57,057 nt of DNA, taken from Oceanospirillaceae bacterium (lineage in GTDB: Bacteria > Pseudomonadota > Gammaproteobacteria > Pseudomonadales > Balneatricaceae). The notes under the pieces were generated by a model, which worked only from the letters and a program-made list of their open reading frames with translations, was not told the origin of the DNA and searched no databases. Shown piece after piece: positions 1 to 57,057 of this stretch. The first letter of the stretch is position 1. Every line of letters starts with the position of its first letter. The stretch covers positions 1-57,057 of the forward strand of contig JABSRB010000004.1 of assembly GCA_013215375.1 (NCBI GenBank), given 5' to 3'. The position numbers and the translations under genes were made by a program.

Positions 1-147
1 GCTGTGAGCGGTGAGCTGTGAGCTGTGAGCTGTGAGCTGTGAGCTGTGAGCGAAAAGTTCGCCGTTACATCAAAGTTAGTCAACACATTTCTTTTAGCTT
101 TTAGCTTTCTAGCTCATAGCTCATTGCTTTCTAGCTTTTAGCTTCTT
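1..147. repeat. Composite heptamer repeat (cut by window edge)
   Basis: Seven units of GCTGTGA (one is GCGGTGA) occupy 1-51. A spacer of about 40 bp follows (52-92), and then degenerate TTTTAGC-like units (93-147). The same order of GCTGTGA array, spacer and TTTTAGC array recurs at 36933 and 42126. The element runs into the 3' end of the neighbouring minus-strand LysR gene, whose TAA stop at 138-140 lies in a TTTTAGC unit. This copy lacks the hairpin core seen in the other two. Its left end is outside the window. Confidence 0.9.
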
Positions 148-1049
148 TCCACATACTGATTGGCGGCATTTAAGAAGTCATCCATCAGCGCTTTGGTAGC
201 TGGTTGAATAAATCGCCCTTTTAGACAGGCAATACCCCATTTCCCCTCAATGGCAGGAAGCGTCGCTATTTGTAATTGTTGTATTTGTGCCTTCTTTGCT
301 GAGGCATCTATGGCACAGTTTAAGCTAGGTAAAATAAGATCAGTAGCTAACATTAGCGCTTCACAGGCAGCAAAATTATCACACTCACACTGTAATAACG
401 GCTGGTCTTTTTGAAGGGCTAAGTTTTTCATAAGGCTGGCTTCCAGTTTTCTTGGCAGCGCGATGGATACTAGCCCGTAATCAAATACATCTTGATTACT
501 GACATTAGTCAATTGATGCAGGGGGTGATCTTTACGAGCGAAAAATCCGCCGGGGTGTGTCGCTATTTCCCTAATGTCTAAATCATCAAAATCACTGGCA
601 TCACGTAAATCAACCACTGCAAATTCGATGCGCTCTTGGTGTAAATTTTCAGTGAGTAGCTGCGAATTTTCAATTAATAACTGGGTGCGAATTTTATTGC
701 GCTGCCGCTGCCATTCACTCAGTACAGGAGCTGCAAACGCAGCGGCAAAGGTAGTGGCTAAACCAAAGGTAACCAGCCCGCTATCGCCTTGCTTCAAGGT
801 CATCAACTCACGTTCAAAATTTTCACTCTCGAACAATATTTTTTTTGCCCGCACTAATAATATTTCGCCAAACCCGGTCAAGCTGACCTGTTTTCTATCC
901 CGATCAAATAATTGCGCATCTAGGGAATTCTCCAACGCTTTAATGCTGTGACTCAGTGCTGGCTGTGAAAGATAAGCCCTTGCGGCGGCTTTATGAAAAT
1001 TGCGCTCTTGGGCAAGTAAAACAAAATGCTGCAGTTGTTTTAATCTCAT
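138..1049 (-). CDS. LysR-family transcriptional regulator
   Basis: A 303-residue LysR-type regulator. The N-terminal winged helix-turn-helix covers about residues 1-60, with the typical pattern NFHKAAARAYLSQPALSHSI at about 17-36. The periplasmic-binding-like effector domain covers about 90-300. It is divergent from the indolepyruvate oxidoreductase gene across a 128-bp gap, so it may control that gene. The effector is unknown. The last three residues (ERS) and the stop are encoded by the adjoining heptamer repeat, so the C terminus may have been changed by repeat insertion. Confidence 0.9.
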   Translation of the reverse strand: MRLKQLQHFVLLAQERNFHKAAARAYLSQPALSHSIKALENSLDAQLFDRDRKQVSLTGFGEILLVRAKKILFESENFERELMTLKQGDSGLVTFGLATTFAAAFAAPVLSEWQRQRNKIRTQLLIENSQLLTENLHQERIEFAVVDLRDASDFDDLDIREIATHPGGFFARKDHPLHQLTNVSNQDVFDYGLVSIALPRKLEASLMKNLALQKDQPLLQCECDNFAACEALMLATDLILPSLNCAIDASAKKAQIQQLQIATLPAIEGKWGIACLKGRFIQPATKALMDDFLNAANQYVERS

Positions 1050-1062
1050 ACTGATTCACTTT

Positions 1063-1090
1063 ATGAATTAAAGTGATAATTATAATTCAT
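1063..1090. promoter_or_regulatory. Candidate LysR operator in divergent promoter
   Basis: In the gap between the LysR gene and the oxidoreductase gene, ATGAATT (1063-1069) is matched by its reverse complement AATTCAT (1084-1090). The surrounding DNA is AT-rich. LysR regulators usually bind such dyads between divergent genes. Placement and symmetry are seen; the function is inferred. Confidence 0.35.
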
Positions 1091-1177
1091 TATACTAATC
1101 AATTGAAATAGCCCATTTTATCAGCAGCTTTACCCATCGAGCTAAGGTGGGGCATATAACAATAATAGGACTGATAG

Positions 1178-4100
1178 ATGGCAAAGGCACAGGGAAAAGT
1201 ACGCTTAGGTATGACGTTACAAGATCGACTGACCCAAGAGCAGGGCTGGATCTATATGACAGGGATGCAAGCGTTGGTGCGCCTGCCTTTGCAACAGCGC
1301 CAAAATGATAGCAGAGCGGGACTTAATACCGGAGGTTTTATATCAGGGTATCGTGGCTCGCCAATGGGTCGCTACGATATGGAACTATGGGCGGCAGAGG
1401 ACATACTTAAAGCACACAACATCTCATTTAGAGCTGGCATTAACGAAGAGCTAGCAGCAACGGCTATATGGGGCAGTCAATATGTTCAAGCACAGCCTCA
1501 AGCTACGGTCGATGGAGTGTTCGCTATCTGGTACGGCAAAGGCCCGGGTGTTGATCGAGCAATGGATCCACTGCGCCATGCGGCGTTAGCGGGTACCTCT
1601 AGTCACGGCGGCGCTTTGGTATTAGCCGGAGATGATCACGCTGCTAAATCTTCCACCTTAGTTAACTATTCAGACTACAATTTTGTCTCTGCTGGCATCC
1701 CGTTACTCTACCCCTCTAACACCCAAGAGTTGCTTACCTTTGGTTTACACGGTATCGCCATGAGCCGCTACAGCGGTTGTGTTATAGCGATGAAGCTAGT
1801 GACTGACGTGGTTGAGGGAGGAGGTTCGGTGTATGTGGCGCCGGATTTGATTGATATAAGATTGCCTGAGCAGGCATCAGTGAATATTTTGCCATGGGCA
1901 CCATTGTTACAAGAACAAAGCCACTACGAGGTACGCCTGCCTGCCGCTATCAGTTATGCCAGACTCAATGGACTCAACAAGCTAATGGCCAGCTCTACTA
2001 CTGCTAAAATTGGTATCATCACTGCCGGCAAGGTTTATCAAGATGTTGAACAAGGCTTACGCAATTTAGCTTTAGCCGCTTCAACTAACGCCGATTCGAT
2101 TGAGCAAAACCCTGAGATCAACATTCTAAAATTAGGTCTTATTTGGCCGCTCGATCAACAGCTAATTTTAGATTTTGCTCAGGGACTAGAGACCCTGCTC
2201 ATTATTGAAGAGAAGCGCCCGTTAATAGAAGATCAAGTACGAAGTGCACTCTATGATGCTCAAGTTAGGCCCAATATTATCGGCAAAACCTACCCGCAAG
2301 GGGGTGTTGCCTTTGCTGTCCACGGCGAGTTATCTCCTAGTGATGTGGTACGTGTTATCACTAAGATCATCAGAGAAAAATCCACAGAAAAAGATATTGA
2401 GTGTCATCAAATTGAAGACAAGCAAACACTCATCCAAGGTAAAGGGACAGCACGCGCACCCACTTTTTGTGCCGGCTGTCCACATGGGCGTTCAACACAA
2501 GTTATTGAAGGGTCTCGAGCGCTAGCAGGCATTGGCTGTCATACCATGGCGATGCTCAAAAACCCTTTAACAACTAACAGCGTTTCGCAAATGGGCGGTG
2601 AAGGGGCGATGTGGATAGGCCAAACCGATTTTACTGACGAGCAGCACGTGTTTACCAACATGGGCGACGGCACCTATTTTCATTCCGGTATTCTGGCGAT
2701 TAGAGCGGCAGTCGCCGCCAATGTATGCATTACTTATAAATTATTACACAACGGCTTTGTCTCGATGACCGGCGGACAGCCGATTGACGGTGAAATCAGC
2801 GCACAAAAGATGATTGCACAGCTACTGGCTGAAGGCGTGGTAAAAATATCTCTAGTCACTGATGATCCCGCTAAATTCAGTGATTACCCGTTACCAGACA
2901 AGGTCACTTTGCATGAGCGCACCGCTTTAGAACACGTACAAAAACAGTTGCGCGAATTATCGGGTGTCACAGTGCTACTGTACGACCAACCTTGTGCGAC
3001 CCAGAGTCGCCGTTTACGCAAGCGAGGGCAATGGCAAGACCCTGATAAAAGGGTCTACATCAACCCAGACATTTGCGAAGGCTGCGGACATTGCTCAAGC
3101 ATTTCAGCCTGCATGGCAATAGAGCCTTTAGAAACTGAACTGGGTCGTAAGCGGCTGATTAACCAATCGAGTTGTAACAAAGATTTTTCCTGCTTAGAAG
3201 GTTTTTGTCCCAGCTTTGTCAGCGTATCAGGACTAACGCCACCCGCGCTACCAACAAAAGCCTCTCCCCTACTTACATTGGATATGAGCGCCGTGAGTGA
3301 GCCGTTGCTACCAAAAATCCAAGGATCGTACAGTCTATTGGTGTCTGGTATTGGCGGCACTGGCGTAGTGACCATAGGCCAAACATTGGCAGTCGCCGCA
3401 CATTTAGAGGGCTTATACAGCTCAAATTTAGATGTAACCGGTCTCGCTCAAAAATACGGCGCAGTGCACTCTCACGTAAAAATAGCGTTACAGCCCAGCG
3501 AGTTACATGCCACACGTATTGCTAAACAGGAAGCGCAAGCCATCATCGGTTGCGATCTAGTGGTTTGTGCAGGAGATGAAGCGCTTTCAAAAATACAGAC
3601 CCGCAATGCCAAAGCGGTGGTGGATATAACGGTTGTGCCTACCAGTGAGTTCTCCGCTAATCCTGATTGGCAGCTAAACTTCAAAGAGCAGACAGAACGC
3701 ATCGATTCTGTATTAATAGATCAGGTTGTCTACGTTGATGCCCAAGCGATTGCCAGTGCACTATTAGGCAATACTATTTACGCTAACATGATTTTACTCG
3801 GTGCTAGCTGGCAACAAGGAGCGATCCCTTTGTCTAAAAAAGCTATCAAAAGAGCGATTGAACTCAATGGAGTGACGGTTGATTTAAATCTAAGTGCTTT
3901 TGATATTGGACGTTTAGTGATTGAGGATAACGCTAAAATAGAGCAATTGATGCAGCCGGATATTATTGCTAATAAGATAACCCAGCCTGTTGAGCAAACC
4001 ATAGTACAGCTCATTGCTCACCGTAAAAAGCTCTTGTGTGAATATCAAAATGCCGCTTATGCGCAGCGCTATGAGCAACAATTACAGCAAGTCATTGAAG

Positions 4101-4672
4101 GCGTAGCTGGTCTAAAATGCACCGATGAATTAGTGGATAGTGTCGCGAAGTATTATTACAAATTAATGGCGCATAAAGATGCATGGGAAATCGCCCGTCT
4201 CTATAGCGAGCCTAAATTCATGCAGCTGTTAACAGCTACCTTTAATGCCAAGGTAAAGGTTTCGTTTCATATAGGCTCTTGGCCGTTTGCTAAAAGAAAT
4301 CGACAAACAGGCCAGTTACAAAAACGTCAAGTGGGTCCTTGGATACTCAAAGTATTTGCCTTAATGGCAAAACTGAGATTTTTACGCAATACTATATTTG
4401 ATCCTTTTGCGCGCAATGAGGAGGGAAAATTAGCTGCGCTTTTACTGGCCCAATATGAGTCTGACATAACATTAGTACTGGAAAAAGTAACCACTAATAA
4501 TTTTGATAGCGCGATAGAACTGCTATCTCTACCCGAAAAAATACGAGGTTTTGGTGTTATTCGGGTTAAACATGTGGATGCTTTAGTGCAAAAACGTATC
4601 AATTTACGCGCTATTTTACTTGCTAAAGGTTCACAAGATCTATATATCGATGCAGCCGTTGAGGTCACCTAG
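1178..4672 (+). CDS. Indolepyruvate:ferredoxin oxidoreductase, fused subunits
   Basis: A 1164-residue fused enzyme of the 2-oxoacid:ferredoxin oxidoreductase family. It converts aryl pyruvates, made by transamination of aromatic amino acids, to aryl-acetyl-CoA, reducing ferredoxin. The N-terminal part is the pyrimidine-binding domain. TPP-domain motifs are FCAGCPHGR at about residue 430 and GDGTYFHSG at about 498. A ferredoxin-like cysteine cluster CEGCGHC is at about 633, with further cysteines at about 665-680. The gamma-type domain with VSGIGGTGVV starts at about 720. Length and order match the single-chain proteobacterial form rather than the two-subunit archaeal IorAB. The LysR neighbour is divergent. 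Substrate preference is inferred from family. Confidence 0.9.
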   Translation: MAKAQGKVRLGMTLQDRLTQEQGWIYMTGMQALVRLPLQQRQNDSRAGLNTGGFISGYRGSPMGRYDMELWAAEDILKAHNISFRAGINEELAATAIWGSQYVQAQPQATVDGVFAIWYGKGPGVDRAMDPLRHAALAGTSSHGGALVLAGDDHAAKSSTLVNYSDYNFVSAGIPLLYPSNTQELLTFGLHGIAMSRYSGCVIAMKLVTDVVEGGGSVYVAPDLIDIRLPEQASVNILPWAPLLQEQSHYEVRLPAAISYARLNGLNKLMASSTTAKIGIITAGKVYQDVEQGLRNLALAASTNADSIEQNPEINILKLGLIWPLDQQLILDFAQGLETLLIIEEKRPLIEDQVRSALYDAQVRPNIIGKTYPQGGVAFAVHGELSPSDVVRVITKIIREKSTEKDIECHQIEDKQTLIQGKGTARAPTFCAGCPHGRSTQVIEGSRALAGIGCHTMAMLKNPLTTNSVSQMGGEGAMWIGQTDFTDEQHVFTNMGDGTYFHSGILAIRAAVAANVCITYKLLHNGFVSMTGGQPIDGEISAQKMIAQLLAEGVVKISLVTDDPAKFSDYPLPDKVTLHERTALEHVQKQLRELSGVTVLLYDQPCATQSRRLRKRGQWQDPDKRVYINPDICEGCGHCSSISACMAIEPLETELGRKRLINQSSCNKDFSCLEGFCPSFVSVSGLTPPALPTKASPLLTLDMSAVSEPLLPKIQGSYSLLVSGIGGTGVVTIGQTLAVAAHLEGLYSSNLDVTGLAQKYGAVHSHVKIALQPSELHATRIAKQEAQAIIGCDLVVCAGDEALSKIQTRNAKAVVDITVVPTSEFSANPDWQLNFKEQTERIDSVLIDQVVYVDAQAIASALLGNTIYANMILLGASWQQGAIPLSKKAIKRAIELNGVTVDLNLSAFDIGRLVIEDNAKIEQLMQPDIIANKITQPVEQTIVQLIAHRKKLLCEYQNAAYAQRYEQQLQQVIEGVAGLKCTDELVDSVAKYYYKLMAHKDAWEIARLYSEPKFMQLLTATFNAKVKVSFHIGSWPFAKRNRQTGQLQKRQVGPWILKVFALMAKLRFLRNTIFDPFARNEEGKLAALLLAQYESDITLVLEKVTTNNFDSAIELLSLPEKIRGFGVIRVKHVDALVQKRINLRAILLAKGSQDLYIDAAVEVT

Positions 4673-4752
4673 AAAAAATACTTTCTAAAAACAAAAGCAC
4701 AAAATATCAAAAGTCTGCGGGCGTTTCCTTTTACAGTGAGTTTTTTAACTCA

Positions 4753-4918
4753 CTAGGAGCCTGTCCGAGAACTGCGATCGAAGCGAGAACAAGGCTATTT
4801 GAGGAAGAATTAGCGGTGATTTAAGGCGAATAGCGTGCTATTTAACGAAAATCAGCGTTAATTATAACCAAATAGGATTGGTCGCAGCCGATTAGTCTGT
4901 TCTCGGAGAGGCTCCTAG
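4753..4918 (+). mobile_element. MITE-like element, family A, copy 1
   Basis: A 166-bp non-coding element with 20-bp terminal inverted repeats: CTAGGAGCCTGTCCGAGAAC at the left and its near-perfect reverse complement (19 of 20) at the right. The internal stretch GAGGCGAATAGCGTGCTATT-like sequence recurs in the copies at 6755 and 26896. CTAG at both ends suits the YTAR target duplication known for IS5-group elements, but that link is inference. The right end supplies AGGA (4917-4920), 8 bp before the azoreductase start codon. Confidence 0.85.
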
Positions 4919-4928
4919 GATATGCACC

Positions 4929-5570
4929 ATGTCAAAGACTCTTGTTGTTAGCTACACCCCTAGCTTTGAATCCAATACCAAAAAATTAGTAGATGCCTAC
5001 TTACAGGCCACTGCTGACACAACTGATATTATTCATCTTGATCTGGTAAAAGACCCAGCGCCATTGCTACTTGAAAAAAATCTAAATACTTTGTTAAAAA
5101 GAAACTTCATGGGGAAGGAGCTGACACCCGCTGAAAGTGAAACTTTGAGCGATATCGATCTATTGATGCGACAATTTAAAGAGGCTGATCGCATTGTACT
5201 GGCCTTTCCCATGTACAATTTTAGTGTGCCTGCCAGCGTAAAAGCATGGATCGATACCATCATCCAAAATGGTCAAACGTTCAAAATTAAAGAAGAAGGT
5301 GGATATGAGGGTTTGTGCCAGGGAAAACATGCTCTAATATTAATGACGACAGGAGGTGATTACGCAAAAGAGCCTGAAAAAAGCATGGATTTTGCCACTC
5401 CCCTCATTCAGACGTGTATGGGGTTTATGGGGTTTATGGGGTTTATGGGTATAACATCTCATGTCATTACGGCTGGAGGTTTGAACCAGTATATGGATTC
5501 AGTGGATGAAATAGTCTCTCGAACCCAGCAACAAGTCACCCAGTATGTAAAGAACAGCCCGCTGTGGTAA
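4929..5570 (+). CDS. azoR: FMN-dependent NADH-azoreductase
   Basis: A 213-residue flavodoxin-fold quinone/azo reductase of the AzoR type, cytoplasmic, using FMN and NAD(P)H. The FMN-binding FPMYNFSVPASVKAWID segment is at about residues 96-112, and the C-terminal glycine-rich segment carries MTTGGDYA. Residues 164-173 show MGF three times before MGIT, encoded by a tandem 9-bp repeat; relatives normally have one such unit. The Shine-Dalgarno AGGA lies at the edge of the upstream MITE. The AraC-GyrI gene follows after 30 bp and may be cotranscribed. Confidence 0.88.
   Translation: MSKTLVVSYTPSFESNTKKLVDAYLQATADTTDIIHLDLVKDPAPLLLEKNLNTLLKRNFMGKELTPAESETLSDIDLLMRQFKEADRIVLAFPMYNFSVPASVKAWIDTIIQNGQTFKIKEEGGYEGLCQGKHALILMTTGGDYAKEPEKSMDFATPLIQTCMGFMGFMGFMGITSHVITAGGLNQYMDSVDEIVSRTQQQVTQYVKNSPLW
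5418..5444 (+). repeat. In-frame 9-bp tandem triplication inside azoR
   Basis: ATGGGGTTT occurs three times head to tail and is followed by ATGGGT, giving MGFMGFMGFMG. The unit is a multiple of three, so the frame is kept. It looks like slippage expansion of a conserved GFMG/GFIG-type segment. Confidence 0.95.
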
Positions 5571-5600
5571 TCTCATTTTTTGACGAGTAAATAGTAAGTC

Positions 5601-6470
5601 ATGAATTATCTAACCCAAGTACAAAAAGGCGTTGATTTTATCGAGTCCAATCTGGACTACGATCTATCTTTTGGCGACATTTCTAAAAAGGCAGGCATTA
5701 GCCAATGGCATTTTCAACGTATTTTTAGGGCGTTAACCAATGAGACGTTAAAGACTTACATTCGCTCAAGAAGGCTGGCTAATGCATTAGAGAAACTGCT
5801 AAAAAACGATCAAAAAATCATTGAGATTGCTATTACCGCAGGCTATGAGTCCCAGGAGAGCTTTACCCGGGCTTTTAAAAAAGCTTTTAATTTAACGCCG
5901 AGTGAAGCGAGAAAAATTGGCAGTAAAAATCTGTTTCTGAAGAAAGTAAAATTTGATGCGCAGTACTTACGTCACATCAACCAAAATATTTCTTTAACGC
6001 CGCAAATCTATACGCAAAAAAGGCTTTTGTTGGTGGGCATGAAAACAGAGTTTTACAGTGTGGACTCAGAAAAAAATAATATCGCAGATAAGCTTCCCCA
6101 ATTGTGGGGAGCGTTTGTTCCGCGAATGGGAGAAATCAAACACAGTATTGCCAATGTCGCCTATGGCATTATACAGCAGGAAAAAGGCAACACTGATTTG
6201 CTAGAATATTATGCCGTGGTTGAAGTCACCAGCATCGATCAATTACCTGCGGGGATGATCAGCCTAGAAATCCCCCAATCTACCTACGCAAAGTTTGTCC
6301 ACAAAGGCAAAGTCACCAACATAAACAACACTATTAATTACATATACTCAAGCTGGTTACTGCAATCGAATAGACGCCACAGCTACGCCGCTGATATTGA
6401 AATTTATGGTAGTGAGTTTATTCCTGACTCTGATCAATCAGTGACACATTATGCTATCCCCATTGAGTGA
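5601..6470 (+). CDS. AraC-family regulator with GyrI-like effector domain
   Basis: A 289-residue protein. Two helix-turn-helix motifs of the AraC/SoxS/Rob class lie at about residues 8-105 (AGISQWHFQRIFRALTNETL, then AGYESQESFTRAFKKAFNLT). A GyrI-like ligand-binding domain follows at about 125-288. This architecture resembles Rob and other small-molecule-sensing regulators. It lies 30 bp after azoR on the same strand, so it probably regulates that gene or is coexpressed with it. No strong Shine-Dalgarno is visible. The ligand is unknown. Confidence 0.88.
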   Translation: MNYLTQVQKGVDFIESNLDYDLSFGDISKKAGISQWHFQRIFRALTNETLKTYIRSRRLANALEKLLKNDQKIIEIAITAGYESQESFTRAFKKAFNLTPSEARKIGSKNLFLKKVKFDAQYLRHINQNISLTPQIYTQKRLLLVGMKTEFYSVDSEKNNIADKLPQLWGAFVPRMGEIKHSIANVAYGIIQQEKGNTDLLEYYAVVEVTSIDQLPAGMISLEIPQSTYAKFVHKGKVTNINNTINYIYSSWLLQSNRRHSYAADIEIYGSEFIPDSDQSVTHYAIPIE

Positions 6471-6570
6471 GCGTTAAAACTCACTTCTCTAAGAGCTAAC
6501 TTTGTATTCCTTTGAAATACAATTACCGCTAAAATCAGCCCCAAACTTCACAGCAAAATAAAGGATTAAA

Positions 6571-7362
6571 ATGGACTTTAATACATGGCTTATCTTTATC
6601 GGGGTAATTAGTCTATTAATCGCTTTCCCAGGGCCCTCTGCCATATTGTGTCTATCACATGGACTAAAATTTGGTAAACACCGGGCAATAGCGACCATTT
6701 TAGGCGGGACAATAGCCTCCGTCATCTTAATGAGCTTGTCTGCCATTGGAAGAAGAGCTTGAACGAGAACAGACTAATCTACTGCGACCAAACCTATTTG
6801 GTTAAAATTAACGCTAAATTTCGTTAAATAGCACGCTATTCGCCTCAAATTACCCTTAATTTTTCCTGTCATAGTTTTGGCCTCGCTACGATCGCCATTC
6901 TCACTCAAGCTCTTGGGTGCCATTCTCGCCGCCTCAGAAATAGCTTTCACTATCGTTAAAGTGCTGGGCGCCGGGTATCTTATCTACTTGGGATTTCGTG
7001 CTTTCTTTGATACCAGCTCGCCCGTCCAAACTACTGATATTACAGAGATTAAAGACCAAAAAAGTAACTTGTTATTATTTAATCAAGGCTTTGTGATAGG
7101 CATTAGCAATCCAAAAGATTTGCTGTTTTTTGCCGCACTATTCCCTAACTTTATCAATTTGGCAGAACCACAACTTATTCAATTTGTAATTTTAGCCAGT
7201 AGCTGGTTTGTGATCGATTTTATCATCATGTATTTTTACGCCAGCCTGGGCAGCAAAATTTCGCCAATTTTCGCTAAAGCAACGGTAATTAGAGCATTTA
7301 ACAGAACCATTGGCGGTTTCTTTATTGCTGTAGGCAGTACTATTTTAGTTTCAAATAAATAA
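6571..7362 (+). pseudogene. LysE/RhtB-family exporter, disrupted by a MITE
   Basis: The first part (6571-6750) encodes the N terminus of a LysE/RhtB amino-acid exporter: MDFNTWLIFIGVI, then AFPGPSAILCLSHGLKFGK, then ...SLSAIG. The reading frame then enters a MITE-like insertion and stops at 6760-6762. Family homology resumes at 6913 with LGAILAASEIAFTIVKVLGA and runs to a normal C terminus at 7362. Joining SAIG to LGAIL gives a continuous family-like sequence of about 210 residues. A TTG at 6877 inside the insertion could start the 3' part, but a functional exporter is unlikely. Confidence 0.88.
6755..6912 (-). mobile_element. MITE-like element, family A, copy 2, inside exporter gene
   Basis: A 158-bp insertion related in reverse orientation to the element at 4753: it begins GAGCTTGAACGAGAACAGAC and ends in the matching inverted repeat (TTCTCACTCAAGCTC), with the shared AATAGCACGCTATTCGCCTC inside. 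The ends are more diverged than in the other copies and no CTAG is present. TTGG occurs on both sides (6746-6749 and 6913-6916) and could be a duplication or chance. It introduces the stop that breaks the exporter gene. Confidence 0.85.
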
Positions 7363-7845
7363 CTTAGGTTTATTTTTATACTCATGGGTGCCCTTTAAAA
7401 AGGGCCAGCGCTGCTCGTTTAATGCACTTTTATCCATTAATAATCAATCATTATCAACAAAGCTAAGACAAGCAAAATAGTCTCTATTTGGAGACGATTG
7501 TTTCTCATATTTTGACTAAGATAACCTTAATATCTCTTTCACTTCCCACCGGCGCATCTTCATTTTTTAATATTGATCAGTTATATCGCTAAATATGCAA
7601 ATAAATAGCCTAAACAAGAATTGTGCCTAAAAAACAATCAACTGAATATTTGGTAATTAACCTTTAATTTTAAGCACTTACAGCTGTTCACGAAACACCC
7701 TAGACTAAAGTATATAAGCTTTATTTATGGAGCTATGATAAATTTTTTAGGCCTTAAGGGAAGATTTGGCCATCATCTGGCTATGCTTCCAGAAAGAGCT
7801 CGAGGTATAACTTTTTATAAAAAGTAGTCATGGAGAATAATAACA
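7363..7845. other. Intergenic region upstream of the HAAT binding protein
   Basis: AT-rich non-coding DNA of 483 bp with no credible ORF. A short palindrome, GCCCTTTAAAAAGGGC, lies at 7390-7405 without a T tract. The promoter of the binding-protein gene must lie here, but I cannot place boxes with confidence. GGAG at 7831-7834 precedes the start codon. Confidence 0.6.
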
Positions 7846-9198
7846 ATGAGTGATAAAAAAAACGAGCAAACTAATATCCTGCGTAGAAGGATATTAACTG
7901 CCGGGGGGGCATTTGCCCTAGCAGGCGCTATGCCTATGTTTTACAGTACCAATGTTTGGGCAAAAGACTTTCCGAATGATCCCACTAAATCGAAAACTGT
8001 CACTTTAGGATTTAATATCCCTCAATCAGGTGCCTATGCAGATGAAGGTGCCGATGAGCTAAGAGCTTATAAGCTTGCAGTGATGCATTTAAATGGTGAG
8101 GGAGATGGTGGTCTGATGAACACCATGAAACCTTCCATGTTGAAAGGTAATGGTATCCTAGGAAAGAAAGTCACTTTTGTAACCGGTGACACTCAAACCA
8201 AATCTGATGCAGCGCGTGCTTCTGCTAAGCGCATGATCGAAAAAGATAAAGTCATTATGTTTTCCGGTGGCTCCTCCTCTGGTGTAGCGATTGCACAGCA
8301 ATCATTTGCCCAGGAAGCCGGCATCATCTTTATGGCAGGTTTAACCCACTCTAACGACACTACCGGCAAAGATAAGCGCCGCTATGGCTTTAGACATTTC
8401 TTTAATGCTCACATGTCAGGTGCGGCCCTAGGCCCAGTACTGGAAAAAGAATACGGTACAGAGCGTAACGCCTACCATCTAACTGCCGATTACACTTGGG
8501 GTTGGACACAGGAAGAATCAATCAAAAACACCACGGAAGCAATGGGTTGGAATACCACTAAAACGGTAAGAACTCCTGTTGGCGCTGGTGACTTCTCACA
8601 ATATATTACGCCAGTTTTAAACTCGGGCGCTGATGTACTTATCTTGAACCACTACGGTAAAGATATGATCAACTCGCTAACGCAAGCAGTACAGTTTGGT
8701 TTGCGTGACAAGCAGGTTAATGGCAAAGATTTCCAAATCATTGTGCCGTTATTCTCTCGTTTGATGGCACAAGGTGCTGGCGATAACATCAAAGGTATTT
8801 TAGGTACTACCAACTGGAACTGGACACTACAGGATGAAGGCTCACAAGCTTTTGTTAAATCTTTTGGCCAAGTTTACGGTTTCCCACCTTCACAGGCAGC
8901 ACATACTTGTTACGTGCAAACGTTGTTGTATGCAGATGCATGTGAAAGAGCCGGTACTTTCTATCCGCCTGAAGTTATCAAGGCACTAGAGGGACACAAG
9001 TTCGACGGTATGGGTAACGGTGCCACTGAATATCGCGCCGAAGATCACCAGTGCTTTAAAGATGTACTCGTGGTTAAAGGTAACGAAAACGCAACATCAC
9101 AATTTGACTTACTCGAAGTTGTGCAACAAGTACCACGTTCTCAAGTTGAGTACGATGCCAGCATCTTTGGCGGAGAATTAGGCCCTTACAAAGGTTAA
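7846..9198 (+). CDS. HAAT-type ABC transporter substrate-binding protein
   Basis: A 450-residue periplasmic ligand-binding protein of the LivJ/HAAT (type 1 periplasmic-binding) class. The N terminus has a twin-arginine-like signal (LRRRILTAGGAFALAG at about residues 11-26) with likely cleavage after VWA at about 39. The mature part starts with TVTLGFNIPQSGAYADEG and includes the FSGGSSSGVAIAQQ segment. It is the first gene before two LivH/M permeases and two LivG/F ATPases, though a terminator and 421 bp separate them. Neighbouring pobA suggests an aromatic acid as ligand; amino acids or amides remain possible. It lacks typical UrtA features. Confidence 0.85.
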   Translation: MSDKKNEQTNILRRRILTAGGAFALAGAMPMFYSTNVWAKDFPNDPTKSKTVTLGFNIPQSGAYADEGADELRAYKLAVMHLNGEGDGGLMNTMKPSMLKGNGILGKKVTFVTGDTQTKSDAARASAKRMIEKDKVIMFSGGSSSGVAIAQQSFAQEAGIIFMAGLTHSNDTTGKDKRRYGFRHFFNAHMSGAALGPVLEKEYGTERNAYHLTADYTWGWTQEESIKNTTEAMGWNTTKTVRTPVGAGDFSQYITPVLNSGADVLILNHYGKDMINSLTQAVQFGLRDKQVNGKDFQIIVPLFSRLMAQGAGDNIKGILGTTNWNWTLQDEGSQAFVKSFGQVYGFPPSQAAHTCYVQTLLYADACERAGTFYPPEVIKALEGHKFDGMGNGATEYRAEDHQCFKDVLVVKGNENATSQFDLLEVVQQVPRSQVEYDASIFGGELGPYKG

Positions 9199-9245
9199 AT
9201 TCTCAAATAATGTCTCAGGTAAATAATTTATTTGAGCATAACAGC

Positions 9246-9279
9246 CCGTTAGTTATCTTAGGGTAACTAACGGTTTTAT
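9246..9279 (+). terminator. Rho-independent terminator or attenuator after binding-protein gene
   Basis: CCGTTAGTTA (9246-9255) pairs perfectly with TAACTAACGG (9264-9273) around an 8-nt loop, followed by TTTTAT. It lies between the abundant binding-protein gene and the permease genes, where partial termination is common for ABC systems. Confidence 0.75.
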
Positions 9280-9619
9280 AACCTAGAGTTAAGCCAATAT
9301 TTGCACTTAAATCTTTATTAATTCCACTACATAAATGTTAAGCAGACAAAAATCATAATTATATTGCATGACAAGCTGTAAAGAGATAAACGGGCGTTAA
9401 ACTGACCTTGCGTTAGCTCAACGCTAAGGCATATTTATTACCTTTTTTAGCCGGCCTACCCCCTCTCCTCTACGTCAAAGAGCGTAGAGATGACAGGGCA
9501 ATTATGTGTATTTTTTTGATTTCTAAGGTTACCTAACTGCTTAATATCGATACTGTTATTGCTGGACTTAAATAAGTGCAAAGACGCTATTAGCTCTTAA
9601 CTAGTGATGTTTTATATCT
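9280..9619. other. Intergenic region before the permease genes
   Basis: There is no credible ORF. A small hairpin CTCTACG/CGTAGAG sits at 9468-9489. The region may hold a second promoter for the permease-ATPase genes; none is clearly recognisable. Confidence 0.5.
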
Positions 9620-10636
9620 ATGGATGCCATACTCTTACAGCTACTCAATGGGCTAGATAAAGGGGGGGCCTATGCGTTAATCGCACTGGGACTCACTTTA
9701 GCATTTGGCACATTGGGCATTGTCAATTTTGCCCACGGCGCACTGTTTATGTTAGGTGCGTTCTGTGCCGTTACTTTCAATAAATTACTGACCATTTCAA
9801 AATCTGTTAAAGATGAGAGCATCACTTTCTTTGACGCTTACAAAGAAGTCCCCTACTTGGAAATTTGGTGGGGCGAAACCGGAACAAGTATCATTGACTA
9901 CGCAGTCCCGCTGTCCATTTTCTTTGCCATCCCGGTAATGTTGTTCATAGGCTGGGCACTGGAGCGAGGTTTAATACAGTACTTTTACAAGAGAAGTCAC
10001 GCCTCGCAAATCCTCTTTACCTTTGGTTTAGCGATTGTGATTCAAGAGATAGTACGCCACGTATTTGGCGCTAACCCTATCCCAACACCCGCTCCTGATG
10101 TCGTTTCAGGCAGTGCTAACATCGGCTTGTATTTTGGCTTAGGTGAAAACATTATCTACCCTTGGTGGCGTCTTATCTATTTAAGCTTCTCCATCTGTGT
10201 GATTGGCGCGGTGTTTGCTTTTCTCAAGTTCACTACCTTTGGCATGGTGGTTAGAGCGGGCATCCAAAATCGCGAAATGGTGGGTTTGCTCGGCATTAAT
10301 ATTGAGCGGCGCTTTACCATAGTATTCAGTTTATCAGCGGTGGTAGCAGGCGTAGCAGGTGTCATGTACGCCCCTATCGTACCTCCCGACTTTCATTTAG
10401 GAATGGACTTTTTAGTACTGACCTTTGTTGTGGTAGTGGTGGGTGGTATGGGTTCCTTACCTGGCGCAGTCGCCGCTGGATTCCTCTTAGGCATCTTGCA
10501 ATCTTTCGCTGCGATGAACGAAGTGAAAGAAATACTGCCCGGTATCGATCAGATCATTATCTATTTAGTTGCCGTTATTGTGTTATTAGTCAGGCCACGT
10601 GGGCTGATGGGCGTTAAGGGGGTCTTTGAAGATTAA
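9620..10636 (+). CDS. Branched-chain-type ABC transporter permease (LivH family)
   Basis: A 338-residue inner-membrane permease of the HAAT class with about eight hydrophobic segments. It opens with [23 protein letters not shown] and contains the family segment [20 protein letters not shown]. The cytoplasmic ATPase-coupling region [20 protein letters not shown] is at about residues 212-231. An inserted stretch at about 55-85 ([20 protein letters not shown]) is longer than in E. coli LivH. It pairs with the LivM-type gene that starts 1 bp after its stop. Confidence 0.9.
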
Positions 10637-10637
10637 T

Positions 10638-11804
10638 ATGAAAAATTTAATGAAAAACAACTTAGTTATAATGGCCATTTTCTCAGTGGTGGTATTAACC
10701 ATGCCACTGTGGATGCAACCCTTTGGCGCAGCTTATCCAGACATTTTGCAAAAATTTGTCATCTTTGGCGTATTTGCCATAGGCTACAACATTCTTTTTG
10801 GTCTCACCGGTTATTTATCCTTTGGACACGCAGCTTTCCTAGGTGTGGGCTCATACACTGCGGTCTGGTCATTTAAATTACTGACCATGAACATAGTACC
10901 AGCGATCATTCTCAGTGTCGTTATGTCGGGTATTTTTGCCGTCGCTATGGGTTATGTGGCACTGCGTCGCTCGGGGATTTATTTCTCGATTTTGACCTTA
11001 GCTTTTGCGCAAATGTGCTACAACTTAGCCTATTCAGTGCTCACACCGATCACCAACGGTGAAACCGGTTTACAGCTAGCGAAAAGTGATCCGCGAATAA
11101 TAGATAGGCTCTTTAGCGAAGCCGGTGAAGGATTGCCCTCCACCACTTTGTTTGGTATTGAAACCAGTGGTTATTCAGGATTTTATATCTCTGCGGTAAT
11201 CATGATCATTGTCTTTTATATCTCGCTTAAAATATTTAACTCCTCTTTTGGACTCAAGTTAAAAGCGATCAAGGCCAACCAAAACAGAATGCGTTATTTA
11301 GGTTTTAATACTAAACCTTATCTGTTATCTGCCTTTGTTATCTCGGGCATGTACGCCGGGTTAGCCGGTGGCTTACTGGCGGCAACCGATCCACTTGCCG
11401 GCGCTGAGCGCATGCAGTGGACAGCCTCTGGTGAGGTGATATTGATGACCATTCTCGGTGGCGTAGGTACCTTATTTGGCCCCTTGCTCGGCGTGATCAT
11501 CATCAAATATTTCGAGAACATCTTCTCGGCGGTCAATCAATTAGATCTACATAGTTTGTATGCCATTTTCCCAGCATGGCTAGAAAACTCTTTAGTCGCG
11601 ATATCTTCATTGTTTGTCGGTGAGGGATGGCACATGACTTTAGGTCTGCTATTTATGTTTGTGGTGGCTTTCCTCCCAGGTGGGGTATTGGAAGGGTTAC
11701 AGCTAATTTATAAGAAAATCAAAACGCGTTTGATTAAAAATAATAAAAGCACCGGTACTGATACAGATACCAAGCAAGAGACAGGAGCTAATCATGGGGA
11801 GTAA
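10638..11804 (+). CDS. Branched-chain-type ABC transporter permease (LivM family)
   Basis: A 388-residue second permease with family segments [36 protein letters not shown] and [15 protein letters not shown] chose ATG 10638, just after the LivH stop, over an in-frame TTG at 10626 that overlaps LivH. A charged tail (about 30 residues) rich in K, T and D follows the last membrane segment. It overlaps the next ATPase gene by 11 bp, so translation is probably coupled. Confidence 0.9.
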
Positions 11805-12558
11805 GGCAGTATTACAAGTCACTAACGTGCTGAAGACTTTCGGTGGTTTAAAAGCGCTGAACAATCTAAATTTAACCATCGAGGAGGGCACTGTTCACGC
11901 CATCATAGGCCCTAACGGTGCTGGCAAGTCCACACTGCTCAATGTCTGTATCGGGCAGTTGACGCCAGACACCGGTAGCGTTGAATTTGATGGTAAAAAC
12001 ATTACAGGTCTGGAGCCCCATGAAATTAGCCAGCGGGGAATTTCCAGGGTATTTCAAACGCCGCAAATATTTGAAGAGTTAGATATTCTACAAAATGTGA
12101 TGATACCTGCCCTCGCCCACTTAGATGGTCAATTTACCTTTAATGCGGTAAAAGATCTCAGACACCGCGACGACGTTAAACGCGCCGCGATGGAGATCAT
12201 CGAGCAGATGAATTTAGCCGATCAATTACATGATCGTGCCGGTGCCATGTCACGTGGTAACAAGAGGCGCCTAGAGTTGGCAATGTGCCTGGTACAGAAA
12301 CCTAAACTCTTGCTACTTGATGAGCCCACCGCCGGTATGGCCAGAGCTGATACCAATCAAACCATTGAAATACTCAAAAAAATTAAAGCGACCGGTATGA
12401 CCAAAGTTATTATTGAGCACGACATGAACGTGGTATTTTCACTCGCTGATCGCGTCAGTGTATTAGCCCAGGGAACGATTATTGCCGAGGGTACACCTGC
12501 GGAAATACGAGAGAGTGAAATAGTCAAAGAAGCATATTTAGGGGGTGCCAAGATATGA
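11794..12558 (+). CDS. ABC transporter ATPase (LivG family)
   Basis: A 254-residue nucleotide-binding subunit. Walker A GPNGAGKS is at about residues 39-46, a signature-like [13 protein letters not shown] at about 149-161, and Walker [12 protein letters not shown] at about 169-179. The signature reads SRGNK instead of the usual SGGxQ, a variation also found in LivG/UrtD-type proteins. It starts inside the end of the LivM-type gene, after GGAG, and overlaps the next ATPase gene by 4 bp (ATGA). Confidence 0.92.
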
Positions 12559-13307
12559 GTACTGTTCCGGTTAAAAAGCCTGTGGTCAGTCAAGGTAGTT
12601 CTCCCGCTTTTTTCTCCGTCTGGGAGTTAAACAGTTATTACGGCGAGAGCTATGTGGTCCAAGGCGTCAGCTTTGATGTAAGAGAAGGCGAAATACTGGC
12701 GCTTTTAGGCCGTAATGGCGCCGGTAAAACCTCTATTTTACGCTCCATCGCCCGCGCCAGTAGTCCGCAAATTCAGAGCGGTGAAATCTGGCTAGACCAT
12801 AAGCCTCTGCATAACATGAAGTCCCATACTGCCGCACAAAACGGCGTGGCACTGGTGCCTGAAGACCGCTGGATTATCCCGGGGCTGACCGTTGAAGAGA
12901 ACATCCTATTAGCGCAAATTGAGGAGCCAATTGGTTGGTCTTTAGAGCGAATATACAAGCACTTCCCACGCTTAGGTGAGCGCAGACTCCAAGACGGAGC
13001 GACTTTATCCGGTGGTGAGCAGCAAATGTTAGCCATAGGCCGCGCCTTGGCACGTGACATTAAGTTGCTGTTACTGGATGAGCCCTACGAGGGATTGGCC
13101 CCAGTAATCGTCACCGAAATTGAAAATATTCTCAATGAAATAAAAGAGTTGGGGATTACCACTATCATCGTCGAGCAAAATGCGATTGCCGCACTAAAAC
13201 TCGCCGATCGCGCGGTGATCATCGATACCGGTGAAGTGGTGTTTGATGGCCTGGCACAAGAGGTATTAGACGATAAGGAGTTGATGCATAAATACTTAGC
13301 GATTTAA
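12555..13307 (+). CDS. ABC transporter ATPase (LivF family)
   Basis: A 250-residue second nucleotide-binding subunit. Walker A GRNGAGKT is at about residue 52, the signature LSGGEQQMLA at about 151, and Walker B LLLLDEPYEGLAP at about 171. The start overlaps the previous stop (ATGA). Last gene of the transporter operon; the downstream MarR gene is convergent. Confidence 0.92.
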   Translation: MSTVPVKKPVVSQGSSPAFFSVWELNSYYGESYVVQGVSFDVREGEILALLGRNGAGKTSILRSIARASSPQIQSGEIWLDHKPLHNMKSHTAAQNGVALVPEDRWIIPGLTVEENILLAQIEEPIGWSLERIYKHFPRLGERRLQDGATLSGGEQQMLAIGRALARDIKLLLLDEPYEGLAPVIVTEIENILNEIKELGITTIIVEQNAIAALKLADRAVIIDTGEVVFDGLAQEVLDDKELMHKYLAI

Positions 13308-13403
13308 GCGCATCAATAGCGCTAAAACAGGTCTATTGCACGCTTCATTAATGACTTCGAAAATGTCACCGATGAGCGTGTAATAGATTGATAAAATCTA
13401 AGT

Positions 13404-13862
13404 TTAAGAAGATTTAACCGCGGCAAAACGATCTAATACATCGCTAATAATTGCCGCTTCATCGTCTTGTAAAAGATCCATAAACTGTTGCTCATGCTCT
13501 CTGACTTGGGTGATTAGCTCTGCGTAGTATTTCTCACCTTCTTTAGTCAGAAACAGTGCATGGGAACGCCGATCCGTGGCAGAAGGCTTTCTTACCAGTA
13601 CTTGCATCGCCTCAAGTTTATCAACCACCGAAACCATCGCCGATCTATCATTACCCAGAGCATTAGCAATGGCTGATTGCGTTTGCCCAGGGTTGTGTTT
13701 GACCAGTGACAGCACGCCGAATAAACCTGGAGTAATACCAAATTTTGAGCAGCGCTGGGCGAAGCTATCAAAAAAACTCACTTGTGCCCTGCGTAATTTA
13801 TACCCCATGAGCGTGTTCAGATCACCGTAATCGATAGCCTGCGGCGCAGTCTGTTTAGACAT
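13404..13862 (-). CDS. MarR-family transcriptional regulator
   Basis: A 152-residue winged-helix regulator with the typical ALGNDRSAMVSVVDKLEAMQ recognition helix region at about 67-86 and the DRRSHALFLTKEGEKYY wing at about 96-112. MarR proteins near aromatic catabolic genes often sense aromatic acids or their CoA esters. It lies between the transporter operon and pobA, transcribed the same way as pobA, and probably controls one of them. The ligand is not predictable. Confidence 0.88.
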   Translation of the reverse strand: MSKQTAPQAIDYGDLNTLMGYKLRRAQVSFFDSFAQRCSKFGITPGLFGVLSLVKHNPGQTQSAIANALGNDRSAMVSVVDKLEAMQVLVRKPSATDRRSHALFLTKEGEKYYAELITQVREHEQQFMDLLQDDEAAIISDVLDRFAAVKSS

Positions 13863-14000
13863 ATAACAATTTCCATTATAAACAATTTACTTTGGAACTA
13901 TTATAGTGAAATCCGCTTATATATACACCCCGATTTAACCTGGGGCTGCAGTTTATTGCGAACATTGATTACACGGCCATTGCGCTAAGCGCCATCGCAC

Positions 14001-15375
<1,375 letters not shown>

Positions 15376-16287
15376 ATGAATAAAACCACATTTTCTCGCA
15401 CTATCCCACAGTTTGATCTCTATGGAGAATCCAGTCTTAATCAAGATCCTGGCTTTGTGCATATAGAGAATATTTCCGCCAGAAGCTCAGAAAACGGCTG
15501 GCTGATCAAACCCCATCGCCACGGAAAGATGTTCCAACTACTGTGCATGTATGATGGCTGTGTTGATGTGCAGTTTGATGACAAGTCTGAAAGACTTAAA
15601 GGAAGCTGGGTAATCACCATTCCACCTGGCGTAGTGCATGGCTTTAAATTCACCCCCAACACACAAGGCATTGTACTCACCCTCGCCGAACCGATACTCA
15701 CTGATCAAAGCCAACAAAAATCACAGCTCTTTATCGATGATCTCAGCTCTGCAACCCAGTCAATTGAGTTTCATGAAAAGGATGTACTTTTACAGCAGCT
15801 CCAGCAGTATCTACTCTTAATTGAAAGCGAGATAAAACACAGCGACATCGGGCAGCATCTAATGCTTGAATGGCTGGTAAGAATGGTAATGATCACTCTG
15901 CGCAGGCAGTTAGGAAAACGCCAATTAGCCGCGACTAATAGCCAAAACAATAACCAACTACTGGCTTTATTTCGTCAATTATTAGATCAACATTATCAGC
16001 AACAGTGGAAGGTACAGCAGTATGCCAGCGCGATGAATATTTCAGTGTCTACCTTAAACCGCCTCTGCCACGAAAGTATCGGAGTCTCGACAAAAGCGGT
16101 TATCCAAGAACGCATAGTGCTTGAAGCAAAAAGAAAATTGATTTACACCCGCGAATCACTCAGCCAAATCGCCTACTCCTTAGGCTATTTAGACCCCGCC
16201 TATTTTTCTCGATTTTTTAAAAAGATGACCGACAGTGCCCCCAGTGAATACAGGCAGAACAATAACTACGAGACCACTAGCTTTTAA
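15376..16287 (+). CDS. AraC-family activator, PobR-like
   Basis: A regulator of 303 residues from ATG 15376, where homology begins with TTFSRTIPQFDLYGE. A longer frame opens at 15274, but its first 34 residues look like translated promoter DNA. The N-terminal cupin domain carries PHRHGKMFQLL (about 35-45) and PPGVVHGF (about 83-90). The C-terminal double helix-turn-helix is at about 205-300 (ISVSTLNRLCHESIGVS, then LGYLDPAYFSRFFKK). It is divergent from pobA, so activation of pobA by 4-hydroxybenzoate is the likely role. Confidence 0.85.
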   Translation: MNKTTFSRTIPQFDLYGESSLNQDPGFVHIENISARSSENGWLIKPHRHGKMFQLLCMYDGCVDVQFDDKSERLKGSWVITIPPGVVHGFKFTPNTQGIVLTLAEPILTDQSQQKSQLFIDDLSSATQSIEFHEKDVLLQQLQQYLLLIESEIKHSDIGQHLMLEWLVRMVMITLRRQLGKRQLAATNSQNNNQLLALFRQLLDQHYQQQWKVQQYASAMNISVSTLNRLCHESIGVSTKAVIQERIVLEAKRKLIYTRESLSQIAYSLGYLDPAYFSRFFKKMTDSAPSEYRQNNNYETTSF

Positions 16288-16328
16288 ACGTGATCATCAC
16301 TTTGCATTGATTAAAAATCAATGCTCTG

Positions 16329-16769
16329 CTAATCATCAGTAGCCGATTTTTCCAGACTGTCGGCCATCTTTGTGGCTATTTTTGCAAAAACAATCAGTTC
16401 TTCAGCGCTGACTTGATCACCTAACTGCTGCAAAATGCCATGATCTATCGCCTCAATTCGGATTAACAATTGTTTGCCTTTGTCTGATATCACTAAGATT
16501 TGACTGCGCTTATCACGGGGATTTTTCTCTCGCCCTACAATGCCCAACTCCACTAAGGTATTCACTAAGCGGGTCACTTGTGCCTTGTCTCTATCCAGTT
16601 CAATAGCGATGTCATTAGCAGTACAAGAAACATGATACTCAATCGTTTTTAGCACACGCACATGCATAGGAGACAGTGGCATCGACTCACAATCGATGCG
16701 ATGCAGTACCGAGCGCTTTAACGCGTGTGCCAGTCTAAAGGCAGCACTTACCGGGTTGGTATTATCCAT
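16329..16769 (-). CDS. MarR-family transcriptional regulator
   Basis: A MarR/SlyA-type regulator of 146 residues from the ATG at 16769; an upstream TTG at 16784 is less likely. Winged helix: ELDRDKAQVTRLVNTLVELG, then NPRDKRSQILVISDKGKQLL. It is divergent from the DUF2798-like membrane protein gene, with direct and inverted repeats between them, so it probably represses that gene and itself. Confidence 0.85.
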   Translation of the reverse strand: MDNTNPVSAAFRLAHALKRSVLHRIDCESMPLSPMHVRVLKTIEYHVSCTANDIAIELDRDKAQVTRLVNTLVELGIVGREKNPRDKRSQILVISDKGKQLLIRIEAIDHGILQQLGDQVSAEELIVFAKIATKMADSLEKSATDD

Positions 16770-16787
16770 AGAAGAGCAATCCAATTT

Positions 16788-16833
16788 TATAGTTGATAAA
16801 GTCTACTACTTTATATATAGTTGATATTGTCAA
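16788..16833. promoter_or_regulatory. Candidate MarR operators
   Basis: TATAGTTGAT occurs twice as direct repeats (16788-16797 and 16816-16825). The second overlaps the dyad TTGA-N5-TCAA (16821-16833). They lie in the gap between the MarR gene and the divergent membrane-protein gene. Function is inferred from position. Confidence 0.4.
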
Positions 16834-16884
16834 TCATATTTGATTTGCCGATAAAAGCCAATCAACAACCACGGAGAATAGCAA

Positions 16885-17367
16885 TTGACCGCACTAACTT
16901 TAGACGGCATTAACGTCAACAAAAGACCTGTCTATCAAAAAATATTGGTGATGTTTAGCATCATGACCATCGTCAGTGGTAGCTTAACCTTCCTTATGAC
17001 TTACATGATCAATGGTTTTAGTGACACCTTTTATTTTGACTGGGGCACCTCTTACCTCATCGCCATGTTTGTGATGGCACCCACTGGCTTTACCGCGATG
17101 TTTTTATTTAGCAAAGCCATCGACGCATTAATTCCCAACGCCGCTGATTTAATTAAAAAAGTCATTACTGGCCTATTGATGGCGTTAGTAATGGAGTCCG
17201 TTATGTCGGCAACGACCACTGCCAACAACATAGGTTTTAGTGATTCAACTGCTTACTTTGACACTTGGTTAAATGGATTTATAGGATCCTTACCACTAGG
17301 TTTAGTGATCGCAATGTCTATGACATTTTTGGTAAAACCGCGCCTTGAAAAATTCATGCAAAGTTAA
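16885..17367 (+). CDS. DUF2798-like integral membrane protein
   Basis: A 160-residue protein with four predicted membrane segments (about 20-40, 55-80, 95-115 and 130-152). The two halves resemble each other, each with T-x-x-x-x-hydrophobic runs and FMTY/FLVKP-like ends, consistent with the DUF2798 family. The start is TTG at 16885, supported by GGAGA 7 bp upstream. It is divergent from a MarR gene, a common arrangement for small drug- or stress-responsive membrane proteins. Biochemical role unknown. Confidence 0.7.
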   Translation: MTALTLDGINVNKRPVYQKILVMFSIMTIVSGSLTFLMTYMINGFSDTFYFDWGTSYLIAMFVMAPTGFTAMFLFSKAIDALIPNAADLIKKVITGLLMALVMESVMSATTTANNIGFSDSTAYFDTWLNGFIGSLPLGLVIAMSMTFLVKPRLEKFMQS

Positions 17368-17501
17368 TTTACTAAGAATAAAAATTATATTGCTAACCTA
17401 GGACCCGCTGAAAATAAACCTTTTGTTCGCTGTTGAACACACTGCAGCAGCCTTTAGGGGGGTGCGCTGTTAATTACCAATAAGGAGTTAGATTTATCAC
17501 C

Positions 17502-18203
17502 ATGGATAATCAAACGTTGAAAAATGTTTTTAATCAGAACACAGCAGATAATTATGATCGCCAAAGAGATAAATTAGCACCTATTAAGGAAGCTCTACAT
17601 TTATGCATGCATGTTTTGCTCTCTGATTTACCGGCGACCGCAAGAGTGCTATGCGTAGGTGCAGGCACAGGCTCAGAGCTCATTTATCTGGCGCAGGCAT
17701 TCCCACAATGGCATTTTACGATTGTAGAACCTTCAAAATCCATGATTGACGTTTGCACTCAACGTACCAAAGAGCTTGGCATACACTCACGTTGTACCTT
17801 TCATCAAGGTTACCTTGAGAGTTTGTCCGAGTCTGCAGCATTTGATGTTGCAACTAGCATTTTGGTTTCCCACTTTATAACTGATGTGGTCGAACGAGGT
17901 GAGTTTTTTACTCAAATATCGTCAAAACTAAAAATGGGTGCCTATATGATTAATGCCGATTTAGCGTCCGATATGTCCTCTAAGGAATATAAAAATCTTT
18001 TACAAGTTTGGCTTAATTTACATGACTATGCTGGCATGACAATAAGAGTTAAATCATTTGGCAGTAAAATTGCTTTGTTGCCACACCAAGACGTCGCATC
18101 AATTATAAAAGCAAGTGGCTTTGATAACCCCGTGTTATTTTTTCAAACGGTCTTTATTCATGCTTGGTTCTCCAAGGTTAATGCCAACAAACAACATGAC
18201 TAA
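17502..18203 (+). CDS. Class I SAM-dependent methyltransferase
   Basis: A 233-residue protein with methyltransferase motif I VLCVGAGTGSELIYLA at about residues 49-64, an acidic end of strand 2 (FTIVEPSKSMIDVC at about 73-86), and a motif IV-like FDVATSILVSHFI. The substrate cannot be read from the sequence. It stands alone, with GGAG in the preceding 20 bp. Confidence 0.82.
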   Translation: MDNQTLKNVFNQNTADNYDRQRDKLAPIKEALHLCMHVLLSDLPATARVLCVGAGTGSELIYLAQAFPQWHFTIVEPSKSMIDVCTQRTKELGIHSRCTFHQGYLESLSESAAFDVATSILVSHFITDVVERGEFFTQISSKLKMGAYMINADLASDMSSKEYKNLLQVWLNLHDYAGMTIRVKSFGSKIALLPHQDVASIIKASGFDNPVLFFQTVFIHAWFSKVNANKQHD

Positions 18204-18386
18204 TCGAGTGGTTGGTCTGCACTGCTCTTACCAGTAGTGAAGCTTAATTTAATGAGACTTTCGCAGTTAACATCTATACCTGGATGAACGATGGCTATGT
18301 TATTATGCTGTTTTTACTATCCTGAGCCCCCACATAGCGACGACACTCGATATGCAAAGGCTTCATCCTTTTAAGGAAGCTTGCTG

Positions 18387-18932
18387 TTGAAACCCTTTTT
18401 TAAATTCATTTCAAAGTCACTCGCTCGACCTAAGTTATTAATAGCGGTCATTATCACTGTCTGTATCTTATTGTTCATAACCCTAATGTTTGCTGTGAAC
18501 AATCCTAAAGATAAAGCTCCCGCTTTCATTTTGCCGGATCTAAAAGGTGAGCTACATCAGCTCGATGAATATAAAGGCAAAGTGCTAGTGGTGAATTTTT
18601 GGGCGACTTGGTGCGCACCTTGTCGTGAGGAAATCCCCGCGATGAACCGAGCTAATGCAATCTTGGCCGGGCAAAACGTGCAAATGTTGGCGATTAATTA
18701 CGGCGAGGATGCCGCCACTGTTACTGAGTTTCTAGCTCACACGCCAATTGAGTTTACCGTGCTGCTGGACACCCAAAATACCGTCAGTAAAGCATGGCAA
18801 ATCATCGCAATGCCGACCACCTTGTTAATCGATACCGCGGGAGATATTCAACAACGTATTTTAGGCCCTCGTGAGTGGGATAGCCCTGAAATGATTGATG
18901 CAATCAAGGCAATTGCTAACAGTGATCAATAA
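18387..18932 (+). CDS. TlpA/ResA-like thioredoxin, membrane anchored
   Basis: About 181 residues. An N-terminal hydrophobic anchor (about 15-37) is followed by a thioredoxin fold facing the periplasm. The active site WATWCAPCREE is at about residues 70-80, and the cis-proline segment IAMPTT at about 145. TTG 18387 is chosen because AAGGAAG lies 7 bp upstream; TTG 18381 is too close to it. TlpA proteins reduce periplasmic cysteines, for example in SCO and CuA assembly, which fits the SCO and PCuAC genes downstream. Confidence 0.85.
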   Translation: MKPFFKFISKSLARPKLLIAVIITVCILLFITLMFAVNNPKDKAPAFILPDLKGELHQLDEYKGKVLVVNFWATWCAPCREEIPAMNRANAILAGQNVQMLAINYGEDAATVTEFLAHTPIEFTVLLDTQNTVSKAWQIIAMPTTLLIDTAGDIQQRILGPREWDSPEMIDAIKAIANSDQ

Positions 18933-19383
18933 CTTCTCCAAAGGCTTTTTGGCGCTGTTGCTCTGCCTCTTTACCGGCTTAATAATATGGAAAAAATCGG
19001 GTAGTTTTTCATATTTGAGCAGCCCAAGAGATAAAAGTATTCAAGTCGAATGCCCCCTTGAAACACTTTCTTGTAGCTTCGAAACGGAACACGGCCCTAT
19101 TGGCATCAGTGTGAATGCGACGATAAAACCGCTAGCACCCTTTATCTTCACGCTGACTCATGAAGATAACTTCCTAAAAAATGCCCGTATTCATTTTGAA
19201 GGGTTAGAAGATTACATGGGACTAAATAATTTCAGTTTCACGCCAACTGCCGATAAAACCCACTGGCAAGCACGTGGTTCTATTCCTGTTTGCACCACGG
19301 CATCTAAAACCTGGCGCGTGACGATAAACTTACAAACACCAAGCAAAATAAGCAGCTACTGGTTTAAATTACAAGTGCTCTAA
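18898..19383 (+). CDS. Uncharacterised membrane-anchored Cys protein (paralogue 1)
   Basis: About 161 residues. One N-terminal membrane helix (about 15-35) is followed by a soluble domain, presumably periplasmic. Conserved features shared with the gene at 19538 are a pair of cysteines (ECPLETLSC at about 53-61), IHFEGLEDYMGLNNFSF at about 99-115, and GSIPVCTTASKTWRV at about 129-143. The start is uncertain: ATG 18898 and GTG 18922 both overlap the TlpA gene. I do not recognise a named family. Position between TlpA and SCO suggests a role in copper or CuA assembly. Confidence 0.72.
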   Translation: MQSRQLLTVINNFSKGFLALLLCLFTGLIIWKKSGSFSYLSSPRDKSIQVECPLETLSCSFETEHGPIGISVNATIKPLAPFIFTLTHEDNFLKNARIHFEGLEDYMGLNNFSFTPTADKTHWQARGSIPVCTTASKTWRVTINLQTPSKISSYWFKLQVL

Positions 19384-19537
19384 AGTGTTAAACTTTTTAA
19401 GTAAAAACAGGTCAGAAAATAAATCATTACATTTAGGGCAATATACAGCTAAAACTATTTAATAATGAATAACATTGGTGTAAGTTTGCCGACATTATTT
19501 AACCCTAATACACCTATCAACTCTCACTTAGTGCCCA

Positions 19538-20044
19538 ATGAAAAAAATATTTGTTATACCCATTTTTTTAAAAAAATTAACCATCGCAAAATTCCTGAGC
19601 CATTTTGTATTAAGTAGTGTTCTGCTTTTTTTGTTTTTATTACTCTGGTTAAACAGCGACGATTTAAACACATTAATCACACCCAAGACCAAAAGCATGC
19701 AAGTGAATTGTGATCTTCAAGCGCCACCTCATCACTGTTTGATAGAGACGACCTTAGGCCCTCTAGAGATAACCACTAGCTCAGAAATATTGTCACTGGT
19801 ACCCTTTAAGATACAGCTCAAAACACCCGTCGATGCACTGAGCAGTGCCAAGATACGCTTTGAAGGTTTTGATGACTATATGGGCATCAACCAATTCAGG
19901 TTTAGCCAAGATACTATTCGTTCATGGACCGCTGATGGCTCCATTCCAATTTGCACCACAAAATCTAAAACTTGGAAAGTTATTGTCAGCTTATATAACG
20001 GCACTAACTACCAGAGTTATTGGTTTAAGATGAAGACTAAATAA
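19538..20044 (+). CDS. Uncharacterised membrane-anchored Cys protein (paralogue 2)
   Basis: A 168-residue paralogue of the preceding gene with a longer N-terminal membrane segment (about 20-43). The matching blocks are NCDLQAPPHHC at about 57-67, IRFEGFDDYMGINQFRF at about 106-122, GSIPICTTKSKTWKV at about 134-148, and the terminal SYWFKM. All three cysteines are kept, consistent with a disulfide or metal site. No clear Shine-Dalgarno is visible. The SCO gene follows after 12 bp. Function unknown; copper handling is inferred from neighbours. Confidence 0.75.
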   Translation: MKKIFVIPIFLKKLTIAKFLSHFVLSSVLLFLFLLLWLNSDDLNTLITPKTKSMQVNCDLQAPPHHCLIETTLGPLEITTSSEILSLVPFKIQLKTPVDALSSAKIRFEGFDDYMGINQFRFSQDTIRSWTADGSIPICTTKSKTWKVIVSLYNGTNYQSYWFKMKTK

Positions 20045-20056
20045 GGACTGCAAACT

Positions 20057-20647
20057 ATGAAAAGTTCAAAGATATTCACGTTTTTTGTATTAATTATCGC
20101 AATGTTTCTAGGTGTTTTTAGCTACTTAAATTTCAACAAAACACCCGCGTCAATAGGTGATCAATTAGGTGGCGATTTCAGTGTCACTCTTGAGGATGGC
20201 CAATTTAAGCTAGAAGATTACCGCGATAAGGTAGTACTGCTCTATTTCGGTTATGCCAGCTGCCCAGATGTATGTCCCACCGCTCTAGCATTAACCGGTA
20301 ATATACTAAAGAAACTGCCACAGGCTATAGCCGCACAAATACAGCCGCTGTTTATTAGTGTCGACCCCGATCGAGATGATCTTAAAAAACTGACCTTATA
20401 TGGACATTACTTTCATCCAAATATGCTCGCGGGTACTGATACAAAAGAGAAATTAGATAAGTTAGTACGCAAGTATGGCGCTTTTTATAGTATTAACAAT
20501 CAAGAAAACTCCGCGATGGGTTACAGTGTTGATCATACCTCAAGACTTTATATCATCGACAAAAATGGCAAACTGGCCGACACCTTAAGCCATGCAGATA
20601 TCCAGCCGAACCTTGCCAACAAACTTTTATTATTAACTGAGAAATAA
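20057..20647 (+). CDS. SCO1/SenC/PrrC copper-binding assembly protein
   Basis: A 196-residue membrane-anchored thioredoxin-fold protein (anchor about 5-25). The copper-binding CPDVC motif is at about residues 69-73 in YASCPDVCPTAL, and the conserved histidine is in SVDHTSRLYII at about 156-166. SCO proteins help load copper into the CuA site of cytochrome oxidase. AAGGA precedes the start. PCuAC follows 2 bp after the stop, so the two are cotranscribed. Confidence 0.92.
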   Translation: MKSSKIFTFFVLIIAMFLGVFSYLNFNKTPASIGDQLGGDFSVTLEDGQFKLEDYRDKVVLLYFGYASCPDVCPTALALTGNILKKLPQAIAAQIQPLFISVDPDRDDLKKLTLYGHYFHPNMLAGTDTKEKLDKLVRKYGAFYSINNQENSAMGYSVDHTSRLYIIDKNGKLADTLSHADIQPNLANKLLLLTEK

Positions 20648-20649
20648 TC

Positions 20650-21072
20650 ATGAAATCAATACTTTGCATCTTGCTCTCGTTCTTTTGCCAAAACCTGAGC
20701 GCCCAACAGCTCACTATCAATGAAGGCTATTTACGCGCCACACCACCTGGACAAATGATGAGTTCGGCTTTTATGAAACTGACCAATAATTCAGATCAAA
20801 CCATCATCATCACCGGCGGCGAAAGCAGCAAAGTTAAAGCCATTGAGATTCATAATCATGCTATGAGAGATGGCATGATGAGCATGGAGCACATACCACA
20901 ACTACGTATTGCTGCAGGCAAGAGTATAACCATGGCACCGGGTGGCTTAAACTTTATGTTCATTGGCTTGCATAAAGCACTAGTAGCAGGCGAGACTTTC
21001 AGCTTTGATCTTGTGTTTGAAAATGGTGAGCGTCAATCACTGACCTTGCCAATTAAATCTATCGTTAATTAA
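20650..21072 (+). CDS. PCuAC copper chaperone
   Basis: A 140-residue periplasmic protein with a signal peptide (about 1-18). The copper ligand pattern is present: HNHAMRDGMMSM at about 74-85, followed by MAPGGLNFMFIGLH at about 97-110, matching the H-M-x10-M-x21-H-x-M-type motif of PCuAC. It delivers Cu(I) to the CuA centre with SCO. It is the last gene of the cluster and is followed by a clear terminator. Confidence 0.92.
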   Translation: MKSILCILLSFFCQNLSAQQLTINEGYLRATPPGQMMSSAFMKLTNNSDQTIIITGGESSKVKAIEIHNHAMRDGMMSMEHIPQLRIAAGKSITMAPGGLNFMFIGLHKALVAGETFSFDLVFENGERQSLTLPIKSIVN

Positions 21073-21107
21073 AAGTCACTTCGCAAATGCAAAGTTGACG
21101 TAAGCTT

Positions 21108-21134
21108 TTCCCGCTTATTTAAGCGGGAATTTTC
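21108..21134 (+). terminator. Rho-independent terminator of copper cluster
   Basis: TTCCCGCTT (21108-21116) and AAGCGGGAA (21121-21129) form a 9-bp stem with a 4-nt loop, followed by TTTTCT. Confidence 0.85.
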
Positions 21135-21378
21135 TAGTACCCACCAAGTTAAAAAAGAAGCTTCGATAATTAAGCCATTGGCATTTTTACTCACGAAAAC
21201 TCATCTTTATTTACTTTTTATTTAAACATTTTCAAACCACTTCTGATCAAAAAAACATACAGATATCAATTAATAGCCCGCCATTCTGTATATTATTCAA
21301 ACAAGCATTTATTAATACACATTGCTATAAAGTTCATTATATATTCATAATACAGCTTCAAAATATAGTGGTTTATAA
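21135..21378. other. AT-rich intergenic region before binding-protein gene
   Basis: No ORF or repeat was recognised. The very AT-rich end (about 21270-21375) probably holds the promoter of the following gene. Confidence 0.5.
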
Positions 21379-22137
21379 ATGAACACCGCAGGCAAGACAA
21401 TTATTTTTTTTCTGGTAACACCAATGTTGATAGCATTAACGAACACGGTGGCATTTGCTGCAGCGGTGCCTATTAGTGTCGCTATCCCCTCCTCTACCCC
21501 TCCTTATGTGATACAAAAAAACCAGACTGGTATTGTGCTGAATATTCTAAAAAAAGCGCTTAAAAGTAGCGGTTATACGGCAAAGATAACGGTACTACCA
21601 AAAGCCAGAGTACTGCGCGAATTTAAAAATAAAAGATATACCGCCGCTTTTGGCTTACCTAAACTTAACTTTCAATATCCCGTGTTCTTTTCAGAACCGA
21701 TTATGAAAATTCAATATATCGCAATCTCCCTTAAATCCAAGAAATTGCTCATAGATAAAGTTAGTCAATTAACCAATAAACGCGTCACTGCCGTGCAAAG
21801 TGCCGCCACCTTTTTGGGCAGCAGCTATAAAGCGATGACACTGATTAATCCGAACTATGACGAAATAACCAGTCAGAAAAAGCAGTTATCATTATTAATA
21901 AAAGATCGGACTGACATCATTATTATGGAACAGAGAACACTATTGTATGTGGTAAACCTTTTACAATTAGATAATAAAGTTAAGCCAAAATTTAATATCC
22001 ATCCCATCTTTGGACCATCAAATAGTTACTTCACATTTCACAATTCCCAAGTGAGAGATGCTTTTAATCAGGGCTTAAAAGCGTTAAAGAAAAGTCCAGA
22101 ATTTCAGAAAATCATTAATTTTTACTTTGATACTTAA
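21379..22137 (+). CDS. Orphan periplasmic solute-binding protein (SBP family 3 type)
   Basis: A 252-residue exported protein. The signal peptide (about 1-29) ends near AFAAA. The mature domain resembles amino-acid-type binding proteins: VAIPSSTPPYVIQKNQTGIVLNILKKAL at its start, and a terminal LKKSPEFQKIINFYFD. No permease or ATPase is adjacent, so it may be a stand-alone sensor or work with a distant transporter. It ends next to a composite heptamer repeat. Confidence 0.78.
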   Translation: MNTAGKTIIFFLVTPMLIALTNTVAFAAAVPISVAIPSSTPPYVIQKNQTGIVLNILKKALKSSGYTAKITVLPKARVLREFKNKRYTAAFGLPKLNFQYPVFFSEPIMKIQYIAISLKSKKLLIDKVSQLTNKRVTAVQSAATFLGSSYKAMTLINPNYDEITSQKKQLSLLIKDRTDIIIMEQRTLLYVVNLLQLDNKVKPKFNIHPIFGPSNSYFTFHNSQVRDAFNQGLKALKKSPEFQKIINFYFDT

Positions 22138-22169
22138 TCGTTTTATCCATGGCACTTGATAGGCGAAAA

Positions 22170-22462
22170 GCGGTGAGCGGTGAGCGGTGAGCGGTGAGCG
22201 GTGAGCGGTGAGCGGTGAGCAAGCAGAGACTGATTTCACCCCCCTCCGTCAATACATTTGTTGTTCTCTTAGCTTAATCTTTTAAATCTTACCTCCGTGT
22301 TCTCTGTGCCCTCTGGGGTGAAAAAATCTTTTAAAGACTTCTACCACCGAGGGCACAGAGGCGCTTCGCTACACAGAGAAAACCTGAGACACTTTAGCTT
22401 TTAGCTTTTAGCTTTTAGCTTTTAGCTTTTAGCTTTTAGCTTTTAGCTTTTAGCTTTTAGCT
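22170..22462. repeat. Composite heptamer repeat with hairpin core
   Basis: Seven GCGGTGA units (22170-22218) lie at the left and ten TTTAGCT units (22393-22462) at the right. Between them is a core with CTCTGTGCCCTC (22302-22313) and its exact complement GAGGGCACAGAG (22349-22360), followed by GCGCTTCGCTACACAGAG. The core recurs near 37090, 42245 and 47650. The element fills the gap between two convergent genes, and the right array begins 2 bp from the stop of the MBL gene. Confidence 0.95.
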
Positions 22463-22464
22463 TC

Positions 22465-23616
22465 TTACTCCCTCCACCAAGCATTTTCGCTGACGCCATT
22501 TTCTTGCAATGTTTTAATGCTCACTTGCTGACCCATATCAGGGGTTAATAGATTAATACCTTTGTCCTTAGCAAGCTGGGTAATCTGCTCAAAAGGGTCC
22601 GTCCAAGTATGTAAGCTCAAGTCAAAAGTGCCATTGTGAATAGGCAGCATGTACTTAGCATTTACATCTAAGTGCGCTTGCGCTGATTCACTCGGCAACA
22701 TATGGATTTCTGACCACATTTTGTTGTAGGCTCCAGTCTCCATGAACGACACATCAAAAGGGCCGAGTTTTTCACCTATCACTTTAAATTGATCGAAATA
22801 ACCACTATCGCCCGAGAAAAAGAAGCTGCCCTGCTCGCCTTTTATTGCCCAGCTTGACCAAAGCGTTTTGTTTTTATCACTCAACGCACGCCCAGAGAAA
22901 TGCTGCGCAGGTGTCGCTGTTAACGTAACACCTTTAACTTGTACTGATTGCCACCAATCAAGTTGCGTGACGTTTTCGCGCTTAACACCCCATTTAATCA
23001 GATCTTCACCCACACCTAATGGCGTATAAAAATGCTCTACTTTATCGACTAACTGTTTGATCGCCGCTTTATCTAAATGGTCGTAGTGATTGTGCGATAA
23101 AATTACCCCTTTAATGTTGGGTAACTGCTCGATATCTATCGGTGGCTGATGAAAACGCTTAGGACCGATGAATGAAAACGGTGAGGCGCGCTCGGCAAAC
23201 ACCGGGTCTGTCATCCAAAATTCACCGTCGAGTAAAATCAACATTGTGGAGTGACCAAGTCTAAAAAACAACATGCCTTCATCTGCTGAGTTTTCCTGAA
23301 GCGCGATTAACTGTGCTTTGCTAATACTAGTCACATTAATGGCTGATTTAGGGACTGCCGGCTTTTGCTTTTCAAACATGTACATTTTCAGCATCGGCAA
23401 TATGGCCGGGTTGGTTTCAACTTGTAATAAGTTTTCAAACTTCTTACCGTTAAACTGTGCTGATTTAGCCACTTTCTGTGCCGTCGTCTCTGACTGATTA
23501 ATGTCGTGTGTACTGATTAAATTTTGATTAAGCATACAGCCCCCCAGTGTAACGACACTGATTATTAGTGCGATAAAAGCAGTAATTTTTAATAATTTAC
23601 TGTTGAATAAAACCAT
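22465..23616 (-). CDS. MBL-fold metallo-hydrolase lipoprotein
   Basis: A 383-residue metallo-beta-lactamase-fold protein related to NAPE-PLD/RomA-type hydrolases. A lipoprotein signal with lipobox TLGGC is at about 23-27. The metal motif LSHNHYDHLD (HxHxDH-like) is at about 173-182. Further ligands are probably in GDSGYFD, ETGAYN and LPIHNGTFDL. The substrate is unknown. It lies 43 bp after the TetR gene on the same strand, with an 18-bp palindrome in the gap, so TetR control is likely. Confidence 0.85.
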   Translation of the reverse strand: MVLFNSKLLKITAFIALIISVVTLGGCMLNQNLISTHDINQSETTAQKVAKSAQFNGKKFENLLQVETNPAILPMLKMYMFEKQKPAVPKSAINVTSISKAQLIALQENSADEGMLFFRLGHSTMLILLDGEFWMTDPVFAERASPFSFIGPKRFHQPPIDIEQLPNIKGVILSHNHYDHLDKAAIKQLVDKVEHFYTPLGVGEDLIKWGVKRENVTQLDWWQSVQVKGVTLTATPAQHFSGRALSDKNKTLWSSWAIKGEQGSFFFSGDSGYFDQFKVIGEKLGPFDVSFMETGAYNKMWSEIHMLPSESAQAHLDVNAKYMLPIHNGTFDLSLHTWTDPFEQITQLAKDKGINLLTPDMGQQVSIKTLQENGVSENAWWRE

Positions 23617-23650
23617 GTTAACTTCCTTAAATTTGTCTCATCTGACAATC

Positions 23651-23668
23651 AGTGACTAATTAGTCACT
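23651..23668. promoter_or_regulatory. Candidate TetR operator between tetR and MBL gene
   Basis: The perfect 18-bp palindrome AGTGACTAATTAGTCACT overlaps the TetR stop codon. Its central TGACTNATNAGTCA is shared with the palindrome upstream of the TetR gene at 24290. Two matching dyads flanking the regulator gene suggest operator sites. Confidence 0.6.
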
Positions 23669-24247
23669 ATTATCTTTAACGCCGTCCCAAAACACTTCAA
23701 AGCTAAATAACATGTGTTTATTTAACGCCATGTCCTGAAGGTTATGACGTTTGGCAATATTGATTGCCGCTTCAAGTTGCACTTGAAATAGTTCTGCAAA
23801 GTATTCAATATCCAATGGCTTTAGCTCACCACTTGCCAACCACTGTTGCATTAGCTGAAAAAGATCACTAAAGCTTTGCATCCCAGTTTGCTGGGCTGAA
23901 TCACTCACTAAGTCAGACAGCTTTAACTGTTGTAACAAGTCGTGTTTAACATGATTGCTTACGCCCCACTGTACATAGCGACACCATAGATTCTCAATGA
24001 CTAACTTCACCTGCTGCTGGTCTTCAACTTGAGCGTAACTACTGCGCAACTCTTCTAGTAACTCTGACTTAATGTGCAGATATACAGCATCAATCAACTG
24101 CTCTTTACTAGAGAAGTAATTAAATAAAGTACCTGTCGCTACTTTGGCATTTTTGGCAATACTCGCAGTAGAGCTCTTCCAAAATCCTTGCTTATAAAAA
24201 AGATCAATCGATGCTTCAATCAACATCATCTTTTTATCACTGCTCAT
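23660..24247 (-). CDS. TetR-family transcriptional regulator
   Basis: A 195-residue regulator. The N-terminal helix-turn-helix is typical: STASIAKNAKVATGTLFNYF at about 26-45, then SSKEQLIDAVYLHIK. The C-terminal ligand domain is variable. It is upstream of and in line with the MBL lipoprotein gene. Matching palindromes before and after it suggest autoregulation and control of the hydrolase gene. The ligand is unknown. Confidence 0.9.
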   Translation of the reverse strand: MSSDKKMMLIEASIDLFYKQGFWKSSTASIAKNAKVATGTLFNYFSSKEQLIDAVYLHIKSELLEELRSSYAQVEDQQQVKLVIENLWCRYVQWGVSNHVKHDLLQQLKLSDLVSDSAQQTGMQSFSDLFQLMQQWLASGELKPLDIEYFAELFQVQLEAAINIAKRHNLQDMALNKHMLFSFEVFWDGVKDNSD

Positions 24248-24289
24248 AAAACACTCCGCTTTTTAATGTGCCGCAAATATATCCAATAA

Positions 24290-24303
24290 TGACTGATCAG
24301 TCA
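24290..24303. promoter_or_regulatory. Candidate TetR operator upstream of tetR
   Basis: The perfect 14-bp palindrome TGACTGATCAGTCA lies 43 bp upstream of the TetR start codon. It differs from the 23651 palindrome core only at two symmetric bases. Confidence 0.6.
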
Positions 24304-24909
24304 ATCATAGAGCGAATTTAAATTTTTTAGTACTCTTTTGATAATTTATTGTGTTGGTTTCGGTTTCAGGTGAAATTTTGTCTAGTGGGATGAAACTGTA
24401 ATTTCAGCAAAGACTGGGGGTCTTTGAACAGATCATCGTCAGTAACTGCGGCATCACAGAGGTATGTGTTAGTGATTAAGTCCTCGAATGCCTTCAATAA
24501 CACTATAGGAAAATAGATTAGATAGAGCTATCTAGGATAGTCATATCCTGGTTTATCAACTCCGACCATAGCCGGAGTTGAAACATTGCAGACATCTCCA
24601 GACCAGCATGAAGAAGTCTGGTGGCAATCTAAATTGTACTCATTTATAAGGTTAGGTACCTCTTTCAGAGTATTTCTTGCCCATAAAACAAACCTAAATA
24701 TACTGGATAACAAAAAAGTAAAAAAGAAAGAAAGAAATTCTCCTTGAAAAACAACTAATGATATTTATTTTTTTCAATGTTTAGCCCTTATATATTATCA
24801 AGCCTCAAAGTATTGCAGTGTCGTTTAATTAGAACCATAAAGGAAAGCACTTCTTATCGCCCGCGAATTACCCTGGTACTAATCCTTCGCAGTCAATCAA
24901 TGGCAACCA
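24304..24909. other. Long intergenic region without recognised gene
   Basis: This stretch of about 600 bp has no convincing ORF. A 61-codon antisense frame at 24528-24713 lacks any family feature. It holds two hairpins: CAACTCCG/CGGAGTTG (24557-24580), and CCAGAC/GTCTGG (24598-24621). A small RNA is possible but unsupported. Confidence 0.45.
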
Positions 24910-25671
24910 TTAATTTAAATATTTTTCCTTTAGTTTGGCATAAACCCCATTGTACTTAATCTTACCTAATGCTTTCTGAAACTGATAAACAACATCAGAT
25001 GATATCCGCTTATTGAACATAAAATAGTAAGAATATTTGTCATTAAAAACCGCTACTTTTTCTACATCACTAAATTTATAACCTAGTTTGTTTAGCCTAT
25101 AGGCAAGCGTGAGCTCTAAACCACTAATGAGTCCTAGTCGATTTTTGAATAGCATTTGAATGTATTGTTCAGTATGGGGAACTGAAAAGACGTCATACCC
25201 TTGAGCTTTGAGACTTATTTCACTAGCATCTCCAATTGCTGCACCTATTACATATTGTTTGCTAAGGATGTCGGACAATGCTTCTTCGTTATTTAAGGAG
25301 CTAATCTCTAATGTAAATCTACTTTCTTTTAGCTTATAAATATTGACGCTCCTTGAAGCAATAGGACCTACCCATTTGAAGTTATCTTCTCGAGTTTCAT
25401 TTCTGGTTGCAGTGAAAATGACGGCATTAGGATTCTTTGCCAGTATTTTCATACCTCGGCTCCAAGGATAAAACGCAACCTCAATTTCTGCCCCTACCTC
25501 TTCTGCTATCGCCTGGAAAACTTCTAAAGAAAACCCTGTTTCTTTCCCTTTGTCATCTACATATTCATAAGGAGCAAACTGAGAGACTATTACTTGTATA
25601 AGAGGCATTTTTGTCGCGTAGACCTTCATTGAAAAAAAAATCATAAAAAATAAATAAATTAAATTTCTCAT
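24910..25671 (-). CDS. Orphan periplasmic solute-binding protein (SBP family 3 type)
   Basis: A binding protein of 253 residues from ATG 25671, which follows AGGAAAGG; an upstream TTG at 25683 is unlikely. The signal peptide is about 1-19 (ending MKVYAT). Family segments include QFAPYEYVDDKGKETGFSLE, PWSRGMKILAKNPNAVIFTA and WVGPIASRSVNIY. There is no permease or ATPase nearby. It is one of three such orphan proteins in the window, all of similar length. Confidence 0.8.
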   Translation of the reverse strand: MRNLIYLFFMIFFSMKVYATKMPLIQVIVSQFAPYEYVDDKGKETGFSLEVFQAIAEEVGAEIEVAFYPWSRGMKILAKNPNAVIFTATRNETREDNFKWVGPIASRSVNIYKLKESRFTLEISSLNNEEALSDILSKQYVIGAAIGDASEISLKAQGYDVFSVPHTEQYIQMLFKNRLGLISGLELTLAYRLNKLGYKFSDVEKVAVFNDKYSYYFMFNKRISSDVVYQFQKALGKIKYNGVYAKLKEKYLN

Positions 25672-25966
25672 ACCTTTCCTCAAAAAGAAGTTTAGCTATA
25701 TATCGCTGTAGTGTAGTACAACGATCAACTTTTTTTGGCCAACCAATAGAAAAACATAGAGAATAGTCATTTTTTGCAGTGACTATCACAACTATATGAC
25801 GGAAAAAACCAAATATCATTCAAGCTAAATAGCACTCTAATCAAGCCACCTTATTAATTATTCCTCTGCCATTAATCCATTTTCTAGTGAGCCTTTTAAC
25901 ATGTTCTTGCATCGCACACCTGTCTATTCACAACTAAATTAACCGCTCTTATATTTTTTAAAATTT
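25672..25966. other. Divergent intergenic region before alkD
   Basis: No gene was recognised. An 84-codon minus-strand frame here overlaps the binding-protein start and is considered spurious. Promoters for both divergent genes are expected; none is clear. Confidence 0.45.
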
Positions 25967-26070
25967 TCTCGGTGCTCGCTGTATCCTCTGTGGTAAAACG
26001 AGTCTTTAAAATGTTAGTCTTTTGACTAACGACTAACGACTAACGACTAACGACTAACGACTAACGACTA
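25967..26070. repeat. Heptamer array GACTAAC with part of the hairpin core
   Basis: Six full GACTAAC units (26024-26065) plus a partial unit are preceded by GTTAGTC (26013-26019), which can pair with any unit. The 25967-26000 segment (TTTTCTCGGTGCTCGCTGTA and following CCTCTGTGGT) matches one arm of the shared core. Unlike the other copies, this one lies upstream of a gene, ending 8 bp before the alkD start codon. Confidence 0.9.
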
Positions 26071-26078
26071 AATACCCT

Positions 26079-26825
26079 ATGCCTAACCCTCACTTACAAA
26101 ACATCCAAGCCAAACTGCATTTTTTAAGCTCTGAAGCTAAAGCAGCTTCTGCGCGTCGTTACTTCCCCGCTGGAGTTAACTGTCTGGGCGTCACGGCAAA
26201 GGATATCACTCAAGTAATCGCTGATTTCAAACGTGAACAGCCCTCACTCACCCCTGATGAAATGTTAGCTTTGACTGAGGAATTTCTAAAACAGGCAACT
26301 TATAGTGAAGAAGTACTCGTCGCCTTTGCACTGATCCAGCCTCTGGTCAAAAAGCATTACGACGAAGATTTACTGCTGCGCTTCCATTACTGGCTAGAAC
26401 ACTACGCCAGTAACTGGTCGCACGTTGACGACCTATGCATTAAAACAGCTTACAATTTTTTACTGAGCCGCCCGCATCTCATCAGGAAAACTCAGTACTG
26501 GTCCGACTCCAGCAGCCCTTGGTGTCGTCGTGCCAGCAATGTAGTGTGGGTCAAATTCATCAATCGTAAAATAGGTAAAACGGTTTATCAGCTCGATATA
26601 GGATTAGTCTTTGAAAATACCGATAAGTTACTCGCCGATCCAGATCCCTTTGTGCAAAAAAGTATCGGCTGGTTATTAAAGGCCACTTCAGTTCAGCACC
26701 CACAAGCTGTGCTGGATTATTTATCGATCAATCATCAGGCAATGCCCCGCTCCACGTTGCGTTATGCCCTTGAAAAAGTGAACACAGAGCAGCGCAAGCA
26801 GTTTCTGGCAATGGCTAATCGGTAA
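26079..26825 (+). CDS. DNA alkylation repair protein, AlkD family
   Basis: A 248-residue all-helical HEAT-like protein of the AlkD DNA glycosylase superfamily. Family segments are RYFPAGVNCLGVTAKDITQV at about 25-44, WSHVDDLCIKTAYNFL at about 110-125, the WCRRASNVVWVKF segment at about 145-157, and VQKSIGWLLKATS at about 197-209. It would recognise alkylated bases; the catalytic detail is from family knowledge. The upstream repeat array ends 8 bp before the ATG and leaves no clear Shine-Dalgarno, so array length could affect expression. Confidence 0.85.
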   Translation: MPNPHLQNIQAKLHFLSSEAKAASARRYFPAGVNCLGVTAKDITQVIADFKREQPSLTPDEMLALTEEFLKQATYSEEVLVAFALIQPLVKKHYDEDLLLRFHYWLEHYASNWSHVDDLCIKTAYNFLLSRPHLIRKTQYWSDSSSPWCRRASNVVWVKFINRKIGKTVYQLDIGLVFENTDKLLADPDPFVQKSIGWLLKATSVQHPQAVLDYLSINHQAMPRSTLRYALEKVNTEQRKQFLAMANR

Positions 26826-26895
26826 AAATTCACATCGCACATTTGCTGTTTTATCTTTGCAAATCAAAAAGACTGCCGTTAATCTAGCAAGCCTG

Positions 26896-27058
26896 CTAGG
26901 AGGCTGTCCGAGAACAGCCGTCGTAGCGAGGACTTGGATGAAGGTAAAAATAGCGGTCATTTGAGGCGAATAGCGTGCTATTTAACGAAATTGAACGTTA
27001 AGTTTTACAAATTAGACGAGTCCACAGTAGATTAGTCTGTTCTCAGACAGTCTCCTAG
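26896..27058 (+). mobile_element. MITE-like element, family A, copy 3
   Basis: A 163-bp element with ends CTAGGAGGCTGTCCGAGAAC and the complement of CTAGGAGACTGTCTGAGAAC. The internal TTTGAGGCGAATAGCGTGCT matches copy 1 at 4753. Its right CTAG (27055-27058) is also the left CTAG of the next element. Confidence 0.9.
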
Positions 27059-27224
27059 CCCGGATATTGCGTGCAATACTGTGATGATAGCGCCGCTAAT
27101 TGTTTTTACAGGCTTTTTTTCGATTGAACACCATACTGGTGTGTCCGGTCGATTGAGAAAGAAAAGTCTGTAAAATCAAGGAGCAAGCTAGAACACGAGC
27201 TGTTGCATGCAATATTAGGGCTAG
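27055..27224 (+). mobile_element. MITE-like element, family B, copy 1
   Basis: A 170-bp non-coding element bounded by CTAG. The inverted ends begin CTAGCCCGGATATTGCGTGC at the left and mirror this at the right (GCATGCAATATTAGGGCTAG). A nearly identical copy lies in opposite orientation at 56414-56583. It abuts the family A element and ends 34 bp before the ABC ATPase start. Confidence 0.92.
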
Positions 27225-27258
27225 ACACTTAATTAGATTTATAAACAAAAGGTTCAAA

Positions 27259-28158
27259 ATGAGCGCCTTGATATCCATCAGTGGACTTACTAAAAAATAT
27301 TCAAAAGACACAGTACTCAATGATGTCTCGTTAACCGTTCACGCCGGTCAGATATTTGGCTTACTCGGCCCTAATGGTGCCGGTAAAACCACTTGCTTGC
27401 AGGCGCTGTTAGGTTTAACCAGCTATCAGGGGGATATTGATGTGCTGGGTTACAACCCGGCCAAAGATAGAGTCAAGATGCTCAGTGAAGTTGCTTATAT
27501 TGCCGACGTTGCCATCTTGCCAAAATGGATGAAGGTACAGCAAACCATTGCTTACATGGCGGGAGTTCATCCGAAATTTAATCAGGCTAAAGCGCTAGAT
27601 TTTCTGGCTAAAACAAATATCAGCTTAAGTGCTAAAATTAAAAACCTCTCCAAAGGCATGGTCACCCAAGTGCATCTTGCATTAATACTGGCGGTGGATG
27701 CCAAAGTGTTAGTGTTGGATGAACCTACCTTAGGTCTAGATTTACTCACCAGACGGCAGTTTTATGATCATTTACTGGAAGATTTTTATCAATCTGATAA
27801 ATGCATATTAATCACCACCCATCAAATAGAAGAGATTGAACACATTCTAACTGACATCGCTTTTATTCAAGAGGGAAAAATAGTGATGACCGCTAGCTTA
27901 AAGCAGTTACAGCAACGCTTCTGTTGTCTTAGTGTCGACGCTGACAACAAAGAGGCCGCGCTACAACTTAACCCTTTGTATACACACAGCCAAATGGGTT
28001 TGACCAGTATGATTTTTGATAATACAAACAGCACCCAACTCAGTGAATTAGGCACGGTATCTACACCCACCCTCGCTGAAATTTTTATTGCCAGCGTCTC
28101 TGGCTCGCAGCCAACAAACACTAGTGCTGATATAAACAATCAAGGGGGTTCAGTATGA
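27259..28158 (+). CDS. ABC transporter ATP-binding protein (YtrB/CcmA-like)
   Basis: A 299-residue ATPase. Walker A GPNGAGKT is at about residues 38-45, a signature LSKGMVTQVHLAL at about 132-144, and Walker B VLVLDEPTLGLD at about 154-165. It is followed by an ITTHQIEE switch region. The C-terminal 80 residues are a variable domain. It overlaps the permease gene by 4 bp. Relatives in GntR-YtrB operons have an upstream GntR gene; here two MITEs occupy that position. The substrate is unknown. Confidence 0.88.
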   Translation: MSALISISGLTKKYSKDTVLNDVSLTVHAGQIFGLLGPNGAGKTTCLQALLGLTSYQGDIDVLGYNPAKDRVKMLSEVAYIADVAILPKWMKVQQTIAYMAGVHPKFNQAKALDFLAKTNISLSAKIKNLSKGMVTQVHLALILAVDAKVLVLDEPTLGLDLLTRRQFYDHLLEDFYQSDKCILITTHQIEEIEHILTDIAFIQEGKIVMTASLKQLQQRFCCLSVDADNKEAALQLNPLYTHSQMGLTSMIFDNTNSTQLSELGTVSTPTLAEIFIASVSGSQPTNTSADINNQGGSV

Positions 28159-29012
28159 TAAATCCAATCATAATGGGCTTTAAAAAAGAGTACTGGGAAT
28201 ATCACGGCAGTTTTGTAAAGTTACCACTGATACTGGTGTGCTGTATTTTATTACTGCCACTGCTCGCCATCATCAGTAATGGCAGCTTAGATATTTTCAT
28301 TTACCAAGACTTACAAACATCCACGCAACAAGAGTTAGCGCTGAGTATCAGCACTGTCATTCCCAGTGCTTTGATGGCATTTTTTGGCGGTTTCTCGCTG
28401 TTGGTGCAATTTTATTATCTACTCAATTGCCTGTTTGATGAAAAACGCGATTTATCGGTGATGTTCTGGCGCTCTTTACCCGTTAGTGACCTCAGCACTG
28501 TCATCACCAAACTGCTCACCGGTGCGCTGATTATTCCCAGCCTATTTTTAACCGCGGCAGCACTATTGTATTTATGCCTAACGATCCTAGGCGCCTTGAT
28601 ACTCGCTATAGGTTACGATTTATCGTTATTCGCCTATGTTTTTTCATCACAAACAGTCGCCTCTTTTGCCACTAACTGGCTGAGTATTTTAAGCAATAGT
28701 TTGTGGCTCCTCCCTTTGTATAGCTGGTTAATGCTCGCCTCGATCATCGCCAAAAAATCGCCTTTTTTATGGGCAATAGTGCCAGTGATTGCCGCGCTTG
28801 TATTTGAGTGGATTCTAGTCAGCTGGTTTAACTGGCCGCAGCATTTTATATACGATCTACTGCATGACTATTTCTGGGGGCAGCAGAGCCCGTCCATGAC
28901 TCTTGATACGCTAATTAATATTACCGCGCATAAGCCAATTAACGTTGTGGCCCTGATCTTTAGCACGGTACTTTTATATGCAACTTATCAATTGAGAAGG
29001 CGCGCTCAATAA
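28155..29012 (+). CDS. ABC transporter permease
   Basis: A 285-residue membrane protein with about six hydrophobic segments, starting with LPLILVCCILLLPLLAIIS at about 23-41. The loop NCLFDEKRDLSVMFWRSLPVSD at about 91-112 is characteristic of ABC-2-type permeases that partner YtrB-like ATPases. It overlaps the ATPase gene and is followed by a terminator. Confidence 0.82.
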   Translation: MINPIIMGFKKEYWEYHGSFVKLPLILVCCILLLPLLAIISNGSLDIFIYQDLQTSTQQELALSISTVIPSALMAFFGGFSLLVQFYYLLNCLFDEKRDLSVMFWRSLPVSDLSTVITKLLTGALIIPSLFLTAAALLYLCLTILGALILAIGYDLSLFAYVFSSQTVASFATNWLSILSNSLWLLPLYSWLMLASIIAKKSPFLWAIVPVIAALVFEWILVSWFNWPQHFIYDLLHDYFWGQQSPSMTLDTLINITAHKPINVVALIFSTVLLYATYQLRRRAQ

Positions 29013-29064
29013 TTATTGAGCCAACAATCGTTACACCCACCTAAGAGCTTGACCGACAACTGAG

Positions 29065-29090
29065 AAAACAGCCAGAGCTTGGCTGTTTTT
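29065..29090 (+). terminator. Rho-independent terminator
   Basis: AAAACAGCC (29065-29073) and GGCTGTTTT (29081-29089) form a 9-bp stem with a 7-nt loop and a T run. It ends the two-gene ABC operon. Confidence 0.85.
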
Positions 29091-29326
29091 CCCGAATTTT
29101 ACAAATATTTAAGGTAATAATCCTACAGACAACTCCGTTCAAACGATTAATTCAATAAAAAATCTTAAATCACGGTAGATTATCTCACCAAAACCAAGCA
29201 CCTTACCAATGCCCCAGTATCCCTTTAACAAGCTACGCTTGATATATCGCCTTTCAATTCATTGCGTTAAATGCTAATAAGGGTACTGAAAATTACCGTT
29301 GAACCGTTTTTGAGAATAAATAGTAG
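29091..29326. other. Region upstream of the urease operon
   Basis: No ORF on the operon strand and no repeat was recognised. The urease promoter should lie here. I could not identify a convincing sigma-54 or NtrC-type site by eye. Confidence 0.45.
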
Positions 29327-30271
29327 ATGATAACGTCAAGCACAGCGCCGCCATTAGAGTCAGAAAACGTGCATGATTTCTGTATAAGTCATAATCGCTG
29401 GCAGGCACATTTGTCCATGCACCTTGCGCTGACAAAACGCGGAACGGTATTAAAAAACACCTCACATCAAGGCCCGCTGTATGTGCAAAAGGCTTTTTAT
29501 CCCGAGGGCAAAGACCTCGCTCATCTCTATATATTGCATCCACCTGGCGGTTTGGTATCCGGGGATAAATTACAGATTAATGTGCAAGCCGATCAACATG
29601 TAAAAGTATTATTAACCACCCCAGGGGCAGGACGAGTCTATCGCGCCCGCGCCGATAAAATTTTACAGCAACAATCCGTGAGTTTAACTGCGGCAGAAAA
29701 TGCCAGTATTGAATGGCTACCCCTTGAAACGATCCTCTATCCCGGTGCTAATACCCGTTTAGATACACAGGTTAAACTGGCTAAAGGCGCAAGTTTTATC
29801 GGCTGGGACATCTGTACTTTTGGTTTGCCCGCCTGTGGTGAAACGTTCTCCAGTGGCAGCTTAGAGCAGTGTTTGCAAATAGAGATAGAAGGCACTGTGG
29901 TACTGCGCGAGCGCTTGGTACTCAACGACAGCAATAGATTTTTATTGACTGCAACTGCCGGCTTTGCCAATCGCCCAGTAAACGCGTTGATGGTCGCAGG
30001 CCCCTTTACACGCAATGATAGTAATACAGAACATGCTCAGATGTTAGCGCAGCTACAACAAGACTGTGTTAATCACCTTGATTTTAATGAAATAGAAATT
30101 GCAGAACTCGAAGCCCTAACCAGCGTCACTTTGTCTGGCGGATTTATACTGGTTCGTTATTTGGGACATTGCTCAGAGCAAGCGCGAAACTTATTTACCC
30201 AGTGCTGGACAGTACTGCGACCTTCTTTACTGGGAAGACCTGCTTGTCCACCGCGAATTTGGGCCACCTAA
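29327..30271 (+). CDS. ureD: Urease accessory protein UreD
   Basis: A 314-residue urease maturation scaffold. Family segments are GPLYVQKAFYPEGKDLAHLY at about 46-65, LHPPGGLVSGDKL, and LLTTPGAGRVYRA at about 97-109. It forms a complex with UreF and UreG for nickel insertion into apo-urease. First gene of ureDABCEFG, all on the plus strand. The Shine-Dalgarno is weak. Confidence 0.93.
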   Translation: MITSSTAPPLESENVHDFCISHNRWQAHLSMHLALTKRGTVLKNTSHQGPLYVQKAFYPEGKDLAHLYILHPPGGLVSGDKLQINVQADQHVKVLLTTPGAGRVYRARADKILQQQSVSLTAAENASIEWLPLETILYPGANTRLDTQVKLAKGASFIGWDICTFGLPACGETFSSGSLEQCLQIEIEGTVVLRERLVLNDSNRFLLTATAGFANRPVNALMVAGPFTRNDSNTEHAQMLAQLQQDCVNHLDFNEIEIAELEALTSVTLSGGFILVRYLGHCSEQARNLFTQCWTVLRPSLLGRPACPPRIWAT

Positions 30272-30294
30272 TTTAAAAATTAAAGAGGTTTTTC

Positions 30295-30597
30295 ATGGAT
30301 TTGCTACCGAGAGAAAAAGACAAACTACTACTGTTTAGCGCCGCACTACTTGCCGAACGCAGACTGCTACGTGGCGTCAAGCTTAACTACCCAGAGGCCA
30401 TGGCCTATATCTCGATGGAAATCATCGAGGGCGCCCGCGATGGCAAAAGCGTTGCCGAACTAATGAGCTATGGTAAAACCTTGCTCAGTGCCGATCAAGT
30501 GATGGAGAGCGTGCCCGATTTAATCAGTGAAGTACAAGTGGAAGCCACTTTCCCTGACGGCACTAAACTAGTCACTGTACATAACCCTATAAGCTAG
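30295..30597 (+). CDS. ureA: Urease gamma subunit
   Basis: A 100-residue structural subunit with the family start [20 protein letters not shown], the internal [20 protein letters not shown], and the end [11 protein letters not shown]. It has normal bacterial length. AGAGG precedes the start. Confidence 0.96.
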
Positions 30598-30606
30598 GAG
30601 CAGATA

Positions 30607-30939
30607 ATGATTCCAGGTGAAATTCAAGTCGCTAAGGGCAATATCACTCTCAATGCCGGGCGCAAGACGTTAAAAATGCGGGTAGAAAACAGCGGTGACC
30701 GCCCTATTCAAGTAGGTTCTCACTATCACTTTTACGAGACTAACCCCGCGCTAAAATTTGATCGCGAGCCCTGTTTAGGTTATCGCTTAAATATTGCCTC
30801 TGGTACGGCTATTCGCTTTGAGCCTGGCCAAGGGCGCAGTGTTGAGCTCGTTGAATACGCAGGCACTAAAACCATTTACGGCTTTAGAGGCCAAGTCATG
30901 GGTCAGATAAATACGCAGCAAAAGGGAGAGCAAACATGA
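30607..30939 (+). CDS. ureB: Urease beta subunit
   Basis: A 110-residue structural subunit with MIPGEI at the start and [20 protein letters not shown] at about 28-47. It starts 9 bp after ureA and overlaps ureC by 4 bp, giving tight coupling of the structural subunits. Confidence 0.96.
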
Positions 30940-32642
30940 GCGAAATCGATAGAGCCAGTTATGCGCAAATGTTTGGACCCACCACCGGCGACAGAGTGCG
31001 TTTAGGCGATACTGAGCTGTGGATTGAAGTTGAAAAAGATTACTGCCAATACGGTGACGAGGTTAAATTTGGCGGCGGTAAAGTAATCCGTGACGGCATG
31101 GGACAATCTCAGCACTGTAATGACGTGGCAGTTGATACGGTGATTACCAACGCGCTTATTTTAGATTACTGGGGCATCGTTAAAGCGGATGTAGGCCTTG
31201 TTGATGGACACATTAAAGCCATAGGCCGCGCCGGTAATCCAGACATTCAAGATGGCATCGACATTGTCATTGGCCCAGGCACTGAAGTAATCGCAGGTGA
31301 GGGCTCGATCCTTACCGCCGGCGGAATCGATGCGCATATTCACTTCATCTGCCCGCAGCAGATAGAAGAAGCATTAATGTCAGGTGTCACTACCATGATT
31401 GGCGGTGGCACTGGCCCCGCGACAGGCACTAAGGCCACCACTTGTACGCCGGGGCCTTGGAACATCGGTAAAATGTTACAAGCGACCGATAACATGCCGA
31501 TGAACTTGGGTTTCTTAGGCAAGGGCAATGGCAGCTTGCCAGAAGCTTTAGCTGAGCAATTAGAAGCGGGCGCCTGTGGTTTAAAGCTACACGAAGATTG
31601 GGGCACCACTCCCGCCTCTATCGACAACTGCTTATCAGTGGCTGAAAAGTACGATGTGCAAGTGGCGATCCACACCGACACCTTAAATGAGTCCGGGTTT
31701 GTCGATGACACCATTGGCGCTTTTAAAGATCGGGTGATTCACACTTACCACACTGAGGGCGCTGGCGGCGGTCACGCACCGGATATCATTAAGGCCTGTG
31801 CATACCCTAATGTGCTGCCCTCTTCCACCAATCCAACGCGTCCTTACACCCACAATACCGTGGATGAGCACTTAGACATGTTGATGGTTTGCCACCACTT
31901 GGATAGTAATATTCCCGAAGACGTCGCCTTCGCCGATTCAAGGATTCGTAAAGAGACCATCGCCGCAGAAGATATACTGCACGATCGCGGTGCCTTTAGC
32001 ATGATCTCCTCCGACTCCCAAGCGATGGGAAGGGTCGGTGAAGTCATCACTCGAACTTGGCAGAGCGCGCACAAGATGAAAGTGCAGATGGGGCTGCTAA
32101 AAGAAGATTTAGAGCGTGGTGCCGATAACTTCAGGGCCAAGCGTTACATTGCTAAATACACTATCAACCCCGCTATCACTCACGGTATCTCTGAGCAAGT
32201 AGGCTCAGTAGAAGTGGGCAAGCTGGCCGATTTAGTACTGTGGAAACCCGCCTTTTTTGGTGTCAAGCCTGAGCTTATTATTAAAGGCGGCATGATAGCG
32301 GCGGCGAAAATGGGCGATCCCAACGCCTCTATCCCCACCCCGCAACCCGTGCACTATCGCCCGATGTTTGCAGCACTTGGCCTGGCACCTGCCAACACTT
32401 GCATTACCTTTGTTGCGCAAGCGGCACTGGATAACAATATCGCGCAAAAACTGGGATTACAGCGACAGTTAGTCGCCTGTAAAAACACCCGCAATATTAG
32501 AAAAAAAGATATGAAGTTAAACGACTGGCTACCCGATATTACTGTTGACCCGCAAACTTATGAAGTGCGTGCCGATGGTGAATTGCTCAATTGCGAGCCA
32601 GCCAAAATACTGCCCTTAGCGCAGCTTTATAATCTTTTTTAG
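30936..32642 (+). CDS. ureC: Urease alpha (catalytic) subunit
   Basis: A 568-residue nickel amidohydrolase that hydrolyses urea to ammonia and carbamate. Active-site features are all present: the HIHF metal pair at about residue 134, the carbamylated lysine in GLKLHEDWG at about 217, AIHTDTLNE at about 245, [15 protein letters not shown] at about 270, the flap cysteine in MVCHHLD at about 319, and the aspartate in SSDSQAMGR at about 360. Length and motifs indicate an active enzyme. Confidence 0.97.
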
Positions 32643-32651
32643 GAGCATTTA

Positions 32652-33086
32652 ATGTTAGAAGTCCACCAGCGTATCGGTGTAGAACATCAGGGCACTGTCG
32701 ATGCCACTGTGGTACTTGACCACGAGCAGCGCGAGCGCGGCCGCTTATTGCTGCGCAGCGAAAACGATGAAGAGATAAGATTGTTTTTAAAACGCGGCAA
32801 GGCACTGATTGTCGGCGAGTATTTACAGGCAAAATGCGGGCGCGTTATCCAAATCATAGGGGCTACTGAAGCGGTAGCGCAGGCAAGCTGTGATGATTGG
32901 CCTACTTTTGCCCGCGCCTGTTATCACTTAGGCAATCGTCACGTTAAAATCTTTGTGGGCGATCGCCAATTACACATAAAACCCGATCACGTGTTAGAGG
33001 AAATGCTGCTGTTAATGGGCCTAAAAATAGAGCACAAACAGCAAGTATTTATCCCTGAATCTGGCGCTTATCAACATGCGCACTAG
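32652..33086 (+). CDS. ureE: Urease nickel metallochaperone UreE
   Basis: A 144-residue metallochaperone with the conserved GRALxVGEYL-like segment (KRGKALIVGEYLQ) and the NRHVKIFVGDRQLHIKPDHVLE segment at about 95-116, whose histidine binds nickel. The C terminus (SGAYQHAH) has only two histidines, so it lacks the long His-rich tail of the Klebsiella protein. Confidence 0.93.
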   Translation: MLEVHQRIGVEHQGTVDATVVLDHEQRERGRLLLRSENDEEIRLFLKRGKALIVGEYLQAKCGRVIQIIGATEAVAQASCDDWPTFARACYHLGNRHVKIFVGDRQLHIKPDHVLEEMLLLMGLKIEHKQQVFIPESGAYQHAH

Positions 33087-33097
33087 CCGGGGTAGTC

Positions 33098-33775
33098 ATG
33101 TTAATTACTAGCTCGGATACTGCACTGCTACGGCTGCTGCAATTGAGTAGCGTCAGCTTACCTGTTGGCGGTTACGCTTTCTCCCAGGGACTTGAGTACG
33201 CCATTGAAAAAGAGTGGGTGAATAATGAAACCCAAGTACAGCAGTGGATAGGGGCGCAAATTAGCCAGGGCCTCGCCCAGCTAGATCTACCCATTTTGCG
33301 TTTGAGTATGCTGGCGCTAAATGATGGCGAAGAAACAGCGCTAGTGACTCTCAATCAATTGGTATTAGCCAATCGCGAAAGCAAAGAGCTACGCTTGTCA
33401 GACAGCGCCATGGGCGAGGCATTATCCCGCGTTTTACGCCAGCAGCACATAGCAGTGCCTTTTGAGAAAAAAACAGAGGTCAGCTTTGTGATCTTGTTTG
33501 CCATTGCCGCCCACCACTGGCAGATTCACTACCACAACGCAGCCCTTGGCTTTTGCTGGTCATGGCTGGAAAACCAAGTGGCAGCGGCCACAAAATTGGT
33601 GCCACTAGGCCAAAGCCAAGCCCAACGTTTACTCGGTAACTTACAACCGGCACTTATGAATGCGGTTGCAGATGCACAGGACATTGAAGCGGCACAAATC
33701 GGTATGGCACTGCCGGCACTCGCCATCGCCAGTGCCAAACACGAAACCCAATATACCCGCATATTTCGCTCATAA
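33098..33775 (+). CDS. ureF: Urease accessory protein UreF
   Basis: A 225-residue all-helical maturation protein with the family N terminus LLRLLQLSSVSLPVGGYAFS at about 9-28, followed by QGLEYAIEKEWV. It binds UreD and regulates the UreG GTPase in the activation complex. Start 12 bp after ureE. Confidence 0.94.
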   Translation: MLITSSDTALLRLLQLSSVSLPVGGYAFSQGLEYAIEKEWVNNETQVQQWIGAQISQGLAQLDLPILRLSMLALNDGEETALVTLNQLVLANRESKELRLSDSAMGEALSRVLRQQHIAVPFEKKTEVSFVILFAIAAHHWQIHYHNAALGFCWSWLENQVAAATKLVPLGQSQAQRLLGNLQPALMNAVADAQDIEAAQIGMALPALAIASAKHETQYTRIFRS

Positions 33776-33798
33776 TATTGAAGCTATAAGGATTTACA

Positions 33799-34446
33799 AT
33801 GCAACAGACTAAACAAACATTGCGTATCGGCGTCGGCGGACCCGTAGGCTCAGGAAAAACAGCACTACTGCGCTCACTTTGTACTGCCATGCGCGATCAC
33901 TATGATATCGCGGTCGTCACCAACGACATCTACACCCAGGAAGATGCGAAATTCCTCACCGAACACCAAGCACTTAGCGCCGATCGTATTATTGGTGTAG
34001 AGACCGGTGGCTGTCCGCACACCGCGATCCGTGAAGATGCCTCAATGAACTTAGCAGCCATTGATCAACTGCTTGATCGTCACGGTGAACTAGACATCAT
34101 TTTTGTCGAGAGCGGCGGCGATAACCTCAGCGCCACTTTCAGCCCTGAATTAGCCGACTTAACCTTATATGTAATCGATGTCTCAGCGGGCGATAAAATT
34201 CCGCGCAAAGGCGGCCCTGGAATCACTAAATCTGATTTATTGATTATCAACAAAACAGATCTTGCACCACTAGTAGGCGCCTCCCTTGAAGTCATGGATG
34301 TAGATGCTAAACGCATGCGCGGCAAGCGCCCTTTTGTCTTTTCCAATCTAAAGAAGGCACAGGGAGTGGATGAAATTATCGCTTTTATCGTTAGACAAGG
34401 CATGTTGCCTAAACGCGATATAGCCAGCGCCAAGGCGGTGGTTTAA
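33799..34446 (+). CDS. ureG: Urease accessory GTPase UreG
   Basis: A 215-residue SIMIBI GTPase. P-loop [12 protein letters not shown] is at about residues 13-24, [12 protein letters not shown] at about 39-50, the metal-binding CPH in [18 protein letters not shown] at about 69-86, and the NKTD base-specificity motif at about 150. It supplies GTP-driven nickel delivery. Last gene of the urease operon; no nickel or urea transporter gene follows. Confidence 0.96.
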
Positions 34447-34449
34447 ATA

Positions 34450-34600
34450 AAGATCCCCAGAGGGAAAGTCCTCTCGCCTCGCGAGCCTTCACTTACGGAT
34501 GCGGGGAATTAAACCCTTGATGATTAGGCTCCGCCTAATTCATCTCTATTAGACGTAAGTTAAACTCCGTGGGGCGCTGATCGGCGCTCCGTCATACCTT
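34450..34600. repeat. Interspersed repeat D, full-length copy
   Basis: This non-coding block after ureG has two recognisable halves. The left half (34450-34506) includes CCTTCACTTACGGATGCGGG and recurs at 51396-51450. The right half (34512-34551) includes CGCCTAATTCATCTCTATTA and the dyad TTAGGC-TCC-GCCTAA, and recurs at 53014-53056. It may also act as the 3' end of the urease transcript. Confidence 0.75.
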
Positions 34601-34723
34601 CTTTTTATAACAAATGACTTTTTTAGTCTATATTGATATTGCTAAAGGACTGTTTATCAAAGATATCTTAATATAGAATGAAGCCTTCTTTGATTTTCTA
34701 CCACTTCCTCTTTGGGATAATCA

Positions 34724-35485
34724 ATGGCTAATCTAAAAGATGTATGCTCGTATCAAGTTCTATCTATTTTACTGATCTCGCTGATTTTCAACCCGGTCAG
34801 TGCTAAACCTATTCATCTTTTTTATAACGCCCAACAAAAACCCAAAGCCTGGATTGATGAAGACCAACAGCCTCGAGGTTTTGCCTATGAAATCGCCGCT
34901 GCTATTTTACAAAAAGCTGAAATAAAGTTTATCGCTAAAGCCGTACCTTTTAATCGTGGTATTAACAGCACTAAGCTTTGCAATGGCATTATGACTGGGG
35001 TGTTTAAAACCCCGTTACGTGAAGAATATCTCAGCTATTCATTACCCATCATGTCTGATCAGGCAATGATTATCAGCCGAGCCAGCGATCCCTTTAATTA
35101 TCAATCCATGAGCGACCTATTAAATCAAAAAATTGCCTTCCTTCACGGAGCTGTCTTTGGCGACAGATTTGAGCATATCATCCCACACCTCAAAAAAGTC
35201 ACTCAGCAAAACCCCGCTATGATGTTACGTCTACTGGTGCGAAAAAGAGTAGACTTGGTAATTTTAAACCCAGGTTTAGCCGCCGTAGAATATGCAGCAC
35301 AAGCTGCTAACATCGACATGAAAGAACTCAATATTGCCAGTACTCCACTGGCGGAGGTTGATAATTATTTGGTGACTTGTAATAGCGATCCGCAATTTTT
35401 TGATCCCATCATCGAAAAAATCAACACCGCGATTAGTCAATTAAAAAGCAGCGGCAGCCTGCAAAAAATCATGGCGAAATATTAA
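34724..35485 (+). CDS. Orphan periplasmic solute-binding protein (SBP family 3 type)
   Basis: A 253-residue exported protein with a signal peptide ending near PVSA (about 27). Mature features are QQKPKAWIDEDQQPRGFAYE at about 37-56, VPFNRGINSTKLCNGIMTGVF at about 79-99, and a C-terminal LKSSGSLQKIMAKY. It has the fold-typical pattern of amino-acid-type binding proteins but no transport partners. It is similar in size to the genes at 21379 and 24910. Confidence 0.78.
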   Translation: MANLKDVCSYQVLSILLISLIFNPVSAKPIHLFYNAQQKPKAWIDEDQQPRGFAYEIAAAILQKAEIKFIAKAVPFNRGINSTKLCNGIMTGVFKTPLREEYLSYSLPIMSDQAMIISRASDPFNYQSMSDLLNQKIAFLHGAVFGDRFEHIIPHLKKVTQQNPAMMLRLLVRKRVDLVILNPGLAAVEYAAQAANIDMKELNIASTPLAEVDNYLVTCNSDPQFFDPIIEKINTAISQLKSSGSLQKIMAKY

Positions 35486-35576
35486 ATATAGCGGTGCTGC
35501 TCAGCTGACTTAGTATTAAAAATCTTGGATTAAACATTCCTTTAAAAATATTTCCCACTAAGGGGCACAATCCCTA

Positions 35577-35639
35577 TATAATATGCGCCTTTTATTTAAG
35601 CGCAACCCGAGGGCAAATTTTCAGCCCCTTACTTTGCCC
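35577..35639 (+). promoter_or_regulatory. rhlE promoter -10 and leader hairpin
   Basis: TATAAT at 35577-35582 is a good -10 box; no clear -35 is seen. The leader contains GGGCAAA (35611-35617) pairing with TTTGCCC (35633-35639), 16 bp before the start codon, close to the ribosome-binding region. A structured leader is often found on cold-induced helicase mRNAs; that link is inference. Confidence 0.45.
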
Positions 35640-35655
35640 GTACCGAGATATCCCT

Positions 35656-36930
35656 ATGAAATTTTCAGCCCTAGATTTAGCCCCACAATTATTACAAGCA
35701 GTAGAGGCTTGTGGATACTCGGATATGACTCCTGTTCAGCAAAAAGCCATTGTCCCCGCTAGACGCGGTAAAGATGTATTGGCCAATGCACAGACAGGCA
35801 CGGGTAAAACAGCGGCTTTTGCACTGCCTATTTTACAGCAGATAATAGACAAGCCACGTGAAGTAGAATCAGGATACTGTCGTGCCATCATCTTAACGCC
35901 AACTCGTGAGCTTGCTGAACAACTCAGTGAAAGCATCAAGAAATACGCACAATTTTTAGATTTAAAGATCTTCGCTATCTATGGCGGCGTCAATATGGAC
36001 TCACAAAAAAAGAAGCTCAACCGTGGCGTCGATATCTTAATCGCCACCCCTGGTCGCTTACTTGAGCATTTAGTGCAGTGCAACACTAACTTATCGCGTG
36101 CTGATTTCGTGGTTTTAGATGAAGCGGATCGCATGTTAGATATGGGCTTTATCTCAGATGTCGCCACTATATTGCGTCACACTCCTGATACACGCCAGAC
36201 CATGTTGTTCTCAGCCACTATCTCTGCACAAGTTCAGCAGCTTTCTAAAAAGATTCTAAAGCGCCAAGTTGAAGTGCGCGCCTCTAAAATGAACGCCACT
36301 GCTGATACTATTGAACACGTGGTATACCCTGTTGAAGAGCGCCGTAAAGTAGATCTTTTTGCAGAATTGATACACAAGCACAACTGGTTCCAAGTACTGG
36401 TATTTACTAGTACTAAAGCCCAAGCTGACGCGCTGATGCGTAAGTTAAAAAACACTGGCGTTACTACTGCTTTGTGCCACGGAGATAAAACTCAAGGCAC
36501 GCGTCGCCGCGCATTAGCGGATTTCAAAGCCAATAAAGTGCAAGTGTTGATTGCCACTGAAGTCGCCGCTCGCGGACTGGATATTCCTGGATTAGAGTAC
36601 GTTGTAAACTACAACCTCCCCTACCTAGCTGAAGATTATGTACACCGTATTGGTCGTACTGGTCGTGCGGGAAATAAAGGTTATGCGATCTCGTTTGTAT
36701 CCCGTGAAGAAGAGCGCTCGCTGAATAATATTGAGCGTTTAATCGGCAACAAAGTAAAACGCATTCACATGCCGGGTTACGATGTCAGCAACCGTGACAA
36801 CTTGCGTAAAAGCATTGCCCAAGGCCGTAAAAAGACCCCGAGTAACAAAGCCACTCAGACAAAAATTTCACGCAGTGCACAAAAGCCAGTCAATGCAGGT
36901 AAATCACGCAAGCCACGCAACAAGAAGTAA
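35656..36930 (+). CDS. rhlE: DEAD-box ATP-dependent RNA helicase, RhlE type
   Basis: A 424-residue RNA helicase. The motifs in order are Q motif (PVQQKAI), motif I AQTGTGKTAAF at about 45-55, Ia PTRELAEQL, TPGR, DEAD in VVLDEADRMLD at about 152-162, SAT, ATEVAARGLDIP, and HRIGRTGRAG at about 332-341. The basic tail (about 375-424) is rich in K, R, S and N and probably binds RNA. It acts in ribosome assembly or RNA remodelling. A heptamer repeat starts 2 bp after the stop. Confidence 0.92.
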   Translation: MKFSALDLAPQLLQAVEACGYSDMTPVQQKAIVPARRGKDVLANAQTGTGKTAAFALPILQQIIDKPREVESGYCRAIILTPTRELAEQLSESIKKYAQFLDLKIFAIYGGVNMDSQKKKLNRGVDILIATPGRLLEHLVQCNTNLSRADFVVLDEADRMLDMGFISDVATILRHTPDTRQTMLFSATISAQVQQLSKKILKRQVEVRASKMNATADTIEHVVYPVEERRKVDLFAELIHKHNWFQVLVFTSTKAQADALMRKLKNTGVTTALCHGDKTQGTRRRALADFKANKVQVLIATEVAARGLDIPGLEYVVNYNLPYLAEDYVHRIGRTGRAGNKGYAISFVSREEERSLNNIERLIGNKVKRIHMPGYDVSNRDNLRKSIAQGRKKTPSNKATQTKISRSAQKPVNAGKSRKPRNKK

Positions 36931-36932
36931 AT

Positions 36933-37190
36933 CTGTGAGCTGTGAGCTGTGAGCTGTGAGCTGTGAGCTGTGAGCTGTGAGCTGTGAGCAAAAAGTTTCG
37001 ACCTCACATCAAAATGCGTCAACACATTTCTTTTAGCTTTTAGCTTTTAGCTCTAGATTGTCTTTTCTTAATCTTTCCTCCGTGTTCTCCGTGCTCTCTG
37101 TGGTGAAAAATCTTTTAAAGATTATCTACCACCGAGAACACAGAGGCGCTTCGCTACACAGAGAAAATCTACGATATTTTAGCTTCTAGC
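36933..37190. repeat. Composite heptamer repeat with hairpin core
   Basis: Eight CTGTGAG units (36933-36988) are followed by a spacer ending in CAACACATTTC, three TTTTAGC units (37031-37051), and then the core (about 37078-37168) with complementary arms around TCTTTTAAAGAT and the sequence GCGCTTCGCTACACAGAG. A final TTTTAGC/TTCTAGC pair follows. It fills the gap between convergent rhlE and the pentapeptide-repeat gene. Closest in structure to the copy at 42126. Confidence 0.95.
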
Positions 37191-37198
37191 TGTAGATC

Positions 37199-37816
37199 TC
37201 AATAACTCTTCTTAATATTTGCGCAGCGCTTACACACTCCGGATCCTGTCTCTGATGACATTTGCGCCACTGCATCTTTTGCGGGAATTTCCACTCCGCA
37301 CAAGGTTTTCTCAGCACCTTCTGGCATAAAGTGATTTTTAGATATTTTATTAACACTGCCAGTATCATTGTGGGTCAGCCAGCCTATTTTTTTAAGCGCT
37401 GGCTTTTGTGTCTCGCCTTTCATCAGCGCTGCTATATCAACACCATTGATGATCAATCCATCAATCACACAGTGACTAAACTGCGCATTGGTGAAGTTGA
37501 CTGCACTGAAGCGACTACCGGTTAAGTCCGCATCTTCAAAGATTACCGGATCAACTTTGGCTTCATTAAAATCAACGCTGCTGCTAGTGCCTATATGGGT
37601 AAACTTTGCCCCACTGAGATTAACCAGATTGAACACCGATTTACTCAAATTAACATCGTAGAAAGTACTATTCGCTAAGTTGATATTTGAGTAATGGTTT
37701 TCAGCTAAATTGACATTATTAAATGTCGACTTAAACAAGTTAACATCGTCAAAACTTGATTCAGGCATTGAGCACTGATGTGCAACATGCTGGCCGCTAT
37801 AAATTGTGGATTTCAT
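37199..37816 (-). CDS. Pentapeptide-repeat protein with C-terminal cysteines
   Basis: About 205 residues from ATG 37816, preceded by AGGGA; a longer frame opens at 37882. About fifteen A(D/N)LxN-type pentapeptides cover residues 15-125 (for example FNNVNLAENHYSNINLANST), predicting a right-handed quadrilateral beta-helix. After a short linker the C-terminal 60 residues contain LCGVEIPAKD and VCKRCANIKKSY, a Cys pattern that could bind zinc. Role unknown; DNA-gyrase protection is known for some members but is not shown here. Confidence 0.75.
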   Translation of the reverse strand: MKSTIYSGQHVAHQCSMPESSFDDVNLFKSTFNNVNLAENHYSNINLANSTFYDVNLSKSVFNLVNLSGAKFTHIGTSSSVDFNEAKVDPVIFEDADLTGSRFSAVNFTNAQFSHCVIDGLIINGVDIAALMKGETQKPALKKIGWLTHNDTGSVNKISKNHFMPEGAEKTLCGVEIPAKDAVAQMSSETGSGVCKRCANIKKSY

Positions 37817-37918
37817 AATTTCCCTATCACTTAAATTAACACTAGATGAACAACGCGGCGCATTATGCCACTTATTACTCACTATCTCTATGACTATAGC
37901 TTAATTTTCGTACAGATA

Positions 37919-38857
37919 TTATGAAGACTCCATTAAAGCACTAAACCAACTGGCACTTGGGGTAAAAAAAGCATGACCAGAAACCGCCTTAGACACATTT
38001 AAAATAGCGTCACTGTCACCATGTTTATCTAATGCACACATACTCGCTAGTATTAAATCAAAGCTATCGGCCTGTGCTGCGTAACTGGCAAACATGAGGC
38101 CCTGACTATGTTGATCGGCAAAAGGTAGGCTTTGTCTGAGTATTTCAACACTCTGCTGCTGGTTATTTTTAATCGCTGAGCGCGCTGTGTGCGCACTGCT
38201 ACTTTTATTACTGCTAGAAAATTCAATGTTTGCTGCTTTAGAGCGCCCATAGCTGCACTCTTGCTGCTCGACACTCAACTGCTGCCAGCGTGCCAAATTG
38301 TGCTGGTATTTTTGAATATGCACATAGCTGCCACCTGCAAAATGCTTATCCTTATTAATCAGAGCTACTTCCCTGCGATGCTCGCCCTCTGGATTTTCAG
38401 TACCATCTACAAAACCTGTTAAATCCCGACTATCTAAGTACGAAAAGCCATGCACCATTTCATCTATTTTCAATATCGGAAACAACGTTGATAAAAGTAT
38501 TTGTGATAAGTGGTAGTTAACATCATGGCGATTTGAGCGCAGGTGCAACAACAGGTCTGCATCACTGGCAGGCATAGTAACTTTTTTATTGGTGATTGCT
38601 TTGAAGGGCCTGAGACCGGCTGGCTTAGGCTGGATCTCTAAGTAATCCCAGAGACCGCTACTAAGGCCAATATTCAGGTAGAGCTGCGCATCAGGATAAA
38701 CCTGCTGCTGCTCTTGTAATAGAGAGGGCAATTTAGCGATATGCCTAAGCAGTGTTTGTTTTTGCCTGCTATTGAGTAGCTGATCTCTATTTAAAGTAAT
38801 AAATAGCGCATGTTTACTCGGTGCCCCGATAATTCCCTGTTGATATTCATCATCCAT
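37919..38857 (-). CDS. Dyp-type heme peroxidase
   Basis: A 312-residue dye-decolourising peroxidase. The diagnostic GFVDGTENPEG (GxxDG motif with distal Asp) is at about residues 151-161. The C-terminal MCALDKHGDSDAILNVSKAV region fits the family. It lacks a signal peptide, so it is cytoplasmic, as in the YfeX/YfeK-like bacterial group. AGGA precedes the start. No encapsulin gene is adjacent. Confidence 0.88.
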   Translation of the reverse strand: MDDEYQQGIIGAPSKHALFITLNRDQLLNSRQKQTLLRHIAKLPSLLQEQQQVYPDAQLYLNIGLSSGLWDYLEIQPKPAGLRPFKAITNKKVTMPASDADLLLHLRSNRHDVNYHLSQILLSTLFPILKIDEMVHGFSYLDSRDLTGFVDGTENPEGEHRREVALINKDKHFAGGSYVHIQKYQHNLARWQQLSVEQQECSYGRSKAANIEFSSSNKSSSAHTARSAIKNNQQQSVEILRQSLPFADQHSQGLMFASYAAQADSFDLILASMCALDKHGDSDAILNVSKAVSGHAFFTPSASWFSALMESS

Positions 38858-38937
38858 AATGTCGATCCTAGAAGCCTGTCGAACACCAACCTAAGTTAAT
38901 GCGGCCAAGTTTATGTGATTAAATCTAAAGCATATAG

Positions 38938-39786
38938 CTACTCAAGACCGGTAGCGACAGAGCGCGCCGAATCCCGTATCCACTCACTCCAAGAGCCGAC
39001 ATAGAGCTTACTAGGTTTAAAGCCTGCATGGCTCATGGCTAGTATATTGTGACAAGCAGTCACTCCAGAGCCGCACATATGCACGGTGCTATCGACTGCT
39101 AATGGAGCAAGCTCAACAGCTAACTCCTCAGAGGTCTTAAATAACCCCTGCGCTGATAAGTTGCTAGTAAAAGGCCTATTGATAGCTCCGCAGACATGAC
39201 CGGCTATAGCATCGATAGGCTCAACCTCTCCCCTAAAACGTGGTGCTGCTCTAGCATCCACCAATTGATAACTACCTCCGCAAATTTGCTCGGTGCTGCA
39301 GACTTCAAACGTTGAATGATGACGTACAAAATGTGCGGTAGGAGCTGTATAGCTCTGGCTAGACAATGGAAAATCTAATCCTTGCCAAGCTTGAATGCCC
39401 CCATCTAACACCGCGACATTAGTATGCCCCATCCACTGTAGTAGCCACCACGCACGTGCCGCCATACCACCTGAGCAATCATCGTATACTACTACTTGCT
39501 TACCTTCACCAATGCCCACTTGTGAAAAGGTATGACAAAGATCGGCAATACAAGGCAGCGGATGGCGACCACTGCTTGCGGTAATAGCCCCCGAAAGCTG
39601 ATTATTTAAATGTAGATAACTTGCGCGCTCAATGTGACCTTGCGCGTATAGCGCCTCACCCTTTTCGTCGCTTTTATCATCACTATTTCCCGCAGCAGCT
39701 AATGTGAAACGACAATCTAATATAATCCAACTATCTGCTTGATAATTCTCTTGTAACGCTTGTGCGCTTATAACGGTGTTATACAT
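38938..39786 (-). CDS. Sulfurtransferase, 3-mercaptopyruvate type (SseA-like)
   Basis: Two rhodanese domains in about 282 residues, from ATG 39786 after GGAG; an upstream GTG at 39792 is less likely. The C-terminal active loop CGSGVTACH at about 237-245 matches mercaptopyruvate sulfurtransferase rather than thiosulfate sulfurtransferase. The N-terminal domain has DDCSGGMAARAWWLLQWMGH. It would transfer sulfane sulfur to thiols or cyanide. Same strand as trpS and the peroxidase gene. Confidence 0.9.
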   Translation of the reverse strand: MYNTVISAQALQENYQADSWIILDCRFTLAAAGNSDDKSDEKGEALYAQGHIERASYLHLNNQLSGAITASSGRHPLPCIADLCHTFSQVGIGEGKQVVVYDDCSGGMAARAWWLLQWMGHTNVAVLDGGIQAWQGLDFPLSSQSYTAPTAHFVRHHSTFEVCSTEQICGGSYQLVDARAAPRFRGEVEPIDAIAGHVCGAINRPFTSNLSAQGLFKTSEELAVELAPLAVDSTVHMCGSGVTACHNILAMSHAGFKPSKLYVGSWSEWIRDSARSVATGLE

Positions 39787-39838
39787 CGACACTCTCCACT
39801 GCTATCAATGCAAAATCGCAGCTAAATCAAACGATTAT

Positions 39839-41113
39839 TTAGCTAAATTTTGCTAACTCTTCCTTTAAGATACTCAATTCATTTTCCGCTTTGTCTTTTG
39901 CCTTAGCTTTTAGCGTGGCAAGTTTCGCGGCTTTTTCAGCCAGTAGTTGCGTTGCAGCCAATTTAGGGTCATCACTGTTGGCAACCGCCTCAAGTGCACC
40001 TTTTAACTGCATTAAAATACCACGGCGTCTACCCTGCTCTGCCCTGGCGATATCTTCTGCACTTTTTTCTTTCTTGGCTTTTTTAGCTTGGGTGGCTGGC
40101 ACAAATGGCAGTGGACGAAGACCCGCAGCAATACGGATTTCTTCCATCAAAGGCATTGCTTTAGCACGCGCTTTCTCAGCACCTTTTAGTAATACTGACT
40201 CAACAAAGGGTAAGTCATTCATCAGCCGGTTGTATTCGGCTCTCGGTGCGCTGAGCTTTTCATCTAAAAATTCAAACAGCTCTTTTTTAGCATCGCCCCA
40301 GCCAATGCCGTTCAAGTATTTATCACGCATTTGCAAAGCTTCTACTTCATTGGCAAAGCAGTCGTACAACTGAAAAACCGTACTGTTGTCTGGATCTTTT
40401 GCCTCTCCTGGCGCCTTGGAATCAGTGTCTATCTGTTTAATTAACTTATTCAGTTGATCGCTAGAGCAAAACAGCGGCAGAGTATTATCATAGCTCTTGG
40501 ACATCTTGCGCCCATCTAGGCCCGGGATCAGCTGCGTATCTTCTGCTACTTGTGCTGTGGGCATATTAAACAGCTTAGTATAAGTACTATTAAAGCGCCC
40601 TGCGATGTCACGGGTCATTTCTATATGTTGAATCTGATCTTTACCAACTGGCACGATATCAGCGTTAAACATTAAGATGTCTGCTGCCATTAAAATAGGA
40701 TAGCTAAACAACCCCATATTGATGCCATCATCCAGCTCAGACTTACCTGATGCTTGGTTGGCATCGACCGATGCTTTGTAGGCGTGAGAACGATTCATTA
40801 AACCTTTAGAGCACATGCAGGTTAGAATCCAAGATAGCTCGGTAATTTCAGGGATATCGCTCTGGCGATAGAAAGTCGCTTTGTCTGTATCTAGCCCCAA
40901 CGCCAACCAAGTCGCCGCTATCTCACGGGAAGACTTTGCTACGCGCTCTGGATCGTGACATTTAACCAGCGCATGGTAATCTGCCAAGAAAAAATAACTG
41001 TCAAATTCTGCTGTTTCACTGGCGTCAATAGCCGGTTTAATAGCCCCTAAATAGTTACCTATATGGGGTGTTCCTGTAGTGGTGATACCGGTTAAAATCG
41101 TTTTCTTCGACAT
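39839..41113 (-). CDS. trpS: Tryptophanyl-tRNA synthetase
   Basis: A 424-residue class I synthetase. The HIGH-like signature TPHIGNYLGAI is at about residues 14-24, and GRKMSKSYDNTL (KMSKS) at about 201-212. It is of the longer proteobacterial type, with an additional C-terminal lysine- and alanine-rich coiled coil (about 340-424) containing KKAKKEKSAEDIARAEQGRR. It makes Trp-tRNA in the cytoplasm. Confidence 0.95.
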   Translation of the reverse strand: MSKKTILTGITTTGTPHIGNYLGAIKPAIDASETAEFDSYFFLADYHALVKCHDPERVAKSSREIAATWLALGLDTDKATFYRQSDIPEITELSWILTCMCSKGLMNRSHAYKASVDANQASGKSELDDGINMGLFSYPILMAADILMFNADIVPVGKDQIQHIEMTRDIAGRFNSTYTKLFNMPTAQVAEDTQLIPGLDGRKMSKSYDNTLPLFCSSDQLNKLIKQIDTDSKAPGEAKDPDNSTVFQLYDCFANEVEALQMRDKYLNGIGWGDAKKELFEFLDEKLSAPRAEYNRLMNDLPFVESVLLKGAEKARAKAMPLMEEIRIAAGLRPLPFVPATQAKKAKKEKSAEDIARAEQGRRRGILMQLKGALEAVANSDDPKLAATQLLAEKAAKLATLKAKAKDKAENELSILKEELAKFS

Positions 41114-41349
41114 GTAAATTCCTTAGGGACTCATTAGCTTAAGTCTATTTCAATCAATGCCATCATCATACACCAGGGATGATAGGACAAATAGCACCTG
41201 CCAATTAATTAACTTTAAAAAATTTATGTTAAAGATGAATTAGCTACACTCTATATCTTCGACGAATAATTCCTCCGGTTTGCTATGGGCCGTTGATTCT
41301 AACGCGCACTAGTGTTAAAAAGAGCACTTAATTGTTAAAGGCTCCCAAA

Positions 41350-42132
41350 ATGCAAATTGTTATCTCTCCTGCTAAAACTTTAGACTTTGAAACCGCACCT
41401 ACTACACAAACTCACACCCAGGCGCAATTTTTAGATCGCTCACAATTATTGATTAATAATTTGAGTGCAAAGTCAGTGCAGGATGTCGCCCAATTAATGA
41501 AGTTAAGCGACAAATTAGCGGCGCTAAATGTGGCGAGATATGGCTCTTGGCAGATCCCTTTTGATCTAGATAACGCCAAACAGGCGGTGCTAGCGTTTAA
41601 AGGGGATGTCTACACAGGTTTAGATGCGCAAAGCCTCAGCGAAGATGATTTGGCCTTTGCCCAACAACACTTGCGTATCTTGTCAGGCTTGTACGGACTA
41701 TTGAAGCCACTAGATCTGATGCAGCCATATCGCTTAGAGATGGGCACTAAACTAAAAATGCGTACCAAAGAAAATTTGTATCAGTTCTGGGGGACTAGCC
41801 TCACCGATCAAATCAACAAAAATACCGCACAAAACGCTGGGCAGGAAGCTTGTTTAATTAACTTAGCCTCTAACGAATACTTCAAAGCCGTGCAACCAAA
41901 GCAACTCAAAGCACGTCTGATCACGCCTATTTTTAAAGATCAAAAAAACGGCCGGTATAAAATCATCAGCTTTTACGCCAAAAAAGCCCGCGGCATGATG
42001 GTGCGTTACATCATCGACAACCGCATCACCGACAGCTCAAAACTGAAAGACTTTGACTACGCTGGCTACTATTACAGTGCCGAGCAATCAACGGCAAATG
42101 ATTGGGTGTTTCTGCGTGAAGAGCAGCTGTGA
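41350..42132 (+). CDS. yaaA: Peroxide stress protein YaaA (UPF0246)
   Basis: A 260-residue protein from ATG 41350 with AAAGG 8 bp upstream; the frame could open at TTG 41332. The family start [13 protein letters not shown], the [21 protein letters not shown] segment, and [14 protein letters not shown] are all present. YaaA protects DNA from peroxide damage by limiting free iron. The TGA stop at 42130-42132 lies inside the first GCTGTGA unit of a repeat array. Confidence 0.92.
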
Positions 42133-42358
42133 GCTGTGAGCTGTGAGCTGTGAGCAAAAAGCTAAGCCGTCACATCAAAGTTCGTCAACACATTGCTTTT
42201 AGCTTTTAGCTTTTAGCTCTAGATTGTCTTTTTTTGATCTTCCCTCCGTGCCCCCTGTGGTGAAAAAAATCTTTTAAAGAATATCTACCACAGAGGACAC
42301 GGAGGCGCTTCGCTACACAGAGAAAATCATGAAAACAAATATGTTTAGCACATAACTT
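42126..42358. repeat. Composite heptamer repeat overlapping two gene ends
   Basis: Four GCTGTGA units (42126-42153), a spacer like that at 36989, three TTTTAGC units (42197-42217), then the core with GGCGCTTCGCTACACAGAG at about 42304-42322, ending in TTCTAGC next to the LysR stop. The first unit supplies the yaaA stop codon; the right end supplies the last codon and stop of the LysR gene. It fills the gap between convergent genes. Confidence 0.95.
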
Positions 42359-43255
42359 CTAGCTTCTCTCCAACAATATATCCTCCTTAAACTCCTCCAC
42401 TAAAAAATCGATAAAGCTACGTACATTTATTGATTGATAGCTGCGTGAGAGATACACCGCCCACATTCGGTAACGCCATTTGGTGTAAGGCGTTAAAATG
42501 GCAGTCAGCTTTCCCTGTGCAATTAAGGAATTGGCAAAGTCACAGGGCGCACGCACTATGCCATTGCCATGTACGGCACTCTTGATCAGTAAATCTAACG
42601 AGTTTGCCTTTATATTACCGCTTACAGCCACTTTAAATTCTTGCTCTGCATCGACAAAAGACCATTCATTTTGCTTAAGGTGCACAAAGCAGTTGTGTGT
42701 CTTTAAATCCTGAGGATGTGTGGGAACACCTTGTTCTTCAAGATAAACAGGCGCTGCACAAAGTACCGAGTCCATAGTCATCAAAGGCCTGACTATTAAC
42801 GAGGAATCTGGAGTATCGGTAAAGCGCAGTGCGATATCTACTCTATCTTCAACCAATTCATTAAGATCATCGGCGGCTAAAATATCGATGCAGAGCTTGG
42901 GATGAACTTTCGTGAACTTTTCCACTGCCGTCAATAACAAATTATTGGCGAAACCTATGGGCGCGGCGATCCTAATAGTCCCGGTTAGATACTCATCCTG
43001 TCCCGACACACTAAATTCCAGAGCGCTCACTTCATTTAAAATACGCTGACAATGCGCCAACGCTTCTACCCCTTGCGGCGTTAGACTCACTTTTCGAGTA
43101 GTGCGATGCAGCAGCCTTTGCTGCAACCAAGCTTCAACTTCTTGCACGTGCCGAGACACTTGCAAGCGGGTTAAATCTAGCTGTTCGGCAGTTTGAGTGA
43201 AACTTTGCCTGCTGGCAACTTCGATAAAACTCTTGATCGCTACGAATCTATCCAC
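42359..43255 (-). CDS. LysR-family transcriptional regulator
   Basis: A 298-residue LysR regulator. Helix-turn-helix residues QSFTQTAEQLDLTRLQVSRH are at about 16-35. The ligand domain is of the DmlR/AaeR-like class (ISPAG-like IRIAAPIGFANNLLLTAVEK). It ends in ERS, as does the LysR at 138, because both C termini run into the same kind of repeat. It is divergent from the NAD(P)-binding protein gene, which it may regulate, across a gap that holds a MITE-like element. Confidence 0.9.
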   Translation of the reverse strand: MDRFVAIKSFIEVASRQSFTQTAEQLDLTRLQVSRHVQEVEAWLQQRLLHRTTRKVSLTPQGVEALAHCQRILNEVSALEFSVSGQDEYLTGTIRIAAPIGFANNLLLTAVEKFTKVHPKLCIDILAADDLNELVEDRVDIALRFTDTPDSSLIVRPLMTMDSVLCAAPVYLEEQGVPTHPQDLKTHNCFVHLKQNEWSFVDAEQEFKVAVSGNIKANSLDLLIKSAVHGNGIVRAPCDFANSLIAQGKLTAILTPYTKWRYRMWAVYLSRSYQSINVRSFIDFLVEEFKEDILLERS

Positions 43256-43361
43256 GACTGAACCCCGATGTTTGTATCTTCATATGAAACAATAAGTATC
43301 AATATACTTTATTTATCTCCGTTTTTGTATCCATTAAACTGGCCTCAACTTAAATAAACAA

Positions 43362-43502
43362 TGAGACCTTTTCATAACGTAGCGAGCGATGATAAGACAA
43401 GGAAAAAATCGACGAAATAGCGGAGTCTACTGGTGTAAATGAGCATATTGAGTCTATTTTTAACGCCGTATTGTCGAGCGCAGTAGTTATGCAGAGGTCT
43501 CA
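43362..43502 (+). mobile_element. MITE-like element, family C
   Basis: A 141-bp non-coding element with 17-bp imperfect terminal inverted repeats: TGAGACCTTTTCATAAC and the complement of TGAGACCTCTGCATAAC (15 of 17). It lies in the divergent promoter region and ends directly before GGGAGAAG, the Shine-Dalgarno of the next gene. Only one copy was seen in the window. Confidence 0.65.
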
Positions 43503-43514
43503 GGGAGAAGCAAC

Positions 43515-44153
43515 ATGAAAATAGCAATAATTGGCGCAGCAGGTTGGATTGGTAACGAAGTTTTACAAGAAGCGAAAAGCCGCGGTCATCAAATCATCGC
43601 ACTAGTGCGAGATCCAAGCAAAATCACCCAGTCAGATGTTGAAGTAAGGGCTTTTGATATCACAGATAATAGTCAATCACTGGCAGCAGCAGTGTTAGAC
43701 GCAGACGTGGTGGTCTCATCCGTATCTGGTCGGCACAACAACGACCACAGCATCTTTAGCATCGCAGCGAAGCGTTACTTGACCGAGCTGCCACAGAGTT
43801 CAGTCAACCGTCTCGTTTGGGTCGGTGGTGCAGGTAGCTTAGAAGTAGCACCCGGTGTACAACTTGTGAATACTGAACATTTCCCTGAAGAATATAAAGC
43901 TGAAGCGCTGGGAATGGGTGATGCACTGAAAGTTTTTAAGCAATCAGACAGTCGTTTAAACTGGACCTTTATTTCACCCGCTGCCGTTTTGTTTCCAGGC
44001 GAAAAAAGTGGTCATTATCGCACCGGAAAAGATCAGCTACTGGTTGATAGCGCAGGAGATAGTAAAATCTCAGGCAGTGACTTTGCCGTCGCTTTAGTCG
44101 ATGAAATAGAAAGCGCACAAAACCCTCAGCAACGTATCTGCGTCGCCTACTAA
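43515..44153 (+). CDS. NAD(P)-binding Rossmann protein (NmrA-like / atypical SDR)
   Basis: A 212-residue single-domain protein. The dinucleotide motif IAIIGAAGWIGNEVLQEA is at about residues 3-20, VRDPSKI follows at about 34, and VVSSVSGRHN and WVGGAGSLEV complete the fold. It resembles the YwnB/NAD(P)H-binding group often induced by electrophiles or oxidants. It is divergent from a LysR gene. The substrate is unknown. Confidence 0.85.
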   Translation: MKIAIIGAAGWIGNEVLQEAKSRGHQIIALVRDPSKITQSDVEVRAFDITDNSQSLAAAVLDADVVVSSVSGRHNNDHSIFSIAAKRYLTELPQSSVNRLVWVGGAGSLEVAPGVQLVNTEHFPEEYKAEALGMGDALKVFKQSDSRLNWTFISPAAVLFPGEKSGHYRTGKDQLLVDSAGDSKISGSDFAVALVDEIESAQNPQQRICVAY

Positions 44154-44272
44154 CAGTAACTGACTGCATCAGCCTATCAATGACCAGTATTTTTGGATTT
44201 ATAATAGAGCTGATGCCGCATCGTTTATCGAGGACTATTAAAAGTGATGCGATACTAATAGCTAGCTGCCAG

Positions 44273-45349
44273 CTATGGTGCACCTTGAGTTAACTGCTTA
44301 GAAACCCATTGAGAATATAAAGAAACCACGCTTTTAATATCCTTTTGGGTATAAATTTTTCCTTCAATTTCCTCAATGGCACACTCTAACTTGTTTAGCT
44401 TGCAAAGGTGGAGAGTCCAGAAAAATGCGAACTTTTTGATATGTGGCGCTACGATTTTTCTTAGAGACAGCTCTGATATTATAAAATCATCTCCACCATC
44501 AACAATTTTGATAGACGTTGCTTGGGAATAATAGGCAAAGCGCTTTTTGTAGTTGCCTTGGTAATAGTGTTTTATTCGCTCACTAAGCGACAAATCCCCC
44601 TCTACTTCCTGAAAATATATACCGTAACCATCAATGTCCCCATATAAATCAGATCCTGCGGCATAGCCATCAAAATACTCGGTAAGAGTGCCAAACTGAG
44701 GTCGGGTTTTTAAACCGTATTCAGAGACAACACTACCAACATCCCCCACCCAACTGATCGCGTCTGCAACAGATATGCCGCTTAAGTCATCAATTGCCGT
44801 GTCTATATCAGGAAAAGCTAATGCATTTATCAACGCCCATATATGGGTAACATCAATGGCATTGCCTCGCGGATCTTCAAACAGGATATTACCTTTCCTT
44901 AAGGTATTAATCACTGAGTGAGATACGCCGTGCTCAGTAGATGCAGGTTTTGTAGCAATCGAGCCCACCAGCAAAAGATCCCACAACTTACTGTTGTAAT
45001 GTGTTTTTCTTAAACGCGCCGCTATGACTTTCCAATCATCATCCGGATACGCTTTTTCAACCGCTTGTATTAAGCTTATTATCTCTTCAAGTGAATGACT
45101 AATTGGCGCACTCATTAAAGGAGACTTGAATTCACTAGAGCGCCCCCACACTTTATCGATTGCACTATCGCTATAGCGATTAGGGATACTGCTTGATTTT
45201 AAATGAGAGACTTTAGCTTCACTGTGTATTTGATCATTGCTATGTGCACTAACTGTCGTCGCTGTCACCACCAGCGGAATAATCGCCAATGCTGTAATTC
45301 GTGGCATAAAGGTTTGGAAAAATTTAAACACCGTTAAATTCTTAGACAT
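44273..45349 (-). CDS. Exported protein of unknown function
   Basis: A 358-residue protein with a signal peptide (about 1-35, ending TVSAHS). I do not recognise the family. The mature region has motifs likely to matter: DVTHIWALINALAFPDIDTA at about 164-183, ISWVGDVGSVVSEYG at about 193-207, and SDLYGDIDGYGIYF at about 230-243. The spaced D/H residues could form a metal or catalytic site. The rest is mostly helical. No operon partner is evident. Confidence 0.65.
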   Translation of the reverse strand: MSKNLTVFKFFQTFMPRITALAIIPLVVTATTVSAHSNDQIHSEAKVSHLKSSSIPNRYSDSAIDKVWGRSSEFKSPLMSAPISHSLEEIISLIQAVEKAYPDDDWKVIAARLRKTHYNSKLWDLLLVGSIATKPASTEHGVSHSVINTLRKGNILFEDPRGNAIDVTHIWALINALAFPDIDTAIDDLSGISVADAISWVGDVGSVVSEYGLKTRPQFGTLTEYFDGYAAGSDLYGDIDGYGIYFQEVEGDLSLSERIKHYYQGNYKKRFAYYSQATSIKIVDGGDDFIISELSLRKIVAPHIKKFAFFWTLHLCKLNKLECAIEEIEGKIYTQKDIKSVVSLYSQWVSKQLTQGAP

Positions 45350-45531
45350 AATACTCTCTCGAAGGTAATCGCCGATTCTATTGATACTTTATATGGTTTT
45401 TATCTTTGTTTTCAAATTAATACCGACAATAACACAATATTTATTTTCCTAGCTAGCCATCTGAAACAGCCTTTGCTCTTCTAGGATATGACCGTGAATA
45501 GTGATCGTAGCGAGATGAAGGAATATCTAAA

Positions 45532-45559
45532 CTACAAGCTACAAGCTACAAGCTACAAG
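45532..45559. repeat. Heptamer array CTACAAG
   Basis: Four perfect CTACAAG units ending 3 bp from the stop codon of rsgA (minus strand). It is a different monomer from the other arrays but has the same 7-bp period and the same 3'-end position. The hairpin core is absent. Confidence 0.9.
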
Positions 45560-45562
45560 AAT

Positions 45563-46642
45563 TTAAGAGCGATTTTTTGCGTACTTCACTGACTTTATCA
45601 ATTTACCAAGCTTTTTATCACGCTCCTTGCGCTGTGCCAAAGAGCGGTCATTAAAGGCGGATTCCCTCATCAGCTGTTGATAATGATCAAAGCGCTCCGC
45701 AGATATTTCACCTTGTACAAGCCCTGCCTGTATCGCACATCCCGGCTCATTTTGATGAGTACAATTATTAAACTGACACTGACTATTGAGCTTCCCTAGC
45801 AGGCTAAATGTATCCTCAATACCTTGATCAACGTTGACATGACCCATTTCTCGCATGCCAGGTGTATCAATAATCAACGCGCCATTATCCAACGCCACTA
45901 ACTCGCGGGCAGTCGTCGTGTGTTTTCCCTTACCCGTTTTATCACTCAACTGCGCTGTGGCAAAACGTGTTTCACCCAATAATGCATTTAACAACGAAGT
46001 TTTTCCCGCCCCTGAAACGCCAAGTAAACAGTAGGTATGTGCGCTAAGAAAAGTACCTCTAAATGAAGCGACACTAAACGGATCTAAGACACTCACACTG
46101 AGTATTGGGGTATTAGCCACCACAGCGAGCAACTCCGCCTTAATCGCCTCTATTTTTTCTGGGCTCACCAAATCTGCTTTCGTTAATAGGATAGCCGCTT
46201 TAATAGCACCGCTGTGCACCATCACTAAATAACGCTCTAAACGCCGTAAATTAAGGCTTTGGTCCAACGGCAGTGCGATCATCGCGATATCGACGTTAGC
46301 GGCAATCAGCTGCTCTGTGGTTTCTTTCCCTGCCCGCTTGCGACTTAAAGTACTAGTACGGGGTATCAAGCCATGAATAATGGCTAAGGTTTGTTGATCA
46401 AAAATATTGGCATACACCCAATCGCCGACAGTGGGTAAATCTATCGCGCTCTGTGCTGTGTATCTAAGCCCACCAGAGAGTTCTGCCAGAACTTGTATGT
46501 CACCGTTGCTAATTAAATATTTATCGCGATGCACACTGATGACCCGCGCAACTTCATGGTGTGATAATTTGCGCTCATCCAATACAGATTTTAAACGTCC
46601 TCTAAAGCCCAGTGGCCTAAGTTGATCCATAGATTTGTTCAT
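45563..46642 (-). CDS. rsgA: Ribosome small-subunit maturation GTPase RsgA
   Basis: A 359-residue circularly permuted GTPase with an N-terminal OB domain (about 30-105). The G motifs occur in permuted order: LLTKADL (G4) at about 150, GVSGAGKTSLLNALLG (G1) at about 208-223, and DTPGMREMG (G3) at about 258-266. The C-terminal zinc motif is CQFNNCTHQNEPGCAI at about 285-300. It acts in late 30S assembly. A second start at 46630 is possible. Confidence 0.94.
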   Translation of the reverse strand: MNKSMDQLRPLGFRGRLKSVLDERKLSHHEVARVISVHRDKYLISNGDIQVLAELSGGLRYTAQSAIDLPTVGDWVYANIFDQQTLAIIHGLIPRTSTLSRKRAGKETTEQLIAANVDIAMIALPLDQSLNLRRLERYLVMVHSGAIKAAILLTKADLVSPEKIEAIKAELLAVVANTPILSVSVLDPFSVASFRGTFLSAHTYCLLGVSGAGKTSLLNALLGETRFATAQLSDKTGKGKHTTTARELVALDNGALIIDTPGMREMGHVNVDQGIEDTFSLLGKLNSQCQFNNCTHQNEPGCAIQAGLVQGEISAERFDHYQQLMRESAFNDRSLAQRKERDKKLGKLIKSVKYAKNRS

Positions 46643-46727
46643 AGATTGGTAAAGCCTTAAGTAATAAAAGACTTAATTGTAGGTATTACTGACGAGGTTG
46701 ATTGTAAAAAGACGACAGTTTAAACCT

Positions 46728-47573
46728 TTACTCGAAGTTACCGTAAGCATCAATGGTCAAATCACGTTTTTTGGCATAGCTTCCAGGCGTTGCACCTAGT
46801 GCCGTTTTAATAGTGTGAATAAGATGAGGCTGATCGCTAAAACCAAAGCGTACTGCCACATCACTCCAGTTTATGGCTGAATTTTCACGTTGATATAAAT
46901 ACTGCAAAACGGCTTCTAGTCGATTCATTGACTGATATTGCTTGATGCTAAAACCTGTCACTTTGCTAAAACTGCGCTCTAAGGTGCGCACTGAACAGTC
47001 GAGCTGCGCAGCCATGACTGAAAGCTTGGTGATTTCAGTCATGGGTAATATTTTAGAAACCAACAAACTGTGCCTATCCCACTGTGCCTCTTCCACCAAA
47101 TCCTGAAGCTGTGCATCTAATAAAAGTGCTAATTTCTCAGGCTGCGCGAGTGTTTCAGCGAATATCGGTAGCCAACAAATATCAGCTAACGGCGCTATTT
47201 TAGCCACCGACTCGATGCTATCTAGTAGATCAATGGCTGCGTTATTTTTAGATAATTTTTCAGTTAACTTAAGCGCATACAAAGCACCCACTTTGAACTT
47301 AATACCCAACACCAAAAAAGGCGCACTGTGATCAATGACGAAAGTACTTTTATGCGGATAGATTAAATGACAGCCTGCTCCCACATATTCACTGTGTTGC
47401 TGGGAATATCTAAAGGGCTGTACCTTACTGGCAATTATTAAATGCGCCGCGGGATCTGGGTTGAGCTTAGGAAAACAGGGACTGGTATCGCCCGGCTGTT
47501 TTTCTAGCAGCCAATAACAATCGATAAATTTTGCAACTTGGGGGCATTGAGGCGAAACTTTCCAACTGCGCAT
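46728..47573 (-). CDS. AraC-family regulator with DUF6597-like N-terminal domain
   Basis: A 281-residue protein. The N-terminal domain has CYWLLEKQPGD and FPKLNPDPAAHLIIA, typical of the AraC group with a DUF6597-type sensor. The C-terminal helix-turn-helix pair includes AQLDCSVRTLERSFSKVTGF at about 193-212 and VAVRFGFSDQPHLIHTIKTA at about 244-263. The target is unknown. Confidence 0.83.
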   Translation of the reverse strand: MRSWKVSPQCPQVAKFIDCYWLLEKQPGDTSPCFPKLNPDPAAHLIIASKVQPFRYSQQHSEYVGAGCHLIYPHKSTFVIDHSAPFLVLGIKFKVGALYALKLTEKLSKNNAAIDLLDSIESVAKIAPLADICWLPIFAETLAQPEKLALLLDAQLQDLVEEAQWDRHSLLVSKILPMTEITKLSVMAAQLDCSVRTLERSFSKVTGFSIKQYQSMNRLEAVLQYLYQRENSAINWSDVAVRFGFSDQPHLIHTIKTALGATPGSYAKKRDLTIDAYGNFE

Positions 47574-47640
47574 AAATTCCTTTTACAAAACAAAAGTTTC
47601 GAGTAAACGTTAATTGCTTCGTTATAGTCTCTAAAATATT

Positions 47641-47783
47641 TTCTACCACAGAGGTCACAGAGGCGCTGCGCTACACAGAGGAAAGAAAACATGAGAGATA
47701 TTATCTTTTCTCGGTGTTCTCTGTGCCCTCTGTGGTGAATATTTATTAAATAATCTTTCTCTTTTGACTAACGACTAACGACT
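47641..47783. repeat. Hairpin core with short GACTAAC array
   Basis: The core CTACCACAGAGGTCACAGAG (from about 47643), then GGCGCTGCGCTACACAGAG, pairs with the downstream CTCTGTGCCCTCTGTGGTG (about 47720-47738). Two and a half GACTAAC units (47766-47783) follow, ending 9 bp before the sigZ stop. Same family as the element at 22170 but with the GACTAAC monomer seen upstream of alkD. Confidence 0.85.
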
Positions 47784-47792
47784 TTTAACTTA

Positions 47793-48350
47793 TCACTGCG
47801 CACAGCCACACTGCTGTTTACAATCACTCTCAACTCCCTGCTCGTTAAACTCAATCGTACAACAAGCTTCTAACTGTTTTTTGAGTAGCAACCTACCGCG
47901 CCGTACTCGGGATTTCACCGCTGATAAACTCAATTGCTTAGAGTCGGCTATCTCTTTATGTTTTAGTGTTTGGATTTCACTATCGAACAATACATCGCTA
48001 AAATTATCCGGTAATCCTTTGATAAGTATAGTGATACAGCTCTCTAGCTGCTCAATGTCGTTCTCAAATTCATTGCCAGATTCCGTCTGTGCGGCATAAT
48101 CCTGTGTTTCATTATGCTCCAAACTAACAGTCGACAGCTTTTTAATGCGGTAATAATCAATTATTTTATTGCGACAAATTTGGTAGAGCCAAGGCGTCAG
48201 TTTTGTTTGATCTTCTAATGTATCAATTTTATTTATCACTTGGATAAAGACATCTTGCAAAATGTCTTCAGCCATACTGGCATCCCCTACTTTTGAAATA
48301 ATAAATTTTAATAATTGCTGTTGAAACTGCTGATATATTTTTTCAATCAT
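47793..48350 (-). CDS. sigZ: RNA polymerase sigma factor SigZ (ECF type)
   Basis: A 185-residue ECF sigma factor. Region 2 has AEDILQDVFIQVINKIDTL at about 27-45, followed by TPWLYQICRNKIIDYYR at about 52-68. Region 4 has LKHKEIADSKQLSLSAVKSRVRRGR at about 130-154. The C-terminal tail carries five cysteines (CC, then DCKQQCGC), as is usual for SigZ-type factors and consistent with metal or redox sensing. No anti-sigma gene is adjacent. It is downstream of a metallothionein-like gene on the same strand. Confidence 0.9.
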   Translation of the reverse strand: MIEKIYQQFQQQLLKFIISKVGDASMAEDILQDVFIQVINKIDTLEDQTKLTPWLYQICRNKIIDYYRIKKLSTVSLEHNETQDYAAQTESGNEFENDIEQLESCITILIKGLPDNFSDVLFDSEIQTLKHKEIADSKQLSLSAVKSRVRRGRLLLKKQLEACCTIEFNEQGVESDCKQQCGCAQ

Positions 48351-48376
48351 CGTGATTAACGCTCTATTTGTGGATG

Positions 48377-48408
48377 CAGCTTAGCGACACTTTTACGCCG
48401 CTAAGCTG
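48377..48408 (+). terminator. Strong hairpin between metallothionein-like gene and sigZ
   Basis: CAGCTTAGCG (48377-48386) pairs perfectly with CGCTAAGCTG (48399-48408). The T run follows on the plus strand (TATTTTTT), so it scores as a terminator only in that direction. In the direction of the neighbouring genes (minus) it lacks a U tract and may act as an RNA-stabilising or partial-termination structure. Confidence 0.55.
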
Positions 48409-48414
48409 TATTTT

Positions 48415-48570
48415 TTAACAGCAGCTTTGGCTATTACTACACTGACAATTATCATCACACTGACATTTACAATTGCAATCAGCGCATTGACAGCTGTTGT
48501 CTGTACAGGCACAAGTCTCGTTTTGAGAGGTCGTGCAGCAAGCTTTTTTATCGGTTTGTTCAGTATTCAT
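48415..48570 (-). CDS. Metallothionein-like small Cys-rich protein
   Basis: An ORF of 51 codons. It begins MNTEQTDKKACC and has 14 cysteines at residues 11, 12, 20, 22, 27, 29, 32, 34, 36, 38, 42, 44, 50 and 51, mostly in CxC and CxxC spacing, with no aromatic residues. AAAGGAGAG lies 6 bp upstream of the ATG, a very good ribosome site. Such composition suggests a metal-thiolate protein binding copper, zinc or cadmium. Same strand as sigZ (64 bp downstream) and the copper oxidase genes upstream. Confidence 0.8.
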   Translation of the reverse strand: MNTEQTDKKACCTTSQNETCACTDNSCQCADCNCKCQCDDNCQCSNSQSCC

Positions 48571-48794
48571 TGTACTCTCCTTTAATGATTCATTGTTTCA
48601 TCTTAAGAGACGTAATAAGTGTAAAAAGGATGCAGGTTTTGTGAAATATTTGATAATCGTTGTTATTGGTGATTCCTACAGCCTTATAATAAACATAGGG
48701 ACCGGGTAGTAGCTTCATTACAATTTTTTTGTACAACAACAGCCTCGTTAAACGGGCTCCATAATAGTGATCCAACGACAGAAGATGATAATTG

Positions 48795-49244
48795 TTAATG
48801 ACGTTTTCTCCATGCTTGGTAAACCTTTTCCGGCCAATGGCTTTCTATCCATGCAATTGTCGCTTCTATTTGTTGCTCATTTAGCTTATTTTTCCATGCT
48901 GGCATGCCTCTTTTGGTACCATTCTTAATAGTGTCCTTTAACATATTCAGTGGGTGGTGCCATGTGTGGGCTGTACCATTAAGGGGGGGTGCTGGATAAC
49001 TTCCATCTTCCTTAGCCACCCTCCATTTTTTTGTTGCTTGTGCTTTTACCCCATGGCAACTTGTACAATTTTCAAGGAAAATCTTCCCCCCCTGCTCTAC
49101 CTGAGCAAGTGTGTACCAGCGATTTGTATCTGGGTCACGGTGCTTAACATCAATACCGTTAGAACAAGCCTGCAGAATCAGCATGCTTGCTACCAGTAAA
49201 GACACTTTTGTGAGGCTAATAAATAACGTGTTTTTTCTTAACAT
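48795..49244 (-). CDS. c-type cytochrome lipoprotein
   Basis: A 149-residue protein. The lipoprotein signal has LILQAC (lipid cysteine at about 27). The heme motif CTSCH is at about residues 60-64, with the likely axial Met in RGMPAWKNKL at about 113-122. It probably carries electrons in the periplasm, possibly to or from the multicopper oxidase encoded 40 bp upstream in the same operon. AAGG precedes the start. Confidence 0.88.
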   Translation of the reverse strand: MLRKNTLFISLTKVSLLVASMLILQACSNGIDVKHRDPDTNRWYTLAQVEQGGKIFLENCTSCHGVKAQATKKWRVAKEDGSYPAPPLNGTAHTWHHPLNMLKDTIKNGTKRGMPAWKNKLNEQQIEATIAWIESHWPEKVYQAWRKRH

Positions 49245-49284
49245 TCTATTACCTTAGTTTTTCTTTTATTTGAAATTTATAAAA

Positions 49285-50661
49285 TTAAGTTACTTCAATC
49301 CAAGTTACCATTCCGGAGGCCTGGTGTTCTATCATATGACAATGCAATAACCACTTACCGACATCACCCGCTCGAAATACAATAGTTGCTTCTTCTTTTG
49401 CGAGTAGTAGCAAAGTGTCATGCCAAATACCTTTTGGATAATGTTCAGAATCGGCTTTGAAATGATGTCCATGCATGTGCATCACATGTGGCCAACGAGT
49501 ATTATTAATTATTTCAATTTCAATCATCTCACCACTTTTAGCACTCAATAATGGTTTATCATCAATGCCAGCAGTACCATTAAATGACCATATTTTCTTA
49601 TTTTTCACTAGTTCATTGACACTTAATACTTCTCCTTGATACTTAGCTTGCCTGAGAGAGCCCATCGCACCGCCTTCCATCAACAATTTTGTCGAGTGAG
49701 AAATCTGATCAAAATCTAACTTAGCTAATGGGTTTTCAGGTAATGCTGAAGGTGAACTACTGCTAGGTACGATATCCTTACCCGATATGACATTTAAGGT
49801 AGCCACTTGGATATTTTGTGTAGTGCTTACTTCATATATAGGATAATTTCCTGCAGAACTAGTGACATCTATAATTAAATCATAACGCTCTGCCGGACCT
49901 ATAGTAATGGCTTTATCAAGCTTTATAGGTACTGTTAGTGGTTGGCCATCTTTGGCAAGTATCCAAGTTGGTAGTACTGGAAGCTGCAGTGTCATAATGC
50001 GTGAATTTGCAGCATTTAATAACCTGAGTCTTATACGCTGACCAACTTTGCATAAATAACTTTGTTCAATTTCACGATTAACAGTAATAATGTTACCTTT
50101 ACGCCCCCCATGAGCCCACTCAGAAAAATCACCTAGTGATTCAAGGTCTAATTGTCTGTGTTCGTTTATTCGCCAGTCATCAATAACCAATAATAAATCT
50201 TGATCAACTTTATACTCTTCTTCCTCTTTCACTATCAATGGGAAATACAAACCCATAGCCAATTGCTGATAAGTGTTATGATGTGAATGAGCCCAAAATG
50301 TGCCTGCATCTTGTGCCGTGATGTTATAGGTAAAACTAGAGCCTATTGCGATTGGTGCTTGTGTTAATCCACTAACACCGTCCATGTTATTTTTCACCCG
50401 CATACCGTGCCAATGCAATGATGTTGCATCAGACAACTCGTTTTTAACTTCTATCTGCACATTCTCATGCTGCTTCAAAATGATCTTTTCAACATCACTT
50501 CCCCACAAAATAATAGGCGAATAATTGCTGAACCATTTTTTCTTTTCGCTTTTTAGAGTTATGTTTAACAATTGATGATTTGGCACTAAAGCCTCAACGA
50601 CCCTACTTACAGGTAGTAATAATAGACTGGACAATGATAAAAAATGTCTTCTGTTTAACAT
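49285..50661 (-). CDS. Multicopper oxidase (CueO/CopA/laccase-like)
   Basis: A 458-residue three-cupredoxin oxidase with a twin-arginine-like signal (NRRHFLSLSSLLLLPVS at about 3-19). The copper ligand motifs are complete: SLHWHGMR at about 81-88, FWAHSHHN at about 121-128, HVMHMHGHHF at about 392-401, and LLHCHMIEHQASGM at about 438-451. It would oxidise Cu(I) or phenols in the periplasm. Lacks an obvious Met-rich insert. Cotranscribed with the cytochrome c gene. Confidence 0.9.
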   Translation of the reverse strand: MLNRRHFLSLSSLLLLPVSRVVEALVPNHQLLNITLKSEKKKWFSNYSPIILWGSDVEKIILKQHENVQIEVKNELSDATSLHWHGMRVKNNMDGVSGLTQAPIAIGSSFTYNITAQDAGTFWAHSHHNTYQQLAMGLYFPLIVKEEEEYKVDQDLLLVIDDWRINEHRQLDLESLGDFSEWAHGGRKGNIITVNREIEQSYLCKVGQRIRLRLLNAANSRIMTLQLPVLPTWILAKDGQPLTVPIKLDKAITIGPAERYDLIIDVTSSAGNYPIYEVSTTQNIQVATLNVISGKDIVPSSSSPSALPENPLAKLDFDQISHSTKLLMEGGAMGSLRQAKYQGEVLSVNELVKNKKIWSFNGTAGIDDKPLLSAKSGEMIEIEIINNTRWPHVMHMHGHHFKADSEHYPKGIWHDTLLLLAKEEATIVFRAGDVGKWLLHCHMIEHQASGMVTWIEVT

Positions 50662-50888
50662 AGAACTTAATCCCTTATAGGAATAATTTTAGCGGCAAAA
50701 TATCCTGCCAAAACATATATATGGCTAAAGAAAGTAATCTTTTTTGACAACAACGTTGCAAGAAGGATGTTTATAACTAATATATATAGCGCAACTAACA
50801 TCTATTTAAAGCAAACAAACTTAACCGCATAAACAGTTAATGTCGCCTAATAAAAGAGCACGCTATTTTTATTTAAATAATTAGATAA

Positions 50889-51218
50889 TTAAGCTGAAGG
50901 TAATAAGAACTTAGGGGGGCGTTCCACAATATTACTAAATCCTTCAATTAACGATGAAGTATATAAAGTAGTAGTAGCGGTATTAAAGGATGTTGTAAAA
51001 AAGGAAGTTTTATAAATGCCTAGCTGGGGATAAACGCTGCAATTCAAACTGCAACATTTATTCAAGTATAAACAATCAAGCTCACTAACGTCATGTGAAT
51101 TAATAGACAATACTTGAGTGTCAATATGACAATCGTGATCCATAGCATCTTGTGATAAAACACTTTGGGAGGATAGTATTGTGATTAAGAACAGTAAAGA
51201 TGCAAAAAAACGCTGCAT
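50889..51218 (-). CDS. Small exported Cys/His protein, copper-linked by context
   Basis: A 109-residue protein with a signal peptide (about 1-22, ending VLSQ). The mature part contains HDCHIDTQV, SELDCLYLNKCCSLNCS (five of its six mature cysteines are clustered here) and a terminal NIVERPPKFLLPS. Similar short exported proteins ending in an RPP-type motif occur next to copper-resistance genes, but I cannot assign a family. It precedes the multicopper oxidase gene on the same strand with a 227-bp gap. Confidence 0.65.
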   Translation of the reverse strand: MQRFFASLLFLITILSSQSVLSQDAMDHDCHIDTQVLSINSHDVSELDCLYLNKCCSLNCSVYPQLGIYKTSFFTTSFNTATTTLYTSSLIEGFSNIVERPPKFLLPSA

Positions 51219-51395
51219 TATCTATCTCAAAATTCGCTAGTAAATTGACTAATTCCTGAATCATATATCAGCACCACACAGCTGTCTATCTGTTTTATAG
51301 AAACTGAGTATTCACTAATTGATAGACTTTAATTGCGAAATTTTAACGTATCAATTGACATACAACTGGATGCTCAGGACTGCTACTGGGAAACA

Positions 51396-51450
51396 AAGGT
51401 CCCCGGGGCAAGCCCTCTGGCTGCGCGAACCTTCACTTACGGATGCGGGG
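51396..51450. repeat. Interspersed repeat D, left half
   Basis: It aligns with 34450-34506, with the last 21 bp identical in both copies, including CCTTCACTTACGGATGCGGG. It lies downstream of nirK; the right half of the same repeat lies upstream of nirK at 53014. The rest of the 51219-51601 gap shows no gene. Confidence 0.75.
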
Positions 51451-51560
51451 TATTCCTAGTGGCTTTTGGTTCTTACAAGTTCACGCCCCAAGGTGTTTGT
51501 TAAACACATTTAAGCTGCTCACTGCCTCAATAGCTAAACTCCTGTTTATTCGGTGGTTAA

Positions 51561-51585
51561 GGAAACGGTGGGCCCAGACCCACCG
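51561..51585 (-). terminator. Possible nirK terminator
   Basis: On the minus strand, CGGTGGG and CCCACCG form a 7-bp GC-rich stem with a 6-nt loop, followed by TTTCCTT, 16 bp after the nirK stop. The T run is imperfect. Confidence 0.5.
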
Positions 51586-51601
51586 CTTCGCTACTTTGCA
51601 C

Positions 51602-52717
51602 CTATTTTTGAATAGGCTTTGGCGCTACCAGTTGCTCTTGTAAGTCATTATTCCATTTACCCTCAACTTTAAAGTGCAATACACTACCTAGTATTATTGC
51701 CTCTATCAGATTATGACTCACATAGGCATAAGTGCCTGGCTGTTTAAAGGTGTAAATTGCTGCACCTGCCGCACCCGCTGCGATTGACCAAGTTTCTAGG
51801 TTGGAGTTAGGAGCATCACTAAAGCTACCTGTTTGCCAAACATAATCACCATGTCCGCCTATCAGATGAGGATAGGCCTGGCGATTAGCTTGAGAATGCA
51901 CAATCATCACCGTTTCACCCACTTTTGCTTTAAGGGCGTTTTCACCTGTCATCGCGTTCATGACCCCATTGAAGGGTAAATGTGTTGGCTGTAAAGTTTG
52001 CATCACCGCTAAGGTGTCAGCCATACCCACTATTGGTGAAGGGTAACGTTTATACTTACCTTGATCATCCTTAGGTAGGTAGAAATCTTGGCCACCTATA
52101 TAGAAAGCTTTATCATAAGTAATTTGTTGACCCTCTGAGTCTTTTAAGCCCTCTTTAGGAAGAATAGTGATAGCGCCGTTCATTCCTGATACAACATGCC
52201 AAGGGATCATCACTCCACCTGGTGCGCAGTGATAAATAAAGGTGCCTGCTTTAGTCGCTTTGAAGCGTACAGTCACTTCTTGCCCTGGTGGCACTTCCGT
52301 TAATGCGCCGCCACCCATTGCGCCCGTAAACGCATGAAAATCAACGTTATGTACTAAAGTATTAGAGGTTGGATTGACCAATGTCAGCTCAATATAGTCT
52401 CCTACATGCGCGACAATCATTGGCCCTGGAGCTGTGCCATTAAAGGTCATTTGCCACATAAAAACCCCGGGAGAGATTTCGACCTCTTTCTCTTCGATGA
52501 CCAACTTAACTTGAACAATCTTGTTTTCAGTGACTACTTGTTGATGAATGGGAAAGTTGGGCGGAGCGACCATTTTTTGCACGATGCGTTTTAGTGCTTG
52601 CCCTTTAAATTGTTCGGATACTTCGAAACCTTTAAGCCCTCCAGTAGTAGATTCATTCGCAACGACGGTACCTGTTAAAGATAAAGTGATTGCTAAAGCG
52701 ATTGTTAATTTTCTCAT
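51602..52717 (-). CDS. nirK: Copper-containing nitrite reductase
   Basis: A 371-residue enzyme from ATG 52717 with GGAG 8 bp upstream; the frame extends to 52744. The signal peptide is about 1-20. Two cupredoxin domains: VHNVDFHAFTGAMGGG carries ligands for both copper types, and the type 1 site continues in YHCAPGGVMIPWHVVSGMNG. It reduces nitrite to nitric oxide in the periplasm. FNR-like and NsrR-like sites lie upstream, and NnrS and NsrR genes are adjacent. No nitric oxide reductase gene is in the window. Confidence 0.93.
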   Translation of the reverse strand: MRKLTIALAITLSLTGTVVANESTTGGLKGFEVSEQFKGQALKRIVQKMVAPPNFPIHQQVVTENKIVQVKLVIEEKEVEISPGVFMWQMTFNGTAPGPMIVAHVGDYIELTLVNPTSNTLVHNVDFHAFTGAMGGGALTEVPPGQEVTVRFKATKAGTFIYHCAPGGVMIPWHVVSGMNGAITILPKEGLKDSEGQQITYDKAFYIGGQDFYLPKDDQGKYKRYPSPIVGMADTLAVMQTLQPTHLPFNGVMNAMTGENALKAKVGETVMIVHSQANRQAYPHLIGGHGDYVWQTGSFSDAPNSNLETWSIAAGAAGAAIYTFKQPGTYAYVSHNLIEAIILGSVLHFKVEGKWNNDLQEQLVAPKPIQK

Positions 52718-53013
52718 TTGCGTTCTCCACGGGTCATTTGACATATTTTTATTGGGTTAATAAATAGGACAAAACATTTAGGAACAAAACATCGATCTCA
52801 TGATAAATTCTCTCTATTACAATTTATCTAAGCAGCCATGTTTTAAATTATTTTTTATTGAGAATCGTTCATTCTTTAATGTGAAAATAATACTGAGAAG
52901 CAGTCCTGCTTTAGCAAATACGGCTGCAAAAGTAGGGCTCATCAAGCAACGCTAGTTATGTCACAATCCATTCGCGTCTTTAAACTACTTCCCCTGTAAC
53001 AAGCTGCGGTAAA

Positions 53014-53056
53014 TCTACCCTTAAAGATTCAGGCCCCGCCTAATTCATCTCTATTA
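53014..53056. repeat. Interspersed repeat D, right half, in nirK leader
   Basis: It aligns with 34512-34551, sharing CGCCTAATTCATCTCTATTA exactly. It lies between the regulatory sites (53077-53130) and the nirK start, so it would be within a long 5' leader. The remainder of the 52718-53160 gap shows no gene. Confidence 0.75.
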
Positions 53057-53076
53057 AATATAGTTATATTTTACAT

Positions 53077-53099
53077 AAGATGCATTTTAAATACCACTT
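53077..53099. promoter_or_regulatory. Candidate NsrR operator upstream of nirK
   Basis: AAGATGCA-N7-TACCACTT matches the NsrR dyad pattern with one degenerate half. The intact pattern AAGATGCA-N7-TACATCTT is present at 54845 next to nsrR. NsrR represses nitric oxide response genes until its iron-sulfur cluster reacts with NO. Confidence 0.6.
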
Positions 53100-53116
53100 T
53101 AAGCAGCTGTGTTTAT

Positions 53117-53130
53117 ATGATCTAAATCAA
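53117..53130. promoter_or_regulatory. Candidate FNR/DNR box upstream of nirK
   Basis: ATGATCTAAATCAA matches the FNR consensus TTGAT-N4-ATCAA at all but the first base. It lies about 36 bp farther upstream of nirK than the NsrR-like site. This fits activation under low oxygen with NsrR acting near the start of transcription; the arrangement is inferred. Confidence 0.55.
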
Positions 53131-53160
53131 AAGAAGTATTAATAACAGCTAGCTGAATTA

Positions 53161-54357
53161 TTACCGATTAGGTTTAGTCAATACAGGGAAGTACAGAACG
53201 ATAAAGCAGCCGTAACCGATCACCCAAAATAACACGGAGGTGGCGAGAATTGTCTGATAGCTATCGAACCAATAAAGGCCAAACACTCTAATGATAAATG
53301 CCGAGAAGATGGCCATAAACGCAATGGTCATGGTTTTTCCAACCACAATAGTTCGGCCTGTGTGGCCCAGTGATACCCGTGAAATCATCGCTAAAATCAT
53401 CGTGGCCATAGCGCCGACAGTAAGCGTATGAACTGCCTGAGAGTGGCTTACCCAATTAGTGACCATAGAGAGGCCATAGAGCAATAGACCTAAAGCAATG
53501 CACCAATAACTTAAGTGCAAGGGCCACACGAGTGGTGTCTTAAAAGTGACCCAGATTTTCCAACGCAATACTCGCACTGCATGAGCAGCACTGGCAATGA
53601 AAAATATGATGGCACTGATTATTGCGGGCAGCTCAACCAAACCCGAGCCAACCAGCACTGCGAATAAGGTCGAGATAATGGCCAGTTTTTCCAACCAAGC
53701 AAGCACATCTACCCGCGGTGTTTGCGTGCCGTTTGCGGTAAACATAGGAAACACTCTGCCCCCCATCAGACACATGACAAAAGTAACCAAGAACACCATC
53801 GCACTGGCTGCCTGACTCATTAACGCAGAGTCATGAGTTATCGCACTTATATGCATAAAGACATTGGCCGTGCTCATCAGCAATAACACAGGAACAAACA
53901 TTAAGTTACGCCACAGCTTAGCTTTGACAATAGGATAGGCTAATGCAAGTGCGGCTAATGGCAAAAAGGCAATATCAACCGAGGCGATCAACCAATCGGG
54001 TATTGAGCCTGGAAAGAAAAATAATACCCTAGCAATAATCCAGATACTCAGCAGCAGCATCAAACCTTTGCCATGCAAAGTGCGCACTTTTGTCCAGTTC
54101 TGTACCGCTGTTAATAGAAAGCCTGCAATGATCGCTGCCACAAAACCAAATAACATCTCGTGCATATGCCACCACAGGGATCCACCGTAAGTATTAACAC
54201 TAATGTGTCCCGATAAAATGGCACTCCAGAACAGTAAAGCGAAGATGCTGAACAGGCTAGCGAGTAAGAAAAAAGGTCTAAAAGCAAATTCTAAAAAAGC
54301 CAGAGGCTGCTGAGAAGATTCAGTAATACTGCCATTTGAATTTAAGATGAGGGCCAT
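53161..54357 (-). CDS. nnrS: NnrS family membrane protein
   Basis: A 398-residue protein from ATG 54357 after TTGGAG; the frame opens at TTG 54369. About twelve membrane helices. The family start FLEFAFRPFFLLASLFSIFA is at about 20-39, with WWHMHEMLFGFVAAIIAGFL at about 61-80. NnrS is a heme and copper membrane protein that lessens nitrosative stress. It lies 23 bp after nsrR on the same strand, so they form an operon. Confidence 0.92.
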   Translation of the reverse strand: MALILNSNGSITESSQQPLAFLEFAFRPFFLLASLFSIFALLFWSAILSGHISVNTYGGSLWWHMHEMLFGFVAAIIAGFLLTAVQNWTKVRTLHGKGLMLLLSIWIIARVLFFFPGSIPDWLIASVDIAFLPLAALALAYPIVKAKLWRNLMFVPVLLLMSTANVFMHISAITHDSALMSQAASAMVFLVTFVMCLMGGRVFPMFTANGTQTPRVDVLAWLEKLAIISTLFAVLVGSGLVELPAIISAIIFFIASAAHAVRVLRWKIWVTFKTPLVWPLHLSYWCIALGLLLYGLSMVTNWVSHSQAVHTLTVGAMATMILAMISRVSLGHTGRTIVVGKTMTIAFMAIFSAFIIRVFGLYWFDSYQTILATSVLFWVIGYGCFIVLYFPVLTKPNR

Positions 54358-54380
54358 TTTTATCTCCAAAAAAGGGTGAT

Positions 54381-54824
54381 CTACAAAGCTTTAACGGCGA
54401 GTAATTGGGCTAACTCATGCTGCTTATTATCACCAATCAGATCGCTTAAATAATAGTTATCCAAAGTGCTAAAAAAACTCTCTTGAGCCTCTGCAAAAAT
54501 ATGCTGTAATTGACAACTTGGGGTTATTACACATTGATTATCATCACCAAAACATTCAACCAACTTGTCTTTATTTTCCATTTCCCGCACTAAGGCACCG
54601 ACATTTATTTCTTTTGCGGGACGAATCAATTTGATCCCGCCATTTTTGCCACGGGTAGCCAACAAGTATCCAGATATATTGAGTTGCTGAACAATCTTCA
54701 TTAAATGGTTTTTTGAAATACCATAGCTGGTCGCAATACTACTAATTTTACTTTGCTCGCCATTGTTTACTGCCAAGTAGATGAGTACCCGCAGAGAATA
54801 GTCGGTATAACGTGTGATATGCAT
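54381..54824 (-). CDS. nsrR: Nitric-oxide-sensing repressor NsrR (Rrf2 family)
   Basis: A 147-residue Rrf2-type winged-helix regulator. The family start HITRYTDYSLRVLIYLAVN and the recognition region GISKNHLMKIVQQLNISGYL are present. Three cluster-binding cysteines are in ECFGDDNQCVITPSCQL at about residues 90-106, with NsrR spacing. NsrR senses NO through its iron-sulfur cluster. A near-perfect operator dyad lies 20 bp upstream of its start, indicating autoregulation and control of nnrS. Confidence 0.92.
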   Translation of the reverse strand: MHITRYTDYSLRVLIYLAVNNGEQSKISSIATSYGISKNHLMKIVQQLNISGYLLATRGKNGGIKLIRPAKEINVGALVREMENKDKLVECFGDDNQCVITPSCQLQHIFAEAQESFFSTLDNYYLSDLIGDNKQHELAQLLAVKAL

Positions 54825-54844
54825 GTTTTTGTAGTGCCTTCTTT

Positions 54845-54867
54845 AAGATGCATTGATTTTACATCTT
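54845..54867. promoter_or_regulatory. NsrR operator upstream of nsrR-nnrS
   Basis: AAGATGCA-N7-TACATCTT forms a 23-bp dyad matching the known NsrR pattern. A second half-site-like GGATGTAAATTTATATC follows at about 54877. Position and match suggest autorepression. Confidence 0.75.
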
Positions 54868-54995
54868 TAACTGTAGGATGTAAATTTATATCGCCGTAGA
54901 GATTCGCAGTAATATACTTGCAGCTTTCACTCTTAATTTAACAGCGCCACAAACACCGAATAAGCCAGAGCAGCCTCTGACTTATTCGCTTTCAC

Positions 54996-56120
54996 TTATA
55001 TAGCGCTAACCGCCAGCTCCAGCACGCTACCTTGATGCAACAGCTGATAAACTTTATTGCGAATGTGATTAGCCTCCCGGTCAGTTAAGGTTTTATCCAA
55101 ATGCCTGATCGTTAACTGTAACAACAGATTTTTTTGTCCGCTGTGCATACCCATTCTAGCGTGTGCCGTTGATGGTAGATCGCTATAACGAGTGGCTGAT
55201 TTTATGTGCAACGATTCTATGCAATCTGCCTCAGCTAATTGACTGCGTAGTTTATCGCCAATCAACTCTTCGTCATAAGATTCCTCAACACAGATTGAAA
55301 GGTCTCGCTCAATGGCAGGCATCACGGACACTGGCTTATAGGGCAACAGATCATTCATTTGTCGCTGAATCCGTGGGTCATTATTACGTAGTAGACGGAT
55401 ATCGGGAATATTCTTGCGTAACATCAGCAATCTGTCTAAACCTAACCCCATCGCCAACCCGGTGTGTGTCGAAAGCCTTGCATTGTCGAGAATAGCGCGC
55501 GCTGTTAAACCGCATTCTCCTACTTCTATCCACTGCTGATTCCAGTACACATCAATTTGCACGCCCTGCTCTGTATACGGATGGGCCGAATCAACGATAC
55601 GCCATTGCATATTTGGCAATGCAGTGCGCATAACGATCTCTATCATTTGCTTGAGATCGCCAATATTCATCACCTCGCTGTAACGCGAATCGACAATACG
55701 CCATAAATCCAGTTGATGTGGTTCCGAACAGTGTAGCTTGTCGATACTGTCACGCCGATACACTATCCCCGGTAGTACCAACAGCAAATTTTTTGGTGGG
55801 TCGGTACACAAACTTAATAGTAGATCTGGAATGGCACTTGAAGTCTGAGTCCTAAGGATCATTTTATCGGTCACATAGCGGGTATATCGCTCATCACGTG
55901 CTGCACCATCACTAGGATAGCCCAAACGGTCGTAGTTATTCTCCAGCGAAACCACTGGATTATTACGACTAATTTGCAGGCGGCACTGCCAGTGTTGGGC
56001 CAAGGCATTGTGAATATCCGTTATTAACTGCCCTATGGCATGAGAACCCTGACTGGGATCCGATAAATCGCGTAAATTAAGGCTCTGAATTAGAGAAGAT
56101 GTTGATAATAAAGTTGGCAT
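54996..56120 (-). CDS. srmL: PheS-related ligase of unknown substrate (SrmL type)
   Basis: About 374 residues from ATG 56120 with GGAG 8 bp upstream; a GTG-opened frame reaches 56159. The class II synthetase core resembles the mitochondrial-type single-chain PheRS: motif 2 GIVYRRDSIDKLHCSEPHQL at about 130-149, and motif 3 AMGLGLDRLLMLRKNIPDIR at about 228-247. A C-terminal FDX-ACB-like domain (about 275-372) follows, starting KPVSVMPAIERDLSI. Phenylalanine-specific HQxEG after motif 2 reads HQLDL here, so the substrate may differ. The symbol is from my memory of the PheS-related mystery ligase family. Confidence 0.7.
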   Translation of the reverse strand: MPTLLSTSSLIQSLNLRDLSDPSQGSHAIGQLITDIHNALAQHWQCRLQISRNNPVVSLENNYDRLGYPSDGAARDERYTRYVTDKMILRTQTSSAIPDLLLSLCTDPPKNLLLVLPGIVYRRDSIDKLHCSEPHQLDLWRIVDSRYSEVMNIGDLKQMIEIVMRTALPNMQWRIVDSAHPYTEQGVQIDVYWNQQWIEVGECGLTARAILDNARLSTHTGLAMGLGLDRLLMLRKNIPDIRLLRNNDPRIQRQMNDLLPYKPVSVMPAIERDLSICVEESYDEELIGDKLRSQLAEADCIESLHIKSATRYSDLPSTAHARMGMHSGQKNLLLQLTIRHLDKTLTDREANHIRNKVYQLLHQGSVLELAVSAI

Positions 56121-56200
56121 TTGATTAGCTCCAATAAGGAAAATTGAAGCGGAATACACAAATTAATAAGCGTTAGCTTTTGCTACTTATTATTCGCTAC

Positions 56201-56234
56201 AACGAAAAACCCCCGGGTAGTGGCCCGGGGGTTT
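56201..56234 (-). terminator. Leader terminator or attenuator before srmL
   Basis: AAACCCCCGGG (minus strand, from 56234 leftwards) pairs over 11 bp with CCCGGGGGTTT around a 6-nt loop, and the transcript continues TTTTTCGTT. It lies about 80 bp upstream of the srmL start in the direction of transcription, so read-through would be needed to express srmL. The position fits attenuation. Confidence 0.75.
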
Positions 56235-56251
56235 CCGCAAATTAGGTACAA

Positions 56252-56329
56252 TTACCTGCCGCCCGCGCCGTAAACCTGCCGAGGGCGTATAAATCGAATA
56301 CAAAGAGACACTAACAAATTAATAATCAT
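56252..56329 (-). CDS. Candidate srmL leader peptide ORF
   Basis: A 25-codon ORF, ATG at 56329-56327 and TAA at 56254-56252, ends 17 bp before the terminator stem. The peptide starts MIINLLVSLC and ends IRPRQVYGAGGR. There is no good Shine-Dalgarno, so it might be chance. Position between an expected promoter and a terminator is that of a leader peptide. Confidence 0.4.
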   Translation of the reverse strand: MIINLLVSLCIRFIRPRQVYGAGGR

Positions 56330-56413
56330 GAAAGGGAAGATAGCTATTAACTCTGACTATGTCTAGATATTTTTATTAGCTACCAAATAACATAGAACAC
56401 CAACAACCGCTCT

Positions 56414-56583
56414 CTAGCCCGAATATTGCATGCAACAGCTCGTGTTCTAGCTTGCTCCTTGATTTTACAGACTTTTCTTTCTCAATCGACCAGACACACC
56501 AGTATGATGCTCAATCGAAAAAATGCCTGTAAAAATAATTAGCGGCGGTATCATCACGGTATTGCACGCAATATCCGGGCTAG
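56414..56583 (-). mobile_element. MITE-like element, family B, copy 2
   Basis: A 170-bp element bounded by CTAG, nearly identical to the copy at 27055 but in opposite orientation. It lies between the RND exporter gene and the srmL leader. It has no ORF and relies on a transposase elsewhere if still mobile. Confidence 0.92.
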
Positions 56584-56617
56584 CTATTTAAATATCGCTC
56601 ATTAAAACCATTAACTT

Positions 56618-57057
56618 TCAATTATCGACCTTTGCATTCGTTGATTTATCCCGATCGAATACCATTAACAAAACAGGTAACACGATTAGGTCGAAAACCA
56701 GCGCAAACAGCATAATGATCGCCGTCATTTTACCCATGTCAGTATTTACCCGAAATTCAGACACCAACACCATGCTTAAAAAACCTACCACTAATACCAG
56801 TGTGGTAAAGACAATAGAGGGGGCTACGGTCTCAAACGCAAAAGTAACGGCCTGCTTAGCATCTAAGCCATTCTCGTGCCTTGCATGCAAGTATTTAGTG
56901 AGAAAATGCACGGTATCATCGACGATTACCCCTATCGACATGCCCGACACCATGGCTAAACCAAAGCCTACTTGCGTGACTAACAACCCCCAACCTCCGA
57001 ACGCCGCTATGATAGGAACCAGGTTTGGCAAGACACTAAGCACGCCTATTCGCCATG
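56618..57057 (-). CDS. RND/MMPL-type exporter, C-terminal part (cut by window edge)
   Basis: The last 146 residues of a large RND-superfamily membrane protein; the frame is open to the right edge, with no credible start. The segments LPNLVPIIAAFGGWGLL, SIGVIVDDTVHFLTKY and VGFLSMVLVSEFRVNTDMGK match the C-terminal membrane block of MMPL/HpnN-like exporters. VDDTVHF is the usual motif in transmembrane helix 10. The substrate is unknown. Confidence 0.88.
   Translation of the reverse strand, partial: WRIGVLSVLPNLVPIIAAFGGWGLLVTQVGFGLAMVSGMSIGVIVDDTVHFLTKYLHARHENGLDAKQAVTFAFETVAPSIVFTTLVLVVGFLSMVLVSEFRVNTDMGKMTAIIMLFALVFDLIVLPVLLMVFDRDKSTNAKVDN

Follow-up and report, generated by a model that had tools for sequence, protein, structure and literature searches.

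SrmL, a predicted ligase encoded in the window (the whole 57,057-nucleotide stretch of DNA analysed here), contains no phenylalanine, and its homologues are almost entirely free of this residue. Its gene follows a short leader ORF with a phenylalanine codon at a conserved place. We propose that SrmL is a mobile backup phenylalanyl-tRNA synthetase (PheRS), a one-chain enzyme of the mitochondrial type, controlled by its leader and made when Phe-tRNA(Phe) runs short. A protein that avoids one amino acid, a leader that tests the same one and the build of the enzyme that loads it make a rescue PheRS the best reading, to which we give a probability of roughly three in four.

The absence of phenylalanine is extreme. 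We found none in 80 of 90 SrmL homologues and a single one in each of the other ten. These 10 residues compare with 991 expected at the rate of the flanking ORFs (271 ORFs, each at least 250 aa). The observed/expected ratio is 0.01, the next lowest (lysine) is 0.48, and no other amino acid is avoided to this degree. The sole other amino acid absent from any of the 90 is cysteine, in one protein. A non-redundant set (n=50, <75% identical) has 4 phenylalanines in 18,716 residues, and only 1 of 125 variable hydrophobic columns ever holds one. The host's own PheS has 21 phenylalanines among 328 residues and its PheT 30 among 796; the 21 aligned PheS positions are occupied by other residues, or by gaps, in all 19 SrmL rows compared. 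The phage copies L037, L119 and L120 have zero phenylalanine, which is notable because phenylalanine codons should be common in their visibly AT-rich loci. Among the 271 control ORFs six lack phenylalanine, and all six resemble spurious GC-rich frames by eye. Two of the srmL starts chosen by script are off: one is inside the gene (L035) and the other extends into a tRNA gene (L122). The only phenylalanine of L121 and that of L122 fall in stretches that depend on the start chosen, and that of L035 does not.

SrmL matches the NCBI family NF051887, 'PheS-related mystery ligase SrmL', over the whole profile (499.2 bits, cut-off 300, positions 1–349 of 349), scored in its longer, GTG-start form. 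That start, taken from the ORF listing, is less likely than the ATG at 56120, which has a GGAG upstream at 56132–56129. An earlier note on this DNA, made from the letters alone, had described a PheS-like protein with class II motifs, an FDX-ACB domain and altered substrate residues, and all of this is borne out. The class II core of PheS type matches Pfam tRNA-synt_2d (PF01409, 122 bits), and the FDX-ACB domain matches PF03147 (33.7 bits, cut-off 31.1). The SrmL sequences VYRRD and GLGLDR align with VYRCD and GMGVER of the host PheS (motifs 2 and 3), and the arginines of both motifs are invariant in the 46 rows of the alignment used for modelling (46 proteins). The AlphaFold2 model (pLDDT 94.6) has human mitochondrial PheRS (3cmq) as its top Foldseek match, at full length (E 2.6e-30, TM 0.79), and sequence search likewise puts mitochondrial PheRS as the best solved-structure match. 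An editing domain is absent from the chain, both in the Pfam domain search and in the model. The FPF pocket of bacterial and mitochondrial PheRS is missing: its two phenylalanines are replaced by His and Tyr (19 of 19 rows, and also the 46 rows), and its middle proline is Tyr in phage rows such as L037. The Gly-Cys-Gly of PheRS has become Glu-Cys-Gly, invariant in the 46 rows. These altered substrate residues fit a general avoidance of phenylalanine.

The host's complete pheS and pheT are open and adjacent on another contig, and srmL is therefore an extra copy. A literature search, to which subscription journals were mostly closed, found no paper on SrmL or on a phenylalanine-free PheRS.

The elements upstream of srmL are listed in Table 1. 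The earlier note had placed there a 25-codon ORF followed by an 11-bp stem terminator, and both are present. It had singled out the PRQVYGAGGR-like end of the ORF for conservation. The leader is indeed conserved, but that end, seen in a G-x-G-G-like form in gammaproteobacterial copies, is not the conserved part. What is kept is the phenylalanine codon.

Table 1. The srmL locus and its upstream elements, in window coordinates.
Feature	Position	Strand	Remarks
srmL, one-chain PheRS-like class II ligase with C-terminal FDX-ACB	54996..56120	minus	374 aa; Phe = 0 (translation)
Hairpin hiding the srmL Shine-Dalgarno	56128..56150	minus	GCUUCAA / UUGGAGC; GGAG unpaired 0.00 vs 0.33 in shuffles
Terminator hairpin	56207..56234	minus	AAACCCCCGGG-CCACTA-CCCGGGGGTTT; 11-bp stem, 6-nt loop, then TT
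25-codon leader ORF	56252..56329	minus	MIINLLVSLCIRFIRPRQVYGAGGR; in-frame start conserved across loci
Strand 2	56259..56269	minus	GGCGCGGGCGG; partner of strand 1, possibly also of the terminator 5′ arm (a pairing without statistical support)
Strand 1	56279..56287	minus	CGCCCUCGG; in leader ORF, just past the Phe codon
Control codon UUU (Phe)	56291..56293	minus	preceded by CGA (Arg) at 56296-56294
Promoter-like site	56337..56365	minus	TAGACA-17-TATCTT; 7 nt before the leader ATG

A phenylalanine-codon anchor lies upstream of srmL in 87 of 90 loci (most anchors were found by pattern, those of 11 loci by eye); the three loci without a visible leader are all phage. The codon is UUU in 84 of the 87 and UUC in 3, and UUU is used in 59 of 62 GC-rich loci. 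CGA precedes it in 73, and the pair CGA-UUU occurs in 71. The remaining 14 loci have another arginine codon (3), Leu (3), Ser (4), Cys (1), Ile (1) or Phe (2) in that place. We rejected arginine as the sensed residue on this count, with Leu, Ser, Cys, Ile or Phe before the phenylalanine codon in 11 of 87 loci. The motif CGATTTN5[CA]C[CT] matches 80 times when both strands of the loci are counted (1.55 million bases), and CGATTT is present in 71 leaders, so that the leader exceeds chance. The conserved peptide core is R-F-x-x-P around a single phenylalanine codon.

The reading frame is conserved too. The phenylalanine frame has a start no more than 15 codons from the phenylalanine codon in 84 of 87 loci; the two alternative frames have one in 21 and 10. 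If an upstream ATG or GTG at this distance and a stop ahead of srmL are both required, the figures are 84 of 87 for the phenylalanine frame against 12 and 5. Two of the three misses are wrong anchors (L033 and L034); once these are corrected, only L080 lacks a start. Classical amino-acid leaders hold several codons of the sensed residue, whereas most srmL leaders have one phenylalanine codon at a conserved place. Phenylalanine is frequent in the leaders of two phage loci, MNTNTTFNFFFSHKMV and MNMLNKNNFSFFMFDFFGTQARGAILLKE, each with a T-run hairpin; with several phenylalanine codons, they resemble the classical leaders.

Where the earlier note had named an unconserved leader and a promoter downstream of the terminator as signs against attenuation, we find a promoter-like site directly before a conserved leader. 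On its own this site does not stand out (a scan of 701 nt gave 3 matches, shuffles 1.9 ± 1.3). Across loci, 52 of 86 leader starts have a TANNNT box that ends 5–9 nt upstream, against 84 of 4300 random positions, a count that is somewhat generous because the leader starts were picked by promoter score. From this spacing of a −10 type box, the sequences suggest leaderless messages, and the window's own leader ORF, its ATG 7 nt past the −10 box, is probably leaderless.

Folding of the RNA adds a further layer. The 241-nt region upstream of srmL folds better than shuffles (z −2.92). Strand 1 pairs with a downstream strand (strand 4) at p≤0.05 in 68 of 87 loci and at p≤0.01 in 51 (shuffles keeping dinucleotides). 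In 50 loci (proteins <75% identical), strand 1 matched its own downstream region better than it matched those of other loci, with a mean rank of 0.155 (0.5 expected) and 26 of the 50 loci in the top tenth (KS p 5e-19). Neither test sets the window's own strand 1 apart (p 0.144, not significant; rank 0.53). The hairpin of strands 1 and 2 stands out in 22 of 62 loci. The antiterminator pairing for which the earlier note had called, between strands 2 and 3, is unsupported: against dinucleotide shuffles it is near chance (5 of 58 loci at p≤0.05), in a weak test for loci with a terminator, in which strand 4 as drawn by the script sometimes took in strand 3. The script for both pairings was run on 62 of the 87 loci.

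Our own scan found T-run terminators in 21 of 87 srmL leaders, the window included, against 9 of 435 shuffles that keep base content only. A consensus terminator tool did not call the window's hairpin, probably because three of the five T's are counted into the stem. The ribosome-binding site of srmL, recognisable in 83 of 87 loci, is hidden. In the 63 loci without a terminator it is unpaired to a mean of 0.12 against 0.30 in shuffles (again of base content only), and is lower in 57 of the 63; in the 20 loci with a terminator the values are 0.19 and 0.30, lower in 14 of 20. Masking by a stalled ribosome, modelled as equilibrium folding, barely frees the site (0.12 to 0.16 without and 0.19 to 0.24 with a terminator) and barely ties up the 5′ arm of the window's terminator (0.49 to 0.56).

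Rfam gave no T-box match, whether at gathering threshold in the window or in the leader with E values of up to 5. A known Rfam leader was also rejected: the best weak match is Leu_leader (E 0.15, 18.7 bits, gathering score 50). Elsewhere in the window (31089–31371, minus), Rfam matches the 5′ ureB small RNA (88.7 bits), on the strand opposite the early part of a urease alpha-like ORF (30936–32642, plus).

We infer the induction of SrmL, the switch of fold and the substrates, phenylalanine and tRNA-Phe, from these features as follows. During normal growth the ribosome would read through the leader ORF and leave strand 1 free to pair. The off state of srmL would combine the paired ribosome-binding site with, in gammaproteobacteria and some others, the terminator. 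When charged tRNA-Phe is scarce, the ribosome would wait at the leader phenylalanine codon and cover strand 1, which would block the off structure and allow srmL to be expressed. Because the srmL message is essentially without phenylalanine codons, it could be translated to full length during the shortage, and SrmL, a single chain like mitochondrial PheRS, would then charge tRNA-Phe. The comparison of 90 loci thus lends support to the earlier suggestion of attenuation, in which stalling on the leader would control the ligase, the antiterminator pairing apart. That note had expected the leader to reveal an amino acid or a drug; the phenylalanine codon and the phenylalanine-free product point to phenylalanine, and not to a ribosome-acting drug. 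Several points count against this scheme: the small effect of masking on the equilibrium fold, the near-chance pairing of strands 2 and 3, the window's own strand 1 pairing, the single phenylalanine codon of most leaders and the three phage loci without a leader. Moreover, a second synthetase alone would not help where the amino acid itself is missing. In nature the shortage most likely arises when an inhibitor or toxin puts the normal PheRS out of action, since a second enzyme helps only if the first fails.

As judged by its occurrence in sequenced genomes, srmL is rare and mobile. Above the family cut-off, the host was the only one of 96 near genomes to carry it (these include the host and six others of its genus), and it was present in 3 of 369 genomes of the class and in 1 of 398 of the phylum, with the host included in every count. 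From GTDB genomes, a scan recovered 264 relatives at E≤1e-3, of which the best 80 were examined. Plasmids of Azotobacter and Glutamicibacter carry srmL, and a Corynebacterium plasmid has a partial copy (loci L035, L036 and L038). The gene is also present in one giant phage record, LR745206, and in four viral contigs; a second viral scan returned the same four contigs and no further viral loci. Other phage records were rejected as SrmL, with 25–30% identity over part of the query and a resemblance to ordinary PheS. Two contigs, one filed as Acidithiobacillus marinus and one as Pseudomonas indoloxydans, share a 1,948-bp stretch that includes srmL at 99.95% identity. In a same-genus genome that shares neighbour genes, homology ends at 54867, 129 bp before srmL, and this leaves no clean empty site. 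A tree of 47 of the 90 proteins, in which the bootstrap had not settled, has the Actinomycetota in one group and the phages in another; one cyanobacterial and one Melainabacteria copy fall with gammaproteobacterial SrmL.

The surroundings of srmL vary. Operon partners were sought and rejected, the largest neighbour clusters outside Kribbella-type loci spanning 4 loci. The Kribbella-type neighbourhood is the only widely recurrent one found; in Kribbella loci, including L069, L074 and L096, srmL is near ORFs that by eye resemble ribosomal proteins L11 and L1. The Azotobacter plasmid copy is near insertion sequences, and that of Glutamicibacter (L036) is near a Cmx chloramphenicol exporter. The partial copy of C. 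diphtheriae lies between erm(X) and tet(65), and a shorter partial match occurs on another Corynebacterium plasmid.

Phage loci also bring tRNA genes. In phage L121 the closest tRNA gene to either side of srmL is tRNA-Phe(GAA), and in L122 a tRNA-Phe is the second nearest upstream; each of these giant phage contigs has 12 tRNA genes within 7 kb around srmL. Three tRNA-Glu genes lie downstream in L119, and L120 and L037 have no tRNA. In LR745206 no tRNA is near srmL in the last 49.8 kb. We found tRNA-Phe in 0 of 85 bacterial and plasmid loci, and no tRNA gene in the window. The srmL of L119, on a 508-kb phage contig with no leader seen, follows a frame that by eye is like the end of a histidyl-tRNA synthetase.

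Could SrmL answer the shortage of Phe-tRNA in another way, by loading tRNA-Phe with a substitute (tyrosine or a phenylalanine analogue) so that translation continues? Its pocket does differ from that of bacterial PheRS (His and Tyr, with Glu-Cys-Gly invariant in 46 rows), it has no editing domain, and a second PheRS would be useless if the amino acid itself were lacking. However, the changes at the two phenylalanine places are what avoidance of phenylalanine would force. Cytosolic PheRS, with Asn-Pro-Tyr at the pocket places, still takes phenylalanine, and general miscoding would in our judgement gain phages and plasmids little. We regard substitute loading as unlikely. It is less probable again that the leader senses a ribosome-targeting drug through an arrest peptide, as erm and cmx leaders do by stalling, with SrmL as some other kind of resistance factor. 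R-F-x-x-P is conserved as a peptide, the L036 copy adjoins a cmx gene and a partial copy is near erm(X) and tet(65). Yet the arginine is changed to Leu, Ser, Cys or Ile in nine loci that keep the phenylalanine, the phage leaders have only phenylalanine in common, and a product free of phenylalanine would go unexplained.

That last objection applies also to the idea that SrmL is a ligase modifying a peptide or metabolite, with the 25-codon ORF as its substrate, along the lines of tRNA-dependent or microcin-type pathways. The NCBI family name, mystery ligase, and a small ORF adjoining srmL in nearly all loci examined would suit it. The leader past RFxxP, though, mostly varies between groups and tracks the RNA pairing, and no neighbour family recurs in more than 4 loci outside Kribbella-type loci; of all the readings we hold this to be the least probable. 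CGAUUU might instead be an untranslated RNA signal in an incidental ORF, given that its six nucleotides, wobble positions included, are kept in 71 of 87 loci, GC-rich ones too. This is very improbable in view of the start and stop in the phenylalanine frame (84 of 87 against 12 and 5), a −10 box that fits a leaderless start in 52 of 86 loci, and a phenylalanine codon that stays the same while the codon before it varies.

For a family labelled a mystery ligase by NCBI, a backup PheRS would supply a function that can be tested. It would also be a case of extreme selection on composition, in which a whole family has been freed of one amino acid and can be made without that aminoacyl-tRNA. The spread over plasmids, several phyla and giant phages would, if the reading is true, mean that an undescribed PheRS-directed agent is common in nature. 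Natural inhibitors or toxins of PheRS are predicted, with srmL as a marker by which to look for them. The chances seem evenly balanced for the wider view that SrmL represents a type of rescue synthetase, devoid of its own amino acid and induced by hunger for that tRNA, and that antibiotics, toxins or phage defences directed at PheRS are common. The same combination, in which a synthetase lacks its cognate residue and has a leader to match, can serve as a search pattern for every other amino acid.

How does SrmL compare with known systems? Mitochondrial PheRS (FARS2; TIGR00469) joins a PheS-type core and an FDX-ACB domain in one chain, as SrmL does, at about 23–25% identity in the fold match. 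The FPF pocket is, by alignment, a feature of the mitochondrial enzyme and not of SrmL, and FARS2 is a nuclear housekeeping gene that is not known to lie behind an attenuator. Bacterial PheST is a phenylalanine synthetase, as proposed for SrmL, and E. coli pheST has a leader with phenylalanine codons (pheM) and an attenuator. Unlike SrmL, it has two subunits, is rich in phenylalanine (21 and 30 in the host) and is a housekeeping enzyme.

Auxiliary resistant synthetases (MupA, AgnB2 and the second TrpRS against indolmycin) are, like srmL, extra copies beside the normal enzyme, and Streptomyces TrpRS1 is under ribosome-mediated attenuation. The accessible text of PMC7916415 reports extra synthetase copies for TM84, albomycin, borrelidin, mupirocin and indolmycin, names ochratoxin A as a phenylalanine analogue acting on PheRS, and does not mention absence of the cognate residue. 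Those synthetases have inhibitors; for srmL both the inhibitor and the resistance role are putative.

For mycobacteria, PMC4633059 proposes small ORFs in a leaderless setting, ahead of the controlled genes, that contain codons of the amino acid to be sensed, and leaderless cysteine attenuators are, by its title, the topic of a later paper. The mycobacterial attenuators are cysteine-rich and precede metabolic genes, whereas srmL has one conserved phenylalanine codon before a synthetase. Finally, enzymes of amino-acid biosynthesis avoid their scarce cognate residue as a statistical trend (PMC4209129, whose accessible text does not mention tRNA synthetases). The logic of shortage is the same as for SrmL, in which the avoidance is about 100-fold.
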